A stretch of 64,000 bases of DNA from positions 34,724-98,723 of the forward strand of contig JAFBAK010000245.1 in assembly GCA_019247795.1 (NCBI GenBank). Reading direction: 5' to 3'. Source of the DNA: Hyphomicrobiales bacterium. Its GTDB lineage: Bacteria > Pseudomonadota > Alphaproteobacteria > Rhizobiales > Beijerinckiaceae. This document shows positions 1-64,000 of the stretch, one piece after another. Below the pieces are notes generated by a model. The model saw only the letters and a list, made by a program, of their open reading frames with translations. It made no database searches and was not told the DNA's origin. The first letter of the stretch is position 1. Every line of letters starts with the position of its first letter. Position numbers and translations under genes: made by a program.

Positions 1-219
1 AACATTTCGGCGCGAGGAAATCGCCTCGTCAGGCCGTCAAGATTTCGCGCGCACTGCGAACGACTGCTGCTCTCGGATGTTGCGACCACGTTCCTCGCTC
101 GACGTTGCAAATAAGGCGCGGCGCCGCGCTGGTTATTGTCGTCCATCATTGCGAGTGACAGGTCGAAGAAAAGCCATTTCGCGCTCCTGTTAAAATTTCG
201 CTCCCACTGGCGGCTGAGG

Positions 220-1026
220 TCAGGCGAGCCAAATTTCACCCTTGCCGGAGACGGACATGTCGCCGGCGAGCCGACGCAACGGTCGCCTGAGCTTTCGGGC
301 AAAGCCGAGACCGAGGCGCTCGAGCTCGGACGCGAGAAGCGACGCCGCCACCAATCGGTGCGAGCCGCAGTCGGCAAACATCGGTGGAGCGAGGCAATCG
401 CCGTCGATGAGGACGATCGTCCCCCGGCGCATGAGCGGCCCGGGCGCTCCCGTTAACCTGCCGCGAAGCACCAGAGTGCCGGCGATCATGCGGCTTCCGG
501 CCTCTTTACCGCTTTTCCCTTCGACAACGAGAAGACCGCGGCGCAGCCTATGGCCGGCGCGGGGTCCGACATCGCCGCGCACGATTACGACGCCGCCCGA
601 CATGCCGGCCATCTCGCCGGGAAGCGGTCCTCCAAGATTGTCGCCGGCGTCACCGTCGATCTCGAGAAACCCGCCGGCGAGCCGCGAGGCCGCGCAAGGG
701 CCAACATCGCCACGAATGTGCAGGCGGCCTCCTCGCATCAGCCTTCCGGCCTGGGCGCCCACCGGCCCATCCAGGATGATCTCGCCCGAGGCCATTCCCG
801 CGCCGACGAAGTCGAAGCGCTCCGACGCGCCTTCGAAGCGAAGCGACATGGGATCCCCCATGCGCAACCTGAAGATATCTCCCACCTCGAGCGGGTCTTG
901 CGAGAGATCCAGCGGAAGGCGAGCGATCGCCTTCTCGGAACGGCCTTGCAGATTTTCCGGAACGAGGCCCGAGAGATCGATCCGCCGATCCGGATCCTTT
1001 TTGAGCGTGAGGATGAGCGGCCTCAC
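220..1026 (-). CDS. fhcC: Formyltransferase/hydrolase complex (formylmethanofuran dehydrogenase) subunit C
   Basis: Translation has repeated GxxxGxxMxxGxxxxxGDxG beta-helix motifs (e.g. GGRLHIRGDVGPCAASRLAGGFLEIDGDAGDNLGGPLPGEMAGMSGGVVIVRGDVG); GTG start overlaps the fhcD stop (GTGA). Confidence 0.9.
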   Translation of the reverse strand: MRPLILTLKKDPDRRIDLSGLVPENLQGRSEKAIARLPLDLSQDPLEVGDIFRLRMGDPMSLRFEGASERFDFVGAGMASGEIILDGPVGAQAGRLMRGGRLHIRGDVGPCAASRLAGGFLEIDGDAGDNLGGPLPGEMAGMSGGVVIVRGDVGPRAGHRLRRGLLVVEGKSGKEAGSRMIAGTLVLRGRLTGAPGPLMRRGTIVLIDGDCLAPPMFADCGSHRLVAASLLASELERLGLGFARKLRRPLRRLAGDMSVSGKGEIWLA

Positions 1027-1931
1027 GGCAGCAGCTCTCGCAGGTGAAAGTGATGGCGGCCGAGCTTGCCGCCATAATTGCCCGCGGAGACGCGGAGCGC
1101 GCCTTTTTCGGGCCCGAGACGGATGATGGCGGCAAGGCCCGCGCGCATCGCCCCGCCCACGGCTTCCGCGCTCAATCCATCGATGACGATCTCGAGCACA
1201 CACCCGATCTCGGCACCGAGCTTCGACTTCGCCGCGCCTTTGAGGGTCGGGCAGTAGGCATCGTTCGTGGAAGCGACGAGCGTCTTGTATTTCGATCCTA
1301 CCTTCGAACCTGAGCGCACGATGCCGCCCGGGAAAGGCATAATGACATCATGCGCCGCATCGATGCGGCGCGCTGCCGCCTCGGCCGCCTTGAGAACGTT
1401 GCGCGGATGAGCGCCCATGATGATCAGGTTGCCTCCGCCGACTGCGGCCTTTGTCATCCCGATGACCGCCTCGCAAACAAACTCTCCGTCCATGACGGGG
1501 ATGCGCCAATAATGGCGTCCGCCGAACTTCTTGGAAATCTGCCAGCCATCGCCGAAGTAGCGCAGTGCGGCCCCGAGCTTGAGCTTTTCCTCGCTCTCGA
1601 TCGCGCCGTAGCAGGCACTTCCGACGCTGGTGAGCACGCACTGCCCGACCCGCGTCAGCACCTGCTTTTGCAGCTCGCTCGTCGAGACGGCGAAGAGGAG
1701 GACACGCACGCCCGGCCTCCCATCCGGCGTTTCGGTGCCTGCGAGCTCGCGGTCGATGCCACCCTCGACACCGCATCCGATAACCGATGTCGCAAATCCG
1801 GTCATGGCTGTCGCGGCCTGGCGGGCCCATTCGGCGCTGTCCGCCGTGATGATCAGCGCCGTCGCGCGCATGTCGAATGCTTCGGCGAAGCTGTTCTCGA
1901 CCATGATGCCCTTGACGCTCATGTCGCGCAT
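1023..1931 (-). CDS. fhcD: Formylmethanofuran:tetrahydromethanopterin formyltransferase
   Basis: Full-length Ftr-like protein (GTETPDGRPGVRVLLFAVSTSELQKQVLTRVGQCVLT...GGNLIIMGAHPRNVLKAAEAA); inside fhc operon. Confidence 0.95.
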   Translation of the reverse strand: MRDMSVKGIMVENSFAEAFDMRATALIITADSAEWARQAATAMTGFATSVIGCGVEGGIDRELAGTETPDGRPGVRVLLFAVSTSELQKQVLTRVGQCVLTSVGSACYGAIESEEKLKLGAALRYFGDGWQISKKFGGRHYWRIPVMDGEFVCEAVIGMTKAAVGGGNLIIMGAHPRNVLKAAEAAARRIDAAHDVIMPFPGGIVRSGSKVGSKYKTLVASTNDAYCPTLKGAAKSKLGAEIGCVLEIVIDGLSAEAVGGAMRAGLAAIIRLGPEKGALRVSAGNYGGKLGRHHFHLRELLP

Positions 1932-3550
1932 GGCACGTCCTCGAACGCCCCGAGAAAGCCTGGTGCCTCAGGCGGCACCACGAAAAGACCTCGGGACATG
2001 CCATAGAGGCTCTCGTAATAGTCATCGAGCCTTCGGTCGACGGCGCGATCATAAGAAGGCGTGACGCTGAGCGTCTTGCCCGGCAACTCGCGCACGATGT
2101 CACCGTCACGCACAACCATCTCGCCGTTCTTCAAAACGAGATGAGCCGCGCGGAACATCGCCGCCCGGTCCTTCAGGTCGTGATAAACGGCGACGTCGGC
2201 GAGCGCCCCTTCCCCGAGATGCCCGCGATCCGAGAGGCCGAGCAATTTCGCGGGCGCTGAACGCGTCATCGTCGCGATCTCGAAGAGGGAGTACTCGCGC
2301 GCTATCGATGGCAATGTGGTCACCGCGAGCGTCGATTTGGGCAAGGCGTCGAGCCATGCAGCACGCAGGTTGCGATCCATGAGCAAGGCAAAAAGCTCGG
2401 GATAGCATGTGAATGGCGCACCGTTCGGATGATCGGTCGTGAAGAAAACGCGGCGAGGATCCTCGATCAAAAGAAAAAGCTCGAGCCCTGCCGCCCACTG
2501 CACGGCATTCGTGAAGCTCGACTTGCGATAGGCGATCGGCACGATGCCGCCGCCATTGGAATCTCCATCGATGATGATGCTCTTTCTCGGATGAGCAAAC
2601 CCCGTCGCGGCGAACTGGCGCAGGACGTCCGAGGAAACCGTCACCGTTTGTCCGAACATGACTTGCCCGACATCGATGCTGAGATGGGTCGCCTTGTTGA
2701 CGGCTTCCGCGAGACGGGCTGCGGCGGAGGAAAAGCCGCGCTTTCCTTCGGTTCCGTAGCTGTAGAATTGCAGATGGGCGAGGTGGATCGGTAAGCCGTC
2801 GAATGCTGCAATCGTTTCGAGAGCCGTCTCGACATTGCCGGCGAGCCCGAGGTTGTTGCAATGAACGTGAAGCGGATGGGGAACCCCGAGCGCGTGCACC
2901 GCCTGTTGAAGCGCGCTCACGATGGCGCGTGAGCTCACCCCGTAGGTGGGGACGACATCGTCAAGACCGAAGCTTCGCACATTGTGCTTGAACGCCATGG
3001 CGGCCCCGGCATTGATGACTTTGACGCCGAGCGCACGCGAGGAAGCGAGCATCGAACCGACATAGTCGCGGATGGCGCCCTCACCTTCCTTTTCGCGCAT
3101 CAGCGAGAGCAGGAAATCGTCATTTCCGAGCACGGCCAGAATGGCCTTGTCGATGATCGGCGTGTCGGCAAGCTCTAGATGCGCGTGCAATGCCGTATGC
3201 GGAGCGATCGCGGGCTCGACGACGGTCGTGAAGCCCATCGTCGCATAGAGCCTTCCCGTTTCGATCGTGGACCAGCCGAGCTCGGTGAGCGGCGTCCGTG
3301 TTGGGCGCACGAGATGAGCCCGATGATATTCGGGCAGCAGCAGGCGCGCTGTGTTCACATTGGCGCCTGCGATGTGCGAGTGGATATCGATGGCGCCGGG
3401 CATGACGATCTTTCCGGCGACATCGAAGTTTTCGTCCGCTCGGCCTCCGGGCGGCGGCGCGACGACGCGCGCGCCCTCGATCCACAGATCGACGATCTCG
3501 TCCCTGCCATGAGCCGGATCGATGACGCGCCCACCCGCGAGCCTGATCAT
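1919..3550 (-). CDS. fhcA: Formyltransferase/hydrolase complex subunit A (amidohydrolase-fold)
   Basis: MIRLAGGRVIDPAHGRDEIVDLWIEG...VMPGAIDIHSHIAGANVNTARLLLPE; ATG overlaps fhcB stop (ATGA). Confidence 0.93.
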   Translation of the reverse strand: MIRLAGGRVIDPAHGRDEIVDLWIEGARVVAPPPGGRADENFDVAGKIVMPGAIDIHSHIAGANVNTARLLLPEYHRAHLVRPTRTPLTELGWSTIETGRLYATMGFTTVVEPAIAPHTALHAHLELADTPIIDKAILAVLGNDDFLLSLMREKEGEGAIRDYVGSMLASSRALGVKVINAGAAMAFKHNVRSFGLDDVVPTYGVSSRAIVSALQQAVHALGVPHPLHVHCNNLGLAGNVETALETIAAFDGLPIHLAHLQFYSYGTEGKRGFSSAAARLAEAVNKATHLSIDVGQVMFGQTVTVSSDVLRQFAATGFAHPRKSIIIDGDSNGGGIVPIAYRKSSFTNAVQWAAGLELFLLIEDPRRVFFTTDHPNGAPFTCYPELFALLMDRNLRAAWLDALPKSTLAVTTLPSIAREYSLFEIATMTRSAPAKLLGLSDRGHLGEGALADVAVYHDLKDRAAMFRAAHLVLKNGEMVVRDGDIVRELPGKTLSVTPSYDRAVDRRLDDYYESLYGMSRGLFVVPPEAPGFLGAFEDVPCAT

Positions 3551-4686
3551 CGAAGCGCCTTCCCCGGCTCGATCAGGGCGGCGCAGAACCTGTCGACCAC
3601 CGCGGCCACGGAGGGGATCGTCTCGCGCGCCGTCGCTCTCCGGAACGCCAAATGTCCGCTCGCCGACGAATAGTCCACCGTGTCGTGATCCACACCGGGC
3701 GTCCCGACCGCAATCTGAACCAGCGCATGCGGCCTTCTTGCTCCATCGCTTCGAGAAGTCAGCGCGATCATTGGCACCTCGTCGGCCCAGTCCGGCCAAT
3801 GGTCGCGATACGCGGATACCCACAGCGCCAGATCGGCCTCGCCGCTGCGCGCCAGACGCGCCGCGTCGAAGCGCCAAGGGTCGTGCTCGGGTTGGCCCTG
3901 CGAAAAATCAATGTTCGAAGGAAAGCCGGTGAGCCAGGTCAGGGCCATGGCAACCCCCGCCGCATTGTCGGCAGCGCAGACCGGCACGCAGGAAAATCGC
4001 GTGTGCCCGTTGAGATCGCGGACGAGTCCGGTGAGCGCTTCGATCGCAAGAACTTCCTGAGGAGGCGAGCACCAGATCGCAACGCCGAATTGCGCCTCGC
4101 GCAGCTTCTCGACCACCGCCTGGAGTCGCGACGCCGAAATGGATGCCTTGCCGACGGGCCGCCCCGCAAGACGCGCGCGCAGCGCGGCGAGAAGCGTGGC
4201 GATCTGCGAGGCCGGCACCTGAAGCGATGTGATCTCGAGCCGAGAAGAGCGGGCCTTTCCCTTCAGGGGTCGACCGACCCAGATGACACGGCGCGGCGCC
4301 CCGCGCGCTGCGAGCTTCGGGGCCGTTTCAAACACCCGATCGAGGAGTTCCGTTCCGGTCCCGTCGAGCGCAGAGCCGAGGACCAAGAGCGTATCGGCGC
4401 GGGCGACGGCTTCGCCTGGAGTCGTGAAGAAAGAGCCCATATCGCGCGCCACCGCAAGCTCGAGGCCCGTGGCGGTGCTCGACAGATGGTCGATGGAAGC
4501 CCCCACACGCCTCGCAAGGCGAACGAGGCTTCGGGTGCCGTCCATATCGCAGCCAAGCCCCGCGAAAAGCGGATGCCTGCTTTCGCGCAGCCGAGCAAGG
4601 GCCGCTTCGACAGCCGCGTCGAGCGAACAGGCGACGCCCTCGATCCAAGCCTTTGCGTGCCGGCCTTCCCCACGCCGCCCAGGCAT
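3547..4686 (-). CDS. fhcB: Formyltransferase/hydrolase complex subunit B
   Basis: FwdB/FhcB-like (HPLFAGLGCDMDGTRSLVRLARRVGASIDH...TRFSCVPVCAADNAAGVAMALTWLTGFPSNIDFSQG); operon position. Exact start uncertain. Confidence 0.88.
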   Translation of the reverse strand: MPGRRGEGRHAKAWIEGVACSLDAAVEAALARLRESRHPLFAGLGCDMDGTRSLVRLARRVGASIDHLSSTATGLELAVARDMGSFFTTPGEAVARADTLLVLGSALDGTGTELLDRVFETAPKLAARGAPRRVIWVGRPLKGKARSSRLEITSLQVPASQIATLLAALRARLAGRPVGKASISASRLQAVVEKLREAQFGVAIWCSPPQEVLAIEALTGLVRDLNGHTRFSCVPVCAADNAAGVAMALTWLTGFPSNIDFSQGQPEHDPWRFDAARLARSGEADLALWVSAYRDHWPDWADEVPMIALTSRSDGARRPHALVQIAVGTPGVDHDTVDYSSASGHLAFRRATARETIPSVAAVVDRFCAALIEPGKALR

Positions 4687-4748
4687 CGCCCTTCATCCCT
4701 CGGTTCAGCAACACGCCACAATGGGCGAACCCGCGACTCGTCGGCTGC

Positions 4749-5132
4749 TCATCGCTCGTATTTGATGTAACCGAATCGTTGGTCGCCCTGCGGCGTGCCT
4801 TCGAGCGCCCCTCCTTCCTTGCCGGGCTGCCACGCCACAACCTCCTCGATTTTTCGGGCGAGCTCAAAATCCTTGTCGGTCACACCCTTGGCGGTGTGCG
4901 TCTTCAACCGCACTTCGACCCAAGCATAAGAGGCGGTGATATCGGGGTGATGCCACGCGGCTTCGGCCAGATGTCCGATGGTGTTGATCACCATCAGCGT
5001 CCCTTTCCAACCGTGAGTCTTGTAGGTGCGCCGAATCCAGCCTCCTTCGAGGCGCCAATGCGGCAATTCACGCTGCAGCCTTTGCGAGACCTCCTCGTCG
5101 GCGTGCACGATTTCCTGCTTTGCGGCTGTCAT
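4749..5132 (-). CDS. Pterin-4a-carbinolamine dehydratase-like protein
   Basis: PCD/DcoH motif HHPDITASYAWVEVRLKTHTAKGVTDKDFELA; start chosen at MTAAKQEIVH. Confidence 0.85.
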   Translation of the reverse strand: MTAAKQEIVHADEEVSQRLQRELPHWRLEGGWIRRTYKTHGWKGTLMVINTIGHLAEAAWHHPDITASYAWVEVRLKTHTAKGVTDKDFELARKIEEVVAWQPGKEGGALEGTPQGDQRFGYIKYER

Positions 5133-5240
5133 GCTCGCTCCTCCGTGCATCACGGACATGGCTTTCATATCGGCGAGGGAAGTCTATCTTATTTGCTCGT
5201 CAACACAACGGCTCGCCGGTCCGGCGCAACGGAGCCTTGC

Positions 5241-6248
5241 ATGGTCGAGGGCAGGAAAGTGGTCATCAGTGCGGCGGCACGCCTGCATCTCGGTTTTTTG
5301 GATTTGAATGGCGGCCTTGGGCGGCGCTTTGGAAGCATCGGGGTGGCGATCGACGGTCCCATCACGAGGTTGAGCCTTCGCCATGCGAGACAGCCGCGGG
5401 CGCATGGCCCCGACAGCGAACGCGCAAGCGTGCACCTTGCCGTTTTGGCGCGTCGCTTCGGGACGACAAACTTCTATGCGCTCCACATTCACGAGGCAAT
5501 ACCGGCGCATACCGGCCTCGGCTCGGGTACCACGCTCGCACTTGCGGTCGCAGAGGCGTTCCGACGCCTCGAGGGCCTTCGCAACGATTGGCGCGAGGAC
5601 ATACGCACGCTCGCACGCGGTCAAAGGTCCGGCATCGGCATCGCGGTCTTTCGCAACGGAGGCTTCGTGGTCGATGGCGGTCGTGGCCCTGAGACTGTCG
5701 AGCCGCCAATCACCACGCGGTTGCCGTTTCCGAGGAACTGGCGCATCCTTTTGCTACAGGATGCGTCGACGCACGGCATCCACGGCGATCAAGAGCGAGC
5801 GGCTTTTTCGGCGCTCGCGGCATTTGATGAGGCGGAGGCGGACCGAATCTGCCGCCTGGTTCTGATGCAGCTCCTTCCCGCGTTGGCCGAAGAACGAATT
5901 GTTCCGTTCGGAGAAGCTGTCCGCTCCATCCAGGAACGTCTCGGCGACTATTTCGCGCCTGTGCAAAGGGGAAGGCGCTTCGCAAGCCCAACCGTGTCGG
6001 CGGCTCTCGACATCTTGCGGCGAGAAGGCGCGCACGGCGTTGGCCAGAGCTCTTGGGGGCCAACCGGTTTTGCCTTCTCGGAAAATCTCGCGATGGCGGA
6101 ACGGCTGGAAGAGGTCTTGCGTCGCGAGGGTTTTGCAAGGAGTCTCGACATTTCTATTCGCCGAGGCGTCAATCGCGGGGCGCGAATCGATGCTCGCGAG
6201 GAGGATGATTCGGTTATGCAAGAGAGCGAGCTCACCCGAATCAACTGA
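5241..6248 (+). CDS. mptG: Beta-ribofuranosylaminobenzene 5'-phosphate synthase (H4MPT biosynthesis)
   Basis: GHMP-type AARLHLGFLDLNGGLGRRFGSIGVAID...HTGLGSGTTLALAVAEAF...SSWGPTGFAF; adjacent to mtdB. Confidence 0.88.
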   Translation: MVEGRKVVISAAARLHLGFLDLNGGLGRRFGSIGVAIDGPITRLSLRHARQPRAHGPDSERASVHLAVLARRFGTTNFYALHIHEAIPAHTGLGSGTTLALAVAEAFRRLEGLRNDWREDIRTLARGQRSGIGIAVFRNGGFVVDGGRGPETVEPPITTRLPFPRNWRILLLQDASTHGIHGDQERAAFSALAAFDEAEADRICRLVLMQLLPALAEERIVPFGEAVRSIQERLGDYFAPVQRGRRFASPTVSAALDILRREGAHGVGQSSWGPTGFAFSENLAMAERLEEVLRREGFARSLDISIRRGVNRGARIDAREEDDSVMQESELTRIN

Positions 6249-6272
6249 GCGGGATCCGGCAGAGGAAACGCA

Positions 6273-7169
6273 ATGGGCGACAAGAACATCCTTCACATGC
6301 TGACGCCCCTCAAGCACGTCAGCCCATTCGACACGAACATGGCGCTCGACGCGGGCTACGATGCCGTCATCCCTTATTCGGGGGTCGAGCGCGGCGAGAT
6401 CGCTTCGCTCGTGCAGGATGCGATTTTCTCACGTCCCCCAAAACTCGGCGCAAGGACCGGCTTCTTTTTCGGCGGCAAGGATGCCTTTCTTGCCCTCGAC
6501 ATGCTGGATGCCGCCAAGAAGGCGATGGTGCCGCCCTTCGGCGCCTCGCTCTTTGCCGATCCGGCAGGCTCCTTCACGACCGCCGCCGCCATGGTGACCT
6601 GTGTCGAGAGCACTCTTCGCCACAAGCTTTCGCGAACGCTCGACCGGCTCGCGGTCGCCGTGTTCGGCGCCACCGGCGTCGTGGGCTTTTCCTCGGCCGT
6701 GATCGCGGCGAGGCAGGGTGCGAAGGTGACCCTCGTCGGCTATGACGGGGTCGAGCGTGTCTGCAAGGCGGCAGAAGAGGCCAAGCGCCGCTTCGACGTT
6801 GCGCTCGATTTCGCCGACGGCAGCAGCCATGACAAGATCGGCAGAATTCTTTCGTCCACGCAGGTCGTGCTCTGCGCCGGGCGAGCCGGCGTCCGCATCC
6901 TCGATCGCGAGCAGCTTCAGGCCGCGCCGGACCTCTTGATCGCGGCGGACGTCAACGCGGTCCCGCCTTCCGGGGTCGAGGGGCTGAAGGTCGATGCCAA
7001 GGGGGAGCCGGTCGGGGAAAGCCGAGCGCTCGGCGTTGGGGCGCTGACCATCGGCCAGCTGAAATCGAAGACGGAGCTCGGACTTTTTCGACAGATGATC
7101 GCGGCGGAAAAGCCCGTCGCCCTTGATTTTCGCCACGCCTTCGAACTCGCCCGTGAGCTCGCGAAATAG
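6273..7169 (+). CDS. mtdB: NAD(P)-dependent methylene-tetrahydromethanopterin dehydrogenase
   Basis: KNILHMLTPLKHVSPFDTNMALDAGYDAVIPY...AVFGATGVVGFSSAVIAARQGAKVTLVGYD. Confidence 0.93.
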   Translation: MGDKNILHMLTPLKHVSPFDTNMALDAGYDAVIPYSGVERGEIASLVQDAIFSRPPKLGARTGFFFGGKDAFLALDMLDAAKKAMVPPFGASLFADPAGSFTTAAAMVTCVESTLRHKLSRTLDRLAVAVFGATGVVGFSSAVIAARQGAKVTLVGYDGVERVCKAAEEAKRRFDVALDFADGSSHDKIGRILSSTQVVLCAGRAGVRILDREQLQAAPDLLIAADVNAVPPSGVEGLKVDAKGEPVGESRALGVGALTIGQLKSKTELGLFRQMIAAEKPVALDFRHAFELARELAK

Positions 7170-8286
7170 GGCGCCTCACGTGCTCATCGCCGCGTTGTCG
7201 GGTCGGGCGCTCGCGGTGTCGGCGCGCTGGGCCGGCTACGCTCCGCTCGTCGCCGATCTCTTCGGGGATGCCGATATGCGCGATGCTGCGAATCGTTCCG
7301 ACGTGGTACCGCGCGATCTCGCGTCAGGCCTCGAGGAAGCGACGCTGATCGCTTCGCTGACGCGTCTTGCATCCGGCCGTCGGTGCGAGGGCCTGGTCTA
7401 TGGCTCGGGTTTCGAGGATCGGCCGGCGAGCCTCGCGCGTATCGCGAGCCTATGGCCGGTTCTTGGAAATAGCGCAGACGTTGTTTCCCGTGTGAAGGAC
7501 CCTTTTCTTTTCGCGCGACTTTGCGACGAGCTCGACGTGCTGCATCCGCCCGTACGCCCGAAACGTCCTCCCGATCCGAGGAATTGGATTTGCAAACGCA
7601 TCGGCGGCGCGGGGGGCGCACATGTGCACCCTGCGTCCCGAAAATGCGAAATTTCGGCTCGCACCTATTTCCAGCGGAAGGTCACCGGACGAGCGATCTC
7701 GCTTTTGTTCCTTGCGAACGGGAAGGAGGCGCTTCCTCTCGGCTTCAGCGCGCAGTGGAGCTACCCGACGCGAGAGGCGCCGGCTCGTTACGGAGGCGCC
7801 GTCCGCCCCTCGGGTATACCGCTCAGCCTCGAGCGCAAACTCGTGCTTGATACGCAAAGACTTGCACGTCGCCTCGAATTGCGGGGCCTGAACAGCGCCG
7901 ATTTCCTCATCGACCGTGACAGGGCCTGGATCATCGAGATCAATCCGCGGCCGGGAGCGACGCTCGATCTTTTCGATTCGCGGTCGGCCCCGCTCTTTGC
8001 GTTGCATATCGATGCCTGCCGGGGGTTCCTTCCCGAACACTCGCCGCGGTGGCGCGGGGCCGCGTCGGCAGCGACCGTGTATGCGACGCACACGATCCGG
8101 GCAATGCCGCGGCTGCGATGGCCCGAATGGTGTGCCGACCGGCAAAACGCCGGCACCCGTGTGGAAGGAGGCGCTCCGATCTGCACTGTCCGTGCGAGAG
8201 CATCTTCGGCCCGTCGCGCGCGCTCCTTGGCCGAAAAGCGCGTTCTTGCTGTTCTTTCGATGGTGGAGGGGAGCGAAATTGAGTGA
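7153..8286 (+). CDS. ATP-grasp family protein of the H4MPT/methylofuran C1 gene set
   Basis: ATP-grasp signatures (WICKRIGGAGGAHVHPA, AWIIEINPRPGATLDLFD); lies between mtdB and mch as in methylotroph C1 clusters; start (GTG 7153 or 7180) uncertain. Confidence 0.75.
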   Translation: MSSRNRAPHVLIAALSGRALAVSARWAGYAPLVADLFGDADMRDAANRSDVVPRDLASGLEEATLIASLTRLASGRRCEGLVYGSGFEDRPASLARIASLWPVLGNSADVVSRVKDPFLFARLCDELDVLHPPVRPKRPPDPRNWICKRIGGAGGAHVHPASRKCEISARTYFQRKVTGRAISLLFLANGKEALPLGFSAQWSYPTREAPARYGGAVRPSGIPLSLERKLVLDTQRLARRLELRGLNSADFLIDRDRAWIIEINPRPGATLDLFDSRSAPLFALHIDACRGFLPEHSPRWRGAASAATVYATHTIRAMPRLRWPEWCADRQNAGTRVEGGAPICTVRARASSARRARSLAEKRVLAVLSMVEGSEIE

Positions 8287-9250
8287 GCAGATCCCGGTGA
8301 GCGTGAACCTGCGCGCGAGGGAGCTCGTTGCGCGGCTCATCGACGACGCCGCGCATTTGGGGCTCGTCGTCAGCAAGGGCGCGTTGGGGGAGACCTTGAT
8401 CGATGCCGGCAGCAACGCGCCCGGTGGCATCGAGGCCGGTTTGCGCATTGCGCGTATCTGTCTCGGCGACCTTGCGGAGGTGAGCCTCCTTCCTTCGCAG
8501 TCGGTCGCGCGCTGGCCTTGGACCATCACGGTGCGCTCCTCGATGCCCGTGATCGCCTGTCTCGCCAGCCAATATGCGGGTTGGCGTCTTGCGCATGGTG
8601 AAGGCAGGAACGCCTTCTTTGCGCTCGGCTCGGGCCCGGCCCGCGCCGTTGCGCGCGTCGAGAAACTTTTCGAAGATCTCGCCTATGCGGATCGCGCCGA
8701 CTACAGCGTGATGGTGCTGGAGAGCGGTAAAGCTCCGCCCTCCGCCGTCGTGAAAGAGGTTGCGGATGCCTGCGGCATCGATCCTGAGCGGCTGAGCTTC
8801 ATCTTCATGCCGACGCAGAGCCGAGCGGGCGGTGTCCAGGTGGTGGCGCGCGTCCTCGAGGTCGCTCTGCACAAGGCCCATGAGCTCGGTTTTCCGCTCG
8901 AACACATCGTCGACGGAATGGGCGCCGCCCCTCTACCGCCCCCGCATCCCGATTTCGTGAAGGCGATGGGAAGGACCAACGACGCCATCATCTACGCGGG
9001 CGCGGTGCATCTGTTCGTGCGTGGGTCGGCGGATGCGGCAAGATCGCTCGCCGAGCGCATGCCGAGCCGCGCCTCGCGCGATTACGGCCATCCCTTTGCT
9101 GAAATTTTCAAGCGCGTCGGCGGAGATTTCTACGCGATCGATCCCATGCTCTTCAGCCCGGCATCGGTTATCGTCACCGCGCTCGAGACGGGAGAGAGCT
9201 TCCATGCGGGCGCGATCGACCCTGCCCTCCTCGATGCCTCGTTCAACTGA
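8279..9250 (+). CDS. mch: Methenyl-tetrahydromethanopterin cyclohydrolase
   Basis: SVNLRARELVARLID...GSNAPGGIEAGLRIARICLGDLAEV...GRTNDAIIYAGAVHLFV...FKRVGGDFYAIDPMLFSPA; likely TTG start overlapping the upstream stop. Confidence 0.93.
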   Translation: MSEQIPVSVNLRARELVARLIDDAAHLGLVVSKGALGETLIDAGSNAPGGIEAGLRIARICLGDLAEVSLLPSQSVARWPWTITVRSSMPVIACLASQYAGWRLAHGEGRNAFFALGSGPARAVARVEKLFEDLAYADRADYSVMVLESGKAPPSAVVKEVADACGIDPERLSFIFMPTQSRAGGVQVVARVLEVALHKAHELGFPLEHIVDGMGAAPLPPPHPDFVKAMGRTNDAIIYAGAVHLFVRGSADAARSLAERMPSRASRDYGHPFAEIFKRVGGDFYAIDPMLFSPASVIVTALETGESFHAGAIDPALLDASFN

Positions 9251-10196
9251 GACGTCCGCTCCTCTGCCGCTGCGCCATCGCCCCCAAGGCGATCTTGCGA
9301 TCGCAGTCGTTGGCCATCGCCGCGACGGCCACGCACGCTCGCTGATCAAGAGACTCGAGAAACTCGGAGCACGCGCGAGCTTCGTCGAGCTTTCAGCCTC
9401 AATATTCTCGACCTTGCATCCAAGCGGCCTCGCTCTCCCCGGATTCGGCGCACAGCTTCCGGATGGAGTCATCGTGCGAGCCATCGCGGCCGGTAGCTTC
9501 GAGGCCGTGACGCGCAGACTCGGCGTTCTTCACGCGCTCCGGGAGCAAGGTGTGCTCGTGTGGAACGACGCCCGCGCCATCGAGCGTTGCGTCGACAAGT
9601 CGATGACCACGTTCCTCCTTGCCCGAGATGGCCTGCCTACGCCCGAGACCTGGGCGGTCGAAAGCCGCGCGGAAGCGCTACGCGTCGTGCGACGCGAGAC
9701 GCTGCGCCGCCCGCTCGTCCTCAAGCCGCTCTTCGGCTCGCAAGGGCGCGGCCTCAAGCTGGTCCGCTCCGTCCGGGACCTTCCCGAGGAAGCTTCGGTC
9801 GCGAATGTCTATTACCTGCAACACTTCGTCGGGGGGGCCGGGCCCGAGCATAGTGATTTTCGCGTTCTGGTCTCGCACGGCAAAATCGTCGCCGCCATGC
9901 GGCGGCGCGCGATGCATTGGATCACGAATGTGAAACAAGGCGGGCGACCCGAAGCCGCGGAGATCGGCGAATCACTCGCTGAGCTGGCCATACGCTCGGC
10001 GGCCGCCGTGGGAGCCGATTTCGCAGGTGTCGATATCCTCGTTGGGAGCGAGGGCGAGCCCTACGTGCTCGAGGTCAATTCGATGCCGGCGTGGCGGGGG
10101 CTGCAAAGCGTGGCCGGCAATGACATCGCCGCCATGGTGGCAAAGGACTTCCTTCTCGCCCTGCGCGAGCGCATACGCGCTCGCCGCTCTGCCTGA
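9234..10196 (+). CDS. RimK-type ATP-grasp ligase of H4MPT gene set (MptN-like glutamate ligase candidate)
   Basis: RimK-like DKSMTTFLLARDGLPTPETW...PLVLKPLFGSQGRGLKLV...ADFAGVDILVGSEGEPYVLEVNSMPAWRGLQ. Confidence 0.8.
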   Translation: MPRSTETSAPLPLRHRPQGDLAIAVVGHRRDGHARSLIKRLEKLGARASFVELSASIFSTLHPSGLALPGFGAQLPDGVIVRAIAAGSFEAVTRRLGVLHALREQGVLVWNDARAIERCVDKSMTTFLLARDGLPTPETWAVESRAEALRVVRRETLRRPLVLKPLFGSQGRGLKLVRSVRDLPEEASVANVYYLQHFVGGAGPEHSDFRVLVSHGKIVAAMRRRAMHWITNVKQGGRPEAAEIGESLAELAIRSAAAVGADFAGVDILVGSEGEPYVLEVNSMPAWRGLQSVAGNDIAAMVAKDFLLALRERIRARRSA

Positions 10197-11065
10197 TGGA
10201 CCTCGAAGCGGCCATTTGCGCGGCGTTCGAGGGGGCTTGCCGCGACGAACTTGAAGTCCCAAAACCCGGCAACGTGCATGTGCTCGCTGAAGGTCACGCC
10301 ATGACGGTCGAGGATTTCAGGCTCGCCGCGCAAAAAGCCGCGCCCTTCATGGCGACCCAAGGCGCTCGCGTCGGTGAGCGGATCTTGGGAGCGGTGGAAG
10401 CAAGCCTCGAAGCGACGGGCCAAAACATCAATCTTGGTATCATCCTTCTCTGTGCGCCGATTGCCGCCGCGGCGGAAAAAGGCGAGAGCGATCTACGCGG
10501 GTCGATCACGAGCACGCTCGAGGAGCTTGATCTTGAAGATGCCCGATTGGCATTCGCGGCGATCGTGCGCTCCCGGCCCGGCGGCCTCGGCGAAGCTGCA
10601 CAACACGACGTTCGAGCGCCCCCGACGGTCTCCTTGCGCCAGGCGATGGCCGAAGCCGCCTCTCGCGATCGCATCGCGCGCCAATATGTGAGCGGGTTTG
10701 CGGACATTTTTGACCTCGGTTTGCCTGTCCGGCAGCGGGCGCTGGCGCGTGACGCCGAACCCAGGCTTGCGACGCTCGCCGTCTATCTCGCCTTTCTCTC
10801 GGCCTTTCCCGATACGCACATACTGCGCAAGCAGGGGGCGCCGCAGGCCGGACGGGTGGTGCAACAGGCGAAAGGCTTTTTTGAAAGGGTGGCGGCGGGA
10901 GCGCGTCTCGAAGCCCTTGAGGCCGAGCTCATGGCCTGGGATCGCGATCTCAAGCGCGCCGGCCTCAATCCCGGCACCAGCGCCGACCTCACCGTCGCGA
11001 CGCTCTTTTCGGCGAGATTACAATCCATCTTGCGGCGGACAGGGAAGAGTGGTTCACTTCAATAG
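10196..11065 (+). CDS. CitG/MdcB-like triphosphoribosyl-dephospho-CoA synthase family protein of C1 gene set
   Basis: CitG-like [23 protein letters not shown]...[20 protein letters not shown]...[14 protein letters not shown]; between mch and fae. Confidence 0.8.
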
Positions 11066-11205
11066 CGGAAGGGATATTTCCGTCGCTATCTGGCCAACCG
11101 ATCCGGCAGCCCAGCCGGATGCTGTCAACAAGGATAGTTCATCAGGCCGGACGCTTGCTCGAGCGGACGGTCGCTGCGGTTTGTGTTCTCCAGGGAGGGA
11201 CATTC

Positions 11206-11718
11206 ATGGCCAAGATCAACAAGATGTGCGTCGGCGAATCGCTTGTCGGTGAGGGAAATGAGGTCGCCCACATCGATCTCATCATCGGTCCCCGCGGCAG
11301 CGCGGTGGAGACGGCGTTTGCGACCGCTCTCACCAACAACAAGGACGGGTTCACGACCCTGCTTGCGGTCGTCGCGCCGAACCTGCTTTGCAAGCCGCCG
11401 ACGGTCCTCTTCAACAAGGTCACGATCAAAGGGGCGAAGCAGGCGGTTCAGATGTTCGGACCGGCCCAGCACGCGGTCGCAAAGGCGGTTGCCGATAGCG
11501 TCGCCGAGGGCGTTATCCCGGAAGGCGAAGCGGATGATCTCTTCATCTGCGTCGGCGTCTTCATCCATTGGGAAGCCGCAGACGACAAAAAGATCCAAGA
11601 TTACAACTATCGCGCTACGAAAGAGGCGCTGGCCCGCGCCGTGAATGGCGAGCCCAAGCCCTCGCAAGTCGTGGCGCAACGCAACTCCGCCAAGCATCCC
11701 TTCGCGGCCGCTTCCTGA
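11206..11718 (+). CDS. fae: Formaldehyde-activating enzyme
   Basis: [108 protein letters not shown] upstream. Confidence 0.97.
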
Positions 11719-11804
11719 GCCTTCGCGAGACTCCGAGAGCACTTCGAATCCGTGCTCTTCGGCGCCCGCTCGATAAAGCGGCTTTTCTCGACACGGCGTA
11801 ACGT

Positions 11805-11834
11805 GAGGCCTATCGGCTCAATCTGATAGGCCTC
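11805..11834. terminator. Perfect 10-bp inverted repeat between convergent fae and HisA-like gene; probable bidirectional terminator
   Basis: GAGGCCTATC-GGCTCAATCT-GATAGGCCTC read directly. Confidence 0.7.
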
Positions 11835-11871
11835 GCGGCCGCGCTTGCACGAGCCTCAACAGGGATCGCGA

Positions 11872-12570
11872 TTAGGCGAATTGAGCGATCTCGTGTCCAG
11901 CCAATCGTCCGTCATGCAGCGCCGTGGCGACGAGCGCGCCTTTCACGCCCATTTCCGCCAGCCGCGCCAGATCCTCGCGTCCGCGCACGCCGCCGGCCGC
12001 ATAGATCCCGTGGCGACGCGCCAGGCCGCGAAGCTCACCCAAACGTTCGAAGTCGGGGCCGGCCGCGCCTCCGATACGGGCCAAGGACATGGCGATCACG
12101 CGATCGGGCCAATAGGTCGGATCGAGAAGCTCGGTCGGACCTTGGAACGCGCCACCTCGAAAATCGAGGGAGAGGACGAGACGCGGATTGTCCTTGAAGC
12201 CTCGCGCGACGGCGCCTGTCGCCTGCGATTCACTGCCGAGCACAAGCGTCCCGCGATCCTCGTCGAGCCACGCATGGATCGCGTCGTCTGTCGCAACCCC
12301 GTTGTCGGTCCAGATGTCGAGATGCGCGAAGCGCTCGCGCAGTTTCTCCACGACGCGGGTATTGTCGCCGGTTCCTTCGATGGCATCGAGATCGGCAACA
12401 TAGATCGTCTTGAAAGGGTAGAGCGTCATGAGGCCACGGACGACATCTTCAGGGTTTGCGCTGCCGCTCAAAGGCGTCTCGATCGGGCGGTATAGTTCCC
12501 GACGTCCCATCACGGCGCGCACGACAAGGCGGCATCGAAGATCGATGACGGGGATGATCTCGAGACCCAT
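11872..12570 (-). CDS. HisA-like TIM-barrel protein of the archaeal-type C1 gene set
   Basis: MGLEIIPVIDLRCRLVVRAVMG...YVADLDAIEGTGDN...LSLDFRGGAFQGP...GIYAAGGVRGREDLARLAEMGVKGALVATALHDGRL. Confidence 0.8.
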   Translation of the reverse strand: MGLEIIPVIDLRCRLVVRAVMGRRELYRPIETPLSGSANPEDVVRGLMTLYPFKTIYVADLDAIEGTGDNTRVVEKLRERFAHLDIWTDNGVATDDAIHAWLDEDRGTLVLGSESQATGAVARGFKDNPRLVLSLDFRGGAFQGPTELLDPTYWPDRVIAMSLARIGGAAGPDFERLGELRGLARRHGIYAAGGVRGREDLARLAEMGVKGALVATALHDGRLAGHEIAQFA

Positions 12571-12634
12571 GCGGCGAACCTTCGTGCTCGGAATCGGCTA
12601 AAGGCCCTGATACCAGGGTCACGCCGCGCGGAGA

Positions 12635-13723
12635 ATGCAGATGAGCACGATCATCGGCTGGGATATCGGGGGAGCGCACCTCAAGGGGGTGCGCGTCGAG
12701 AAGGGCGTCATCACCCGCGCGGTGCAGTTGCCTTCCCCGCTCTGGCAAGGTGTCGATGCGCTTCTCACAGCCTTCTCGAAAGCCAATCGAGCCCTCGGTT
12801 CGGCACCGCGCCATGCCGCGACCATGACCGGCGAGCTTGCCGACGTTTTCACATCGCGGAGCGAAGGGGTGAGAACGCTGGCGAGCGTGGCCGCCGCAAA
12901 CCTCGATGCGGGCGAGCTCGTGATCTACGCGGGGCCATCCGGCTTTATCCCAGCCGACCACGTGTCGGAGCACATCGATGAGATCGCGTCCGCGAATTGG
13001 CACGCCACGGCGAGCCTTGTCGCACGAAGGATCGGCAATGCGCTCTTCGTCGATATGGGCTCGACCACCACCGACCTGATCGCGCTGACGCACGGAGAAA
13101 TCGCCGCTCGCGGATATACGGATGCCGAGCGCCTCGAGACGGGCGAGCTCGTCTATACCGGCATGGTGCGGAGCTTTCTGATGTCGATCGCGGCGCGTGT
13201 GCCCTTTCGCGGAAACTCGGTATCGCTGATGAACGAATATTTCGCGAATATGGGGGATGTGTATCGCATCCTCGGCGAATTACCCGCCGGCGCCGATCAG
13301 CTGGCGACTGCCGATGGTCGGGAGAAATCGATCGAGGCTTCGCAAGCGCGTCTTGCGAGAATGCTTGGCCTCGATGCCCATGACGCGCCCACGGACGCCT
13401 GGATCGGCGTCGCCAGAGCCTTTCGCGAGGCACAGCTCAGGACGCTTCACGATGCGGCAATGCTCGTCCTCTCGCGTCACTTTCTCCCACAGGATGCGCC
13501 TGTCATCGGTGCAGGCATCGGGTTGAGGATCGCGAGCGCCCTCGCGGCAAGGCTTCAGCGTCCCTTTCTCCCGTTCTCGCGCCTTCTCGTCGCTTCGTCG
13601 GGGCGAGTACGAAGGCTCGCCTCTGATTGCGCTCCGGCCACGTCCGTTGCCCTGCTCCGCGACTCGAACCCCTTGGCATCAGATCGAGCTCGAGCCCGCC
13701 GAAAACATTCCGCCGGATATTGA
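12635..13723 (+). CDS. H4MPT-linked C1 transfer pathway protein, hydantoinase-like (OrfY/MfnF-like family)
   Basis: STIIGWDIGGAHLKGVRVEKG...TMTGELADVF...LFVDMGSTTTDLIAL; family matches the hydantoinase-like protein of C1/methanofuran clusters. Confidence 0.82.
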   Translation: MQMSTIIGWDIGGAHLKGVRVEKGVITRAVQLPSPLWQGVDALLTAFSKANRALGSAPRHAATMTGELADVFTSRSEGVRTLASVAAANLDAGELVIYAGPSGFIPADHVSEHIDEIASANWHATASLVARRIGNALFVDMGSTTTDLIALTHGEIAARGYTDAERLETGELVYTGMVRSFLMSIAARVPFRGNSVSLMNEYFANMGDVYRILGELPAGADQLATADGREKSIEASQARLARMLGLDAHDAPTDAWIGVARAFREAQLRTLHDAAMLVLSRHFLPQDAPVIGAGIGLRIASALAARLQRPFLPFSRLLVASSGRVRRLASDCAPATSVALLRDSNPLASDRARARRKHSAGY

Positions 13724-13751
13724 TCGATCTCAAATCGGCGAGGCGGCGCGT

Positions 13752-14315
13752 TCATTTTCCCGAATATCTCGCTTTGATCTCGTCCATGAGCCAGGACCAA
13801 GCTTGCGCTTCCTCCGGCCCTTCGGTCTTTTCGACCGCGATCGATAAATAGGCGATCTCCTGTTCGACCTTCTCGCGCGGCAACATATGAAGCCGACTTA
13901 CCAGGATGCATGCTTCGATCACCGCGGCCTTGGCTCGATTGAAGCCGCCGAAGGGTGCATGCGTCTCCTCGTGGATGCTCCGGCAGGCGAAGCGCGGGCG
14001 CGTTGCGTCCTCGGTGACCTCCTCGACAGCAAGCTCCGCATGGGCCAGGGCGCCGGCAAGGCGCGGCACGGCAATGCGCGAAGCATCGACGAGCGGCCAA
14101 TCTCGCCGGCCCGTCAGGCACCCGGCGAAAAGACGCACGTCGTCCGTGAAGTTTGCGACCGCGAAAGGGATTTCGAGGAGGTTATCGAGTGTCGTCGAAG
14201 GACGAAAGGGTGCGATTACCCAACGTTCGCCTGAGGCGATAAGCCCGAACGGCGCCACATGGGCTTTGCCGGCGCGATTCACGGTGGTCACGATGGCCTC
14301 ACGAATCATCGGCAC
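13752..14315 (-). CDS. DUF447 family protein (flavin-reductase-fold-like), C1 gene set
   Basis: MIREAIVTTVNRAGKAHVAPFGLIASGERWVIAPFRPSTTLDNLLE...HEETHAPFGGFNRAKAAVIEACILVSRLHMLP. Confidence 0.75.
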   Translation of the reverse strand: MPMIREAIVTTVNRAGKAHVAPFGLIASGERWVIAPFRPSTTLDNLLEIPFAVANFTDDVRLFAGCLTGRRDWPLVDASRIAVPRLAGALAHAELAVEEVTEDATRPRFACRSIHEETHAPFGGFNRAKAAVIEACILVSRLHMLPREKVEQEIAYLSIAVEKTEGPEEAQAWSWLMDEIKARYSGK

Positions 14316-15732
14316 GGCGAGGCCTTCCGTTTGTTTTGCCGGACTCTGCGCGAAGCGTAGGGCCCGCCTCCCGCGGGCGGCTCAAATCCTCGTCGGGACG
14401 ATCCGCGCCGCAGCCCCAGTCGAGCGCGGAATCCTGCGCGTAGCGTTTGCCGAGCTTCGCCGCGATTTCGGCCTTCATCAATTCGGTGCCGAGGTAAAAA
14501 GCATGCGGGCCGTCGGTCGTGACGCTGAGCTTGGGGAAGAGCGACATCGCGTCCTTCCCCACATGGTGGCCGTCACGGTTATAAACATGGATGCCGTCGG
14601 CCGCTGTCTCGATGCGGAAATTGTCGTCGCGAACGCTGCTCGCGAGAGCCTCGATGTCCTCGGGCGTGCTGGCGAAGGGCTTGAGATCATGCAGCTGGAC
14701 GAGACCCGCCCCATAGCCTTTGGGCAACGCGCCCTCGGTTTTCGCGGCATGCATGAGCCGCGCTGCGGCCGAATGTTCCGCGACACTGCGGCGCGTGTGT
14801 GGACTCACCTGCACGACGAGAACGTTGCGGATCGCAAGCTCGGAACAAAACCCCATCAACATGGCCGTGATCCCGGACGTGTCGGCCTCGGTCAGCTCGG
14901 TAAGATTGCCGGTGCCCATCATGATCTCGGCCCGCGGCAGGAGCCGGCGCAACTCTGCATAGCGCAGAAGGGAGGGAACAAAGCCGAAATGAATGGGATC
15001 GAGGATCGGATCGAGAATGACGCTGAGCTTTTGTCGTTCGGCTTTTCGCGCCGCGCGCAGGAGGTCGTCGAGATCGCCGTGGCGCGAGGCGATCACGACG
15101 GGTGTCGCTCGCGTGCCGGCGACCACATCGAGCGTTTCCGCCGTCAGGCTCAGGACGAAATCCGCTCCGGCTTCCACGCCCCGACGCAATTCCTCCGTGT
15201 TTGCCGAATCGACGCTCGTGAGAAATCCTTGCGCCTTGAGTGCCTGGATCGCCTCCTGCAAATGCGCGAAGGGCGTGTCGGGCAAACAGCCAAGATCGAT
15301 CACATCGGCTCCCGCTGCGCGCATCTTGGTTGCCCGCGCCGAGATTTCGTCGACTTCGAGGAGCGGCGCGTCGACGATCTCGGCAAAAATGCGAACGGAT
15401 TTCTCGGAGAGGAGAGGTGCTCTTCGCTTTCGGCCCAGCCACTCGGGGATGTCGCGCACCTCGTCGGGGCCGCGCTCGAATGGTCGGCCGAATTCGTTTG
15501 CCAGCCGGTCGAGATCGGCGCGGCAGCGGCCAGGCACCACGACGCGGCTCACTCTGCTGACGAGATCGCGATCCAGCCGGCGTAGAATGATTGCCTCCGT
15601 CATCAAGGCTGCCACCTTCACGCCCACATCGGCGATCGCCCATTCGAACGGCGGCGGCGTCAGCTCCGCGAGCACCTTCTCGAGGCGCGAGCGCGCCAAT
15701 CGTCCAGTCAGGAAGAGGACGTGCTCAGCCAT
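14299..15732 (-). CDS. Dihydropteroate-synthase-like protein (DUF6513-type) of C1 gene set
   Basis: EHVLFLTGRLARSRLEKVLAEL...AGADVIDLGCLPDTPFAHLQEAI...VILDPILDPIHFGFVPSLLRYAELRRLLPRAEIMMGTGNLTELTEADTSG. Confidence 0.78.
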   Translation of the reverse strand: MAEHVLFLTGRLARSRLEKVLAELTPPPFEWAIADVGVKVAALMTEAIILRRLDRDLVSRVSRVVVPGRCRADLDRLANEFGRPFERGPDEVRDIPEWLGRKRRAPLLSEKSVRIFAEIVDAPLLEVDEISARATKMRAAGADVIDLGCLPDTPFAHLQEAIQALKAQGFLTSVDSANTEELRRGVEAGADFVLSLTAETLDVVAGTRATPVVIASRHGDLDDLLRAARKAERQKLSVILDPILDPIHFGFVPSLLRYAELRRLLPRAEIMMGTGNLTELTEADTSGITAMLMGFCSELAIRNVLVVQVSPHTRRSVAEHSAAARLMHAAKTEGALPKGYGAGLVQLHDLKPFASTPEDIEALASSVRDDNFRIETAADGIHVYNRDGHHVGKDAMSLFPKLSVTTDGPHAFYLGTELMKAEIAAKLGKRYAQDSALDWGCGADRPDEDLSRPREAGPTLRAESGKTNGRPRRADDS

Positions 15733-16285
15733 TCTCGCCGAGCTCGCGGCGTCGTTGGCACACGGCCCTCTCCAGGGCCTCGAGCGACTCGACGACGGTT
15801 GTCGCCTCGAAGCTCTTCATTCGCTCGGTATTCTCGAGATCGATGCGACGCGGATAGACCTTGACAGTGCCGGCAGGCGCTCGCGTCTCGAGTTCGGGGG
15901 CGGTGTCGCAGGCGAAGACGATCGTCGGAACGCGGCATTTGCCGGCTTGCGCGAAGACATTGGTCGCGAGATTATCCGATATGCCATAGACGCATTTTGC
16001 CACGGTGTTCGATGTCGCGGGTGCGAGAACCAATGTGTGGTAGTCCCCGTGGTAGAAGCGGCCGACCGGCGCGGCGCTTGCCGTCGTGTCGCGGAAGATG
16101 CGCGCCGTTGCCGGGAAATCGAACTGTTGCTTATACATCCGCACGACCTCGGCCGCCGCCCGACTCACAAAAAGGTCGACCGCAGGCAGCAAGCGGATGA
16201 GCGACAAGGATTCCGTGAAGAAATGCCCTGATCCGGTAAGCGCCCATCCCCATTTCGGGGTCCCGTTTTCTCCGGCTCTTGCCAT
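15725..16285 (-). CDS. Flavoprotein, AfpA-like (C1 gene set)
   Basis: MARAGENGTPKWGWALTGSGHFFTESLSLI...FVSRAAAEVVRMYKQ...YHTLVLAPATSNTVAKCVYGISDNLATNVFAQAGK; start could be 16324-16327. Confidence 0.75.
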   Translation of the reverse strand: MARAGENGTPKWGWALTGSGHFFTESLSLIRLLPAVDLFVSRAAAEVVRMYKQQFDFPATARIFRDTTASAAPVGRFYHGDYHTLVLAPATSNTVAKCVYGISDNLATNVFAQAGKCRVPTIVFACDTAPELETRAPAGTVKVYPRRIDLENTERMKSFEATTVVESLEALERAVCQRRRELGENG

Positions 16286-16313
16286 CCTGGCTGGTCCTGA
16301 AATCCCGGCGCGC

Positions 16314-17045
16314 TCAAACGGCATCATCGCCGGGCAAGGCCCGGCCGTCCACAGCTTGGATCGGCTCCGCCCCGCCATCAACTTCGATGCGGGAGCCGAT
16401 CGGCGCGCCCTCGCGCAAGGCCACGGCAAGACCTTGCGCGTCATGCGGTCCCAGCAAAAAGCCGCTGATGTTTTTCGCCGCCGCGAGAGATCTCGCAAAC
16501 GCTTTGTCGACCACGCCTTCCCGCTCCAGATGCACTGCATTTACCGATCGATCCGCACTCAGGGCTTCGACCAGCACCTGCTTGATCAAAAAAAGCCGGC
16601 GCGCGCGAAGCTCCTTTGCGAGCCATACGGCGAGGCTGTCGGAGGTCACGTCCCATGAAGGAGGGATCGCGACAGCTTCTCGCGATGAAGAAGAAGCGGC
16701 GCGCCGGCGCGCTTGCCGCACCATCTCGCTCGGTGCCCAGACCGGTATCCTGCCGGCCTCCAGCGCGCGCCTTATGCGGGCATTGCTGCCGGCGACCAGG
16801 AAGTTGCGGCTGAGCGCCGCGACCGCGATCGCATATTGTTCCATGGCAAGGAGCGCCATAGCGTCGGCCGCACGATCATCAAAGCCCATCCGCGGCTGCG
16901 CCAGGCGCACCACATCCGCGAAGGGCCCCCCACCCACCACAAGGACGGTGTTGCCGGCTCCGGACTCGATCGCCGAGAGCCAGGTCGGCAACAAATCGGC
17001 GAAGGCGAGACTTCCGCCAAGCTTGACGACCGACAATTCGCGCAC
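16314..17045 (-). CDS. Amino acid kinase family protein (MfnE-like candidate)
   Basis: SVVKLGGSLAFADLLPTWLSAIESGAGNTVLVVGGGPFADVVR...PSWDVTSDSLAVWLAKELRARRLFLIK; GTG start. Confidence 0.75.
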   Translation of the reverse strand: MRELSVVKLGGSLAFADLLPTWLSAIESGAGNTVLVVGGGPFADVVRLAQPRMGFDDRAADAMALLAMEQYAIAVAALSRNFLVAGSNARIRRALEAGRIPVWAPSEMVRQARRRAASSSSREAVAIPPSWDVTSDSLAVWLAKELRARRLFLIKQVLVEALSADRSVNAVHLEREGVVDKAFARSLAAAKNISGFLLGPHDAQGLAVALREGAPIGSRIEVDGGAEPIQAVDGRALPGDDAV

Positions 17046-17046
17046 G

Positions 17047-18225
17047 CTAGCCGCTGGATTCGCTCGAAGCCGCAGGCGCGGGATGACGCAAAATCGCCGC
17101 TTCAGCCGTTTTCTCGCGCGTGATCTCGACGCCGACCGCCGCCGGCCCGATATCGAGCTTCTCGACACGCACCACGACCTTCGCGACGCGCGGCTGACCT
17201 AGCACTGCGCCGGCGACACGTTCCGCCAGCACCTCCGCCAATTCCACATGGCCTTCGGCGACGATGCGGCGAATTGCGTCGGTGATGACGTCATAGGACA
17301 ATACGTCGCGCAAATCGGTCGGCGCATGGGTGCCGCGTTGAACAAACGCCTCCACATTGAAACGCACACGCTGCGTCGCCTGGTGCTCGGACCGGTAGGC
17401 GCCGATATGGACGGGCACGACGAAATCCCGAACGAAAATACGATCGGTGCGAGAGGCGCCGTCTGTCGGCTCGACCGCATAGCCGCGCCCAACGAGAAGC
17501 CGATAATCGACGCGGTCCTCTTCGCCGTCCTTTGGCCTTCGATCGCGCGCATCCGAGGGAATGAGATCGCGCAAAAGCGAAATCGCTCTCGGATCGAGCT
17601 TGGCTGTCCGTTCGCCCTTGGCGCAAAGCGCGCCGCGAAATCCGAGAATGTCCGGCTGCAAGGGTAGGAGCCGTGGCACGTCGGGAGGCTCGAGCGACCC
17701 GGCAAGCCCGGCCATGAGCCCGTTTCTCCGGCACCGTTCGACGAGGGCCGACAGCCAGACAGGATCTCGCCGACTGAGAAGGCGGCCTCCACCCTTCCTG
17801 GCGGTGTCGATCATCGCTCCGTGGAACCCCGCAACGGCAAGTTGGTCCACAATAGAAACATCGACCGTTTCATCTGCGAAGACGACGCCGATCAATTTGA
17901 ACTTGTTCCCCGGCCCGGAGAGAGCCTCGATGCAGGAGGCGCGCCTTTGGTCATCGAAGAGGCCGATTTTCACATAGTCGACCCCCGTCGAGGCGATATC
18001 GTCGACTGCCCGAATGAGGGTTTGCGGATCCATCGGCAGATCGCCCGTGACGGCGCTCGTCCGCCGGCGCCCCGCGACATGTGCCACGGCGCGCCTCAGA
18101 GTCTGTGGCTCGAGCGCGCCGAGCGCACCCTTTGCCGGGTCCTTGAAGTCGATGATGTCGGTGCCCCCGGCGATCGCGGTATCCGCCTCCGCCTCGTTCG
18201 TCACGCTGGCCAGGAACAGGGTCAT
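17047..18225 (-). CDS. Fusion: (5-formylfuran-3-yl)methyl phosphate synthase-like (MfnB/DUF556) N-domain plus dihydroneopterin aldolase-like (FolB) C-domain
   Basis: N-term MTLFLASVTNEAEADTAIAGGTDIIDFKDPAKGALGAL...GVDYVKIGLF; C-term RIFVRDFVVPVHIGAYRSEHQATQRVRFNVEAFV...LSYDVITDAIRRIVAEGHVELAEVLAERVAGAVL. Confidence 0.82.
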   Translation of the reverse strand: MTLFLASVTNEAEADTAIAGGTDIIDFKDPAKGALGALEPQTLRRAVAHVAGRRRTSAVTGDLPMDPQTLIRAVDDIASTGVDYVKIGLFDDQRRASCIEALSGPGNKFKLIGVVFADETVDVSIVDQLAVAGFHGAMIDTARKGGGRLLSRRDPVWLSALVERCRRNGLMAGLAGSLEPPDVPRLLPLQPDILGFRGALCAKGERTAKLDPRAISLLRDLIPSDARDRRPKDGEEDRVDYRLLVGRGYAVEPTDGASRTDRIFVRDFVVPVHIGAYRSEHQATQRVRFNVEAFVQRGTHAPTDLRDVLSYDVITDAIRRIVAEGHVELAEVLAERVAGAVLGQPRVAKVVVRVEKLDIGPAAVGVEITREKTAEAAILRHPAPAASSESSG

Positions 18226-18480
18226 CGCCGTGCTTCACCATCCATGATTCGGAAAGCGAAAAGCCGTTTTCCGATAGAGATCACGCTTTGCCAACAAGTC
18301 TAGCGCATGCTGGCCCTTCTGCTAAGTCTGGCTTCAGCCAAGCCGCGGGCGCATGCTCGATGTCAGAGCGCGACCGCAAGCTCCACGTCTTGCCCGTCTT
18401 TGCCATTCAACTCCAACTTCGAAGTCTATATAATGAGGTCGACACCCCGTCGCCTCTGTGATGGCCTCGGTGCATTTGGA

Positions 18481-19326
18481 ATGGAGCTGTGGATGCGTGC
18501 GGGACCGATCATTCTTTTGCGCCTCGCGGCCATTGCGCTTGCGCTCGGCCTTGGTTTTCCTTCGGCCTTCGCCGAAGGTGAGCCCGATCCCTGGCCCGAC
18601 CTTGCCAAGGAAATTTTTCACGGGGCCCCTCTCAAGGATGGCTCGGCGTTTTTGGCTCTCGATGCGCCGATTCGCGCCGAGGATGCCGCGATCGTTCCGG
18701 TCACGATGACGGTCAACCTGCCGGCGAACGACGGGCGCAGGGTCAAGGCGCTGACATTTGTGATCGATCACAACCCCGCGCCTCTCGTCGGAGTGTTCAA
18801 GCCCGGCGTCGCCATCACCTTGACCAGTCTTTCGACGCGGGTGCGCGTCGACAGCTATACGAACCTGCACCTTGTCGCGGAGATGAGCGATGGCGGCTTC
18901 TACGTGATAGAACGGTTCATCAAGGCGTCGGGAGGCTGTTCGGCACCCATGCTCAAGGACGCGCAAGAAGCCAAGGCAACCATGGGCCAGATGAAATTCC
19001 GACAGTTCGCGGAACATCCGTCGGCAGGCGTGGCTGCGTCGGACGAGCACGATGTGCAGGTCATGCTGCGCCATCCCAACAACTCGGGCATGCAGATGGA
19101 TCAGCTTTCGCGGCTCTATATCCCGCCGCTCTTCGTCGAAGATCTCAAGCTATGGCAGGGAGATGACCTGATTCTCGCGGTCGAGGGCGGTATCTCGATC
19201 TCGGAGGACCCGAATTTCCGGCTCACCTATCGGAGCGCGAGTACCGCCGATTTCCGCGTCGAGGTCACGGACAGCGACAAGCATGTTTACAAAGGCACGT
19301 TCCCGAACAAGGGATCCCAAACCTGA
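18481..19326 (+). CDS. Quinoprotein dehydrogenase-associated SoxYZ-like carrier (fused SoxY-SoxZ), exported
   Basis: Signal peptide (LLRLAAIALALGLGFPSAFA); SoxY-like domain with internal GGC (KASGGCSAPM) followed by SoxZ-like domain (VQVMLRHPNNSGMQMDQLSRLYIPPLFVEDLKLW). Confidence 0.8.
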   Translation: MELWMRAGPIILLRLAAIALALGLGFPSAFAEGEPDPWPDLAKEIFHGAPLKDGSAFLALDAPIRAEDAAIVPVTMTVNLPANDGRRVKALTFVIDHNPAPLVGVFKPGVAITLTSLSTRVRVDSYTNLHLVAEMSDGGFYVIERFIKASGGCSAPMLKDAQEAKATMGQMKFRQFAEHPSAGVAASDEHDVQVMLRHPNNSGMQMDQLSRLYIPPLFVEDLKLWQGDDLILAVEGGISISEDPNFRLTYRSASTADFRVEVTDSDKHVYKGTFPNKGSQT

Positions 19327-19374
19327 GGGTGGGAACCGGCAGGCCCGCTTTGGACAAAGACTGGAACCTGTTTT

Positions 19375-19752
19375 CTAAAAGCACCTGATTTCCGCCTCCG
19401 CCTGGGCGCGGCGCAAATCATCGACCACCTTTTTCGAAAATTCGGTCGCCCGAAACATGTTGCCGAGATTGCCGGGCGTCTGGATCATGCTCATCACCGT
19501 TTCGGCATCGACATATCGCTCATAGGGGACGAGCGAGGCAATCACATCGATCGAGCAGGAGCATCGTTCGAGCGCTTGATGTGTTTCCCCGTTCGCCTTC
19601 ATGCATGCGAATACGTAATCGGCACGGGCCGAGGTAGGATAATCGTTGATCTCCGCTGCAAATGCGGGGGGCGACGAATAGGTTATCCAAAGACCGAGCA
19701 TCGCGCCCGCAAGCAGAGCCTTCCAGCGTGAAATTGACATGCTCGACATCAT
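19375..19752 (-). CDS. Exported hypothetical protein near pqq locus
   Basis: Signal-peptide-like N-terminus (ALLAGAMLGLWITYSSPPAFAAEI), Cys-containing mature part (ALERCSCSIDVIASLVPYERYVDAETVMSM). Confidence 0.6.
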   Translation of the reverse strand: MMSSMSISRWKALLAGAMLGLWITYSSPPAFAAEINDYPTSARADYVFACMKANGETHQALERCSCSIDVIASLVPYERYVDAETVMSMIQTPGNLGNMFRATEFSKKVVDDLRRAQAEAEIRCF

Positions 19753-20019
19753 GGCTGATTTGCAGAACGATCCTAACTCCGGGGCAGGTCCCATGAAATT
19801 CGGGTAACAAGCCACCCGAGGACACGCCCCTGGCTCGATTTAAGACCAGTAAACGAAGATTTCCAAGGGTCGCGAGCCGGTGGGTGGCTGCCGCGGTCGC
19901 GCCTGGCACAAGAGAAAGTGATCTTCCGCGCAACGAAATATCGATTGACGAGATTGAAAAGGATCGGGTGCGGGGGTATGTCTAACGTCGCAAGAACTTT
20001 CTTGTTGAAGGAGGAAGCG

Positions 20020-20097
20020 ATGGCCTGGTCGACACCTTGCGTGACTGAAGTCTGCGTCGGCATGGAAGTCACGAGCTACGAGTCGGCGGAAATCTGA
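20020..20097 (+). CDS. pqqA: PQQ precursor peptide PqqA (25 aa), absent from the supplied ORF track
   Basis: MAWSTPCVTEVCVGMEVTSYESAEI*; ExxxY cross-link motif (Glu16, Tyr20); GGAGG upstream; immediately precedes pqqB. Confidence 0.92.
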   Translation: MAWSTPCVTEVCVGMEVTSYESAEI

Positions 20098-20110
20098 AGA
20101 AGCCGGATTC

Positions 20111-21040
20111 GTGCCGCTCGATGAGCGGCTTGCGACGAAGCTTAAAATCGTCGTTCTCGGCTCTGCGGCGGGGGGCGGTTATCCCCAATGGAACTGCCGC
20201 TGTCCGGTATGTGACTTAGCGTGGCGGCGTGACCGTCGAGTTTCGGCGCGCACGCAATCGAGCCTCGCGGTCACTGCCGACGGACACCATTGGTTTCTTT
20301 TAAACGCTTCGCCGGATTTAAGGCAGCAGATCCAGAGCACGCCTGCGCTTTGGCCCGGCGAGTCTGGTCGCCATTCACCTCTCCGCGGCATCTTCCTCAC
20401 GAACGGGGATGTCGATCACCTCGCCGGGTTGTTGGCGCTTAGAGAGCGGCAGGCTTTTACTGTATTCGGCACGGCAGCAACGCTTAAGCTCATCGAAGGC
20501 AATTCGATCTTTCGCGTGCTCGACCCGTCTCTCGTGAGCATGCGGCCGCTGCAGGACGGCGTCGAAATCGACCCTGGATTCGACCTGAAGGTGACCCCCT
20601 TCTTCGTGCCCGGCAAGGTGCCCCTTCATGAGGAGAGCGGTGCAGTCGACATTGGCGGTATCGGAGAAACCACCCTTGGGCTCGAAATCCGTTCTTCCAC
20701 AGCGAGATTGGTCTATATTCCCGGTTGTGCGAAGATGAGCGAAGGCATCTTGCGCAGGGTCAGCGGCGCCGATCTTCTCCTCTTCGACGGCACGACCTAT
20801 ACGGACGACGAGATGGTTCGTCTCGGGCTTTCCAACAAGACGGCCTGGCGCATGGGGCATATGGCGATCACCGGCAAAGAAGGCTCGCTTCGCGCATTCG
20901 GCGAGGCTGGAATCGGGCGCAAGGTCTACACGCATATCAACAACACCAATCCCATCCTGATCGAGGCATCGCCGGAGCGGCGTGCCGTCGAAATGGCGGG
21001 TTGGGAAGTGGCCTATGACGGCATGGAGATCGTGCTGTGA
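20111..21040 (+). CDS. pqqB: Pyrroloquinoline quinone biosynthesis protein B
   Basis: VVLGSAAGGGYPQWNCRCPVCDLAW...FLTNGDVDHLAGLLALRE; GTG start. Confidence 0.96.
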   Translation: MPLDERLATKLKIVVLGSAAGGGYPQWNCRCPVCDLAWRRDRRVSARTQSSLAVTADGHHWFLLNASPDLRQQIQSTPALWPGESGRHSPLRGIFLTNGDVDHLAGLLALRERQAFTVFGTAATLKLIEGNSIFRVLDPSLVSMRPLQDGVEIDPGFDLKVTPFFVPGKVPLHEESGAVDIGGIGETTLGLEIRSSTARLVYIPGCAKMSEGILRRVSGADLLLFDGTTYTDDEMVRLGLSNKTAWRMGHMAITGKEGSLRAFGEAGIGRKVYTHINNTNPILIEASPERRAVEMAGWEVAYDGMEIVL

Positions 21041-21774
21041 ACGATGTGATGGCGCCCAACCTTCTGGAAGCGGAGCTGCGCGAGATCGGCGCCACGCGCT
21101 ATCACAACCTGCATCCTTTCCACCGTCGACTGCATGGAGGCAAATGTTCCCTCGCCGAAGTGCGCGCCTGGGCGCTGAACCGCTATTATTATCAGTCGAT
21201 GATCCCGGCAAAGGATGCCACGATCCTGTCGCGCATGAACGACCCGGCCCTGCGTCGCGAATGGCGCCGGCGCGTGATAGACCATGACGGCGAAGCCGAA
21301 GGGGATGGCGGCATCGCGCGCTGGCTGCACCTCACGACCGGCCTTGGGCTCAAGCGCCACTTCGTGATCTCGACTTGCGGCATTCTTCCCGCGACGCGTT
21401 TTGCGGTCGAGGCCTATGTGCATTTCTGCCGCGAACGCACCCTGCTCGAAGCGATCGCCTCGTCCCTCACCGAGCTTTTCTCGCCCCAGATCATCGGCGA
21501 GCGTGTCGAAGGCATGCTGAAGCATTACGACTTCGTGACCGCGGACACCCTCGCTTATTTCACAAAGCGTCCGCCGCAGGCGCAGCGGGATTCCGATTTC
21601 GCGCTCGACTATGTCCGCAAACATGCCCGCACCCCGGCCGAGCAGCAGAGTGTGCTAGACGCCCTCAAGTTCAAATGCGACGTGCTCTGGGTTCAGCTCG
21701 ACGCGCTCTGGCATGCCTATGTCGAAGATCACCTGCCGCCTGGCGCGTGGCGTCCGGACGAGGCGCTTGCATGA
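21037..21774 (+). CDS. pqqC: Pyrroloquinoline-quinone synthase
   Basis: YHNLHPFHRRLHGGKCSLAEVRAWALNRYYYQSMIPAKDATILSRM. Confidence 0.97.
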   Translation: MNDVMAPNLLEAELREIGATRYHNLHPFHRRLHGGKCSLAEVRAWALNRYYYQSMIPAKDATILSRMNDPALRREWRRRVIDHDGEAEGDGGIARWLHLTTGLGLKRHFVISTCGILPATRFAVEAYVHFCRERTLLEAIASSLTELFSPQIIGERVEGMLKHYDFVTADTLAYFTKRPPQAQRDSDFALDYVRKHARTPAEQQSVLDALKFKCDVLWVQLDALWHAYVEDHLPPGAWRPDEALA

Positions 21775-22064
21775 CGGAAGGGGATGCCAGCTCCCTCTCC
21801 GGCGCCTCACGTCCGCGCCTGCCGCGCGGCGTGCGCCTCAAGCACGACGATATTCGCAACGAATGGCTGCTGCTGGCGCCGGAGAGAGTATTGAAAACGA
21901 ACGCCATCGCGGTTGAGATTCTCAAGCGATGCACCGGCGAGAAGAGCCTTGACGCTATCGTTGATGATCTCGCGAGCACCTTCACGGCCGAGCGCTCGCG
22001 GGTCGATAACGACGTGCGCGCGCTCTTGACGGAACTCGCGACGAAAAGGCTCGTCGATCTATGA
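21771..22064 (+). CDS. pqqD: PQQ biosynthesis peptide chaperone PqqD
   Basis: PRLPRGVRLKHDDIRNEWLLLAPERVLKTNAIAVEILKRCTGEKSLDAIVDDLA; ATG overlaps pqqC stop. Confidence 0.94.
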   Translation: MTEGDASSLSGASRPRLPRGVRLKHDDIRNEWLLLAPERVLKTNAIAVEILKRCTGEKSLDAIVDDLASTFTAERSRVDNDVRALLTELATKRLVDL

Positions 22065-23203
22065 ACGCTGCCGATCCTTCACGCCCCGTCGGGCTGCTCG
22101 CGGAGCTCACGCATCGCTGCCCATTGGGGTGCCCGTATTGCTCCAATCCGCTGGAGCTCGACCCCCGTCAGCACGAGCTCGACACGGCGAGCTGGAAGCG
22201 CGTCTTTTCGGAAGCGGCGGCTGTCGGAATCCTGCAGCTGCATCTTTCGGGTGGAGAGCCAGCATCGAGGCGCGACCTCGTGGAACTCGTCGCGCATGGC
22301 GCCAAGCTTGGGCTTTACAGCAACCTCATCACCTCAGGCATCGGCCTAACGCAAATGTTGGTGAGCAAACTCGCCGAGGCAGGCCTCGATCACGTGCAGC
22401 TGTCGATCCAGGACTCGGAGCCTCGGTCGGCCGACCATATCGCCGGCTACAAGGGCGCTTTCGCCCGCAAGCTCGAGGCGGCCTCCTTCGTGACCGAGGC
22501 CGGCCTGCCGTTGACCGTCAACGCGGTGATCCATCGCGCCAATGTGCGCCGCGCCGGTGCCATGGTCGAGCTTGCGGTGCGTCTCGGGGCCCGACGCGTT
22601 GAGATCGCGCATACCCAATATTACGGCTGGGGTGCCAAGAATCGCGGTCTCTTGATGCCGTCCCGCGAGGAGGCGGAAGCGGCGATCGGTGAAGTCGAGG
22701 CGCTCAAGACAAGCCTCTCCGGCACGATCGTCATCGACCATGTCGCTCCCGATTATCATGCGCGCTACCCCAAGCCCTGCATGTCGGGATGGGCACGGCG
22801 CACCTTGAATGTCACCCCTTCGGGCAAGGTGCTGCCTTGTCACGCCGCCGAGCTTATTCCCGGACTCGAATTCTGGAACGTCGCAGATCATTCCCTCGAC
22901 GAAATCTGGAATCATTCGCCTGCCTTCAATGCGTTCCGGGGCGATGATTGGATGCGAGAGCCTTGCCGTTCCTGCTCGCGCAAGACCATTGATTTTGGCG
23001 GCTGTCGCTGCCAAGCCTTCATGTTGACGGGAGAGGCTCGCAATGCGGACCCTGTCTGCCACCTCTCGCCTCACCATCATGTCGTCGAGACGATCCTTGC
23101 CGAGGCACGCGACGACACCCATCCGCCGCAGCCCTACGCGTACCGAAGATTGCGCCCTTCGACAGCCGTCAGACGGGAACGCTTGGACATCTCTGCGGAC
23201 TGA
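22061..23203 (+). CDS. pqqE: PQQ biosynthesis radical SAM protein PqqE
   Basis: LLAELTHRCPLGCPYCSNPLEL (CxxxCxxC radical SAM); C-terminal EPCRSCSRKTIDFGGCRCQAFMLTG. Confidence 0.96.
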   Translation: MNAADPSRPVGLLAELTHRCPLGCPYCSNPLELDPRQHELDTASWKRVFSEAAAVGILQLHLSGGEPASRRDLVELVAHGAKLGLYSNLITSGIGLTQMLVSKLAEAGLDHVQLSIQDSEPRSADHIAGYKGAFARKLEAASFVTEAGLPLTVNAVIHRANVRRAGAMVELAVRLGARRVEIAHTQYYGWGAKNRGLLMPSREEAEAAIGEVEALKTSLSGTIVIDHVAPDYHARYPKPCMSGWARRTLNVTPSGKVLPCHAAELIPGLEFWNVADHSLDEIWNHSPAFNAFRGDDWMREPCRSCSRKTIDFGGCRCQAFMLTGEARNADPVCHLSPHHHVVETILAEARDDTHPPQPYAYRRLRPSTAVRRERLDISAD

Positions 23204-23275
23204 TCCATAGTTCGCAGGAAGAACCCAGAATCGGGCGGGCTTGCGACCCTTTCCACGCCAAGGAGCAGTATCACC

Positions 23276-23674
23276 ATGAGACAAGCGTTTCTGTGCGCCA
23301 TTCTGGGTGCGAGCGCCGGCCTTTCTTTTGCGACGGGCGCCCTGGCGCAAGACGCCGCCGCAGGTGAGAAGGTGTTCGCGATCTGCCGCGCTTGTCACCA
23401 AATCGGCGAAGGCGCGAAGAATGCTGTCGGGCCGGTCCTCAATGGCGTGATCGGCCGAAAGGCAGGCACTTATCCGGGCTATTCGTATTCGGACGCCAAC
23501 AAGAATTCCGGCATCACCTGGGACGAGGCGACCTTCACTACCTACATCATGGATCCACGCGCCAAGGTGCCTGGTACGAAGATGATCTTCGTCGGCATCA
23601 AGGACGAGCAGAAGATCAAGGACCTGATTGCCTTCTTGAAGCAGTATGACGCGGACGGCAAAAAAGTGCAGTGA
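23276..23674 (+). CDS. Class I c-type cytochrome (c2-like), periplasmic
   Basis: Signal peptide; CRACH haem motif; GTKMIFVGIKDEQKIKDLIAFLKQY. Confidence 0.88.
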   Translation: MRQAFLCAILGASAGLSFATGALAQDAAAGEKVFAICRACHQIGEGAKNAVGPVLNGVIGRKAGTYPGYSYSDANKNSGITWDEATFTTYIMDPRAKVPGTKMIFVGIKDEQKIKDLIAFLKQYDADGKKVQ

Positions 23675-23708
23675 AAGCTGCAGTGACGTTCCAGCGTTCC
23701 CGTCACCA

Positions 23709-23757
23709 CGAAGCCTCGATGATCCCAGAGAGCTCGCTTCACCGGTTCGAGGCTTCG
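23709..23757. promoter_or_regulatory. 11-bp perfect inverted repeat between cytochrome c gene and ABC ATPase gene
   Basis: CGAAGCCTCGA ... TCGAGGCTTCG, 27-nt spacer. Confidence 0.45.
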
Positions 23758-23808
23758 CTGCGGCGCTTCCGCTTCACGACGGCGCAACCATAGGCGGCGA
23801 GAGGCGTC

Positions 23809-24579
23809 GTGCCTGACATGTCTTGCGCGCCCGCCCTCTTGATCGAGCATGTGACGCACGCTTATGGCGAACGCGTCGCGCTCGATGATGTGAGCTTCAC
23901 GGTCGCTCGCGGGAGTTGCACGGCGCTTCTCGGGCTTAATGGCGCCGGCAAGACCACTCTGTTCTCCCTCGTGACGAGGCTGTTCGCCGCACGACGCGGG
24001 CGGATAAGCGTGTTCGGGTTCGACATCGATCGCGATCCCGGCGAAGCGCTGCGGCGGCTCGGCGTCGTTTTCCAGGCGCGCACCCTCGATCTCGATCTGA
24101 GCGTCGCGCAAAATCTTCGCTACCACGCAGCCTTGCATGGTCTTGGCGGACGCGAAGCCAAGGCGCGCGGCGCAGAGATGCTGGCGCGCATGGAGCTTTC
24201 CGGACGCGCCGGGGAGAAGGCGCGCCATCTCTCCGGCGGACAGATGCGTCGCGTCGAGATCGCGCGAGCCTTGCTGCATGCTCCCCGCCTTCTCGTCCTC
24301 GATGAGCCGACGGTCGGTCTCGACATCAACTCGCGGGCCGGCATCTTGCGGCATCTCCGCGCCCTCGTGGCGCAAACGGGTCTAACCGTGCTGTGGGCGA
24401 CCCACCTGCTCGATGAAGTCGAGCCCACGGATGAGGTCGTCGTCCTGCACAAAGGCCGCATTCTCGCCACCGGCTCGGCGCAGGTCGTGATCGCGGCGCA
24501 AGGCAAGAAGGACATCGGCGGGGCGTTCTCGGCGCTAATCGCCGAGCCTGCGACCGCGGACGCGGAGTCACCGCAATGA
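23809..24579 (+). CDS. ABC transporter ATP-binding protein, PQQ-dependent-catabolism-associated type (LutE/PedB-like)
   Basis: Walker A LNGAGKTT, LSGGQMRRVEIARALL, DEPTVGLD; followed by ABC-2 permease. Confidence 0.8.
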   Translation: MPDMSCAPALLIEHVTHAYGERVALDDVSFTVARGSCTALLGLNGAGKTTLFSLVTRLFAARRGRISVFGFDIDRDPGEALRRLGVVFQARTLDLDLSVAQNLRYHAALHGLGGREAKARGAEMLARMELSGRAGEKARHLSGGQMRRVEIARALLHAPRLLVLDEPTVGLDINSRAGILRHLRALVAQTGLTVLWATHLLDEVEPTDEVVVLHKGRILATGSAQVVIAAQGKKDIGGAFSALIAEPATADAESPQ

Positions 24580-25436
24580 CGACACCTGTCGCCACAAGCG
24601 AGCTGCATCGCCTCGAGGAGCCGCGGCGCGGCTTCTCGCTTGGCCAATATCTGACCTGCCTCATGGGCGTGGTCTGGCGCGAAGGTCTGCGTTTTCTGCA
24701 TCAGCGTGAGCGCTTCATCTCGGCCCTCGTCCGCCCACTCGTCTGGCTCCTCATTTTCGCGGCCGGATTTCGCAGCGTGCTCGGCGTTTCGATCATCCCC
24801 CCTTACGACACCTATGTCCTCTATGAGGAGTACATCACGCCCGGCCTCGTGGCGATGATCCAGCTTTTCAACGGCATGCAATCCTCCTTGTCGATGGTTT
24901 ACGACCGGGAGATGGGCAACATGCGCATCCTGCTCGTGAGCCCTCTGCCGCGCTGGTTCATCCTCGTCTCGAAGCTCATGGCGGGCACCGCCGTGTCGGT
25001 CATTCAGGTCTACGCCTATCTCCTCATCGCGTGGCTTTGGGGCATCGAGCCGCCGAAGCTCGGCTATGTGACGGTGCTCCCGGCGCTCGTAATGAGCGGC
25101 ATGATGCTGGGTGCGCTCGGCATGCTGCTCTCTTCGATGATCAAGCAGCTCGAGAATTTCGCGGGCGTCATGAATTTCGTGATCTTCCCGATGTTCTTCG
25201 CCTCCTCGGCGCTCTACCCGCTTTGGCGCGTCCAGGAGACGAGCCCGATTCTCTACGTGATCTGCCAGCTCAATCCCTTCACCTACGCGGTCGAGCTAAT
25301 CCGCTTCGCGCTTTATTGCCAGGTCGATTGGAAATCGCTCGGGATCGTGTTCGGCTGCACGGCGGTATTTCTCGCGGGTGCTCTCATCGCCTATGATCCG
25401 TCGAAAGGGTTGATCGGACGACGGGGTGCGGCGTAA
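24576..25436 (+). CDS. ABC-2 type permease, PQQ-associated (LutF/PedC-like)
   Basis: Multi-TM; SALVRPLVWLLIFAAGFRSVLG...YEEYITPGLVAMIQLFNGMQSSLSMVYDREMGNMRILLVSPLPRW. Confidence 0.8.
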   Translation: MTTPVATSELHRLEEPRRGFSLGQYLTCLMGVVWREGLRFLHQRERFISALVRPLVWLLIFAAGFRSVLGVSIIPPYDTYVLYEEYITPGLVAMIQLFNGMQSSLSMVYDREMGNMRILLVSPLPRWFILVSKLMAGTAVSVIQVYAYLLIAWLWGIEPPKLGYVTVLPALVMSGMMLGALGMLLSSMIKQLENFAGVMNFVIFPMFFASSALYPLWRVQETSPILYVICQLNPFTYAVELIRFALYCQVDWKSLGIVFGCTAVFLAGALIAYDPSKGLIGRRGAA

Positions 25437-25463
25437 GCGCTGCTTGGTTTTATCGGACAGAAC

Positions 25464-26453
25464 ATGCGACCCTTGCGCCTTCCCTTGTCTCGCCGCCTTT
25501 TCCTCGCAGCCATCGCGCTCGTCGCGGCGAAACCGGCGCGTGCCGAAAACATTATTCGGCTCGCAGCCCAGAAGACCGGTACCTTTGCGTGGGAACTCGA
25601 GATCATCGCCAATCACGGTCTCGACAAGTCGGCGGAAATCGCGATCGAGACGACGGAATTCGCCAGCCCTCAAGCAGCCGAGCTGGCGCTCCTCGGCGGC
25701 CAAGTCGACATCATCGTTTCCGACTGGCTCTACGTCTCGCGTGCCCGCTCGCTCGGCGAGCGTCTCGCCTTCTACCCTTATTCCTCGGCGATCGGCGCCA
25801 TCATGACGCCGCCCTCCTCCACGATCACGAGCTTGCGCGACCTCAAGGGCAGGACCCTTGCGGTCGCGGGAAGCGCTCTCGACAAGAGCTGGCTCATTGT
25901 CCAAGGCGCCGCGCTCCACGACGGGCTCGATCTCAAATCCGACGCGACGATCGTCTACGGCGCACCGTCGCTTCTCGCGGCCAAGGCACGACAAGGCGAA
26001 TTCGCCGCGAGCCTCAACTTTTGGAATTTCTGTGCCGAGCTCGAGGCCGAGGGTTTCCATCGTTTGGCCGGTGTGGAGGAATTGGCCGAAACGCTCGGCG
26101 CAACCGGGCCCCTCACAAATCTCGGATACGTGTTCAGCGAGGCATGGGCTCGCCGCAACGGAGCCGTTCTCGCGCGCTTTCTCGACATTTCGCGCAAGGC
26201 AAAAAACATTTTAGCCGAAAATCCTGAGGAATGGGAAAGGCTGAGGCCACGCTTGAACCTGCGTGATGCCGGCGCGCTCACGGTGCTTCGCCAACGTTAC
26301 GGGCAAGGCATTCCGCGCCGGTCCGTGGAAGCGGAGGAAGCCGACGCCCGCACGCTTTACGCCGTGCTCGCACGGCTCGGTGGCGCCGAGCTCGTCGGCA
26401 AGGCGAACGAGCTCGAGCCGGGCACCTTTTACAAGATCAACACGGGCGGGTAG
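25464..26453 (+). CDS. ABC transporter substrate-binding protein, NitT/TauT (SsuA/ThiY)-like
   Basis: Exported; IIRLAAQKTGTFAWELEIIANHGLDKSAEIAIETTEFASPQAAELALLGGQVDIIVSDWLYVSRAR. Confidence 0.78.
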   Translation: MRPLRLPLSRRLFLAAIALVAAKPARAENIIRLAAQKTGTFAWELEIIANHGLDKSAEIAIETTEFASPQAAELALLGGQVDIIVSDWLYVSRARSLGERLAFYPYSSAIGAIMTPPSSTITSLRDLKGRTLAVAGSALDKSWLIVQGAALHDGLDLKSDATIVYGAPSLLAAKARQGEFAASLNFWNFCAELEAEGFHRLAGVEELAETLGATGPLTNLGYVFSEAWARRNGAVLARFLDISRKAKNILAENPEEWERLRPRLNLRDAGALTVLRQRYGQGIPRRSVEAEEADARTLYAVLARLGGAELVGKANELEPGTFYKINTGG

Positions 26454-26526
26454 CTCGCACGATGGATTATCCACCCGCCTGCTCGCACCCCCTTCGCCGC
26501 AGGACGACAAAGGAGCTTTCGGCAGC

Positions 26527-27267
26527 GTGATCTGGCGCATCGCATCGCTTGCCGGATTCCTGCTCGCCTGGCAATTGGGCTCGAGCCTTGCAGGGGCCGC
26601 CATTCTGCCGTCCCCGGCGGCCGTGCTCATGGCGCTGTTGGAGGAGGCCCGCTCAGGCGCGCTCGCCCTCAATCTTCTGGCGACTCTCGCAAGAGTCGCG
26701 GCGGCCTTCACGGTTGCGATCCTCTTCGGTTCCGCGATCGGTTATGCGATGGGTCGTTCCGCGACTTTCGACCGGGTCGCCGATCCCTGGCTGATCTTGC
26801 TGCTCAACCTTCCAGCGCTCGTCATCATCCTTCTCGCCTATGTGTGGTTCGGCCTCACCGAGGCCGCCGCCGTGGGCGCCGTGGCCATCAATAAACTGCC
26901 GAACACCGTCGCCACCTTGCGCGAGGGCGCGCGCGCGCTCGATCCGGCGCTCGACGAAATGGGGCAGGCTTTCACTTTCGACCCATTGACGCGGGCTCGC
27001 CATATCGTCGTGCCGCAGCTTGCCCCCTATCTTGCGGCCGCAACCCGGACTGGCTTGTCGCTTGTCTGGAAGATCGTACTCGTCGTCGAGCTGATCGGCC
27101 GGCCGAACGGCGTCGGTTTTGCCATCGGCACCGCGTTCCAACTATTCGACGTTGCCCGCATTCTCGCCTACGGTCTTTGCTTCGTGGCGGTGATGTTGGC
27201 GATCGAAACATGCCTGGTGCAGCCCCTTGAGCGACATGCATCGCGTTGGCGAATCCGCAAAGCTTGA
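26527..27267 (+). CDS. ABC transporter permease, NitT/TauT type
   Basis: BPD_transp motif MGQAFTFDPLTRARHIVVPQLAPYLAAATRTGLSLVWKIVLVVEL; GTG start. Confidence 0.8.
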   Translation: MIWRIASLAGFLLAWQLGSSLAGAAILPSPAAVLMALLEEARSGALALNLLATLARVAAAFTVAILFGSAIGYAMGRSATFDRVADPWLILLLNLPALVIILLAYVWFGLTEAAAVGAVAINKLPNTVATLREGARALDPALDEMGQAFTFDPLTRARHIVVPQLAPYLAAATRTGLSLVWKIVLVVELIGRPNGVGFAIGTAFQLFDVARILAYGLCFVAVMLAIETCLVQPLERHASRWRIRKA

Positions 27268-27964
27268 AGTCTTCATCCGGAGGAAAGCGGTGCGGAGCGC
27301 GGCGGGCGAGCGCAAGGAAATTCTCGCCGACATCCGCTTTGCACTCGCGCCCGGAGAGGTCACCGCGCTTGTCGGACCTTCCGGCTCGGGCAAGACGACG
27401 CTCCTCAAGATCATCGCGGGGCTCGATCACGATTTCGAGGGCGAAGTGACCATCCCGGCCGAGCGCCTCGGCTTCGTCTTCCAGGAACCTCGCCTCCTTC
27501 CCTGGCGCACCGTCGAGGAGAATGTCAGGATTGCCGCGCCGCAGGCGAGCAATTCGGACTTGGAGCCGCTCTTCAACGCGCTCGGCCTTGGCCAGCACCG
27601 CCGGCATTTTCCGGGCGAATTGTCGCTCGGTCTTGCACGTCGGGCCGCTGTCGCGCGCGCTTTCGCCGTCCGCCCTGATTTGCTGCTGCTCGACGAACCG
27701 TTCGTCTCGCTCGACGAGACGCTGGCTCGACAGCTTCAGGAGGAACTCATCGCACTGGTCGAGAGAAGCTGCGTGACGAGCTTGCTTGTGACTCACGATA
27801 TCCTGGAGGCTGCGCGGCTCGTCGAACGCGTGATCGTCCTTGATGGACGGCCGGCACGAATGGTCGCCGATTTGGCGATCGAAAAGCCGCGCGCCCAGCG
27901 CTCGGCGACGTTCGTGAGCTCGATCGCCGACCGCATCCGCTCAACTCGGCTCACGACATCGTGA
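27236..27964 (+). CDS. ABC transporter ATP-binding protein, NitT/TauT type
   Basis: GPSGSGKTTLLKIIAGL, FVFQEPRLLPWRTVEENV, LLLDEPFVSLDE. Confidence 0.85.
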   Translation: MHRVGESAKLEVFIRRKAVRSAAGERKEILADIRFALAPGEVTALVGPSGSGKTTLLKIIAGLDHDFEGEVTIPAERLGFVFQEPRLLPWRTVEENVRIAAPQASNSDLEPLFNALGLGQHRRHFPGELSLGLARRAAVARAFAVRPDLLLLDEPFVSLDETLARQLQEELIALVERSCVTSLLVTHDILEAARLVERVIVLDGRPARMVADLAIEKPRAQRSATFVSSIADRIRSTRLTTS

Positions 27965-27987
27965 CGTGATCGGATGCTCGCCTTCTC

Positions 27988-28518
27988 TCAATCGCTCGGG
28001 CAGGCGTAAACGGCGCGGACCTTGAGCGCGTAGTGCATCGCCGGATAGCCGTCGAACACGCCATTGATCAGGATCGTCTGCGTTTCTCCCGGCAGAACCG
28101 TGCCCCCGCCCGTGGCAGTCGTCTCGTCGAGATCCATCGTCGGGTAGGAGATCTCGACTTTCCGGATGATCTTGCCCGTCAGAATGTTGTGAACATCCCA
28201 GGTGAACGCGTGGGCATAGACGAGGAAGGAGGCGCTGGCCGACCGCAACGCCCTGAATTCCGCATCGGTGACCGGCTGCGGGTCACAATCCTCGAGCGTT
28301 CGGCCGATGCCGAGGGAAGCGCGTTTTGCGCGGCTTTCCTCCTCGCAATCGTCACGGCACGTCGTCATCTGGAAACGGATCATGTCGTCGGTGATGTCGG
28401 CGCCCTTGACGCGCTGCGCGATGCAGGCGCGAAAGCAGGTCTGCGCGCTTGCGTCTCCGATCCCACTCGACACGGCGAGCACCGCGAGAGCCAGAAACAT
28501 GAAGCGAGCGTGATACAT
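27988..28518 (-). CDS. Exported hypothetical protein
   Basis: Signal peptide (FMFLALAVLAVSSGIGDASAQ), Cys-rich N-part (CFRACIAQRV...MTTCRDDCEEESRAK). Confidence 0.65.
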   Translation of the reverse strand: MYHARFMFLALAVLAVSSGIGDASAQTCFRACIAQRVKGADITDDMIRFQMTTCRDDCEEESRAKRASLGIGRTLEDCDPQPVTDAEFRALRSASASFLVYAHAFTWDVHNILTGKIIRKVEISYPTMDLDETTATGGGTVLPGETQTILINGVFDGYPAMHYALKVRAVYACPSD

Positions 28519-28549
28519 CTCGAGTGATCGGCCGAACGGCGCAATCGCG

Positions 28550-28948
28550 CTATTTGCAATCGACGAGGTCGTGATCGTCGATCGAGAACACCTTGCCTTC
28601 TTTCACCTCGACACCACGCGCCGCGCAGGCCTTGCCGCTGGCGTAGACGATTTTTGCATCATACCGGCCCGACGAAATCCCCGTCACATCGAGCCTTTCG
28701 TCGTGATCAACGGACGCGTCCGGATCGTTCTCGCATTGATTCTTGCCGAAGCTCGAACTTCCGGCAGGCGCCAAGCGGAACTCCTTGATCGTGCCGGTCG
28801 TCAAGTTCCAAAAGCGGGTGCGGCTCGCTGCGTCCGCATCCCCCGCCACAAAGCTGAAACAGACAACGCACAGCGCCGCGAAGCCCGCGGCGCGTGAGAA
28901 TAACCGAGAAGTTCGGCAAGGCTGAAAAGACAATGGGGCGGGCGGCAT
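28550..28948 (-). CDS. Small exported hypothetical protein with DPDxxxxDxDE acidic motif
   Basis: Signal peptide; mature RTRFWNLTTGTIKEFRLAPAGSSSFGKNQCENDPDASVDHDERLDVTGISSGRYDAKIVYASGKACAARGVEVKEGKVFSIDDHDLVDCK. Confidence 0.7.
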   Translation of the reverse strand: MPPAPLSFQPCRTSRLFSRAAGFAALCVVCFSFVAGDADAASRTRFWNLTTGTIKEFRLAPAGSSSFGKNQCENDPDASVDHDERLDVTGISSGRYDAKIVYASGKACAARGVEVKEGKVFSIDDHDLVDCK

Positions 28949-28990
28949 TCGACTACTCCTCGGGTCTCATTCTGACTCGCTGCGGCGTTC

Positions 28991-29203
28991 TCATGTCTTG
29001 CGCTGCTGGTGCCCCGAATACTCGCAGTGCCAACGCATGATCGTCCAATTGGGGTGCTCGACGGCCCATTGCGCCATCGTGGGCTCTGCCTGCATGGCGC
29101 ATTTCTGGAGCGACACACTCGAATCGACGATGATGCGCTGATCCTCGCAAATATTGGCATTGGCCAACGAGCAGACGGTGAGAACGATTTCGAGGAATTC
29201 CAT
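28991..29203 (-). CDS. Small conserved hypothetical protein (about 70 aa)
   Basis: MEFLEIVLTVCSLANANICEDQRIIVDSSVSLQKCAMQAEPTMAQWAVEHPNWTIMRWHCEYSGHQQRKT. Confidence 0.65.
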   Translation of the reverse strand: MEFLEIVLTVCSLANANICEDQRIIVDSSVSLQKCAMQAEPTMAQWAVEHPNWTIMRWHCEYSGHQQRKT

Positions 29204-29334
29204 TTGCGCTCCTACCCCCGTGGCTGACCACAGGCCAAGGCTAACATCGGTTTCGTGCCGCCTGCAATTCAGCTCGCCCTCACGCTCGACAGTTATGCTC
29301 CTCCAGCGCAAAATGAAGACCGGGAACGTAAAAG

Positions 29335-30141
29335 ATGCATAATCGCCTAAGCTTGGCCTTCTCGGTCATCGTTGTGGTCCTTGCCGCGACCGGGAGTGCG
29401 CGAGCGCAGGATATGTTGCGCTTCGTCGATCTCGACAGCCCCGAGATGAAGAGCGCGGAAATGACGAGCAGCGAGCTCGACGCCTTGCTGCGATCATCGA
29501 CGCCATCGAAGCCGCTCGATCTCTCGAGCAAGCGGCTCTCCGGTCTCGACCTCGAGCGGCGTCCTCTTTCGGGCGTCGTGCTGCGCGCCGCAAAGCTCAA
29601 TCGCACCAAGCTCTCTGGTGCCAAGCTCGACCACGCCGTGCTCGATCAAGCGTGGCTGATCGGAGCCGATCTCAGCGGTGCCGACCTTTCGGGCGCCTCG
29701 TTGTTCGGTGCTCAACTTCAAGGCGCGAAACTCGACGGCGCCGATCTCAGGGGCGCTCGGCTCGCCGCCGACCTCTCGGGCGCAAGCCTCGCGGGCGCCA
29801 AGCTCGCCGGCGTGGACGCGAGCGCCGATATGCGCAATCAGTCGATGGGCCTCATGCGCGGCGTACTGCGATCGGCCAATCTCGAAGGAGCTGATCTGAG
29901 CGGTGCAAATCTCGCCCGCGCGGATCTGAGCTTCGCAGACCTGAAGCGTGCCAACCTTACCGGCTGCAATTTGGCAGGTGCCGATCTGAGCGGCGCCGAT
30001 CTCAGCGGCGCGAAACTCGGGGGTGCCAATCTCGGCGAAGCCGATCTGAGCTCGACGCTCTTGCCCGATGATGCCGCGCTCGAAGGAGCGCGCAACCTCG
30101 CTCAGGCCCGCAATCTCGATCGGGCCCGCCATTCGAGATAA
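29335..30141 (+). CDS. Exported pentapeptide-repeat protein
   Basis: Signal peptide ([15 protein letters not shown]); repeated A(D/N)LSGA units ([34 protein letters not shown]...). Confidence 0.88.
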
Positions 30142-30295
30142 TTCGGCGGCAGCTTCCAATCAATGTTTTCGAATGCTCCCGCCGTCGGAAAGAGCGGTCT
30201 CGTAATCACGGATGCCATGAAAAAGGCCAAGATGGCCTTGAGCATCGAACCCACGCGTCGCTGACGGGCTAACGGGATGGCGCGACGTTGATGCA

Positions 30296-31540
30296 ATGAA
30301 TGCGAGCGCTGTTTCAATGATCTCGTCTAGTCGCTTCCTGCCGCGCGTCAGTGGGCTCGCGTTGTTTCTTTTCCTCGTGGTGCCCGCCCCCAGCCTCGTT
30401 CCGGCCCGGGCCGCAGACCCTGCCGAGATCCGCATCGGCTATCTGCACCTCGCCGAATCGAAGCAGCAGCCGATCTCGCTTCTCGACGAGCCCACCGATG
30501 ACGACGGCATCGCCGGCGCCAGAATGGCCGTCGAAGACAACAATGGGACAGGACGCTTCACCAATCAGCATTTCTCGATCGAGGATATGCGCCTGAAGCC
30601 CTCGGACGACGCGGCAGCGGCCGCGAAATCTCTCATCGACAAAGGCATCCTACTGATCGTCGTCGACCTTCCTCCTGGAATGGTGCTCACGGCCGCGGAT
30701 GCGGGCCGCGCTTCCGGTGCAACGCTCTTCGATGCGGGTTCAAGCGATGATTCGCTGCGCGAGGAGGATTGCCGCGCCAATGTCATCCACACCGCGCCGA
30801 CCCGTTCGATGTTGGCCGACGCGCTCGCGCAATATCTTGCATGGAAGCGCTGGCAGCGTTGGCTCCTCGTCACCGGCTCACACCCGCAAGATGCGCTTTA
30901 CGCCGACGCGCTGAAACGTGCCGCCAAGCGCTTCGGCTCGACGATCGTCGAGGAGCGCATTTTCAAGGACACGGGAGGCGCAAGGCGCACCGACACCGGC
31001 ATCGTCCAGACGCAGAGGCAGATGCCCGTCTTCACCCAAAACGCTCCGGCCTATGATGTGCTCGTCGCTGCCGACGAGAGCAATGTTTTCGCCGGATACC
31101 TTCCCTATCGCACCTGGGATGCACGCCCGGTGGCGGGCTCGGCCGGGCTCGTGCCGACGAGCTGGGATCCCGCGCATGACAGCTGGGGCGCCGTGCAAAT
31201 GCAGAACCGTTTCATCAAGCTTGCGCACCGGCGCATGAAAGCAATCGACATGCAGGCCTGGACCGCGGTGCGCATGATCGGCGAAGGCGCGACGCGCACG
31301 CAATCCGCCGACCCGGCAAAAATCGTTGCGTATATCAAGAGCCCCAGCTTCGAGATCGCGGCCTTCAAGGGGCAAAAGCTCACGCTGCGTGATTGGAATC
31401 TGCAATTGCGTCAGCCCATCCTCCTGAGTGACGGGCGCACGGTCGTCTCGGTATCGCCTCAGGAAGGCTATCTGCATCAGACCTCGGAACTTGACACGCT
31501 CGGTTACGATCGCCCGGAGACGAAATGCAAGCTCAATTGA
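30296..31540 (+). CDS. PQQ-associated ABC transporter substrate-binding protein (LutA/PedA-like)
   Basis: Signal peptide; RIGYLHLAESKQQPISLLDEPTDDDGIAGARMAVEDNNGTGRF...TAPTRSMLADALAQYLAWKRWQRWLLVTG. Confidence 0.8.
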   Translation: MNASAVSMISSSRFLPRVSGLALFLFLVVPAPSLVPARAADPAEIRIGYLHLAESKQQPISLLDEPTDDDGIAGARMAVEDNNGTGRFTNQHFSIEDMRLKPSDDAAAAAKSLIDKGILLIVVDLPPGMVLTAADAGRASGATLFDAGSSDDSLREEDCRANVIHTAPTRSMLADALAQYLAWKRWQRWLLVTGSHPQDALYADALKRAAKRFGSTIVEERIFKDTGGARRTDTGIVQTQRQMPVFTQNAPAYDVLVAADESNVFAGYLPYRTWDARPVAGSAGLVPTSWDPAHDSWGAVQMQNRFIKLAHRRMKAIDMQAWTAVRMIGEGATRTQSADPAKIVAYIKSPSFEIAAFKGQKLTLRDWNLQLRQPILLSDGRTVVSVSPQEGYLHQTSELDTLGYDRPETKCKLN

Positions 31541-32529
31541 TCCGGCGGGGACGCATTCGCCGATGGCCTCCCCTCTGGCTTTCCTTGGCGCTGACCGTCG
31601 GCGCGACCTCATCGGCCTTCGCCTATACGGCCTACGTCACGAATGAGCGCGACAATACGGTGAGCGTCGTCGATCTCGACAAGATGCAAACCGTGAAGAC
31701 CATTCAGGTCGGTCAGCGTCCACGCGGCATCGTGATCAGCCCTGACGGCAAATTCCTTTACATCTGTGCCGGTGATGACGACATCGTGCAGATCGTCGAT
31801 ACCAAATCGCAACAGGTGGTCGGTGATTTGCCGTCGGGTCCCGATCCCGAGCTCTTGGCACTCAATAAAACGGGCGACCTCCTCTACCTCTCGAACGAAA
31901 ACGACGCCCTCGTAACCATCATCGACGTGAAGGAGCGCAAGGCACTGGCGCAAATCCCGGTCGGCGTCGAGCCCGAAGGCATGGGTGTCAGCCCCGATGG
32001 GAAGATCGTCGTCAACACGTCCGAGACGACGAACATGGCGCATTTCATCGACACGGATAAGCGCGATGTCGTCGCGAACGTGCTCGTCGATGCGCGGCCG
32101 CGCTACGCGGAATGGAAGAGCGACGGCTCCGAGGTCTGGGTCTCGGCGGAGGTCGGCGGCACCGTGAGCGTCATCGATCCCGTGAAGCATGTCGTGACGA
32201 AAAAGATCACCTTCTCGGTGCCGGGGCTGCGTTCGGAGGCGATTCAGCCGGTCGGCATCCGCTTCACCAAGGACGGGAAGCTCGCTTTCGTGGCGCTCGG
32301 CCCCGCCAATCGCGTGGCGGTCGTCAATGCACAGACCCATGAGGTCGAGAAATACCTCCTCGTCGGACAGCGCGTCTGGCAACTCGCCTTCACGCCCGAT
32401 CAGAAATATCTGATCTCGACGAACGGCGTGTCCAACGATATCTCCGTCATCGATGTCGCGGACCTCAAGGTGATCAAAAGCATCCAGGTCGGAAGCTTTC
32501 CCTGGGGCGTCGCGATCTCGCCGGAATAG
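31525..32529 (+). CDS. PQQ-associated YVTN beta-propeller protein
   Basis: AYTAYVTNERDNTVSVVDLDKMQTVKTIQVGQRPRGIVISPDGKFLYIC, several repeats. Confidence 0.87.
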   Translation: MQAQLIRRGRIRRWPPLWLSLALTVGATSSAFAYTAYVTNERDNTVSVVDLDKMQTVKTIQVGQRPRGIVISPDGKFLYICAGDDDIVQIVDTKSQQVVGDLPSGPDPELLALNKTGDLLYLSNENDALVTIIDVKERKALAQIPVGVEPEGMGVSPDGKIVVNTSETTNMAHFIDTDKRDVVANVLVDARPRYAEWKSDGSEVWVSAEVGGTVSVIDPVKHVVTKKITFSVPGLRSEAIQPVGIRFTKDGKLAFVALGPANRVAVVNAQTHEVEKYLLVGQRVWQLAFTPDQKYLISTNGVSNDISVIDVADLKVIKSIQVGSFPWGVAISPE

Positions 32530-32545
32530 TGCATGAGAAAGCTGC

Positions 32546-33181
32546 ATGTGGGCACTCCAACTCCGAAAGCCGGCGGCGACCTTCGGGCTCGCCTGGACGA
32601 TTGCCTTTTGCGTGATCGGTGAACCGAGCGAGGCCGCGACGAGGCGCGATCCCGATTGGCCATGCCAGCAGATCAAGGTGCCGACGATTTCGGCTGCAGC
32701 CATATGGTCGGGCCCGCCGCTCGAAGGTCGTCCGTCCTGGAGTGCGGATCAGGAGGTGGCCGACCTTGTCGAGCGGCTTGCGGCACGCCGCACCTCGATC
32801 GAGGACGCGCAGAAGCTGATCGATGAGTTCAGCGACAAGGCGGGCTCGCAGAAGCGCGCGCGTCTTCTCCTCCTTTTTGCGGGCGTCTTCGAAGAACTCA
32901 ACAAGCAAAGAGATGAAGTGATCGGCGGTCTTGCGCGCGTGGCGCATCGGCAAGCGGCGTCCGCCGATCAGATCCGCGACGAAAACCATGATTTTCTCGA
33001 GCTGAGGAGCAAGGCGGACAGCGACCCGAACAAGCTCAAGGAGCTTGGCGACAAGCTCGATTGGGACACCCGCATCTTCGAGGATCGCAACCGATCGATC
33101 ACCTATGCGTGCGAGGTTCCGGTCCTGATCGAGCAGCGCCTCTTTGCCATCGCGAGGATGATCGAGCCGAAGGTGGAGTGA
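32546..33181 (+). CDS. Exported hypothetical protein of the PQQ/lanthanide-transport-like segment
   Basis: Signal-like N-terminus; DPDWPCQQIKVPTISAAAIWSGPPLEG...SWSADQEVADLVERLAARRTSIEDAQKLIDEF; downstream of YVTN gene. Confidence 0.65.
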   Translation: MWALQLRKPAATFGLAWTIAFCVIGEPSEAATRRDPDWPCQQIKVPTISAAAIWSGPPLEGRPSWSADQEVADLVERLAARRTSIEDAQKLIDEFSDKAGSQKRARLLLLFAGVFEELNKQRDEVIGGLARVAHRQAASADQIRDENHDFLELRSKADSDPNKLKELGDKLDWDTRIFEDRNRSITYACEVPVLIEQRLFAIARMIEPKVE

Positions 33182-33254
33182 AGAAGTGAAGAAGTGAAGA
33201 AGTGAGTGAAAGGCGATTGGTAGAGGTACCTCTTCACGTGCTTGCGTCTTCACT
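33181..33254. repeat. Three 8-bp AAGAAGTG tandem copies plus AGAGGTACCTCT palindrome between convergent genes
   Basis: aagaagtgaagaagtgaagaagtgagtgaaag...agaggtacctct...tcttcact read directly. Confidence 0.6.
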
Positions 33255-33837
33255 CGCTTGGTCTTGGCTGAGGGTCGCGTTCTTCGAGAGGATGACCTTC
33301 CGCCTCCCAGCCTGTAGTTCCGTCCGGGTACCAGATCACGCTCGTGTAGCCGAGTGAGAGCGCGCGCTTCGCTGCGTTCCACGATTGCCAGCAATCGGCA
33401 AGGCAGTAGAAGACGAGCGCCGTGGATGTGTCGCCATGCGTGGCTCGACGAAGTCCATCGGCGAAATAAGCCTGCATCGAAGGATGGAGTTCCCCGTAGC
33501 CCGTGTCCGGAAGCCAAACGCTTCCCGGGATGTCCTCGCGCAGCTTGTCGCGCCAAATCACTTGCGCCGGCAAGCCGCGCGGTCGTGGCGCTTGCGGCAG
33601 CACGTCGATGAAAATCGCCGCGCTCTTCGTCCAGAGCGCGAAGACCTGAGGCGTAGTCAAGACGCGCGCGCCATTGAGCGTCGCCGGCACGGGTGATCTG
33701 TAGTCGGAAAGACGGTAGCCCTCGGGCTCGATCGGCGGGTCGGCGGATAAAGCGCGCGATCCGAAGCTCGCAAAAATGATCAGAGCCGAAAGGCCGGTGC
33801 AGGCGCTGGTGCGCAGAGCCTCAGAAAGAAGCGTCAT
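33250..33837 (-). CDS. PQQ-dependent-catabolism-associated CxxxCW-motif (rhodanese-like) protein
   Basis: Exported; FIDVLPQAPRPRGLPAQVIWRDKLREDIPGSVWLPDTGYGEL...ALVFYCLADCWQSWNAAKRALSLGYTSVIWYPDGTTGWEAEGHPL. Confidence 0.83.
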   Translation of the reverse strand: MTLLSEALRTSACTGLSALIIFASFGSRALSADPPIEPEGYRLSDYRSPVPATLNGARVLTTPQVFALWTKSAAIFIDVLPQAPRPRGLPAQVIWRDKLREDIPGSVWLPDTGYGELHPSMQAYFADGLRRATHGDTSTALVFYCLADCWQSWNAAKRALSLGYTSVIWYPDGTTGWEAEGHPLEERDPQPRPSE

Positions 33838-34745
33838 TCCTTGATCTGGTTGTCCTTCTCATCGAGCAACGGCACGCCGTAGGACAAGAGGAGATGATCG
33901 ATATCTTTCTGGTTGGCGCTGATCAGCGAGTTGAGCTCGCGTTTCCAATCCTGATCGGTGCGTCGCACACCCATGACGATGCGATAAGTCATCGGCGGCC
34001 CGCTTTTCTCCTTTGTGAGGAGAACGAGGGAAATGGGAGATTTCGCCTGCTTGGCGTAGTAGCCGGCAATTGGCCCCCACAATACACCCGCATCGATCAC
34101 GCCGGCATCGAGGTCGTGAACCATTGCCTCGGCCGATGAATCGTAGCGCGTGTCAATGACGAGCGGATACGGCTTGGCGCGAGCCATGAGCCCGGCCGCC
34201 GCCATGTTGTCGGAAGGCGGGGTCCCCGCAACCACGCCGATGCGCTTGTCCTTCAGGCGTGGATCTTCCAGATCCTCTATGCCGTCGAGACCCGTTCCGG
34301 GCTTGAATATCAGCGCATAGGCGGAGCGATAATAGGGGTTGGTCGGCTGGACGAGATCGTCGCCGAGCGGATACCCCATCACCACGTCGCACCGGCGCTG
34401 CATGAGGGTCATGCGCACGAAGCCCGTCGCCTGCGGATACCATTCATAGGCGAGATCCTTGCCGAGCTTGCGGGCGAAAAGCTCCGCGAGCTTGTTCTCG
34501 AAGCCTTCACCCGCCTGAGTCGAGAAGGGCATGTTGCGCGGGTCGGCACAGACGCGAAGCGTCTTCGGGTCGACAAGCTCGAGCGAGGACTGTGATTGCG
34601 GGGGCTGTGCCTGCGAGGATTGAGACGGCAATGGCTGCGGCTGCGGAGGCTGCGCCTCAGTCGTCTGCGCTTCACTGCGCCCGACAGCGCAGGCCAAAAT
34701 CAGGACGAGAAGCTGGAGGCAAGCGCGGCAGCCGGGCAGCATCAT
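33834..34745 (-). CDS. xoxJ: XoxJ-like periplasmic substrate-binding protein
   Basis: LRVCADPRNMPFSTQAGEGFENKLAELFARKLGKDLAYEWYPQATGFVRMTLMQRRCDVVMGYPLGDDLVQPTNPYYRSAYAL; next to xoxG. Confidence 0.9.
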   Translation of the reverse strand: MMLPGCRACLQLLVLILACAVGRSEAQTTEAQPPQPQPLPSQSSQAQPPQSQSSLELVDPKTLRVCADPRNMPFSTQAGEGFENKLAELFARKLGKDLAYEWYPQATGFVRMTLMQRRCDVVMGYPLGDDLVQPTNPYYRSAYALIFKPGTGLDGIEDLEDPRLKDKRIGVVAGTPPSDNMAAAGLMARAKPYPLVIDTRYDSSAEAMVHDLDAGVIDAGVLWGPIAGYYAKQAKSPISLVLLTKEKSGPPMTYRIVMGVRRTDQDWKRELNSLISANQKDIDHLLLSYGVPLLDEKDNQIKE

Positions 34746-35308
34746 TTCGCACCCATGCAGCTGTCCTCGGCCTTGGAATAGGCTTGCGTCTTCGCCTCCT
34801 TCTTCTCGGGACGCACGCGATCGAGCGCCCCGTCCGAACGCGCACGCAGATAAACGAAGATGTCGTCGAGGTAGCACATGACGTTCGGGTTATTGCCGAA
34901 AGCGGGCATCACGTTGTTCTGAGACGTGGTCACATTGACGCGGCCTCCCGCTATCGTGCTTGCGAAATCGGCATAGCTCAGCTTTTGCAACGAATCCTTC
35001 AACGCGGGCGCGTAGCTCGAGCCGTCCCCGTTGGGCCCATGACAGACGTGGCAATCGGAGTGATAACGGCGATAGCCCGAGTAAGTGTACCAGTCCCAGG
35101 TGCCGTCCTCCGAGACGTGGAAGGTCGGGTTTCCCTGCGCATCGACATATTTGCCGTTCTCGTCCTTGGAGACGGATTTGGGATCGCCGGAACCATCCGC
35201 AAGGACAGCGCTCGCCAAGGTCGCGAGCGACAAAACTGAAGCGGCAAGACACGCAAAGATCCTGAACGAACGAGGGCATGCGCTATGAGGCACGGTCTGA
35301 TCCTTCAT
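34742..35308 (-). CDS. xoxG: XoxG c-type cytochrome (electron acceptor of XoxF)
   Basis: Signal peptide; CHVCH haem motif; GNPTFHVSEDGTWDWYTYSGYRRYHSDCHVCHGPNGDGSSYAPAL...NPNVMCYLDDIFVYLRARSDGALDRVRPEKK. Confidence 0.92.
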   Translation of the reverse strand: MKDQTVPHSACPRSFRIFACLAASVLSLATLASAVLADGSGDPKSVSKDENGKYVDAQGNPTFHVSEDGTWDWYTYSGYRRYHSDCHVCHGPNGDGSSYAPALKDSLQKLSYADFASTIAGGRVNVTTSQNNVMPAFGNNPNVMCYLDDIFVYLRARSDGALDRVRPEKKEAKTQAYSKAEDSCMGAK

Positions 35309-35441
35309 CGAGCGAGCGACACCACGCCAAAATCGTAAAGGCGCCGATGGTTCCCGAGCCGAGAGAGTGAGAGGCGAAACAAAACCGGCGCGCCACGATG
35401 AGCGGCGCGCCGGTCCTTAAGCGAAAGTCGAACGCAGTCCC

Positions 35442-37262
35442 TTATTGCGGGAGCGCGAACACCGTGAGCTGGCCGCCAAGCGCGGTGTATTGCTTGAGGC
35501 CCGCATAGCCGCCAACCGCGCCGAGACCCGCAGTCGGATCGGTAAGTCCGGCGGCGAGCCCGATGCCGGCCCAGCCACCGACGCCCGAGAGAACGGCGAC
35601 GTATTGCTTGTTGCCGTGCTCATAGGTCATCACGTTGCCGATGATGCCTGAGGGGGTCTTGAACTTGTAGAGTTCCTTGCCGGTGTGGGCGTCCACCGCC
35701 TTCAGGTAGCCTTCGAGCGTCCCATAGAAGACGACGCCGCCGGCCGTCGCGAGCGCTCCCGACCAAACCGAGAACTGCTCCTTGTCCGACCAGGCGATCT
35801 TCCCGGTCTTCCCGTCCCAGGCGATAAAGTTGCCCATATTCGTCTGGCCCGGAGGCGGATACATGGAGAGGGTCGCGCCCACGTAAGGCTGGCCCGCCGT
35901 GTAGCTCACCTTGAACGGCTCGTAATCCATGCAGACGTGGTTGGTCGGCACGTAGAACATGCCGGTCTCAGGCGAGTACGCCGCGGGTTGCTCGTCCTTG
36001 GAACCGAGCGCTGCCGGACACACGCCCTTGGTGTTCGCGTCCGGACCATTTTGGTCGGTGGAGTATTTCGATACGACGATCGGCCGCCCATAGGTCTTGG
36101 AGTTCTTGTCCATATCGACCTTGGTGGCCCAGTTCACATCCGGATCGTATTTCTCGGCCACCAGGAGCTCGCCGGTCGTACGGTCGAGCGTGTAGCCGAA
36201 GCCGTTGCGGTCGAAGTGAACGAGCGTCTTGCGGTTCTGTCCGCCGATATTCTGGTCGGCGAGGATCATCTCGTTGACGCCGTCATAGTCCCATTCGTCA
36301 TGGGGCGTCATCTGATAGACCCATTTCGCGACGCCGGTATCAACGTCACGCGCCCAAATGGTCATCGACCATTTGTTGTCGCCGGGCCGCTGCTTCGGAT
36401 TCCAGGTCGAGGGGTTGCCCGACCCGTAGTACATCAGGTTCAGCTGCGGATCATAGGAGAACCATCCCCACGTGTCGCCGCCACCGATCTTCCATTGATC
36501 GCCTTCCCAAGTCTTGAGGCTCGAATCGGCGCCAATCGGTTTACCAAGCTCGGTCGTCTTTTCGGGATCGACCTTGATGTCCGAATCAGGGCCTTCCGAA
36601 TAGGCGCGCCATGCCAGCTTGCCGTCACTGAGGTTATAGGCGCTGACCCAGCCGCGAACACCGAACTCGCCGCCGGACACGCCGATGAACACCTTGTCCT
36701 TGAATACGAAGGGCGCATCCGTGCCCGTCTCGCCCTTGCTCGGGTCGCCATCCTTCACCGACCAGACGACCTTTCCGCTCTTCGCGTCGAGCGCGACGAG
36801 GGTAGTGTCGGCTTGGTGCAGGAAGATCTTGCCATCCGCATAGGCGAGACCGCGATTGACCGTGTCGCAGCACATCACCGGAATGACATTCGGGTCCTGC
36901 TTCGGCTCATAGGACCACAGGATCTTGCCATCGTTGTTGATGTCGAGAGCATAGACCGTGTTGGGGAACGGCGCATGCAGATACATGACATCGCCGATCA
37001 CGAGAGGCGAACCTTCATGCCCGCGCAGCACGCCCGTCGAGAACGTCCACGCGACCTGAAGCTTGCCGACATTCTCCTTGTTGATTTGCTTCAACGAGGA
37101 GTACCGATGATTGGCATAATCGCCCGTCGGCATCACCCAGTCCTTCGGATTCTGGGCCAGTTTCGTCAAATCGTCATCCGCGACGGCGGACGACGTGATC
37201 ATCGCGGGCGTCGCGATGATCGCGCAGGCCCCTAGAAGGCCTGAGAGCCAATAGTTTCGCAT
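35442..37262 (-). CDS. xoxF: PQQ- and lanthanide-dependent methanol dehydrogenase XoxF
   Basis: 606-aa PQQ propeller; [17 protein letters not shown] (Cys-Cys), [12 protein letters not shown] with the additional Asp of Ln-type MDH. Confidence 0.96.
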
Positions 37263-37591
37263 GTGCTTCCTCCCGCTTCCGAGGCTCGAGCTTCCTCGCG
37301 CCGCGACGGACAAATCACTTGCCGCCGTCGGCGACAGCCACAGTTGGGAAATTTTTTTCTCCGGCAGCGTGTCACGACCTCAGCGAGGCATAACGGGGCA
37401 AGGCTGTCCGCCTCGCCAAGTCTTCGAGAACGAGAGCTCTCCCTAACACAATCGTCCTTGAAGCCGGAGACAAGGTCAGGCTATGCCGGTTCTAAAAGCG
37501 GTGCAACATTTTTGTTTCGGCGAAATCCACATTCATCGCGAAGTTCGGCCAATGGCGCGACAGCCCTGCCATGCATGTATCGCGCGGCAAT

Positions 37592-37613
37592 TCCCAAGTG
37601 ACTCCCAAGTGAC
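37592..37613. repeat. Tandem 11-bp direct repeat upstream of the MBL gene
   Basis: TCCCAAGTGAC TCCCAAGTGAC, 22 nt upstream of the proposed ATG at 37636. Confidence 0.7.
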
Positions 37614-37635
37614 GCGCCGCGATCAAATCGCCGTC

Positions 37636-38595
37636 ATGCCCGTCTTGAATCGCTCGATAGGCAGAGTTTTTGCGGGATTGCTCACGATCGGATCAGTGCT
37701 CGGGCTTGCCTCGCTGGCGCTCGGCCAAGGGCGCGATGCGCCTCTCGAGGTGCAACAAGTCGCGCCCGGGATCTATGTTCATCACGCAATCGTGTCCTTG
37801 ATGACGCGCGAGAACGAAGGCGCCATCGCCAATGTAGGCTTCATCATCGGACAAGCTTCCGTCGCGGTCATCGATACGGGCGGCAGCGTCGCGGAAGGTC
37901 GACGTCTGCTGGCCGCCGTGAGGGCCGTCACGGAAAAGCCGATCCGCTACGTCATCAACACACATGATCATCCCGATCACGTGTTCGGCAACGCGGCCTT
38001 TGTCGCCGCCGGAACGGAATTTGTCGGCCACGTGGCGTTGCCCGCGGCGATGGCGGCGCGCATGGAGTTTTATCGCTCGGCCTTTCGCCGGGCGATGGGT
38101 GATGAGCTCATTGACGAAGTGAAATCCGTTCCGCCGACGCTCCTCGTCGAAAAGGAGATGGTGCTCGATCTCGGCGCGCGGCGCCTCGTCTTGCGAGCCT
38201 GGCCGGCCGCGCACACGGACACCGATCTCACCGTGTTCGACGAAGCGACGGCGACGCTTTTCGCAGGCGACCTTCTCTTCGTCGAGCACGTGCCCGTGCT
38301 CGACGGCCGCCTCAAGGGGTGGCTCGGTCTCATGGACGAGCTTGCTGCAATCGCCGCGAAGCGTGCCGTTCCGGGCCATGGGCCTCCATCGGTCGACTGG
38401 CCGGATGCGCTGTCACCGGAGCGGCACTATCTCGAGCGGCTCGCCGAGGACGTCCGCGCCGAGATCGCGAAGGGCACGCCGCTTGCCGCCGCCGCGAAGG
38501 CCGCCGGGAACTCCGAGGCCGAACGATGGAAGCTTTTCGACGAATACAATGCGCGAAACGCCACCGCCGCGTATCAAGAGCTCGAATGGGAGTAG
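37636..38595 (+). CDS. Quinoprotein relay system zinc metallohydrolase (SoxH-like MBL fold), exported
   Basis: Signal peptide ([21 protein letters not shown]); MBL motif [12 protein letters not shown]; divergent from xoxF. Confidence 0.82.
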
Positions 38596-38621
38596 GCGCG
38601 CGGGGCTATTGCGGCTCGCGA

Positions 38622-40943
38622 TCAAAACGTCGCCTTCACCCCCAGTTGCACGCTGAGCGGCGGCCCCAGCGTGAATGACCGCGGATTTGTCAGGTTGAGA
38701 AATGGGACCGCGATGGTGCTCGCGAGAATGCCGAACGTCTTGTAGCGCGTGTCGAAAATATTGCCGGCGAGAGCATAGACCTGCGCGTTCGGGGTCACCT
38801 GATAAGAAGCGTGAAGATTGGCCACGGCATACCCCGGCACCTTGCCGAGAAGGTTGGCTTGATCGCCGCTCAGGAATTGGCCGCTTGCCGCGACTACGTC
38901 ACCACCCACAGTGAGCTTGTCGGTAAGGCGGTAATCCACGCCGATATTGAGCTTGTTGCGCGGCAAGGTCGGGATGCGGTCGCCCGGCCGCACGAAGATG
39001 TCCCCATTGGCATCGGCGAATGGGTTGTTGGGCGAGGCGAGCGTGATGTGGCTCCGGAAAGTCGCATCGAGAAAGCTGTAGCGCGCGTAAGCCGACCATT
39101 TGTCATCGGTGTATTTCAGCGCGAGCTCGACACCTTGCCGCCGCGTGCGTCCGACGTTCTGGAAGAAGCCGAAGCCGGTAATTTCGCTCGGCACGCTCAA
39201 GATGTCGTGATTGTTCGTGGCGCGAAAGAAGCCGGCGCTCCAATCGAAGCGGCCCGGCAATTGCGGCATCGCGAATTTTCCCCGAAGCCCACCTTCGAAG
39301 GTTTGCGAAACGACCTGCCGCAGATGCGGATCGGAAACCAGGAAGTTGTCGATAATGCAGGGGTGGTTCGGATCGGCGCAGCCGAGCTCGAGCGGCGTCG
39401 GGGCGCGGTTCGCTTCCGAATAGCCGCCATAAAGCGTGATATCGGGCGTCAGCTTGTAGGTGGCACCGATTAGCGGATTGAGGTGCGAGTAGTCGTTGTT
39501 GCCGTTCAGTGCGGTGCCGAGGCGATCGACGAGAGAAATGTTCGCGACGTTGTAGCGGGCGCCGGCCGTGACGGTCAGGCGATCCGTGACGTCGAAGGCA
39601 TCGAGGGCGTAGAGGCCGTAATAGGTATTGGTCGCCCTGAGGCTCGCAGGCGCATCATCTCCGGCCGGCTCGTCGATTATCGTGCCGAACCCTGCAACGG
39701 TAAGGTCCGGTTGGATGACGCCGAGCTCGCTCGAGGCAAGGAAGCTCGTGACCGCATGATCGACGCTCGCGCCCACCATCAAGCGGTTGTTGAAGCCGCC
39801 GATGTCGTGAGTGCTCGTCCCCTGCAAAGACGCGCCTTCGCCGAACGACGAGGTGTGCGTGCGGTCGATTTCTCCGGCGACCCCGCCATTCAGCGTGTCG
39901 GGAACGAGGTTGCCGCTGCTGTCGGTGAGGAGCGTCTGCGGATCGCCGAAACACAAAAGCCCGGGATTGGTGGTCGGATCGCAGGACTGAGCTTGGGACG
40001 GGTTGCCGTCATTGTGCTGCATGCGGAAAGATCGGACATAGGCATTGCCCTCGACCTTCAGCGTGTCGGTGACATCGACCTTGCCGTTGAGGTTCGCCAT
40101 CCAGGCATCGTCATGCGTATTCTGGGGGCCGGTAAAAACCGACGCTTTGCGGATCGCGAGGAGCTCGGCGGGGGTCGGGCCGAGATTGCCGAGATGCGAG
40201 GAGCCCTGGCTGATGCTCAGGTGAACCTCGGCCGCTTCCGCCTTGTACCCGAGATCGGAGTAGAAGCGGCGAAGCTGCGAGCGTGAATAGTCCCGCCAGC
40301 CCGCATCGTTGATGCCCTCGCCCGCGACATAAAGAGAGAAATTGCCGACCTGCTTGCCGAATTGGAACGATGCGAGCCGGCGTCCGTAGCTGCCGATCTG
40401 CACATTCGCTTCGCCACCCTGATAGGTGAAGCCATTCTTCATCGTGAGGACGACGGCGCCGCCGAGCGCATTGAGGCCGAAGGCCGGATTGTTCGACACG
40501 ATCTGCGTCTGATCGATGGCGTTCGTCGGGATGAGATCCCAATTCACGATGTCGCCGAAGGCTTCGTTGATTCGAACCCCATTCTGGTACACGGCAAGAC
40601 CTTGGGGCGTGCCGCTCACGGGGGAGGCATCAAAGCCCCGATAGTTCACGTCAGGCTGATACTCATTCCCCGTGACGCTGTTCACCGTCACGCTCGAAAG
40701 CCTTTGGTCGAGCGCTTTGGCGATCGTCGAGCCGTTCGTTTCGGCGATGTCGCCGGCCGAAACGGAGCGCACCGCGGCCGGCACCTTGTCCGACGCGACG
40801 CCCGCGCCCGTCGGCGCCGTTGCCACGACTTCGATCTCGGGCAGCGCGACCGCACCCCCGGACGGAGCGTTCGTCGCGTTTTGCGCATAGCTGATGCAAG
40901 GAAACAGCGTCGTCAGGACGACGCCGGCCAAAAGCCGCCTCAT
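38622..40943 (-). CDS. TonB-dependent receptor (LutH-like candidate)
   Basis: Signal peptide; plug domain (LPEIEVVATAPTG...ALDQRLSSVTVNSVTGNEYQPDVNYRGFDASPVSGTPQGLAVYQNGVRINEAFGDIVNWDLIP), C-terminal VQLGVKATF. Confidence 0.88.
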   Translation of the reverse strand: MRRLLAGVVLTTLFPCISYAQNATNAPSGGAVALPEIEVVATAPTGAGVASDKVPAAVRSVSAGDIAETNGSTIAKALDQRLSSVTVNSVTGNEYQPDVNYRGFDASPVSGTPQGLAVYQNGVRINEAFGDIVNWDLIPTNAIDQTQIVSNNPAFGLNALGGAVVLTMKNGFTYQGGEANVQIGSYGRRLASFQFGKQVGNFSLYVAGEGINDAGWRDYSRSQLRRFYSDLGYKAEAAEVHLSISQGSSHLGNLGPTPAELLAIRKASVFTGPQNTHDDAWMANLNGKVDVTDTLKVEGNAYVRSFRMQHNDGNPSQAQSCDPTTNPGLLCFGDPQTLLTDSSGNLVPDTLNGGVAGEIDRTHTSSFGEGASLQGTSTHDIGGFNNRLMVGASVDHAVTSFLASSELGVIQPDLTVAGFGTIIDEPAGDDAPASLRATNTYYGLYALDAFDVTDRLTVTAGARYNVANISLVDRLGTALNGNNDYSHLNPLIGATYKLTPDITLYGGYSEANRAPTPLELGCADPNHPCIIDNFLVSDPHLRQVVSQTFEGGLRGKFAMPQLPGRFDWSAGFFRATNNHDILSVPSEITGFGFFQNVGRTRRQGVELALKYTDDKWSAYARYSFLDATFRSHITLASPNNPFADANGDIFVRPGDRIPTLPRNKLNIGVDYRLTDKLTVGGDVVAASGQFLSGDQANLLGKVPGYAVANLHASYQVTPNAQVYALAGNIFDTRYKTFGILASTIAVPFLNLTNPRSFTLGPPLSVQLGVKATF

Positions 40944-41211
40944 CGATGTTCTCCAACGCGATCTTCTCCCTCCTTGCCCGGGGAGCCGATCCGATAGTCG
41001 CTACTCCAATGACATTCGAGCTACTGCTCGGGTCCATTCCAGATTTGCCGCGTCAATCCAAGCTCATTCAGACACATGCCGGCGGAACCTATTCGGGGAG
41101 GTAGGCTCCGGCTACGGGAAAAATTCCCGAAATGCGCCCGCATCCGCCGGTGTGAGATTGATTGTTGCCGGGTGATCGCCTCAGCGCTTTGCCTTGCCGG
41201 CGCTTGCGCCT

Positions 41212-42618
41212 ATGTTCGGCGGCATTTCGTTTGCCCGTCGCAAAGAGGTGTTGGCGTTGTCCTTGCGACTTCAACTCATCATGCTGACCACGCTCGTCCT
41301 CTTGGTCAGCCTTTTGCTTGGCGGCTTGCTCACCTATGGCTATGCGCGAGGCAAGGTGCGGGCCGAGATGCACGCGGCCATGGCTGTCGGGCAGCGCATG
41401 GCGAGCAGCGCGATCGCCGACGCCGGCCTCACGCCCGATCCGGACAAAGAGCTCCGACAGCTCGTTGCCGATTTCGACGGGGACCGTCACTTGCGCGTCC
41501 TCTGGCTGGACGGGGCCGGTCAGACCGTGATCAGCTCCAAACTCGCGCCTCCTCCCAAGTCGGTCCCGAACTGGCTCTATCGTCTCCTCGCCGGAGGGCC
41601 TGATGTAATTGACCTGCGTATGCCGCCCCCACTGCAAGGCAAGGGAATAATCAAGCTTGCGACCGATCCGCACAACGAGATCGGAGAAGTTTGGGGCGAT
41701 GTCCGCCTCATCCTTGCAATTCTCGGGATTTTCTGCGCCCTCGCCATATCGCTGACCTTCATCGCGATCGGCTATGCGTTCCGGCCCCTGCAGCGGCTAT
41801 CGACCGCGTTTACGAGAGTCGGCGCGGGGGACTACTCCCAGCATGTCACCGAAAACGGGCCGCTGGAATTGTCGCGCCTATGCCGAGGCTTCAACCGCAT
41901 GCTGGATCGCCTGTCCGCCATGGAAGCGCGGAACCTGAAACTTCAGGAGCAATTGGCTGCGGTTCAGGATGAAGAGCGGGCGGATCTCGCGCGCGACCTG
42001 CACGACGAGGTCGGACCCTTTCTCTTCGCGGTGGGTGTGGACGCCACGATGATCAAACGCTTCGCGGAAAACGGCACGCGCGCCGAGATCATGGCCCGCT
42101 CGGACGCGATCCGAGAAGCAACCGAGCACATGCAGAAGCATATCCGGGCGATGCTCGGGCGATTGCGCGCCGGCGTTCTTCTCGATGTCGGGTTGAATCA
42201 AGCCATCGAGAACCTGGTGCTGTTCTGGCGAGCGCGGCGGCCGGAACTGACCTTCGATACTCGTTTGCCGAAAGAAGCCATCCACCATCCGATCGACGAG
42301 GTGATCTATCGCACCATTCAGGAGAGCCTCAGCAATGCCGTACGGCATGGCCGGCCACACTGGGTCGAGATTCGGGTGGAGCACGATGTCGACTTCGTGC
42401 GAGTCACCGTTCAAGACGACGGGGCGGGTTTCGAGCCATCGCGGCAGAAGACCGGCTACGGACTGGCCGGCATGGAGGAAAGGATCAACGCGCTCGGCGG
42501 CAAGGTCGCAATTCGCTCTCGCGAAAAAGGCGGCGTCATCGTCTCTGCGCAGCTTCCCCAGAAAGCCGCGCCCGAGGACGCGGAACCTGAGATCCTGTCC
42601 CCGGCACTCGCCTCATGA
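41212..42618 (+). CDS. Sensor histidine kinase, NarL-type/HisKA_3, MoxY-like periplasmic domain
   Basis: Two TM segments; FRPLQRLSTAFTRVGAGDYSQHV (HAMP); ERADLARDLHDEVGPFLFAV; HATPase YRTIQESLSNAVRHGRP. Confidence 0.85.
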   Translation: MFGGISFARRKEVLALSLRLQLIMLTTLVLLVSLLLGGLLTYGYARGKVRAEMHAAMAVGQRMASSAIADAGLTPDPDKELRQLVADFDGDRHLRVLWLDGAGQTVISSKLAPPPKSVPNWLYRLLAGGPDVIDLRMPPPLQGKGIIKLATDPHNEIGEVWGDVRLILAILGIFCALAISLTFIAIGYAFRPLQRLSTAFTRVGAGDYSQHVTENGPLELSRLCRGFNRMLDRLSAMEARNLKLQEQLAAVQDEERADLARDLHDEVGPFLFAVGVDATMIKRFAENGTRAEIMARSDAIREATEHMQKHIRAMLGRLRAGVLLDVGLNQAIENLVLFWRARRPELTFDTRLPKEAIHHPIDEVIYRTIQESLSNAVRHGRPHWVEIRVEHDVDFVRVTVQDDGAGFEPSRQKTGYGLAGMEERINALGGKVAIRSREKGGVIVSAQLPQKAAPEDAEPEILSPALAS

Positions 42619-43232
42619 AGATCCTTCTCGTCGACGATCATGCGGTCGTGCGCGAAGGGGTCCGCCGCCTCGTTTCGAGCACCATGGACGCCGTCATCTT
42701 CGAGTCCGCCTCCGGGCGGGAGGCGTTGCCCCTTTTCCGGAAAGAACGGCCCGATCTGATCATCCTCGACCTCAACCTCGAAGGGATCAGCGGGCTCGAG
42801 CTCATCAGGCGGTTCCTTCTCGAGAACGATGCGGCATCGATCCTCGTGTTCAGCATGCATACGGAGCCGATCTACGCCGCGCGCGCGTTGAACATGGGCG
42901 CGCGCGGCTACGTCAGCAAAAGTGCGCCAGCCGGTGAATTGCTCACCGCCATTCGGCGCATCTTGGACGGCATGCGGTTCGTCGAACGCGAGATCGAGGC
43001 CGAGCTCGCGACGGCGCAATCCTCTGACGAGGACCCTTTGCAGCGTCTGACCAACCGCGAAGTTGAGATCATGCGATTGCTCGGCGAAGGCAAGAGCCTT
43101 ACCGGCGTGGCGGAAGGACTGGGCATTTCATATAAGACCGCAGCGAACTCGTGCAGCCGGATCAAAGAAAAGCTGATGTGTCGCCGGACCGGGGACCTCA
43201 TCCGCTTGGCGGGCGCCATGAGGCGGCCGTGA
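42615..43232 (+). CDS. NarL/FixJ-type response regulator (MoxX-like)
   Basis: MKILLVDDHAVVREGVRRLVSS...LIILDLNLEGISGLELIRRF; C-terminal LuxR HTH LTNREVEIMRLLGEGKSLTGVAEGLGISYKTAANSCSRIKEKL. Confidence 0.9.
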   Translation: MKILLVDDHAVVREGVRRLVSSTMDAVIFESASGREALPLFRKERPDLIILDLNLEGISGLELIRRFLLENDAASILVFSMHTEPIYAARALNMGARGYVSKSAPAGELLTAIRRILDGMRFVEREIEAELATAQSSDEDPLQRLTNREVEIMRLLGEGKSLTGVAEGLGISYKTAANSCSRIKEKLMCRRTGDLIRLAGAMRRP

Positions 43233-43296
43233 GCGCGGAGTCTTCGTCTTGCCTGAAACAAACTTGCCTGAAACAACCCGGCCTTCGATCGCGATC

Positions 43297-44487
43297 ATGA
43301 ACGAGGCTGAACTCAATGCCGCGGAGCGTGAGGCGCAAGACGCCGCACCCGGGCCCTGGGCCGATATGGGTTCCTCGTCGGCGCTGACCGCGACCCCGGC
43401 GCTGTCCTCGGCACACGCGGCGAGCACGCCCGCGTTGACCGACGAGGCACCGGAGCTCGGCGCTGCCGCGCCTTCCGGGTATCCGCGTCCGTTCCCCTCG
43501 CGGCGAAGCGCAGGTGGTGTTTTGGCCGCGGCGGTCTCTCTCGTGTCGCATGGTGTCGTCATCGCAGCCCTTCTTCTTTACGCACCCTGGGACGAGGGAG
43601 GCCTGCAGGACGAAGATGAGATTTCGGTCGAGCTCGTCGACGCCTTGCCGCAACCTGCTCCGTCACCAGAACCGACGACGAGCACGAACGAGGCACAACC
43701 CACACCTCCTGACGTCAGCCCGCCGCAGACCCAGGCCGCCGTCACGCCGCCCGCACAGGATGAGCCACCACCCGAGACCGACGCGAGCCCACCCCCACCG
43801 CAGGCCGCTCCACCTCCGGTCGAGGACGAGGCGCCGCCTCCGCTGCCGTCGTCGCCACCGGTCCAGCCCCTGCCGCCGGCCGTCGTCGAGAGCGAGGCGC
43901 CTCCTCCTCCACCACCGCCGCCGGTCGAGACGCCGCCGCCCGTTCCAGCGACCGCGCCCGTGCGAACGGCGCCACCGGAAGTGGAGCCTGCCCAGCGCGA
44001 ACGCGCGGAGCGCCTCGAACGAGCAAGGCGCGAAGAGGCAGAGCGCATCGCCCGCGAGCGCGCGACGCGTGCCGCCGAGAATGCGAAGCGGCAAGAAGCG
44101 CAACGCCAAGAAGCGCAACGGCAACAGATTGAGCGGGAAGCCGCGCAACGCGAGGCGCAGCGACAGGCAGCAGCCAAGGCCGCCGAAGCGTCTGCCGCAA
44201 ACGCGGCTGCGGCTTCCTCTTATCGCGGCCTAGTGATTGGGCATCTTGCGAGCTTCAAACGCTATCCGCCCGCAGCGCGCGCTCGGGGGGCGCAAGGAAA
44301 CCCGATGGTCTCCTTCTCGATCGACAGCACAGGACGTGTCGTCAGCGTTTCCTTGACGCGCGCGAGCGGCGATCCTGACATCGACGCGGAGATCGTCGCG
44401 ATGGTGCATCGGGCCTCGCCCTTTCCCATTCCTCCACCGGGTGCACCGCACGCCTTCTCGGCGGGAGTGAATTTCAAACTCCAGTGA
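43297..44487 (+). CDS. TonB family energy transducer
   Basis: N-terminal TM, long Pro-rich spacer, (R/E/Q)-rich coil, C-terminal TonB domain (FKRYPPAARARGAQGNPMVSFSIDSTGRVVSVSLTRASGDPDIDAEIVAMVHRASPFPIPP). Confidence 0.88.
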   Translation: MNEAELNAAEREAQDAAPGPWADMGSSSALTATPALSSAHAASTPALTDEAPELGAAAPSGYPRPFPSRRSAGGVLAAAVSLVSHGVVIAALLLYAPWDEGGLQDEDEISVELVDALPQPAPSPEPTTSTNEAQPTPPDVSPPQTQAAVTPPAQDEPPPETDASPPPPQAAPPPVEDEAPPPLPSSPPVQPLPPAVVESEAPPPPPPPPVETPPPVPATAPVRTAPPEVEPAQRERAERLERARREEAERIARERATRAAENAKRQEAQRQEAQRQQIEREAAQREAQRQAAAKAAEASAANAAAASSYRGLVIGHLASFKRYPPAARARGAQGNPMVSFSIDSTGRVVSVSLTRASGDPDIDAEIVAMVHRASPFPIPPPGAPHAFSAGVNFKLQ

Positions 44488-44501
44488 CACGAAATCTGCG
44501 G

Positions 44502-44547
44502 GCAGCAGTTAAGAGGAAACGGCGACGCGCCGATTTCCTGTTGCTGC
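44502..44547. terminator. Imperfect long hairpin between tonB-like gene and MFS gene; probable terminator
   Basis: GCAGCAgttaagAGGAAACGGCG-acg-CGCCGaTTTCCTgtTGCTGC. Confidence 0.6.
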
Positions 44548-44568
44548 GCCTTTCTCTTAAGGAGAGCC

Positions 44569-46038
44569 ATGGCTTCCGGATCACCCACTTCGCGACGGCC
44601 GCTCGTCGTCGCCTCGCTCATGCTCGCGACCTTCATGGGAGCGATCGAGGCCACCATCGTCGCGACCGCGATGCCCCGCATCGTCGGCGAGCTCGGCGGT
44701 TTTGCGTATTACAGCTGGGTGTTCGCAGCATTCCTTCTGGCGCAGACCACAACCACGGTCATCTACGGCAAGCTTGCCGACATCTTCGGCCGCAAGCCTA
44801 GCTTGATTCTCGGCATCTTGCTTTTCCTTGTCGGCTCGCTTTTGTGCGGCCTCGCGTGGTCGATGACGTCACTCATCGTGTTTCGGCTGTTGCAAGGGCT
44901 TGGTGCAGGGGCCATCCAGCCGATCACCTCGACCGTTGTCGGTGACCTCTACAAGCTTGAGGAGCGTGGCAAGGCGCAGGGATTCATCTCGAGCGTTTGG
45001 GCAAGCTCCGCAATCATCGGTCCTCTCGCCGGCGGCATCATCGTCGACAATCTCTCCTGGGCTTGGATCTTCTGGGTCAACATTCCGATCGGCTTCATCG
45101 CGATCACGGGACTTGCGCTTTTCCTGAAGGAAACCGTGGAGCACAAGACGAGGCGCATCGACTATCTCGGCGCCGTGCTGTTCGCGATCGCCATCGTCTC
45201 GCTGCTCATGCTCCTGACGTTGACGACGCCCAGTCTCCTATCGCTTCTTGGCCTTGCGGTCGCACTCGTCGTGAGCACATTCCTCTTCCTGCGTCACGAA
45301 ACACGCGCAATCGAGCCGATGATCTCGCTCAAGCTCTGGAGCCGGCGCCTCATCGCGACCTGCAACGTCGCGACGCTGCTTGCCGGAATGGCGCTGATCG
45401 GCCTCACCACCGTCCTGCCGCTTTACGTGCAGGGCGTGATCGGCCGTTCTCCGATCGTTGCGGGCTTCACCTTGACCGCACTCGTCGTCGGTTGGCCTCT
45501 GGCAGTAAGCCTTTCGGGCCGATTTTTCCGCCGCTTCGGCATCCGCAACACCTTGCGCGCCGGAGGCCTCGTGTTTCCCATCGGCGCTGCCTTTCTCTTG
45601 CTGCTCACGCCGCAAAGCCCACCTGCCCTTGCCGCTGTCGGCTCCTTCATCATGGGCTTCGGCATGGGACTCTTGAGCATCACCTCGATCGTCCTCATTC
45701 AAGACAGCGTCGAATGGTCGATGCGCGGCAGCGCGACGGCCTCGAACATATTCGCGCGCAGCCTTGGCAACACCCTGGGCGCAACCGTGCTCGGAGCCAT
45801 TCTGAACCTGGGGATCGCGCGCTTTGCCACTGGCTCGCTCGCAGATCGCGTGCACGACGTGCTCGAGCGACCATCAGGCTTGTCGGACGCGGCCGGCGAT
45901 CCGCTCGTGCAGGAGGTCCTCGCTCGCTCGCTGCACCTCACCTATTGGGGTGTGCTGATCCTCGCCCTCCTTGCCTTCGCCATGACTTTCTTCATCCCCA
46001 TCGAGCGACGCTCGCGCGAGCCGGCTACAAGCGGCTGA
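44569..46038 (+). CDS. MFS transporter, DHA2 (EmrB/QacA) family
   Basis: LMLATFMGAIEATIVATAMPRIVGEL...IYGKLADIFGRKPSLILG; multi-TM. Confidence 0.88.
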   Translation: MASGSPTSRRPLVVASLMLATFMGAIEATIVATAMPRIVGELGGFAYYSWVFAAFLLAQTTTTVIYGKLADIFGRKPSLILGILLFLVGSLLCGLAWSMTSLIVFRLLQGLGAGAIQPITSTVVGDLYKLEERGKAQGFISSVWASSAIIGPLAGGIIVDNLSWAWIFWVNIPIGFIAITGLALFLKETVEHKTRRIDYLGAVLFAIAIVSLLMLLTLTTPSLLSLLGLAVALVVSTFLFLRHETRAIEPMISLKLWSRRLIATCNVATLLAGMALIGLTTVLPLYVQGVIGRSPIVAGFTLTALVVGWPLAVSLSGRFFRRFGIRNTLRAGGLVFPIGAAFLLLLTPQSPPALAAVGSFIMGFGMGLLSITSIVLIQDSVEWSMRGSATASNIFARSLGNTLGATVLGAILNLGIARFATGSLADRVHDVLERPSGLSDAAGDPLVQEVLARSLHLTYWGVLILALLAFAMTFFIPIERRSREPATSG

Positions 46039-46231
46039 GCTCGGCGAGTGAGCATACCCATTCAAGAAAGTCTGCGCACAAGGGACGTAGCGTGCGGCGG
46101 GAACGCAGTCTTGATACCCCACGTGTCGTGGCCAAGGGCTCGACACCAAGCATATTTTGGAACTCATTCCCAGTCGAGCGCGTATGCAACCGGTCTCACC
46201 AAAGCAATCAACCAAAACAAAAAGTGTCCCG

Positions 46232-47350
46232 ATGAAGATCGCGCAAATTGCCCCCCTCATGGAAAGCGTTCCTCCCAAGCTTTACGGCGGTACGGAACGT
46301 GTCGTTTCTTATCTTTGCGAGGAATTCGTCCGACAAGGACATGACGTCACGCTCTTCGCGAGCGGAGATTCCATCACGAAGGCCAAACTCGTGCCTTGTG
46401 GCCACATGGCGATCAGGCTCAATCCGCGTGTGCGGGACTATGTGCCTCATTACATGATCATGCTCGAGGAAGTGCGACGGCGGGCCTCTTCTTTCGACAT
46501 CCTCCATTTTCATATCGATGCTTTCCAATTGCCGCTCTTCAGCCATGTCGCGGAGCGCACCATATCGACCTTGCATGGTCGACAAGACTTGCCTGATCTT
46601 GCACCTCTCTATCGTGCGTTCCCCCACATGAACTTCGTGTCGATCTCGAATGCGCAGCGCGAGCCGATCCCCGATGGGAATTTCGCCGCCACGGTTTATC
46701 ACGGCTTGCCCCCCGATCTTCACGTCCCGAACTACGATCCGCGCGGCGGCTACGTCGCTTTCCTCGGCCGCATTTCGCCCGAGAAAGGCCCGGATCGCGC
46801 GATCGCGATCGCGCGTTCGCTCGGACTGCCGCTCAAGATCGCGGCCAAGATTGACAAGGTGGACGAAGCTTATTTCCGCGAGGTGGTCGCTCCCTTGCTC
46901 AATCAGCCGGGTGTGGAATTCGTCGGCGAGATCGACGAACGCGGCAAGACGCAATTTCTTGGGAATGCGCGCGCTTTGCTCTTCCCCATCGACTGGCCAG
47001 AGCCCTTCGGCCTTGTTATGATCGAGGCGATGGCGTGCGGCACGCCTGTGCTGGGCTTCCGCCACGGCTCGGTCTCCGAGATCATCGATGACCATGTCAC
47101 CGGTCGCATCGTCTCGGGCGTGGAAGAGGCGAGCTGGGCGCTTCGCGACGTGATTGCGCTCGATCGCCGCGGAGTGCGGCGACGGTTCGAGGAACGATTC
47201 TCGGTGACCCGCATGGCTGATGACTATCTGACGGTCTATAACTCGCTTCTCGCGAAGATTCCGAGCTACGCGACCATGAACGAGGGCTCGCAAGGCGCGA
47301 ACGTCATCCCACTGCAACGCAAGAGCGCCAGCGAGCGCCATGCGGGCTGA
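46232..47350 (+). CDS. Glycosyltransferase family 4
   Basis: MKIAQIAPLMESVPPKLYGGTERVVSYLCEEFVRQGHDVTLFASGDS...GYVAFLGRISPEKGPDRAIAIAR...PEPFGLVMIEAMACGTPVLGFRHGSVSEII. Confidence 0.9.
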   Translation: MKIAQIAPLMESVPPKLYGGTERVVSYLCEEFVRQGHDVTLFASGDSITKAKLVPCGHMAIRLNPRVRDYVPHYMIMLEEVRRRASSFDILHFHIDAFQLPLFSHVAERTISTLHGRQDLPDLAPLYRAFPHMNFVSISNAQREPIPDGNFAATVYHGLPPDLHVPNYDPRGGYVAFLGRISPEKGPDRAIAIARSLGLPLKIAAKIDKVDEAYFREVVAPLLNQPGVEFVGEIDERGKTQFLGNARALLFPIDWPEPFGLVMIEAMACGTPVLGFRHGSVSEIIDDHVTGRIVSGVEEASWALRDVIALDRRGVRRRFEERFSVTRMADDYLTVYNSLLAKIPSYATMNEGSQGANVIPLQRKSASERHAG

Positions 47351-49562
47351 GGCGCCGCGTTCTCAAACCGAAGGCGCCCTTCCCGCCACCGATGCCCTGG
47401 CGGAAGCCCCATTCTATATTCCGTCGACAAGCCCCTCGGCGCGTCCGCGGCGAACACTGAAGCACGCCGACACCTTTGCCGTCTTCGACAGCCATGGCGA
47501 CATGGGCGCCTCGGCAGGGGGACCGGACGGGCTGTTCAACCACGACACGCGCTTCCTCTCGCGTCTCGAGCTTCTTATCGGGGGCACGCAACCCCTGCTT
47601 CTCGGCTCAAGCATACGCGACGACAATGTCACGCTCTCGGTCGATCTCACCAATGCGGATATCTTCGAAGGCGGCCACATCGTGCTTCAGCGCGATACGA
47701 TCCACGTGGTCCGCACGGTTTATCTTTGGCGTGGTGTCGCCTACCAGAGGATCGCCGTCTCGAATCACGGCGACGACAGGGTCTCCTTCAATCTGACGCT
47801 GCTCTTCGGCAATGATTTCGCCGACATCTTCGAGGTTCGCGGCCAGCTTCGCCCCAAGCGCGGCCATGCGCATGACGAGTTGCGTGGGGAGGCCGGCGTA
47901 TCGCTCATCTACCGCGGATTGGACGGCGCGACCCGGCGTTCCGAGCTTACCTTCGAGCCGGCACCCACCCGCCGCTCCACGAGCACGGCAACTTACGAGC
48001 TCAGCCTCGAAGCGGGCGAGTCTTGCTCGTTGTTCTTCACGGTGGAATGCCACGGCGCCCAATCGCCGAATCGGGAGGGCTTCTTCAGGGGATTGAGGGA
48101 AGCCAACCGCGAGCGAAGAAGGGGAGCGGCCACCACCATCGAGACCTCCAACGAGGTTTTGAACGAGGCGCTGCGGCGCTCCATGGCCGATCTGCACATG
48201 CTGACGACCCGCACGGTGGAGGGTCCCTACCCTTATGCCGGCACGCCCTGGTTTTCGACCACGTTCGGACGAGACGGCATTATCACGGCGCTGCAAATGC
48301 TTTGGTTCGATCCATCCGTCGCCAAGGGCGTGTTGCTGCGTCTTGCCGATTACCAGGCGACCACGACCGACGATAGCTCCGATGCGCAACCCGGCAAGAT
48401 CTTGCATGAGATGCGCGGAGGCGAAATGGCTGCGCTGAAGGAGGTCCCCTTCGGCCTTTATTACGGCTCGGTGGATTCGACGCCGCTCTTCGTCATCCTC
48501 GCGGGGCTTTACACGGACAGGACGGGTGATCTCGCCACGTTGCGGCAGCTATGGCCGGCCATCAAGCGCGCCTTGCATTGGATGGACACCGCCGGTGATC
48601 CGGACGGCGACGGTTTCCTCGAATATGGCAAGAAGGGAATTCACAGCCTGAAAACGGGCCTTCAGCATCAAGGCTGGAAGGACTCCTTCGATGCTGTCTT
48701 TCATGCCGATGGGCGGCTGGCGCAAGGACCGATCGCGCTCGCTGAAGTGCAGGGTTACGCCTATGCGGCAAGGCGGGCGGCAGCTTCATGCGCCCATCGT
48801 CTCGGCGAGAGTGACCTCGCCCAGGAGCTCGAGCGCTCGGCGGAAAGGCTCGCCGATCGCTTTGACGCGTGTTTCTGGTCCGAGGATCTCGAGCTCTACG
48901 TGCTCGGCCTCGATGGCGATAAGACACCCCTGCAGGTGCGTGCCTCGAATGCCGGCCAGCTTTTATGGACCGGGATCGCGCGGCCAGAGCGGGCCCGAAA
49001 GGTCGGTGAGGCGATGGTGTCGCCGGCTTTTTTCTCCGGATGGGGCGTGCGTACGGTGGCGAAGGGCGAGGCGCGCTACAATCCGATGTCCTATCATAAC
49101 GGCTCCATTTGGCCGCACGACAATTCCCTCATCGCATGGGGTCTCGCCCGCTATGGTTTGATGGGCCAGGCGCAGCGCGTTTTCGAAGCGAATTTCGCCG
49201 CCGCGAGCTACATGGATTTACGCCGTCTGCCGGAACTCTTCTGCGGATTTCGACGACGGCGAGGCGCGGGGCCGACGCTCTACCCGGTCGCCTGCACACC
49301 TCAAGCCTGGGCAAGCGGCGCGCTGTTTCTCATGATTCAGGCTTCGCTCGGCCTCGAATTCGATCCGGCCGCGAAGGAAATCCGCTTCCGCAATCCGACC
49401 TTGCCCGCCTTCGTCGATCAGATCGTGCTGCGGAGGGCGGGATTCGTGGGCGCTGAGGTCGATGTCGCGCTTCGGCGCATCGCCGGGCACGTCTCCTTGC
49501 GAGTGCTGCGCAATTCGGGTCAAGCCAAGGTGACGATGATCCTTGCCGACCGCCCGGCGTAA
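47340..49562 (+). CDS. Amylo-alpha-1,6-glucosidase / glycogen-debranching-type protein
   Basis: N-terminal GDE domain (HGDMGASAGGPDGLFNHDTRFLSRLELLIGG); C-terminal (alpha/alpha)6 YPYAGTPWFSTTFGRDGIITALQMLWF. Confidence 0.88.
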   Translation: MRAEAPRSQTEGALPATDALAEAPFYIPSTSPSARPRRTLKHADTFAVFDSHGDMGASAGGPDGLFNHDTRFLSRLELLIGGTQPLLLGSSIRDDNVTLSVDLTNADIFEGGHIVLQRDTIHVVRTVYLWRGVAYQRIAVSNHGDDRVSFNLTLLFGNDFADIFEVRGQLRPKRGHAHDELRGEAGVSLIYRGLDGATRRSELTFEPAPTRRSTSTATYELSLEAGESCSLFFTVECHGAQSPNREGFFRGLREANRERRRGAATTIETSNEVLNEALRRSMADLHMLTTRTVEGPYPYAGTPWFSTTFGRDGIITALQMLWFDPSVAKGVLLRLADYQATTTDDSSDAQPGKILHEMRGGEMAALKEVPFGLYYGSVDSTPLFVILAGLYTDRTGDLATLRQLWPAIKRALHWMDTAGDPDGDGFLEYGKKGIHSLKTGLQHQGWKDSFDAVFHADGRLAQGPIALAEVQGYAYAARRAAASCAHRLGESDLAQELERSAERLADRFDACFWSEDLELYVLGLDGDKTPLQVRASNAGQLLWTGIARPERARKVGEAMVSPAFFSGWGVRTVAKGEARYNPMSYHNGSIWPHDNSLIAWGLARYGLMGQAQRVFEANFAAASYMDLRRLPELFCGFRRRRGAGPTLYPVACTPQAWASGALFLMIQASLGLEFDPAAKEIRFRNPTLPAFVDQIVLRRAGFVGAEVDVALRRIAGHVSLRVLRNSGQAKVTMILADRPA

Positions 49563-49617
49563 TTCGCTTCGGATCCGGTTTTCGATCCCTTTCCGTTACG
49601 GAGCATTTCACGAGCAC

Positions 49618-49662
49618 AAAAAAGGCGCTCCAAGCAGGTCCACCGAGGAGAGCCGGAGCGCC
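49618..49662 (-). terminator. Rho-independent-like terminator for the GH15 gene
   Basis: On minus strand GGCGCTCC...GGAGCGCC stem followed by T6 (plus-strand AAAAAA before GGCGCTCC). Confidence 0.65.
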
Positions 49663-49753
49663 AGTGCTTTCGCCAATCCGTCTGGAGGGGCTAGGACTGG
49701 CCCATCTCAACCAAGCGCGGGATGAATCGTTCCGGGTGATGACGGCTGAAGCC

Positions 49754-51562
49754 TCAGGCAGGTACATGTTCCTTCGCCGCCGAGGCGCTTTTCTCCGCCA
49801 GCGTCTGCGTTAGACGCAAAGCGGTGTTGACGAGCGCGACGTGGCTGAAAGCCTGCGGGAAATTGCCGAGCATGCAAGCCGCTCGTGGATCATATTCCTC
49901 CGCCAGAAGACCGACATCGTTGCAAAGCCCGATCAGGCGCTCAAAAAGCACTTTGGCCTCGTCGAGCCGTCCGAGAAGCAGAAGATTATCCGCATACCAG
50001 AAGCTGCATGGAAGAAAGGCCCCCTCGCCCGGCGGCAAGCCGTCCTGCGTCTCTTGTGTGCGATAGCGAAGCACCAGACCGTCGGCCATGAGTTGCCGCT
50101 CGATCGCCGCCAACGTACCGCGCACGCGTTCATCCTGCGCCGGCAGAAAGCCGACTACAGGGATGCGCAGCAGACTCGCATCGAGTGTCTTTGACCCATA
50201 GGCTTGCACGAAACTGCCGAGTTCCTTGTCAAAACCTTTGTCGCACACCTGCGCGTGGATCTCATCGCGTATCTTTCGCCATTGATCGAAAGGAGCTTTG
50301 CGATCACGGGCCTCGCCGCGCTTGATGGTGCGGTCGAAGGCGAGCCAGGCCATCACCTTCGAATGCACGAAGTGCTGACGAGGGCCACGCACTTCCCAGA
50401 TTCCCTCGTCCGGCTCTTTCCAAATCTGGGCGAGGTGATCCATCAAGGTGAGCGTGTGTTCCCACCCTCCTTCGATCATCGGAAGATCGCGCAATTTTGC
50501 CTGATACATCGCGTCCGCGACTTCGCCGAAAACATCGAGCTGCAATTGATCGGAGGCCGCATTGCCGATCCGAACCGGACGGGATTTCGCAAAACCCGGC
50601 AGCCATTCGAGCTCGATCTCCGGAATGAGGCGTTCCCCGCCGATCCCATAGAGGATCTGGGTCTGCTCCGGGTTTCCGGCGACGGCGCGCCCTAGCCAGT
50701 TGCGCCAGGCGAGCGCTTCATCGATGTAACCTGCGTCCATGAGCGCGACGAGGCAAAAGGCGGAATCGCGAAGCCAACAAAAGCGGTAATCCCAATTGCG
50801 AACCCCGCCGAGCTTCTCCGGAAGAGAGGTGGTGGGTGCCGCGACGATGCCGCCGGTCGGAAGATGGGTCAGAGCCTTGAGCGTCGCGAGCGAGCGTCGC
50901 ACGATCCGAGACGCCGGACCATCGTAGCGACACTTCTCCGCCCAGCCGGTCCAGAAGCGCTCCGTGTCCCCGAGCGCGATTCTCGGATCGACCGGTGTGG
51001 GATCGATTTCATGGGAACTCCCCCAGGCAAGCGCGAACGCGATGCATTCACCCTCCTTCACCGAAAAATCGGCAACCGTGCGCTGATCCTCGCCATGCGT
51101 TTCGACATCGCTACGCAGGATCAAGGTGTTCGGGCCCGCGACGGCGCGAATGTCGTGCCAGCCGGTCCGTGTGACCCACGGGACTGTGCGCCCGTATTCG
51201 AAACGGATGGCGAGCTCCATGCGCATCTCGACCACCCCGCTCATCCCCTGAACGAGGCGCACCACTTGCGGCGACTTCGTCCCGGTCGGCATGAAATCGA
51301 TGACGCGCGCCGTTCCCTTCGCCGTTTTGTGGTCCGTCTCCAAGATGACGCTGTCGTCACGATAGGCGCGGACAATTTCCACTCGCTGATCGTGAGTTGC
51401 GATCCGCCAATACCCATGCTCTTCCTCGCCCAGCAACTTCGCGAAACAGGCCGGAGAATCGAAGCGTGGCAGGCATAGCCATTCGATTGCGCCATTGCGT
51501 GCCACGAGAGCGGCAGTCCGGCAATCGCCGATCATCGCGTAGTCTTCGATCCGATTGGTCAT
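49754..51562 (-). CDS. Glycoside hydrolase family 15 (glucoamylase/trehalase-like)
   Basis: MTNRIEDYAMIGDCRTAALVARNGAIEWLCLPRFDSPACFAKLLG...GGVRNWDYRFCWLRDSAFCLVALMDAGY. Confidence 0.92.
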   Translation of the reverse strand: MTNRIEDYAMIGDCRTAALVARNGAIEWLCLPRFDSPACFAKLLGEEEHGYWRIATHDQRVEIVRAYRDDSVILETDHKTAKGTARVIDFMPTGTKSPQVVRLVQGMSGVVEMRMELAIRFEYGRTVPWVTRTGWHDIRAVAGPNTLILRSDVETHGEDQRTVADFSVKEGECIAFALAWGSSHEIDPTPVDPRIALGDTERFWTGWAEKCRYDGPASRIVRRSLATLKALTHLPTGGIVAAPTTSLPEKLGGVRNWDYRFCWLRDSAFCLVALMDAGYIDEALAWRNWLGRAVAGNPEQTQILYGIGGERLIPEIELEWLPGFAKSRPVRIGNAASDQLQLDVFGEVADAMYQAKLRDLPMIEGGWEHTLTLMDHLAQIWKEPDEGIWEVRGPRQHFVHSKVMAWLAFDRTIKRGEARDRKAPFDQWRKIRDEIHAQVCDKGFDKELGSFVQAYGSKTLDASLLRIPVVGFLPAQDERVRGTLAAIERQLMADGLVLRYRTQETQDGLPPGEGAFLPCSFWYADNLLLLGRLDEAKVLFERLIGLCNDVGLLAEEYDPRAACMLGNFPQAFSHVALVNTALRLTQTLAEKSASAAKEHVPA

Positions 51563-51864
51563 CGCTTGCACCTTTGGCTCGTTCTCCAGGCTGGGCCTCG
51601 AAATCAAAATCGAGAGTTGCGAGATCTCTTCCTATCCGGAGCCTTTATCCGACAAGTGCAGCAATCGAGAAAACGGGCGAACTCGTGCTGCTGCGGAACT
51701 CGGTCACAATCCAACGCTGCTTGGTAACATCTTCTTGAAAGTTTTGCAGTTTTCTTCATCTGAGTTTTTCGGACAGGAACCCCTCCAGCTGCAGAAGCGT
51801 TTTTCTTGCGCAAGTCTGGTCGGGCGCGACCCGACGACACTCGGATGAATGAGAGGGACCGGAA

Positions 51865-52173
51865 ATGTGCGGGTTTTGGAACGGACGCCTCCAGATTTTG
51901 GCCGCAATGGTCGCCGCCTCGCTCGCCTGGGCTTTCTGGGGTTTGGGCGCGCGTGCGGAAGACGCGCCTTTGCCGCCGAATACCGTGCCTTGCGACGCAT
52001 TCACCAAGAAGAGCGATGGCACATGGTTCGCGACGCGCCCAGTGACCTTCGACATCGGCAACGCGAAGAACCTCAATCTTGACGGGGGCGCCATCACCCC
52101 GAAGTCGCAAACGCTCGGTGGGGTCGACCTCTACGTGCTGCTGGATGCGAAGTGCGGCAAGACACCCGCCTGA
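51865..52173 (+). CDS. Small exported hypothetical protein
   Basis: Signal-peptide-like N-terminus (ILAAMVAASLAWAFWGLGARAE); 102 aa. Confidence 0.55.
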   Translation: MCGFWNGRLQILAAMVAASLAWAFWGLGARAEDAPLPPNTVPCDAFTKKSDGTWFATRPVTFDIGNAKNLNLDGGAITPKSQTLGGVDLYVLLDAKCGKTPA

Positions 52174-52193
52174 AGAAGCGAAAGACATCCGCG

Positions 52194-52499
52194 TTATTGC
52201 TGCCGCGAACGACGGGGCGCCTCCTTGTGGAATTGCGAGCGAAGTTCCCCTTTTGCGGCTTCGAGCGTCTTCTTCTGTGAAGCCGTAAGATTTTTGCCGG
52301 CGCGGTTGATGTAGAACGTCAGCATCGACATGGCCGATCGATAGGGATCGGCTTTCCTTCGTTTGCTGGCACGCGCCGAGCGCTTCAGTGACGCCGCGAT
52401 CTTCTTCGGATCGCCGGATTTGAACACATCCCTCTCGAGGTCGAGCGCATCACTGTGCGCCGTAACCTCGCCTGACCATTTGCGCTTTTCCTTGGCCAT
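52194..52499 (-). CDS. DUF3175 family protein
   Basis: MAKEKRKWSGEVTAHSDALDLERDVFKSGDPKKIAASLKRSARASKRRKADPYRSAMSMLTFYINRAGKNL. Confidence 0.82.
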   Translation of the reverse strand: MAKEKRKWSGEVTAHSDALDLERDVFKSGDPKKIAASLKRSARASKRRKADPYRSAMSMLTFYINRAGKNLTASQKKTLEAAKGELRSQFHKEAPRRSRQQ

Positions 52500-52641
52500 C
52501 GCACATCTCCGAGCCGCGGACGATGTCTTCCCAATGCAATCGCCTCGTTGCTCGTTCCGCGGAAGGCGATCGCGCGAAGGCAAGCAAGGGAAACTGCTTT
52601 GGTGTGACGGCTCGGGAACGCCTAGCCGGCTTATTCGATTT

Positions 52642-53358
52642 ATGTCTGCAATGCCGCAGACCCTCACCACCGCCGATATTGCACTGCGATTGGTGCTCAC
52701 CGTCGCCGCAAGCTTCCTGATCGGCTTCAACAGAAGCGCGCATGAGCACCCGGCCGGGTTGCGCACCACCTTGCTCGTCTGCGTCGCGGCGTCGGTCGCG
52801 ATGATTCAGACCAACATTCTTCTCATTTCAACGCAGAATCAGGAAGGCCACACGATCACCATGGATCTGATGCGGCTCCCGCTCGGCATCCTGACGGGGG
52901 TCGGCTTCATCGGGGGCGGAGCCATCCTGAGGCGCGACGGTCTCGTCCAAGGCGTGACGACGGCCGCCACCCTATGGCTCGTCACCGTCATCGGCTTGTG
53001 CTTCGGAGGCGGGCAATACGGCCTTGGCATCGCGGCGACCCTCATCGGCTTTGTCACTCTTTGGGCGCTGAAATGGGCCGAGCCTCTCCTCCTGCGTTCG
53101 CGCCATGGAACGCTCGTCGTCGAGACGAGCCCGGAGGGACCGGACGAAGCCGCCATCGAAGCTCTGGTGCAAGCGGCGGGCTTCGCCATCGATGTGCGGG
53201 GAATTTCGAAAGAGGTCGAATTGCGCAAGACCAAATGCAAGCTGCGCCTGCACTATCTCTTGTCGCGTGAGCGCGACAAGCCGCGCGAGCTTCTCGAGGA
53301 ATTATCGCATCTTCCAGGCGTCGCTTGCGTCGAATGGGACGACACGATCCTTCCTTGA
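52642..53358 (+). CDS. MgtC/SapB family membrane protein
   Basis: LIGFNRSAHEHPAGLRTTLLVCVAASVAMIQTN...GILTGVGFIGGGAILRRDGLVQGVTTAATLWLVTVIGLCFGGGQY. Confidence 0.93.
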   Translation: MSAMPQTLTTADIALRLVLTVAASFLIGFNRSAHEHPAGLRTTLLVCVAASVAMIQTNILLISTQNQEGHTITMDLMRLPLGILTGVGFIGGGAILRRDGLVQGVTTAATLWLVTVIGLCFGGGQYGLGIAATLIGFVTLWALKWAEPLLLRSRHGTLVVETSPEGPDEAAIEALVQAAGFAIDVRGISKEVELRKTKCKLRLHYLLSRERDKPRELLEELSHLPGVACVEWDDTILP

Positions 53359-53362
53359 GGCT

Positions 53363-54973
53363 TCAGCCCGCGTGGGCGGGCTTCCGGGCCAGATCGACGC
53401 GCCGCAAAAGGAACGCCACGGGAACGAGAAGCGCAGCCAGGGCCGCAAGCGCGGCAAAGACGTCGATATACGAGAGGTATGCTGCCTGGTTCATGAGGGT
53501 CTGGCCGACCCAGGCGATGGCTCGAGATTGCGCGTCGGGGCCTGTCGCGCCATGTGCCGCGAAGTAGTCGCTCGCCTGGTGCAGCGTGTCGCGATAGGCG
53601 ATGGATGATGAAGAGACATGCTCGGCCAATCGAGCCTGATGGAATTGCTCGCGGCGTGCCAGGATAGTTTGGGCCATCGAGACGCCGATGCTGCCGCCAA
53701 GGTTCCGCGCCACGTTGATCAGGGCAGAAGCCTGGCTCGATTTTTCCGGCGGGAGCCCGACATAGGAATAGCTGGTGATCGTCAGGAACAAGATCGGGAT
53801 CGCCATCATCTGAAAGACCCGCGCAAGCGCGAACCAGGCGAAGTTGACGTCCGGTGTGAGCGAGGTGAAATGGTACATCGCGATCGCGATCGTCACCATG
53901 GCACCAGCCATCATATATCGCGGCTGGACGAAGCCGCTGATGCGCCCGGCGATCATCATGGTCACAAGCGCCGCGAAACCGCCCGGCATGAGCGCAAGCC
54001 CGGCGAGCGTCGCCGTGTAACCGAAATTCTCTTGCAGAAGTTGCGGCATGAATTGTGTCGAGCTGAACAGGATCACCCCGACGCTCAGCATCACGAACCA
54101 GGACGTGCCGAATTGCCGGTGCGCGATGAGCCGGATATCGACGATCGGCTCCTTGCGCGTGAGCTCCCAAGGAACGAAGAGGAGGAAAGCGAGGCCCGAA
54201 ACGGCGGCAACGCAGATGATGAAGGTCGAATTGAACCAATCGTCCTCCTGCCCCTTGTCGAGGACGATCTCGAGGCAGCCGAGCCAAAGCGCGACGAGAA
54301 CGAAGCCGATCCAATCGATTTTGAGTCCGCCCCGCAGATGCTCTTGGCGTTCGCGCCGCATGGTTTCGGGCTCGTCGACGAAGAGGTAGACGAGAAACAA
54401 CGAAAGGATTCCCATCGGCACATTGATGAAGAAGATCCAGTGCCATGAGATGTTGTCGGTGATCGCGCCACCGATCGTCGGCCCGAGCGCGGGCGCGACG
54501 ATCACGGTCACGCCGTAGAGCGCAAAAGCCTGAGCGCGCTTCGAGGGTGGAAACGTATCGGCGAGCATCGACTGCTCGTTCGGCGCGAGACCGCCGCCCC
54601 CCGCGCCTTGGAAAACACGGGCGGTGATGAGCGAAGCGAGATTGGGCGCGAGGCCGCAAGCGAGCGAGCTCGCGGTGAAGAGCGCAACGGAGAGCATGTA
54701 AAAGCGCTTGCGGCCGATGACGCCGGCGAGCCAGCCACTCACCGGAAGAATGATGGCGTTGGAGACGAGATAGCTGGTGATGATCCAGGTGCTCTCGTCG
54801 ATGCTCGCCGAGAGCGCGCCCGCGATATGGCGAAGCGCCACATTGGCGATCGACGTGTCGAGCACCTCCATGAACGTCGCAATCGACAGGATGGCCGCGA
54901 TGAGCCAAGGATTTCGCGAGCCGGCGGCGGAACGATCTCGTGTCCAGCCGGCGTCGGGATCATTCTGGCTCAT
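53363..54973 (-). CDS. EmrB-like MFS drug exporter (DHA2)
   Basis: IATFMEVLDTSIANVALRHIAGALSASIDESTWIITSYLVSNAIILPVSGWLAGVIGRKRFYM; partner of EmrA-like gene. Confidence 0.92.
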   Translation of the reverse strand: MSQNDPDAGWTRDRSAAGSRNPWLIAAILSIATFMEVLDTSIANVALRHIAGALSASIDESTWIITSYLVSNAIILPVSGWLAGVIGRKRFYMLSVALFTASSLACGLAPNLASLITARVFQGAGGGGLAPNEQSMLADTFPPSKRAQAFALYGVTVIVAPALGPTIGGAITDNISWHWIFFINVPMGILSLFLVYLFVDEPETMRRERQEHLRGGLKIDWIGFVLVALWLGCLEIVLDKGQEDDWFNSTFIICVAAVSGLAFLLFVPWELTRKEPIVDIRLIAHRQFGTSWFVMLSVGVILFSSTQFMPQLLQENFGYTATLAGLALMPGGFAALVTMMIAGRISGFVQPRYMMAGAMVTIAIAMYHFTSLTPDVNFAWFALARVFQMMAIPILFLTITSYSYVGLPPEKSSQASALINVARNLGGSIGVSMAQTILARREQFHQARLAEHVSSSSIAYRDTLHQASDYFAAHGATGPDAQSRAIAWVGQTLMNQAAYLSYIDVFAALAALAALLVPVAFLLRRVDLARKPAHAG

Positions 54974-56205
54974 CTCACCTTGACCGACGGCACCACCGAC
55001 ATGCCAGGGCCGAGCTCTAGTCCCGGCAGCTTGTCGAAAACGATCTTCACCGGGATACGCTGCACGACCTTCACATAGTTGCCGGTGGCGTTCTCCGCCG
55101 GCAGCAGGCTGAAGGCGGTTCCGCTTCCGGCCTGGATGCTGTCCACATGACCCGGAAAGCTATGGCCGTAGGCATCGACCTCGATCCGCGTCTTCTGCCC
55201 GGGGCGCATGAGGGCGAGCTGCGTTTCCTTGTAGTTCGCCGTTACCCAGACCTCGAGCGGCACCAGCATCATCAAGGTCTGGCCGGGAACCGCATAAGCT
55301 CCGGTGGCCGCCGTCAGCCTGGTCACCCGACCGGCGACCGAGGCAGTGAGCGTGGTCCGCGAAAAATTGGCATTCGCCTGTTCGAGCTGCGCCTGAGCTT
55401 GCTTGAGCTGCCCTTCACTGCTTCGCCGTTGCGCGTGCAGCACGTTGACCTGCTTTTCAGCCTCACCATGCGCGGCTTGCGCCGCGTCGAAAGCGGCCTG
55501 TTTTTGCCGCAGATCGCTCGCGGCTTGCTGCGCCTGTTGCACCGTGCCGGCGCCCTTCGTCACGAGGTCCTGGTAGCGCGTATTTTCCTGCTTGGAGAAG
55601 GCGAGCGCGGCTTCCGCTTGCGCGGCTTGCTTCGCAGTCTCCTCAATGCGCGCTTGTTGCTGCTCGATTTGCGCGTCGCTGTTGGCGATCGAAGCTTGCG
55701 CTGTCGCGACCTGGGCGTCCGCCTGGTCCACCGCCGCGCGATAGTCCCGATCATCGATGCGCGCGAGAACCGCGCCCGGCTGGACGAGCTGATTGTCGGT
55801 GACCGGAACCGAGACGAGCGCGCCGGCAACTTGCGAGCTCACTGCAACCGGATGAGCATCGATGAAGGCGTCGTCCGTGGTCTCGTAATGTCGCGCCTGG
55901 AGCCACCAGACCAGAGCTCCAACGAGGCCGGCGATCAGGAGAAGCGCGACGAGGGTTGCCGCGAGTTTGTGCCTGCGGATGAGGCTTTGGAGACCCGCTG
56001 ATTCCTCGCCCTTCTCCTTCTGCGCAGCTTGGTCGCCGGGAGGGCGCCGATTGCGATCCTTATTCTCCACGACCCTCCCGCCTTCGTCCTCATCCTTTCT
56101 CGGGCGATCCATGAAGGCCTTCGCGATGGGCGAAGGAGGGACTCGCGCGTCCTGTCGCTCGGCAAGATTGCCGCTTGCACCCTCCGACGCAGTTTCCGAA
56201 TCCAT
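54970..56205 (-). CDS. EmrA-like HlyD family secretion/adaptor protein
   Basis: HYETTDDAFIDAHPVAVSSQVAGALVSVPVTDNQLVQPGAVLARIDDRDY; coiled coil; overlaps emrB-like start. Confidence 0.92.
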   Translation of the reverse strand: MDSETASEGASGNLAERQDARVPPSPIAKAFMDRPRKDEDEGGRVVENKDRNRRPPGDQAAQKEKGEESAGLQSLIRRHKLAATLVALLLIAGLVGALVWWLQARHYETTDDAFIDAHPVAVSSQVAGALVSVPVTDNQLVQPGAVLARIDDRDYRAAVDQADAQVATAQASIANSDAQIEQQQARIEETAKQAAQAEAALAFSKQENTRYQDLVTKGAGTVQQAQQAASDLRQKQAAFDAAQAAHGEAEKQVNVLHAQRRSSEGQLKQAQAQLEQANANFSRTTLTASVAGRVTRLTAATGAYAVPGQTLMMLVPLEVWVTANYKETQLALMRPGQKTRIEVDAYGHSFPGHVDSIQAGSGTAFSLLPAENATGNYVKVVQRIPVKIVFDKLPGLELGPGMSVVPSVKVR

Positions 56206-56492
56206 CAAAGTTTCGTGCTCCAGCGAGAACTTCGAATATAATTTCGCTCCGCTAAAAAATCCTGAAATCACAACGAGTTAATGTGCCAGCCGGTCTGGCG
56301 GCTTTCCCTTGAAAGCGAACCCGTCCAGCGCATCATTGGTTCCCTGACGCTCACCCGCACCACCTGATGCGCGCGCGAGCCAGCAACATCGTCATGTGCA
56401 AGAACATGAAGCCCGCGCTTTCGCCACATTGGGCGTGCAACCCTTCCTTAATTGTATTTTGCTGATTCGAGGTCAGCGCGGAGCTTCATCTC

Positions 56493-56933
56493 ATGGCTAA
56501 TTTCCAGTCGAATACCGGCAATGACGGCGCGAATACCATCGCCGCACTTGGCCTTCGTTGGGCGGCATTGCGAGGAATGCTGGGTTCTCCTCTCATCAAC
56601 GCCGAAGACCAAAAGCCGCTACGTGACGAATTGCTTCAGGAGCTTCAGTCGATCGGGCAGGCGATGTCGGAGATCTCGGCGCGAAACGGAGTCGAGCTAT
56701 GTGCCAAAATCGACGTCGTCAGCGAAGAGCTGAAGAAAATCTCAGGCGATGACGAGGATCCGGCCCAAAATCTCCTCGCGAGCATTCGCAAGGACGTTTT
56801 GGCATTGACTCCTCGCGCCGTCGCGGAGAGATCGAGCGTTCAGTTGGTTCGCGGCATGTCGCCTCATCGCAGCGGGGATTCGCCCGCGATGTCGGAGGCG
56901 GCCCGAGGAGGCGAGGCGGCGAAGGGTTCCTGA
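56493..56933 (+). CDS. Hypothetical protein
   Basis: ORF MANFQSNTGNDGANTIAALGLRWAALRGML...; plausible start, no family recognised. Confidence 0.45.
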   Translation: MANFQSNTGNDGANTIAALGLRWAALRGMLGSPLINAEDQKPLRDELLQELQSIGQAMSEISARNGVELCAKIDVVSEELKKISGDDEDPAQNLLASIRKDVLALTPRAVAERSSVQLVRGMSPHRSGDSPAMSEAARGGEAAKGS

Positions 56934-56985
56934 GCCCGGGGGCGCCACCGCTGCGGCTCGGACCGGAACGCGACATTGAATAGGC

Positions 56986-57405
56986 GTGAGGCAAATGATG
57001 GTCTTTCGGTGTGATACGAGCCGCGGCGCAACGAGTGCTCTTGTCGTCGTGCTATTTCTGGCGTTGACGGCTTGCGTCGCGCCCCGATCCTTCTCCGGTC
57101 CGGGGCCTGGCCCCGGTCCTGCCGTCGATCTGAAAGCTCGTTCGGAGGCGGCGCAGGCCGCCTGTCGCGCCCAGCCCCTCGTGAGCTATGTGGCGCGCGC
57201 CAAATGCCTGAACGACGCCGCGATGATCGCCGCTCCCCTCAACGAGAATCCGGATCTTTTCCGTCGGGCCTTGAATGCTCGCATCGAGATCGCAACGCGC
57301 GTCGACAAGAAAGAGATCACGCCGGAAGACGGCGCAAATCAATATGCGGATATCGAGGCCCGTCTCGCGGAGGAAGGCAAAGCGCGCCTCGCCAATGGCG
57401 AATAG
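56986..57405 (+). CDS. Putative exported lipoprotein, hypothetical
   Basis: Lipobox-like LALTACVAPRSF; start may be downstream at MMVFRC. Confidence 0.55.
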   Translation: MRQMMVFRCDTSRGATSALVVVLFLALTACVAPRSFSGPGPGPGPAVDLKARSEAAQAACRAQPLVSYVARAKCLNDAAMIAAPLNENPDLFRRALNARIEIATRVDKKEITPEDGANQYADIEARLAEEGKARLANGE

Positions 57406-57413
57406 GCGCAAGT

Positions 57414-58232
57414 TCAGGGCTTCGCGCGGGACACCTCCTCCGGCTCCTCGTCCAATCGAACGATGATGCCCTCGAGCTCCCGCTTCGGCGCTTGGTAGCG
57501 GTTCATGACCTGCGGATCGTGGCCCGGAATGATGTGCGCCGGCGAGGAGGCGAGCTCGCGCAAGCGACGGTAGCCTTCGAGCACGTCGCCGACATGAAAG
57601 ACGATCGGGAACACCCGCCCCTCTTCCATGTTCGCGTAGTAATGGCTCGCATCCGACGCGAGCACCATCCATCCGCGTCGCGTCCACACACGCACGACTT
57701 GAAGGCCGGCAGAATGCCCCCCGATCGGATGCAGGGTGAGGCCCGGCGCGAGCTCCGCCGGCGCATCGTGGAAGAGGACGCGTCCGCGATAGACCTCACG
57801 CACGAGGCCGACCACGTTCTCGACATCGAAGGCGCCGTTCATCGCAGGGTGGCACATGTGACGTCCGGTGGCATAAGCCATCTCCTGGTCCTGAAGGTGG
57901 AAGGTCGCGCGCGGGAAGCGGTTGAAGTTCCCGATATGGTCGTAGTGCATATGGGTGATGATCACGTCCTTGATCTCGCCGGCATCGAGCCCAAGATGCT
58001 TCAGGCTCTCGGCCGGGCAACGGAGGAATTTTCGACCTCTGCGGGCGGCCGTCTCGGCATCGAAGCCGGTATCGACGATGAAGCTCTGCCGCTTGCCGAG
58101 GACGACCCAGACGAAATAGTCCATCCCGATCGGCCCGGCATGCGGATCGCCGCCGATGAAGACCTCGTCTCCCCGGCGATCCACCGACGCATAGCGAATG
58201 GCGTAGATCTCGAAGGGCTCGAGCGGGCTCAC
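57414..58232 (-). CDS. MBL-fold metallohydrolase, N-acyl homoserine lactonase-like family
   Basis: IITHMHYDHIGNFNRFP (HxHxDH); HSAGLQVVRV; LASDASHYY. Confidence 0.85.
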   Translation of the reverse strand: MSPLEPFEIYAIRYASVDRRGDEVFIGGDPHAGPIGMDYFVWVVLGKRQSFIVDTGFDAETAARRGRKFLRCPAESLKHLGLDAGEIKDVIITHMHYDHIGNFNRFPRATFHLQDQEMAYATGRHMCHPAMNGAFDVENVVGLVREVYRGRVLFHDAPAELAPGLTLHPIGGHSAGLQVVRVWTRRGWMVLASDASHYYANMEEGRVFPIVFHVGDVLEGYRRLRELASSPAHIIPGHDPQVMNRYQAPKRELEGIIVRLDEEPEEVSRAKP

Positions 58233-59176
58233 GCCTCGCTCCCAAGCGCCTTGTGGACAAGCTCGCGATGTGCCGAGCCGTCACCGTCATCCTCCTCGAG
58301 CACCTTGATGACGGCGGTATGGTCCTGCGCGCCTCCTAGCTTGCCTTCCGCCTCGCTCCACAGCTGCGCGCACAGCCGCGTCATGGGCGAAGGCTGACCC
58401 GTCACGGCGGCAAGATCGGCGGCCACGCGCAAATCCTTCGCCATCAGACCCAGCGAGAATCCGGACGCGAAGCTTCGTGAAAGGATGTGCTGCTTGAACT
58501 TGTTTTCCGTGCTGTTGTTGCGCCCCGTCGAGGCGTTGAGGATGTCGACGATTCGCTCGGGCGCAAGGCCGAAACGCTGCCCGACGAGAAGGGCCTCCGA
58601 CGCAATCCAGAGGCCACCGGCGGAAACGAGGTTGTTCAGCGCCTTCATGGCATGACCGGTGCCGAGAGCTCCCGTGAGGAAGACATGTTTCGCCATCGTC
58701 TCGAGAATGGGCCGCACCCGGGCGGTCGCGGCGTCATCGCCTCCGACCATGGTCGACAGCGAGCCATCACGCGCGCGCGGCACGCCGCCCGACACGGGAG
58801 CATCCACGAGATCGATGTTCTTGGCGCGGAGCGTCGCACCGAGCTCACGCGTCCCAACGGGATCGGACGAGCTCATGTCGAGGACGATGCTTCCGGGCGA
58901 CAAACCTTCCGCAAGCCCGTTCCGCCCGAGCAGGACTTCGCGCACCACCTTTCCATCGGGAAGCATGGTGATGACGGCCTCGACGGCGCCGGCGAGTGCG
59001 GCGAGCGATGGCGCAGTCCTTCCGCCATGCACGGCCGCGAAATCCGTCGCGAGCGACGCGTCCTTGTCGGCCACGTGAAGCTCGTAACCGGCCGCTGCCA
59101 ATCTCGCGACCATGGGACGACCCATGTTGCCGAGACCGACGAAGCCGATTTTCGCCGGCGAGACGAGAGCGGTCAC
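58229..59176 (-). CDS. NAD(P)-dependent beta-hydroxyacid dehydrogenase (3-hydroxyisobutyrate dehydrogenase family)
   Basis: KIGFVGLGNMGRPMVARLAAAGYELHVADKD...LVDAPVSGGVPRARDGSLSTMVGG; GTG start overlapping upstream stop. Confidence 0.9.
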   Translation of the reverse strand: MTALVSPAKIGFVGLGNMGRPMVARLAAAGYELHVADKDASLATDFAAVHGGRTAPSLAALAGAVEAVITMLPDGKVVREVLLGRNGLAEGLSPGSIVLDMSSSDPVGTRELGATLRAKNIDLVDAPVSGGVPRARDGSLSTMVGGDDAATARVRPILETMAKHVFLTGALGTGHAMKALNNLVSAGGLWIASEALLVGQRFGLAPERIVDILNASTGRNNSTENKFKQHILSRSFASGFSLGLMAKDLRVAADLAAVTGQPSPMTRLCAQLWSEAEGKLGGAQDHTAVIKVLEEDDGDGSAHRELVHKALGSEA

Positions 59177-59559
59177 GTCTTCACCGGTTCGAGCTGCGCA
59201 AACACCTCGCGCGCGCTGCGGAAGCTGTCGACGGCTGCCGGCACGCCGCAATAGATCGCCGTCTGCAAAAGCACCTCGGAGATCTCCGCCTTGCTCAGCC
59301 CGTTGTTGAGCGCGCCCTTGATGTGCAGCTTCAGCTCATGCGGACGGTTGAGCGCGGTGAGCATGGCGAGATTGATGATGCTGCGTGTCTTGCGGTCGAG
59401 GCCTGGCCGATCCCACACGGCGCCCCAGCAATATTCCGTCACCAGCTCCTGCAAGGGGCGCGAGAAATCATCCGCCGCCGCGATGGCGTTGTCGACATAT
59501 TCGGCTCCCAGCACCTCGCGGCGGTTCTTGAGGCCTTTGTCAAAGGTTTGACTTCGCAA
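59173..59559 (-). CDS. Carboxymuconolactone decarboxylase family protein (4-CMD-like)
   Basis: FDKGLKNRREVLGAEYVDNAIAAADDFSRPLQELVTEYCWGAVWDRPGLDRKTRSIINLAMLTALNRPHELKLHIKGALNNGLSKAEISEVLLQTAIYCGVPAAVD; putative TTG start. Confidence 0.88.
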   Translation of the reverse strand: MRSQTFDKGLKNRREVLGAEYVDNAIAAADDFSRPLQELVTEYCWGAVWDRPGLDRKTRSIINLAMLTALNRPHELKLHIKGALNNGLSKAEISEVLLQTAIYCGVPAAVDSFRSAREVFAQLEPVKT

Positions 59560-59585
59560 GACGTTCTCCTCTTCGTGAACAAAAC

Positions 59586-60992
59586 TCAGACCATGGGCGC
59601 GAGCCGGGCCCGTACCCACAGGCGCGCCCGCGCGAGCGGGCTTTCTTTGTGGCGGACCACGGCGCGCGCTCGTGCGGCTCGCAACGAAGCCCGCAATTCG
59701 CGAAAATAACGCAGGGGCTCTTCCTCGATCGTGTGACGCGGCGTGCCGGGGTAATAGCGCTTCACCCATTCCGCCTTGCGCCGGATGGCCGCTTCCATCT
59801 CCGGCTTCGTCGGCAACAGCGCCGCACCCGTCTCGACCGCGACGATCCACGGCGCTTGGCGCTCATAGGCCTGATTCGCGGCCCCGTTCAGGTTGAGCAA
59901 ACCCATGAAATAGAGGCCCGGCCAATCGGGATGCACCATGCGATTGTAGAGGTGAACCACATTGTCCCGCATCGACAGGATATCGGGGGAGAGAAAGGGA
60001 AAATCGATGAGATACCCGGTCGCCGCGATCAGGGTGTCGAACTCCTCGCGAGAGCCGTCGCTGAAGGTGATCACCTTCCCCTCGATGTGTTGGATGTCGT
60101 GCTTCACCTCGACGCGGCGGTAGGCGATGTGCTGCACGATGGTGGCGTTGCTGAGCGCATGAGAGCGGCCTTTGAGCGGCTTGAATCCCAGACGCTCCAT
60201 GGACCCATGGAGCATGCGAATGAGCCCTCGCGTCACCCAGCGCCCCATCCACTCGGGGATCAGAGGGTGGGCCAAGAGCATCGTGACGTCCGTGAACGGT
60301 ATGCCGAAGAAGAGCTTCGGCGCGATGCGCACGCCCGCACGCGCCACGATCACCGTTCTTGGCGTGACTGTCGCTAGATCGCTCGCGATATCGCAAGCGC
60401 TGTTCCCGACGCCGACGATGCAGACGCGCTTGCCGACGAAAGGCTCAGGCTCCTTGTAGTCATGCGAGTGCAGATAATGGCCGGCGAAGTTTGCGAGCCG
60501 CGCCACGTGAAGCGGTTTGCTCAGATGTCCGCTGCAGACTACGACCGCATCGAAAATGCCACCGTTGCCGTTGTCGGTGTCCACCTGCCATCGATGACGA
60601 TCCGAAACCCTTCCCTCGGCTGGGCGCACGCTCGTGACCCTGGACTTGAAGCGGATCAGCGGACGAAGCCCGAAATTCTCGACGAAGCTCGTGAAATAGG
60701 CGTGCATGTCGCGATGGCTGGGAAAAGGCTGCATCGCCTCGGAAAATTTGAAGTCTCTAAAATTCGTGAGCTTCTTCGCCGTATTGATGTGGAGCGTCTT
60801 GTAGGCGGAGGACAGGCCATTGTCATTGTTGAAGCACCACAGCCCGCCGACTTGCGTGCCGATCTCATAGACCGTCACCTCGAAGCCGGCTTCCTTGAAA
60901 TAACGGGCCGCGCACAGGCCTGAAGCTCCCGCCCCGATGATCGCCACGCGTCTCGATGGGCTTCGCACCGCGTCGCTTCTCAACTCATCCAT
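59586..60992 (-). CDS. Flavin-containing monooxygenase
   Basis: VAIIGAGASGLCAARYFKEAGFEVTVYE; FAGHYLHSHDY (FxGxxxHxxxY); GVGNSACDIASDLA. Confidence 0.9.
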   Translation of the reverse strand: MDELRSDAVRSPSRRVAIIGAGASGLCAARYFKEAGFEVTVYEIGTQVGGLWCFNNDNGLSSAYKTLHINTAKKLTNFRDFKFSEAMQPFPSHRDMHAYFTSFVENFGLRPLIRFKSRVTSVRPAEGRVSDRHRWQVDTDNGNGGIFDAVVVCSGHLSKPLHVARLANFAGHYLHSHDYKEPEPFVGKRVCIVGVGNSACDIASDLATVTPRTVIVARAGVRIAPKLFFGIPFTDVTMLLAHPLIPEWMGRWVTRGLIRMLHGSMERLGFKPLKGRSHALSNATIVQHIAYRRVEVKHDIQHIEGKVITFSDGSREEFDTLIAATGYLIDFPFLSPDILSMRDNVVHLYNRMVHPDWPGLYFMGLLNLNGAANQAYERQAPWIVAVETGAALLPTKPEMEAAIRRKAEWVKRYYPGTPRHTIEEEPLRYFRELRASLRAARARAVVRHKESPLARARLWVRARLAPMV

Positions 60993-61208
60993 GTTCGCTC
61001 AAGACCAAGGCTGCAAAGAAGCTTAGGATGAGGGAGGGCTGCTTCGCAAATCGTCCGCTTCCTCGTACCCATGCGCTGGTTTGGAACCCGGCAGGGATTG
61101 TCTTGCCGCTCACTCGAATTATTCTGCGCACCGAACCGATGATCAATGCCGCTCATCTCGGTCGCGGGAGGCGGGGTCGGGCAGCGAGAGCTGAGACGAG
61201 GAGAGGAA

Positions 61209-61655
61209 ATGAGACGTTTGGCTGCGATGGCACTGTGTCTGATCCTGTGCGGATGCGGCACGAAAGACGACAAGGTGGTGGGACTCGACGTTCGCCAACT
61301 CTCACCGGCGGAGCAAGAGGCCTTGCGCCGCTCCTTGTCGCAATCGCTCAAGGAGCCCGACGCGGCGCAGTTCAAATGGATGCCGGTGCTCGTCGGCCCG
61401 AGTGGGAAAGCAACCAATTATTGCGGCCTCATCAACGGCAGGACCAACACGGGCGCTTTCTCGGGCTTTCGAAAATTCGCCGCCGTCATCGCGCAGAACT
61501 CGAGTGGCGCTTTCGATCACGGCGTGATCCAACATGTCGAAGGGGCGCCGGCCATGTTCGAGTCGTCGTCCGGCATTGGGGACCAATCATCTGCGGGAAC
61601 GACGACGGAACTCTGCAAATCCTGGGGATATGTGGAATTCAATCAAGCGAAGTGA
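61209..61655 (+). CDS. Putative lipoprotein, hypothetical
   Basis: MRRLAAMALCLILCGCGTKDD lipobox; RBS GAGGAA upstream. Confidence 0.65.
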   Translation: MRRLAAMALCLILCGCGTKDDKVVGLDVRQLSPAEQEALRRSLSQSLKEPDAAQFKWMPVLVGPSGKATNYCGLINGRTNTGAFSGFRKFAAVIAQNSSGAFDHGVIQHVEGAPAMFESSSGIGDQSSAGTTTELCKSWGYVEFNQAK

Positions 61656-61700
61656 GGGAAAGCGAAGGGCGGCTTTTTGGGACGGCGTCTCGTGATTGTT

Positions 61701-61731
61701 GCCGCACGCAGGTTCGCCTCGTTCGTGCGGC
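61701..61731. terminator. 8-bp perfect stem hairpin downstream of lipoprotein gene
   Basis: GCCGCACG...CGTGCGGC. Confidence 0.4.
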
Positions 61732-61922
61732 GTGAAGCCTCCGCAAAGGGTGTTGAAGCACGCGCGCCCTGGCGCACCCGCCAGGCTGCACGATTCGCTC
61801 GCTGACGTTCTTGCTCGACTTCCAATACCTCGATTATTCTTGCCGCTGTTCGCGACGGCAAAGGTTCACTGCGTTTGACGCGGACGATCACATGGGCGGG
61901 AACGATCTCGAAAGGACAGGAC

Positions 61923-63149
61923 ATGGCGAGGAAGAGGGCGAGCGGGAGGACGAAAGCCAAGACGGGTTCGGGTTCGAGGTTGAGGTCGAAGTCCAAGACT
62001 TCCGCCAAGACGACCGCGGTGAAGGGGCGCCCCACGGCAGCCCGTAGCGCCAAGGCGCGCACGACCAGGGCGTCTGTAAAAAAGCCGCCGTCGTCGAGAG
62101 GCGCCGCGAAAGCGCGCAAGGGACTTCTCGAGCGCCTTTCTGAAGGGCCGGTGATCTGCGCCGAGGGTTATCTTTTCGAGTTCGAACGGCGCGGCTATCT
62201 GCAGGCCGGCGCCTTCGTGCCCGAAGTGGTGCTCGAGCATCCCGAGCTTGTCGAAAGCCTGCATCGCGATTTCGTGCATGCCGGCTCGGATGTGGTCGAA
62301 GCCTTCACCTATTATGCACATCGCGAGAAGCTGAGGATCGTCGGGCGCGAGAAGGATCTCGAACGCATCAATCGTCAGGCGCTGCGCATCGCCAAGAAGG
62401 TCGCGAAAGAGACGGGTGCGCTTCTCGCCGGCAATATCTGCAACACCAACATCTACGATCCGGGCGATCCGCAATCGCACAAGGCCGCTCAGCGCATGTT
62501 CGACGAGCAGATCGGCTGGGCTGTCGAGAACGGCGTCGATTTCATCATCGGTGAGACTTTCAGCTACACGGCCGAGGCGGAACTCGCCGCGAAATCCATC
62601 AAGAAGAGCGGGCTGCCTGCGGTCGTCACGCTCGCGGTTCACAAGGAGCCGGTCTCGCGCGAAAACCTCCCGCTCGGCGAAGCGGCGAAGCGCCTCGAGG
62701 CAGCGGGCGCCGATGTTGTCGGCTTCAATTGCATCCGCGGTCCCTGGACGATGCTGCCGCTGCTCGCCGACGTGCGCGCGGCCGTCAAATGCCACGTGGC
62801 CGCGCTTCCCGTGCCTTACCGCACGACGCAAGAGGAGCCGACATTTCAGTCGCTCAACGACGCGCACTGGCACGATTTTCCGGAGGGGCGACCTTTCCCG
62901 ACCTCCCTCGATCCCTTCGTCTGCAATCGTCACGAGATCGGCGAGTTTGCCAAGAAGGCCTACGCGATCGGCGTGCACTATCTCGGTGTCTGTTGTGGAG
63001 CGGGACCGCACCATATTCGCGCCATGGCCGAGGCGCTCGGCCGGCAGCCTCCGGCCAGCCGCTACTCGCCCGACATGACGAAGCACGCCTTCTTCGGCAG
63101 CAACAAGCGCCTGAAGGCTCACAATATCGCCTACGCCGGCCGGCTTTGA
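61923..63149 (+). CDS. Homocysteine S-methyltransferase family protein with basic K/R/A/S/T-rich N-terminal tail
   Basis: N-tail MARKRASGRTKAKTGSGSRLRSKSKTSAKTTAVKGRPTAARSAKARTTRASVKKPPSSRGAAKARKG; catalytic domain VICAEGYLFEFERRGYL...GADVVGFNCIRGP...YLGVCCGAGPHHIRAMAE; AAAGGACAGG RBS. Confidence 0.85.
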   Translation: MARKRASGRTKAKTGSGSRLRSKSKTSAKTTAVKGRPTAARSAKARTTRASVKKPPSSRGAAKARKGLLERLSEGPVICAEGYLFEFERRGYLQAGAFVPEVVLEHPELVESLHRDFVHAGSDVVEAFTYYAHREKLRIVGREKDLERINRQALRIAKKVAKETGALLAGNICNTNIYDPGDPQSHKAAQRMFDEQIGWAVENGVDFIIGETFSYTAEAELAAKSIKKSGLPAVVTLAVHKEPVSRENLPLGEAAKRLEAAGADVVGFNCIRGPWTMLPLLADVRAAVKCHVAALPVPYRTTQEEPTFQSLNDAHWHDFPEGRPFPTSLDPFVCNRHEIGEFAKKAYAIGVHYLGVCCGAGPHHIRAMAEALGRQPPASRYSPDMTKHAFFGSNKRLKAHNIAYAGRL

Positions 63150-63206
63150 TCAAGGCAAGCTCGGCGCGGTCGAGCCGCCGCGCCAGCGAGCCTCAGGCGT
63201 TCTGCC

Positions 63207-63914
63207 TCAGCCGAGATAGGCCCGCTGCACCTTCTCGTCGTCGAGGAGATCCTTGCCGCGCCCGGTGAGCACGATACGCCCGCTCTCCATGACATAGGCG
63301 TAGTCCGCGATGCTGAGCGCCAGCAAGGCATTCTGCTCGACGAGCAGGATGGTGACGCCCTGCCCGTTGATGGTGCGGATCGTTTCGAAGACATTCTCCA
63401 CCATTACCGGAGAAAGTCCCATGCTGGGCTCATCCATCAGCAGCACGCGGGGCCGCCCCATCAAGGCGCGCGCCGTCGCCACCATTTGCTGCTCCCCGCC
63501 TGAAAGTGTGCCTGCGACCTGTTTGTGGCGTTCGCGCAGCCTCGGAAAGAGGCTGAACATCCGCTCCTTGTCCTCGGCGACGGCTTGGCGGTCGCGGCGG
63601 CGGAATGCTCCCATCGCCAGATTTTCCTCGACGGTGAGGCGCGCGAAGATGCGCCGACCTTCCGGCACCTGCATCAAGCCGAGCGCGGCGATCTCGTGCG
63701 GCGCGACGCCGCCGAGGCTTTCCCCGTCGAGCCTGATCTCGCCGCCTCTCGGATGCAAGATGCCGCTGATCGCTCGCAGGGTGGTCGTCTTGCCGGCGCC
63801 GTTCGCCCCGACGAGGGTGACGATCTGCTTGGTGTCGACGGTGAATGATACGCCCTTCAGGGCTTCGATGTTGTCGTAAAAGACATGAATGGCATCGACT
63901 TCGAGAAGCGCCAT
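63207..63914 (-). CDS. livF: Branched-chain amino acid ABC transporter ATP-binding protein, LivF-like
   Basis: VDAIHVFYDNIEALKGVSFTVDTKQIVTLVGANGAGKTTTLRAISGI...TLSGGEQQMVATARALMGRPRVLLMDEPSMGLSPVMVENVF. Confidence 0.9.
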   Translation of the reverse strand: MALLEVDAIHVFYDNIEALKGVSFTVDTKQIVTLVGANGAGKTTTLRAISGILHPRGGEIRLDGESLGGVAPHEIAALGLMQVPEGRRIFARLTVEENLAMGAFRRRDRQAVAEDKERMFSLFPRLRERHKQVAGTLSGGEQQMVATARALMGRPRVLLMDEPSMGLSPVMVENVFETIRTINGQGVTILLVEQNALLALSIADYAYVMESGRIVLTGRGKDLLDDEKVQRAYLG

Positions 63915-63920
63915 GCTGGC

Positions 63921-64000
63921 TATCCTTCGGCCGGGGCGTCGAGCTGCCGGATGTGGTCGCTCGCATGGCGCAGGACGTCCGCCGGAACTCCCTTCGCACT
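63921..64000 (-). CDS. C-terminal fragment of a CDS truncated by the window edge
   Basis: In-frame ...AKGVPADVLRHASDHIRQLDAPAEG* ending 7 nt upstream of the livF start. Confidence 0.45.

Follow-up and report, generated by a model that had tools for sequence, protein, structure and literature searches.

A small, predicted beta-sandwich protein with a conserved EF-hand-like loop, encoded among lanthanide and PQQ genes, as a candidate lanthanide-handling family

A gene at 28550-28948 on the minus strand of the window (the whole 64,000-nucleotide stretch of DNA analysed, to which the coordinates refer) encodes a 132-residue protein with a signal-like N-terminus, a predicted small beta-sandwich fold and an acidic, EF-hand-like loop. 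Its family is a strong candidate for a new lanthanide-handling protein. We think it somewhat probable that the protein acts as a periplasmic metal-binding accessory of the lanthanide/PQQ alcohol-oxidation system, with Ln3+, possibly Ca2+, as its metal. Judged by sequence, the family is uncharacterised: searches of Pfam, NCBIfam and PDB sequences with the protein returned no match, and no hypothetical protein of this type turned up in the literature searched.

A sequence-only reading had described the open reading frame as a small exported-looking protein, which agrees with its length and N-terminus. Its wider interpretation survived in part. The exported appearance, the conserved acidic cluster and the gene linkage were borne out, while an analogy with the prolines of lanmodulin and the notion of a shortened EF hand were not.

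A conserved acidic loop in EF-hand register

The N-terminus consists of a hydrophobic segment followed by an A-x-A-type junction, RTSRLFSRAAGFAALCVVCFSFVAGDADA/ASRTR. Residues 1-40 (28829-28948, minus strand) are predicted with low pLDDT and are not conserved in the family alignment. This segment reads as a Sec-type signal peptide with cleavage probably near DADA/ASRTR, which would leave a mature part of about 92 residues. Two cysteines, C108 and C131 (span 28556-28627, minus strand), are invariant in the subfamily (36/36 each) and likely form a disulfide.

A scan of contigs with the single protein yielded two genus-mates only and was replaced by whole-genome searches. Within the same family, 37 of 149 genomes carried homologues (36 without a divergent match in genome G330); across the order 11 of 199 genomes did, with two remote matches among them. 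Across the class, 5 of 385 genomes gave homologues, three being real members, among them one outside the order (G692). A phylum-wide search placed homologues almost exclusively within the protein's own order. The family alignment comprises 36 homologues from 19 genera, with identities down to 35%.

The acidic stretch of the earlier reading is present, although the coordinates given for it, 28691-28729, span only N74-L86 and omit C72 and E73; the segment C72-L86, CENDPDASVDHDERL, occupies 28691-28735 on the minus strand. Five acidic residues within ten occur in 26% of shuffles of the protein's composition and are not significant alone, whereas the exact pattern D.D...D.DE appears in 0.04% of them. 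Conservation is a more telling test of the stretch. Among the 36 homologues, D75 and E84 are invariant (36/36 each), D83 is kept in 35 with one Asn, D77 in 34 with one Glu and one Asn, and position 81 holds Asp in 28 and Glu in 8. All five acids are thus invariant or conservatively replaced, and the cluster is conserved like a functional site.

The loop reads best, from the alignment, as a 12-residue EF-hand-like loop formed by residues 73-84, ENDPDASVDHDE (28697-28732, minus strand). The family consensus over these residues, x-N-D-K-D-G-[ST]-V-D-x-D-E, aligns without gaps to a 12-residue EF-hand loop, with D75, D77, D81 and E84 at positions 3, 5, 9 and 12 and an extra acid, D83, at position 11. 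Acidic residues or Asn therefore occupy positions 3, 5, 9 and 12 and a hydrophobic residue position 8 (residue 80, Val or Ile in 35/36). Position 2 (residue 74) is Asn in 28/36, position 6 (residue 78) is Gly in 20/36 and Ala in the window protein, and position 7 is S79. Position 1 is degenerate, being Glu in 4/36 including the window protein and otherwise Lys, Leu, Ala, Val or Gln. The loop is accordingly of full length rather than shortened by two residues, as the sequence-only reading had it. The proposed lanmodulin proline analogy fails as well, since Pro76 is scarce (5/36, with Lys in 21/36) and falls at EF position 4, not 2.

A relaxed EF-hand pattern that accepts any residue at position 1 matches 35 of the 36 members at the same place; among shuffled sequences about 8% match it. 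None of the 36 satisfies the complete PROSITE pattern, since they lack the Asp that it demands at position 1 and mostly have Arg as residue 13. Ca2+ binding by EF-hand-type loops in a helix-loop-strand setting has precedent, and placing such a loop between two of the beta-strands of CD2 gave that protein a site (PMC3123361). The protein resembles the Dx[DN]xDG calcium loops found outside EF-hand proteins, in that an EF-hand-like loop is set in a non-EF-hand fold, here as a short helix-loop-strand. Unlike those loops, most members of the family lack the first Asp and carry the additional Asp at position 11.

Predicted fold and relation to other proteins

AlphaFold2, run on the family alignment, modelled the mature protein at a pLDDT of about 97 as a small beta-sandwich of six strands (residues 44-49, 54-61, 84-88, 94-102, 107-115 and 120-124) with a short helix at 71-74, and the acidic stretch sits in one loop of this model. 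A structure search of the PDB with the model gave no match at E < 1e-3. The best Foldseek matches were 2mca and transthyretin-like domains (top E 1.4e-3), and PDB profile matches pointed to cellulosome X-modules (E 0.003). We do not take any of these as the identity of the protein, as such values indicate just a small beta-sandwich.

Profile matches and a common strand order, seen in an AlphaFold2 model of paralogue L155, place the protein in an unnamed superfamily of periplasmic beta-sandwich proteins. We compared it with 26 paralogue loci (L022, L023, L087, L153-L155 and L186-L205). The paralogues share the strand order and a conserved framework of N48, Y/W/F96 and D97, but they lack both the acidic quintet and linkage to lanthanide or PQQ genes. 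Their loop is mostly about 3 residues shorter and ends in a Gly-containing turn; position 83 is Gly in 23/26 and D75 corresponds to a gap in 21/26. As the paralogue loops are mostly shorter and lack the quintet, the subfamily seems to have gained its acidic loop by insertion and substitution.

The literature surveyed names three families of small periplasmic lanthanide-binding proteins, lanmodulin, landiscernin and lanpepsy (PMC11996626). Lanmodulin is likewise small, periplasmic and linked to lut and xox genes; it co-occurs with the present family, is sometimes encoded adjacent to it, and shares with it an EF-hand-type D-x-D-G-[ST]-[VIL]-D-x-x-E loop. However, lanmodulin is all-helical and has several EF hands with Pro at position 2, in contrast to the predicted beta-sandwich with one loop and no conserved Pro. 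Fold, single loop and absent homology rule out that the protein is a lanmodulin, and BLASTP against Mex-LanM gave E 0.05 for a single pair, with local EF-loop similarity only.

Landiscernin (LanD/LutD, PDB 9c8w) is also small and periplasmic and is itself a known lanthanide binder of the lut set, but it has about 60 residues, is encoded between lutB and lutE and shows no homology to the family. LutD of locus L109 matches 9c8w at 2e-15, whereas neither our protein nor its profile does so, and landiscernin was rejected as its identity. A profile search of lut loci L108-L112, including the lutB-lutE interval, found no homologue of the protein. LutC was rejected too: the LutC encoded in lut intervals of the M. 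extorquens type is another protein, which on visual inspection resembles a cupredoxin. LanPepSY (LanP), a periplasmic lanthanide binder of methylotrophs, has two PepSY domains (PMC12482762); the family has none, one of 36 members reaching E 0.32 to PepSY_2, which is noise.

Gene neighbourhood, linkage and co-occurrence

The sequence-only reading had placed the gene close to PQQ- and lanthanide-associated ABC genes, and this is confirmed. It lies between a PQQ block, comprising pqqB (20111), pqqC, pqqE, a cytochrome gene and genes for a LutE-like ABC ATPase (23809-24579, plus strand) and a LutF-like permease (TIGR03861; 24576-25436, plus), and a group of lutA-, lutB- and lutG-like genes with xoxJ, xoxG, xoxF and a receptor gene. 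This second group encodes a LutA-like substrate-binding protein (TIGR03863; 30296-31540, plus), a LutB-like beta-propeller (TIGR03866; 31525-32529, plus), a LutG-like exported protein (32546-33181, plus), a XoxF-type PQQ dehydrogenase with the lanthanide-type WDYD motif (35442-37313, minus) and a LutH-like TonB-dependent receptor (38625-40937, minus; 41% over 838 aa). We assigned the lut names from homology and from gene order. The corresponding genes of the Methylobacterium-like loci L108-L110 and L112 follow one another as lutA-lutB-(lutC-lutD)-lutE-lutF-lutG, with lutH read from L109, an arrangement that matches M. extorquens (PMC7391723). Between 20000 and 41000 of the window no lutC, lutD or lanM was detectable despite the lutA-, B-, E-, F-, G- and H-like genes; the lanM of this genome lies on another contig (G000:C379:6214-6516).

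Several further genes adjoin the locus. A Cys-rich exported protein of 176 residues is encoded downstream after a 31-bp gap (27988-28518, minus); it has no Pfam match and was found only in the genus of the window. Upstream lies a small open reading frame, called as 106 residues with a true start that is probably internal (28991-29311, minus), and 38-44% similar frames occur near the homologous gene in Bradyrhizobium-like genomes. An exported pentapeptide-repeat protein (29335-30141) also adjoins the gene, with relatives 53-58% identical beside its homologues in Bradyrhizobium-like L014, L015 and L019. A second ABC system (25464-27964; NMT1-like binding protein, permease and ATPase) separates the PQQ/lut genes from our gene, accompanies it in Bradyrhizobium-like L014-L017 and L019 and in L056, L064, L072 and L083, and is possibly an importer of a lanthanophore, PQQ or a cofactor.

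Linkage was scored with a marker set of xoxF, xoxJ, pqqB/C/E, lutA/B/F/G, LutH and LanM, matched at E < 1e-20 within about 10 kb. Of the 43 acidic-loop loci, 33 have at least one marker nearby; they represent 14 of 19 genera and differ in arrangement. By comparison, markers were found in 1 of 20 random windows (20 kb each, at arbitrary places in carrier genomes) and at 0/26 paralogue loci, a count limited by a few short contigs; the Fisher values of 5e-8 and 4e-11 overstate independence, as the genomes are related. A lanM gene lies about 50-200 bp from the homologue in L062, L073 and L077 and about 1.5-2.2 kb away in L014, L016 and L017, and a LutH-like receptor gene within 10 kb in six loci.

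Across the 149 genomes, LutA (TIGR03863) is present in 35/36 carriers vs 34/113 others and LanM in 25/36 carriers vs 15/113 others, the LanM association being weaker within LutA genomes (p = 0.01). The gene is thus linked to, or co-occurs with, genes for lanthanide-dependent alcohol dehydrogenase, lanthanide uptake or lanM. Homologues are missing from most Methylobacterium-like genomes with lut clusters, which counts against the role proposed below.

Proposed role and rival explanations

We propose that a common small periplasmic beta-sandwich may have acquired an EF-hand-like site by insertion of about three residues into one inter-strand loop and acidification of that loop. The protein would be exported, fold as a disulfide-bonded sandwich and hold one metal ion in loop 73-84, with D75, D77, D81 and E84 as putative ligands and D83 or N74 substituting for the missing position 1. 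The setting, with xoxF, lut import genes and lanM as neighbours, makes Ln3+ the likeliest metal. Most likely the protein would bind Ln3+ after TonB-dependent import and either buffer it or pass it to XoxF, LutA or lanmodulin in the periplasm.

A further-reaching version is more tentative, and we hold it to be possible rather than probable. The proteins could form a new, structurally independent family of lanthanide binders found in nature, whose EF-hand-like loop came about by insertion into a beta-sandwich and which would be the main periplasmic lanthanide carrier where lanM is lacking; lanM went undetected in 11 of 36 carriers. If true, the use of an EF-hand-like loop for lanthanides would have arisen by a second route, on a different scaffold. 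The family would also supply a part that the lanthanide pathway of Hyphomicrobiales lacks so far, also in genomes with no detectable lanM, and offer a small, probably disulfide-bonded, single-site scaffold for rare-earth separation work.

The main rival is Ca2+ binding, by which the loop would stabilise the protein or serve general PQQ-dehydrogenase maturation, making the protein an accessory of PQQ alcohol dehydrogenases instead of a lanthanide handler. Ca2+ is the metal usually bound by EF-hand-like loops across different folds (PMC3123361). Among the linked genes, many belong to the pqq set or to PQQ alcohol dehydrogenase systems in general, and two neighbouring dehydrogenases (L077 and L080) lack the lanthanide-diagnostic Asp and are Ca-type. 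However, 12 of the 14 PQQ dehydrogenases near homologues carry an Asp aligned to the lanthanide-diagnostic Asp of XoxF, the adjacency of lanM and the co-occurrence with LutA and LanM speak for lanthanides, and the extra Asp at position 11 has no generic reason under a Ca2+ role, which we therefore consider rather unlikely. Small periplasmic beta-sandwich proteins are frequently adaptors, and the second rival makes the acidic loop a metal-free docking surface for a basic partner such as XoxG, XoxJ, LutA or XoxF. The lack of conservation at EF position 1 fits this explanation, as does R85, which adjoins the acids and is conserved in 31/36; yet the spacing of the acids and the hydrophobic position 8 obey the EF-hand rule, unneeded for a docking patch, and we judge docking improbable.

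We give very little credence to the protein being unrelated to metals or lanthanides, with the loop a structural turn and the linkage an inherited neighbourhood. Markers are indeed absent near 10 of the 43 loci, plus L152; the unlinked loci include the whole genus g137 and L076, where the homologue lies by rph, as well as L018, L020, L021, L059, L085 and L152. Against this stand the recurrence of linkage in 14 genera in different arrangements, its absence from the paralogue loci and the nesting of carriers among LutA-bearing genomes.

Six loci (L068, L069, L070, L072, L074 and L082), whose genomes gave no LanM match at E 1e-6, encode PQQ dehydrogenases just 31-34% identical to XoxF. These enzymes carry WD[LF]DAV or WDLDSV at the lanthanide-diagnostic site, and their genes adjoin a divergent lutA/lutB set.
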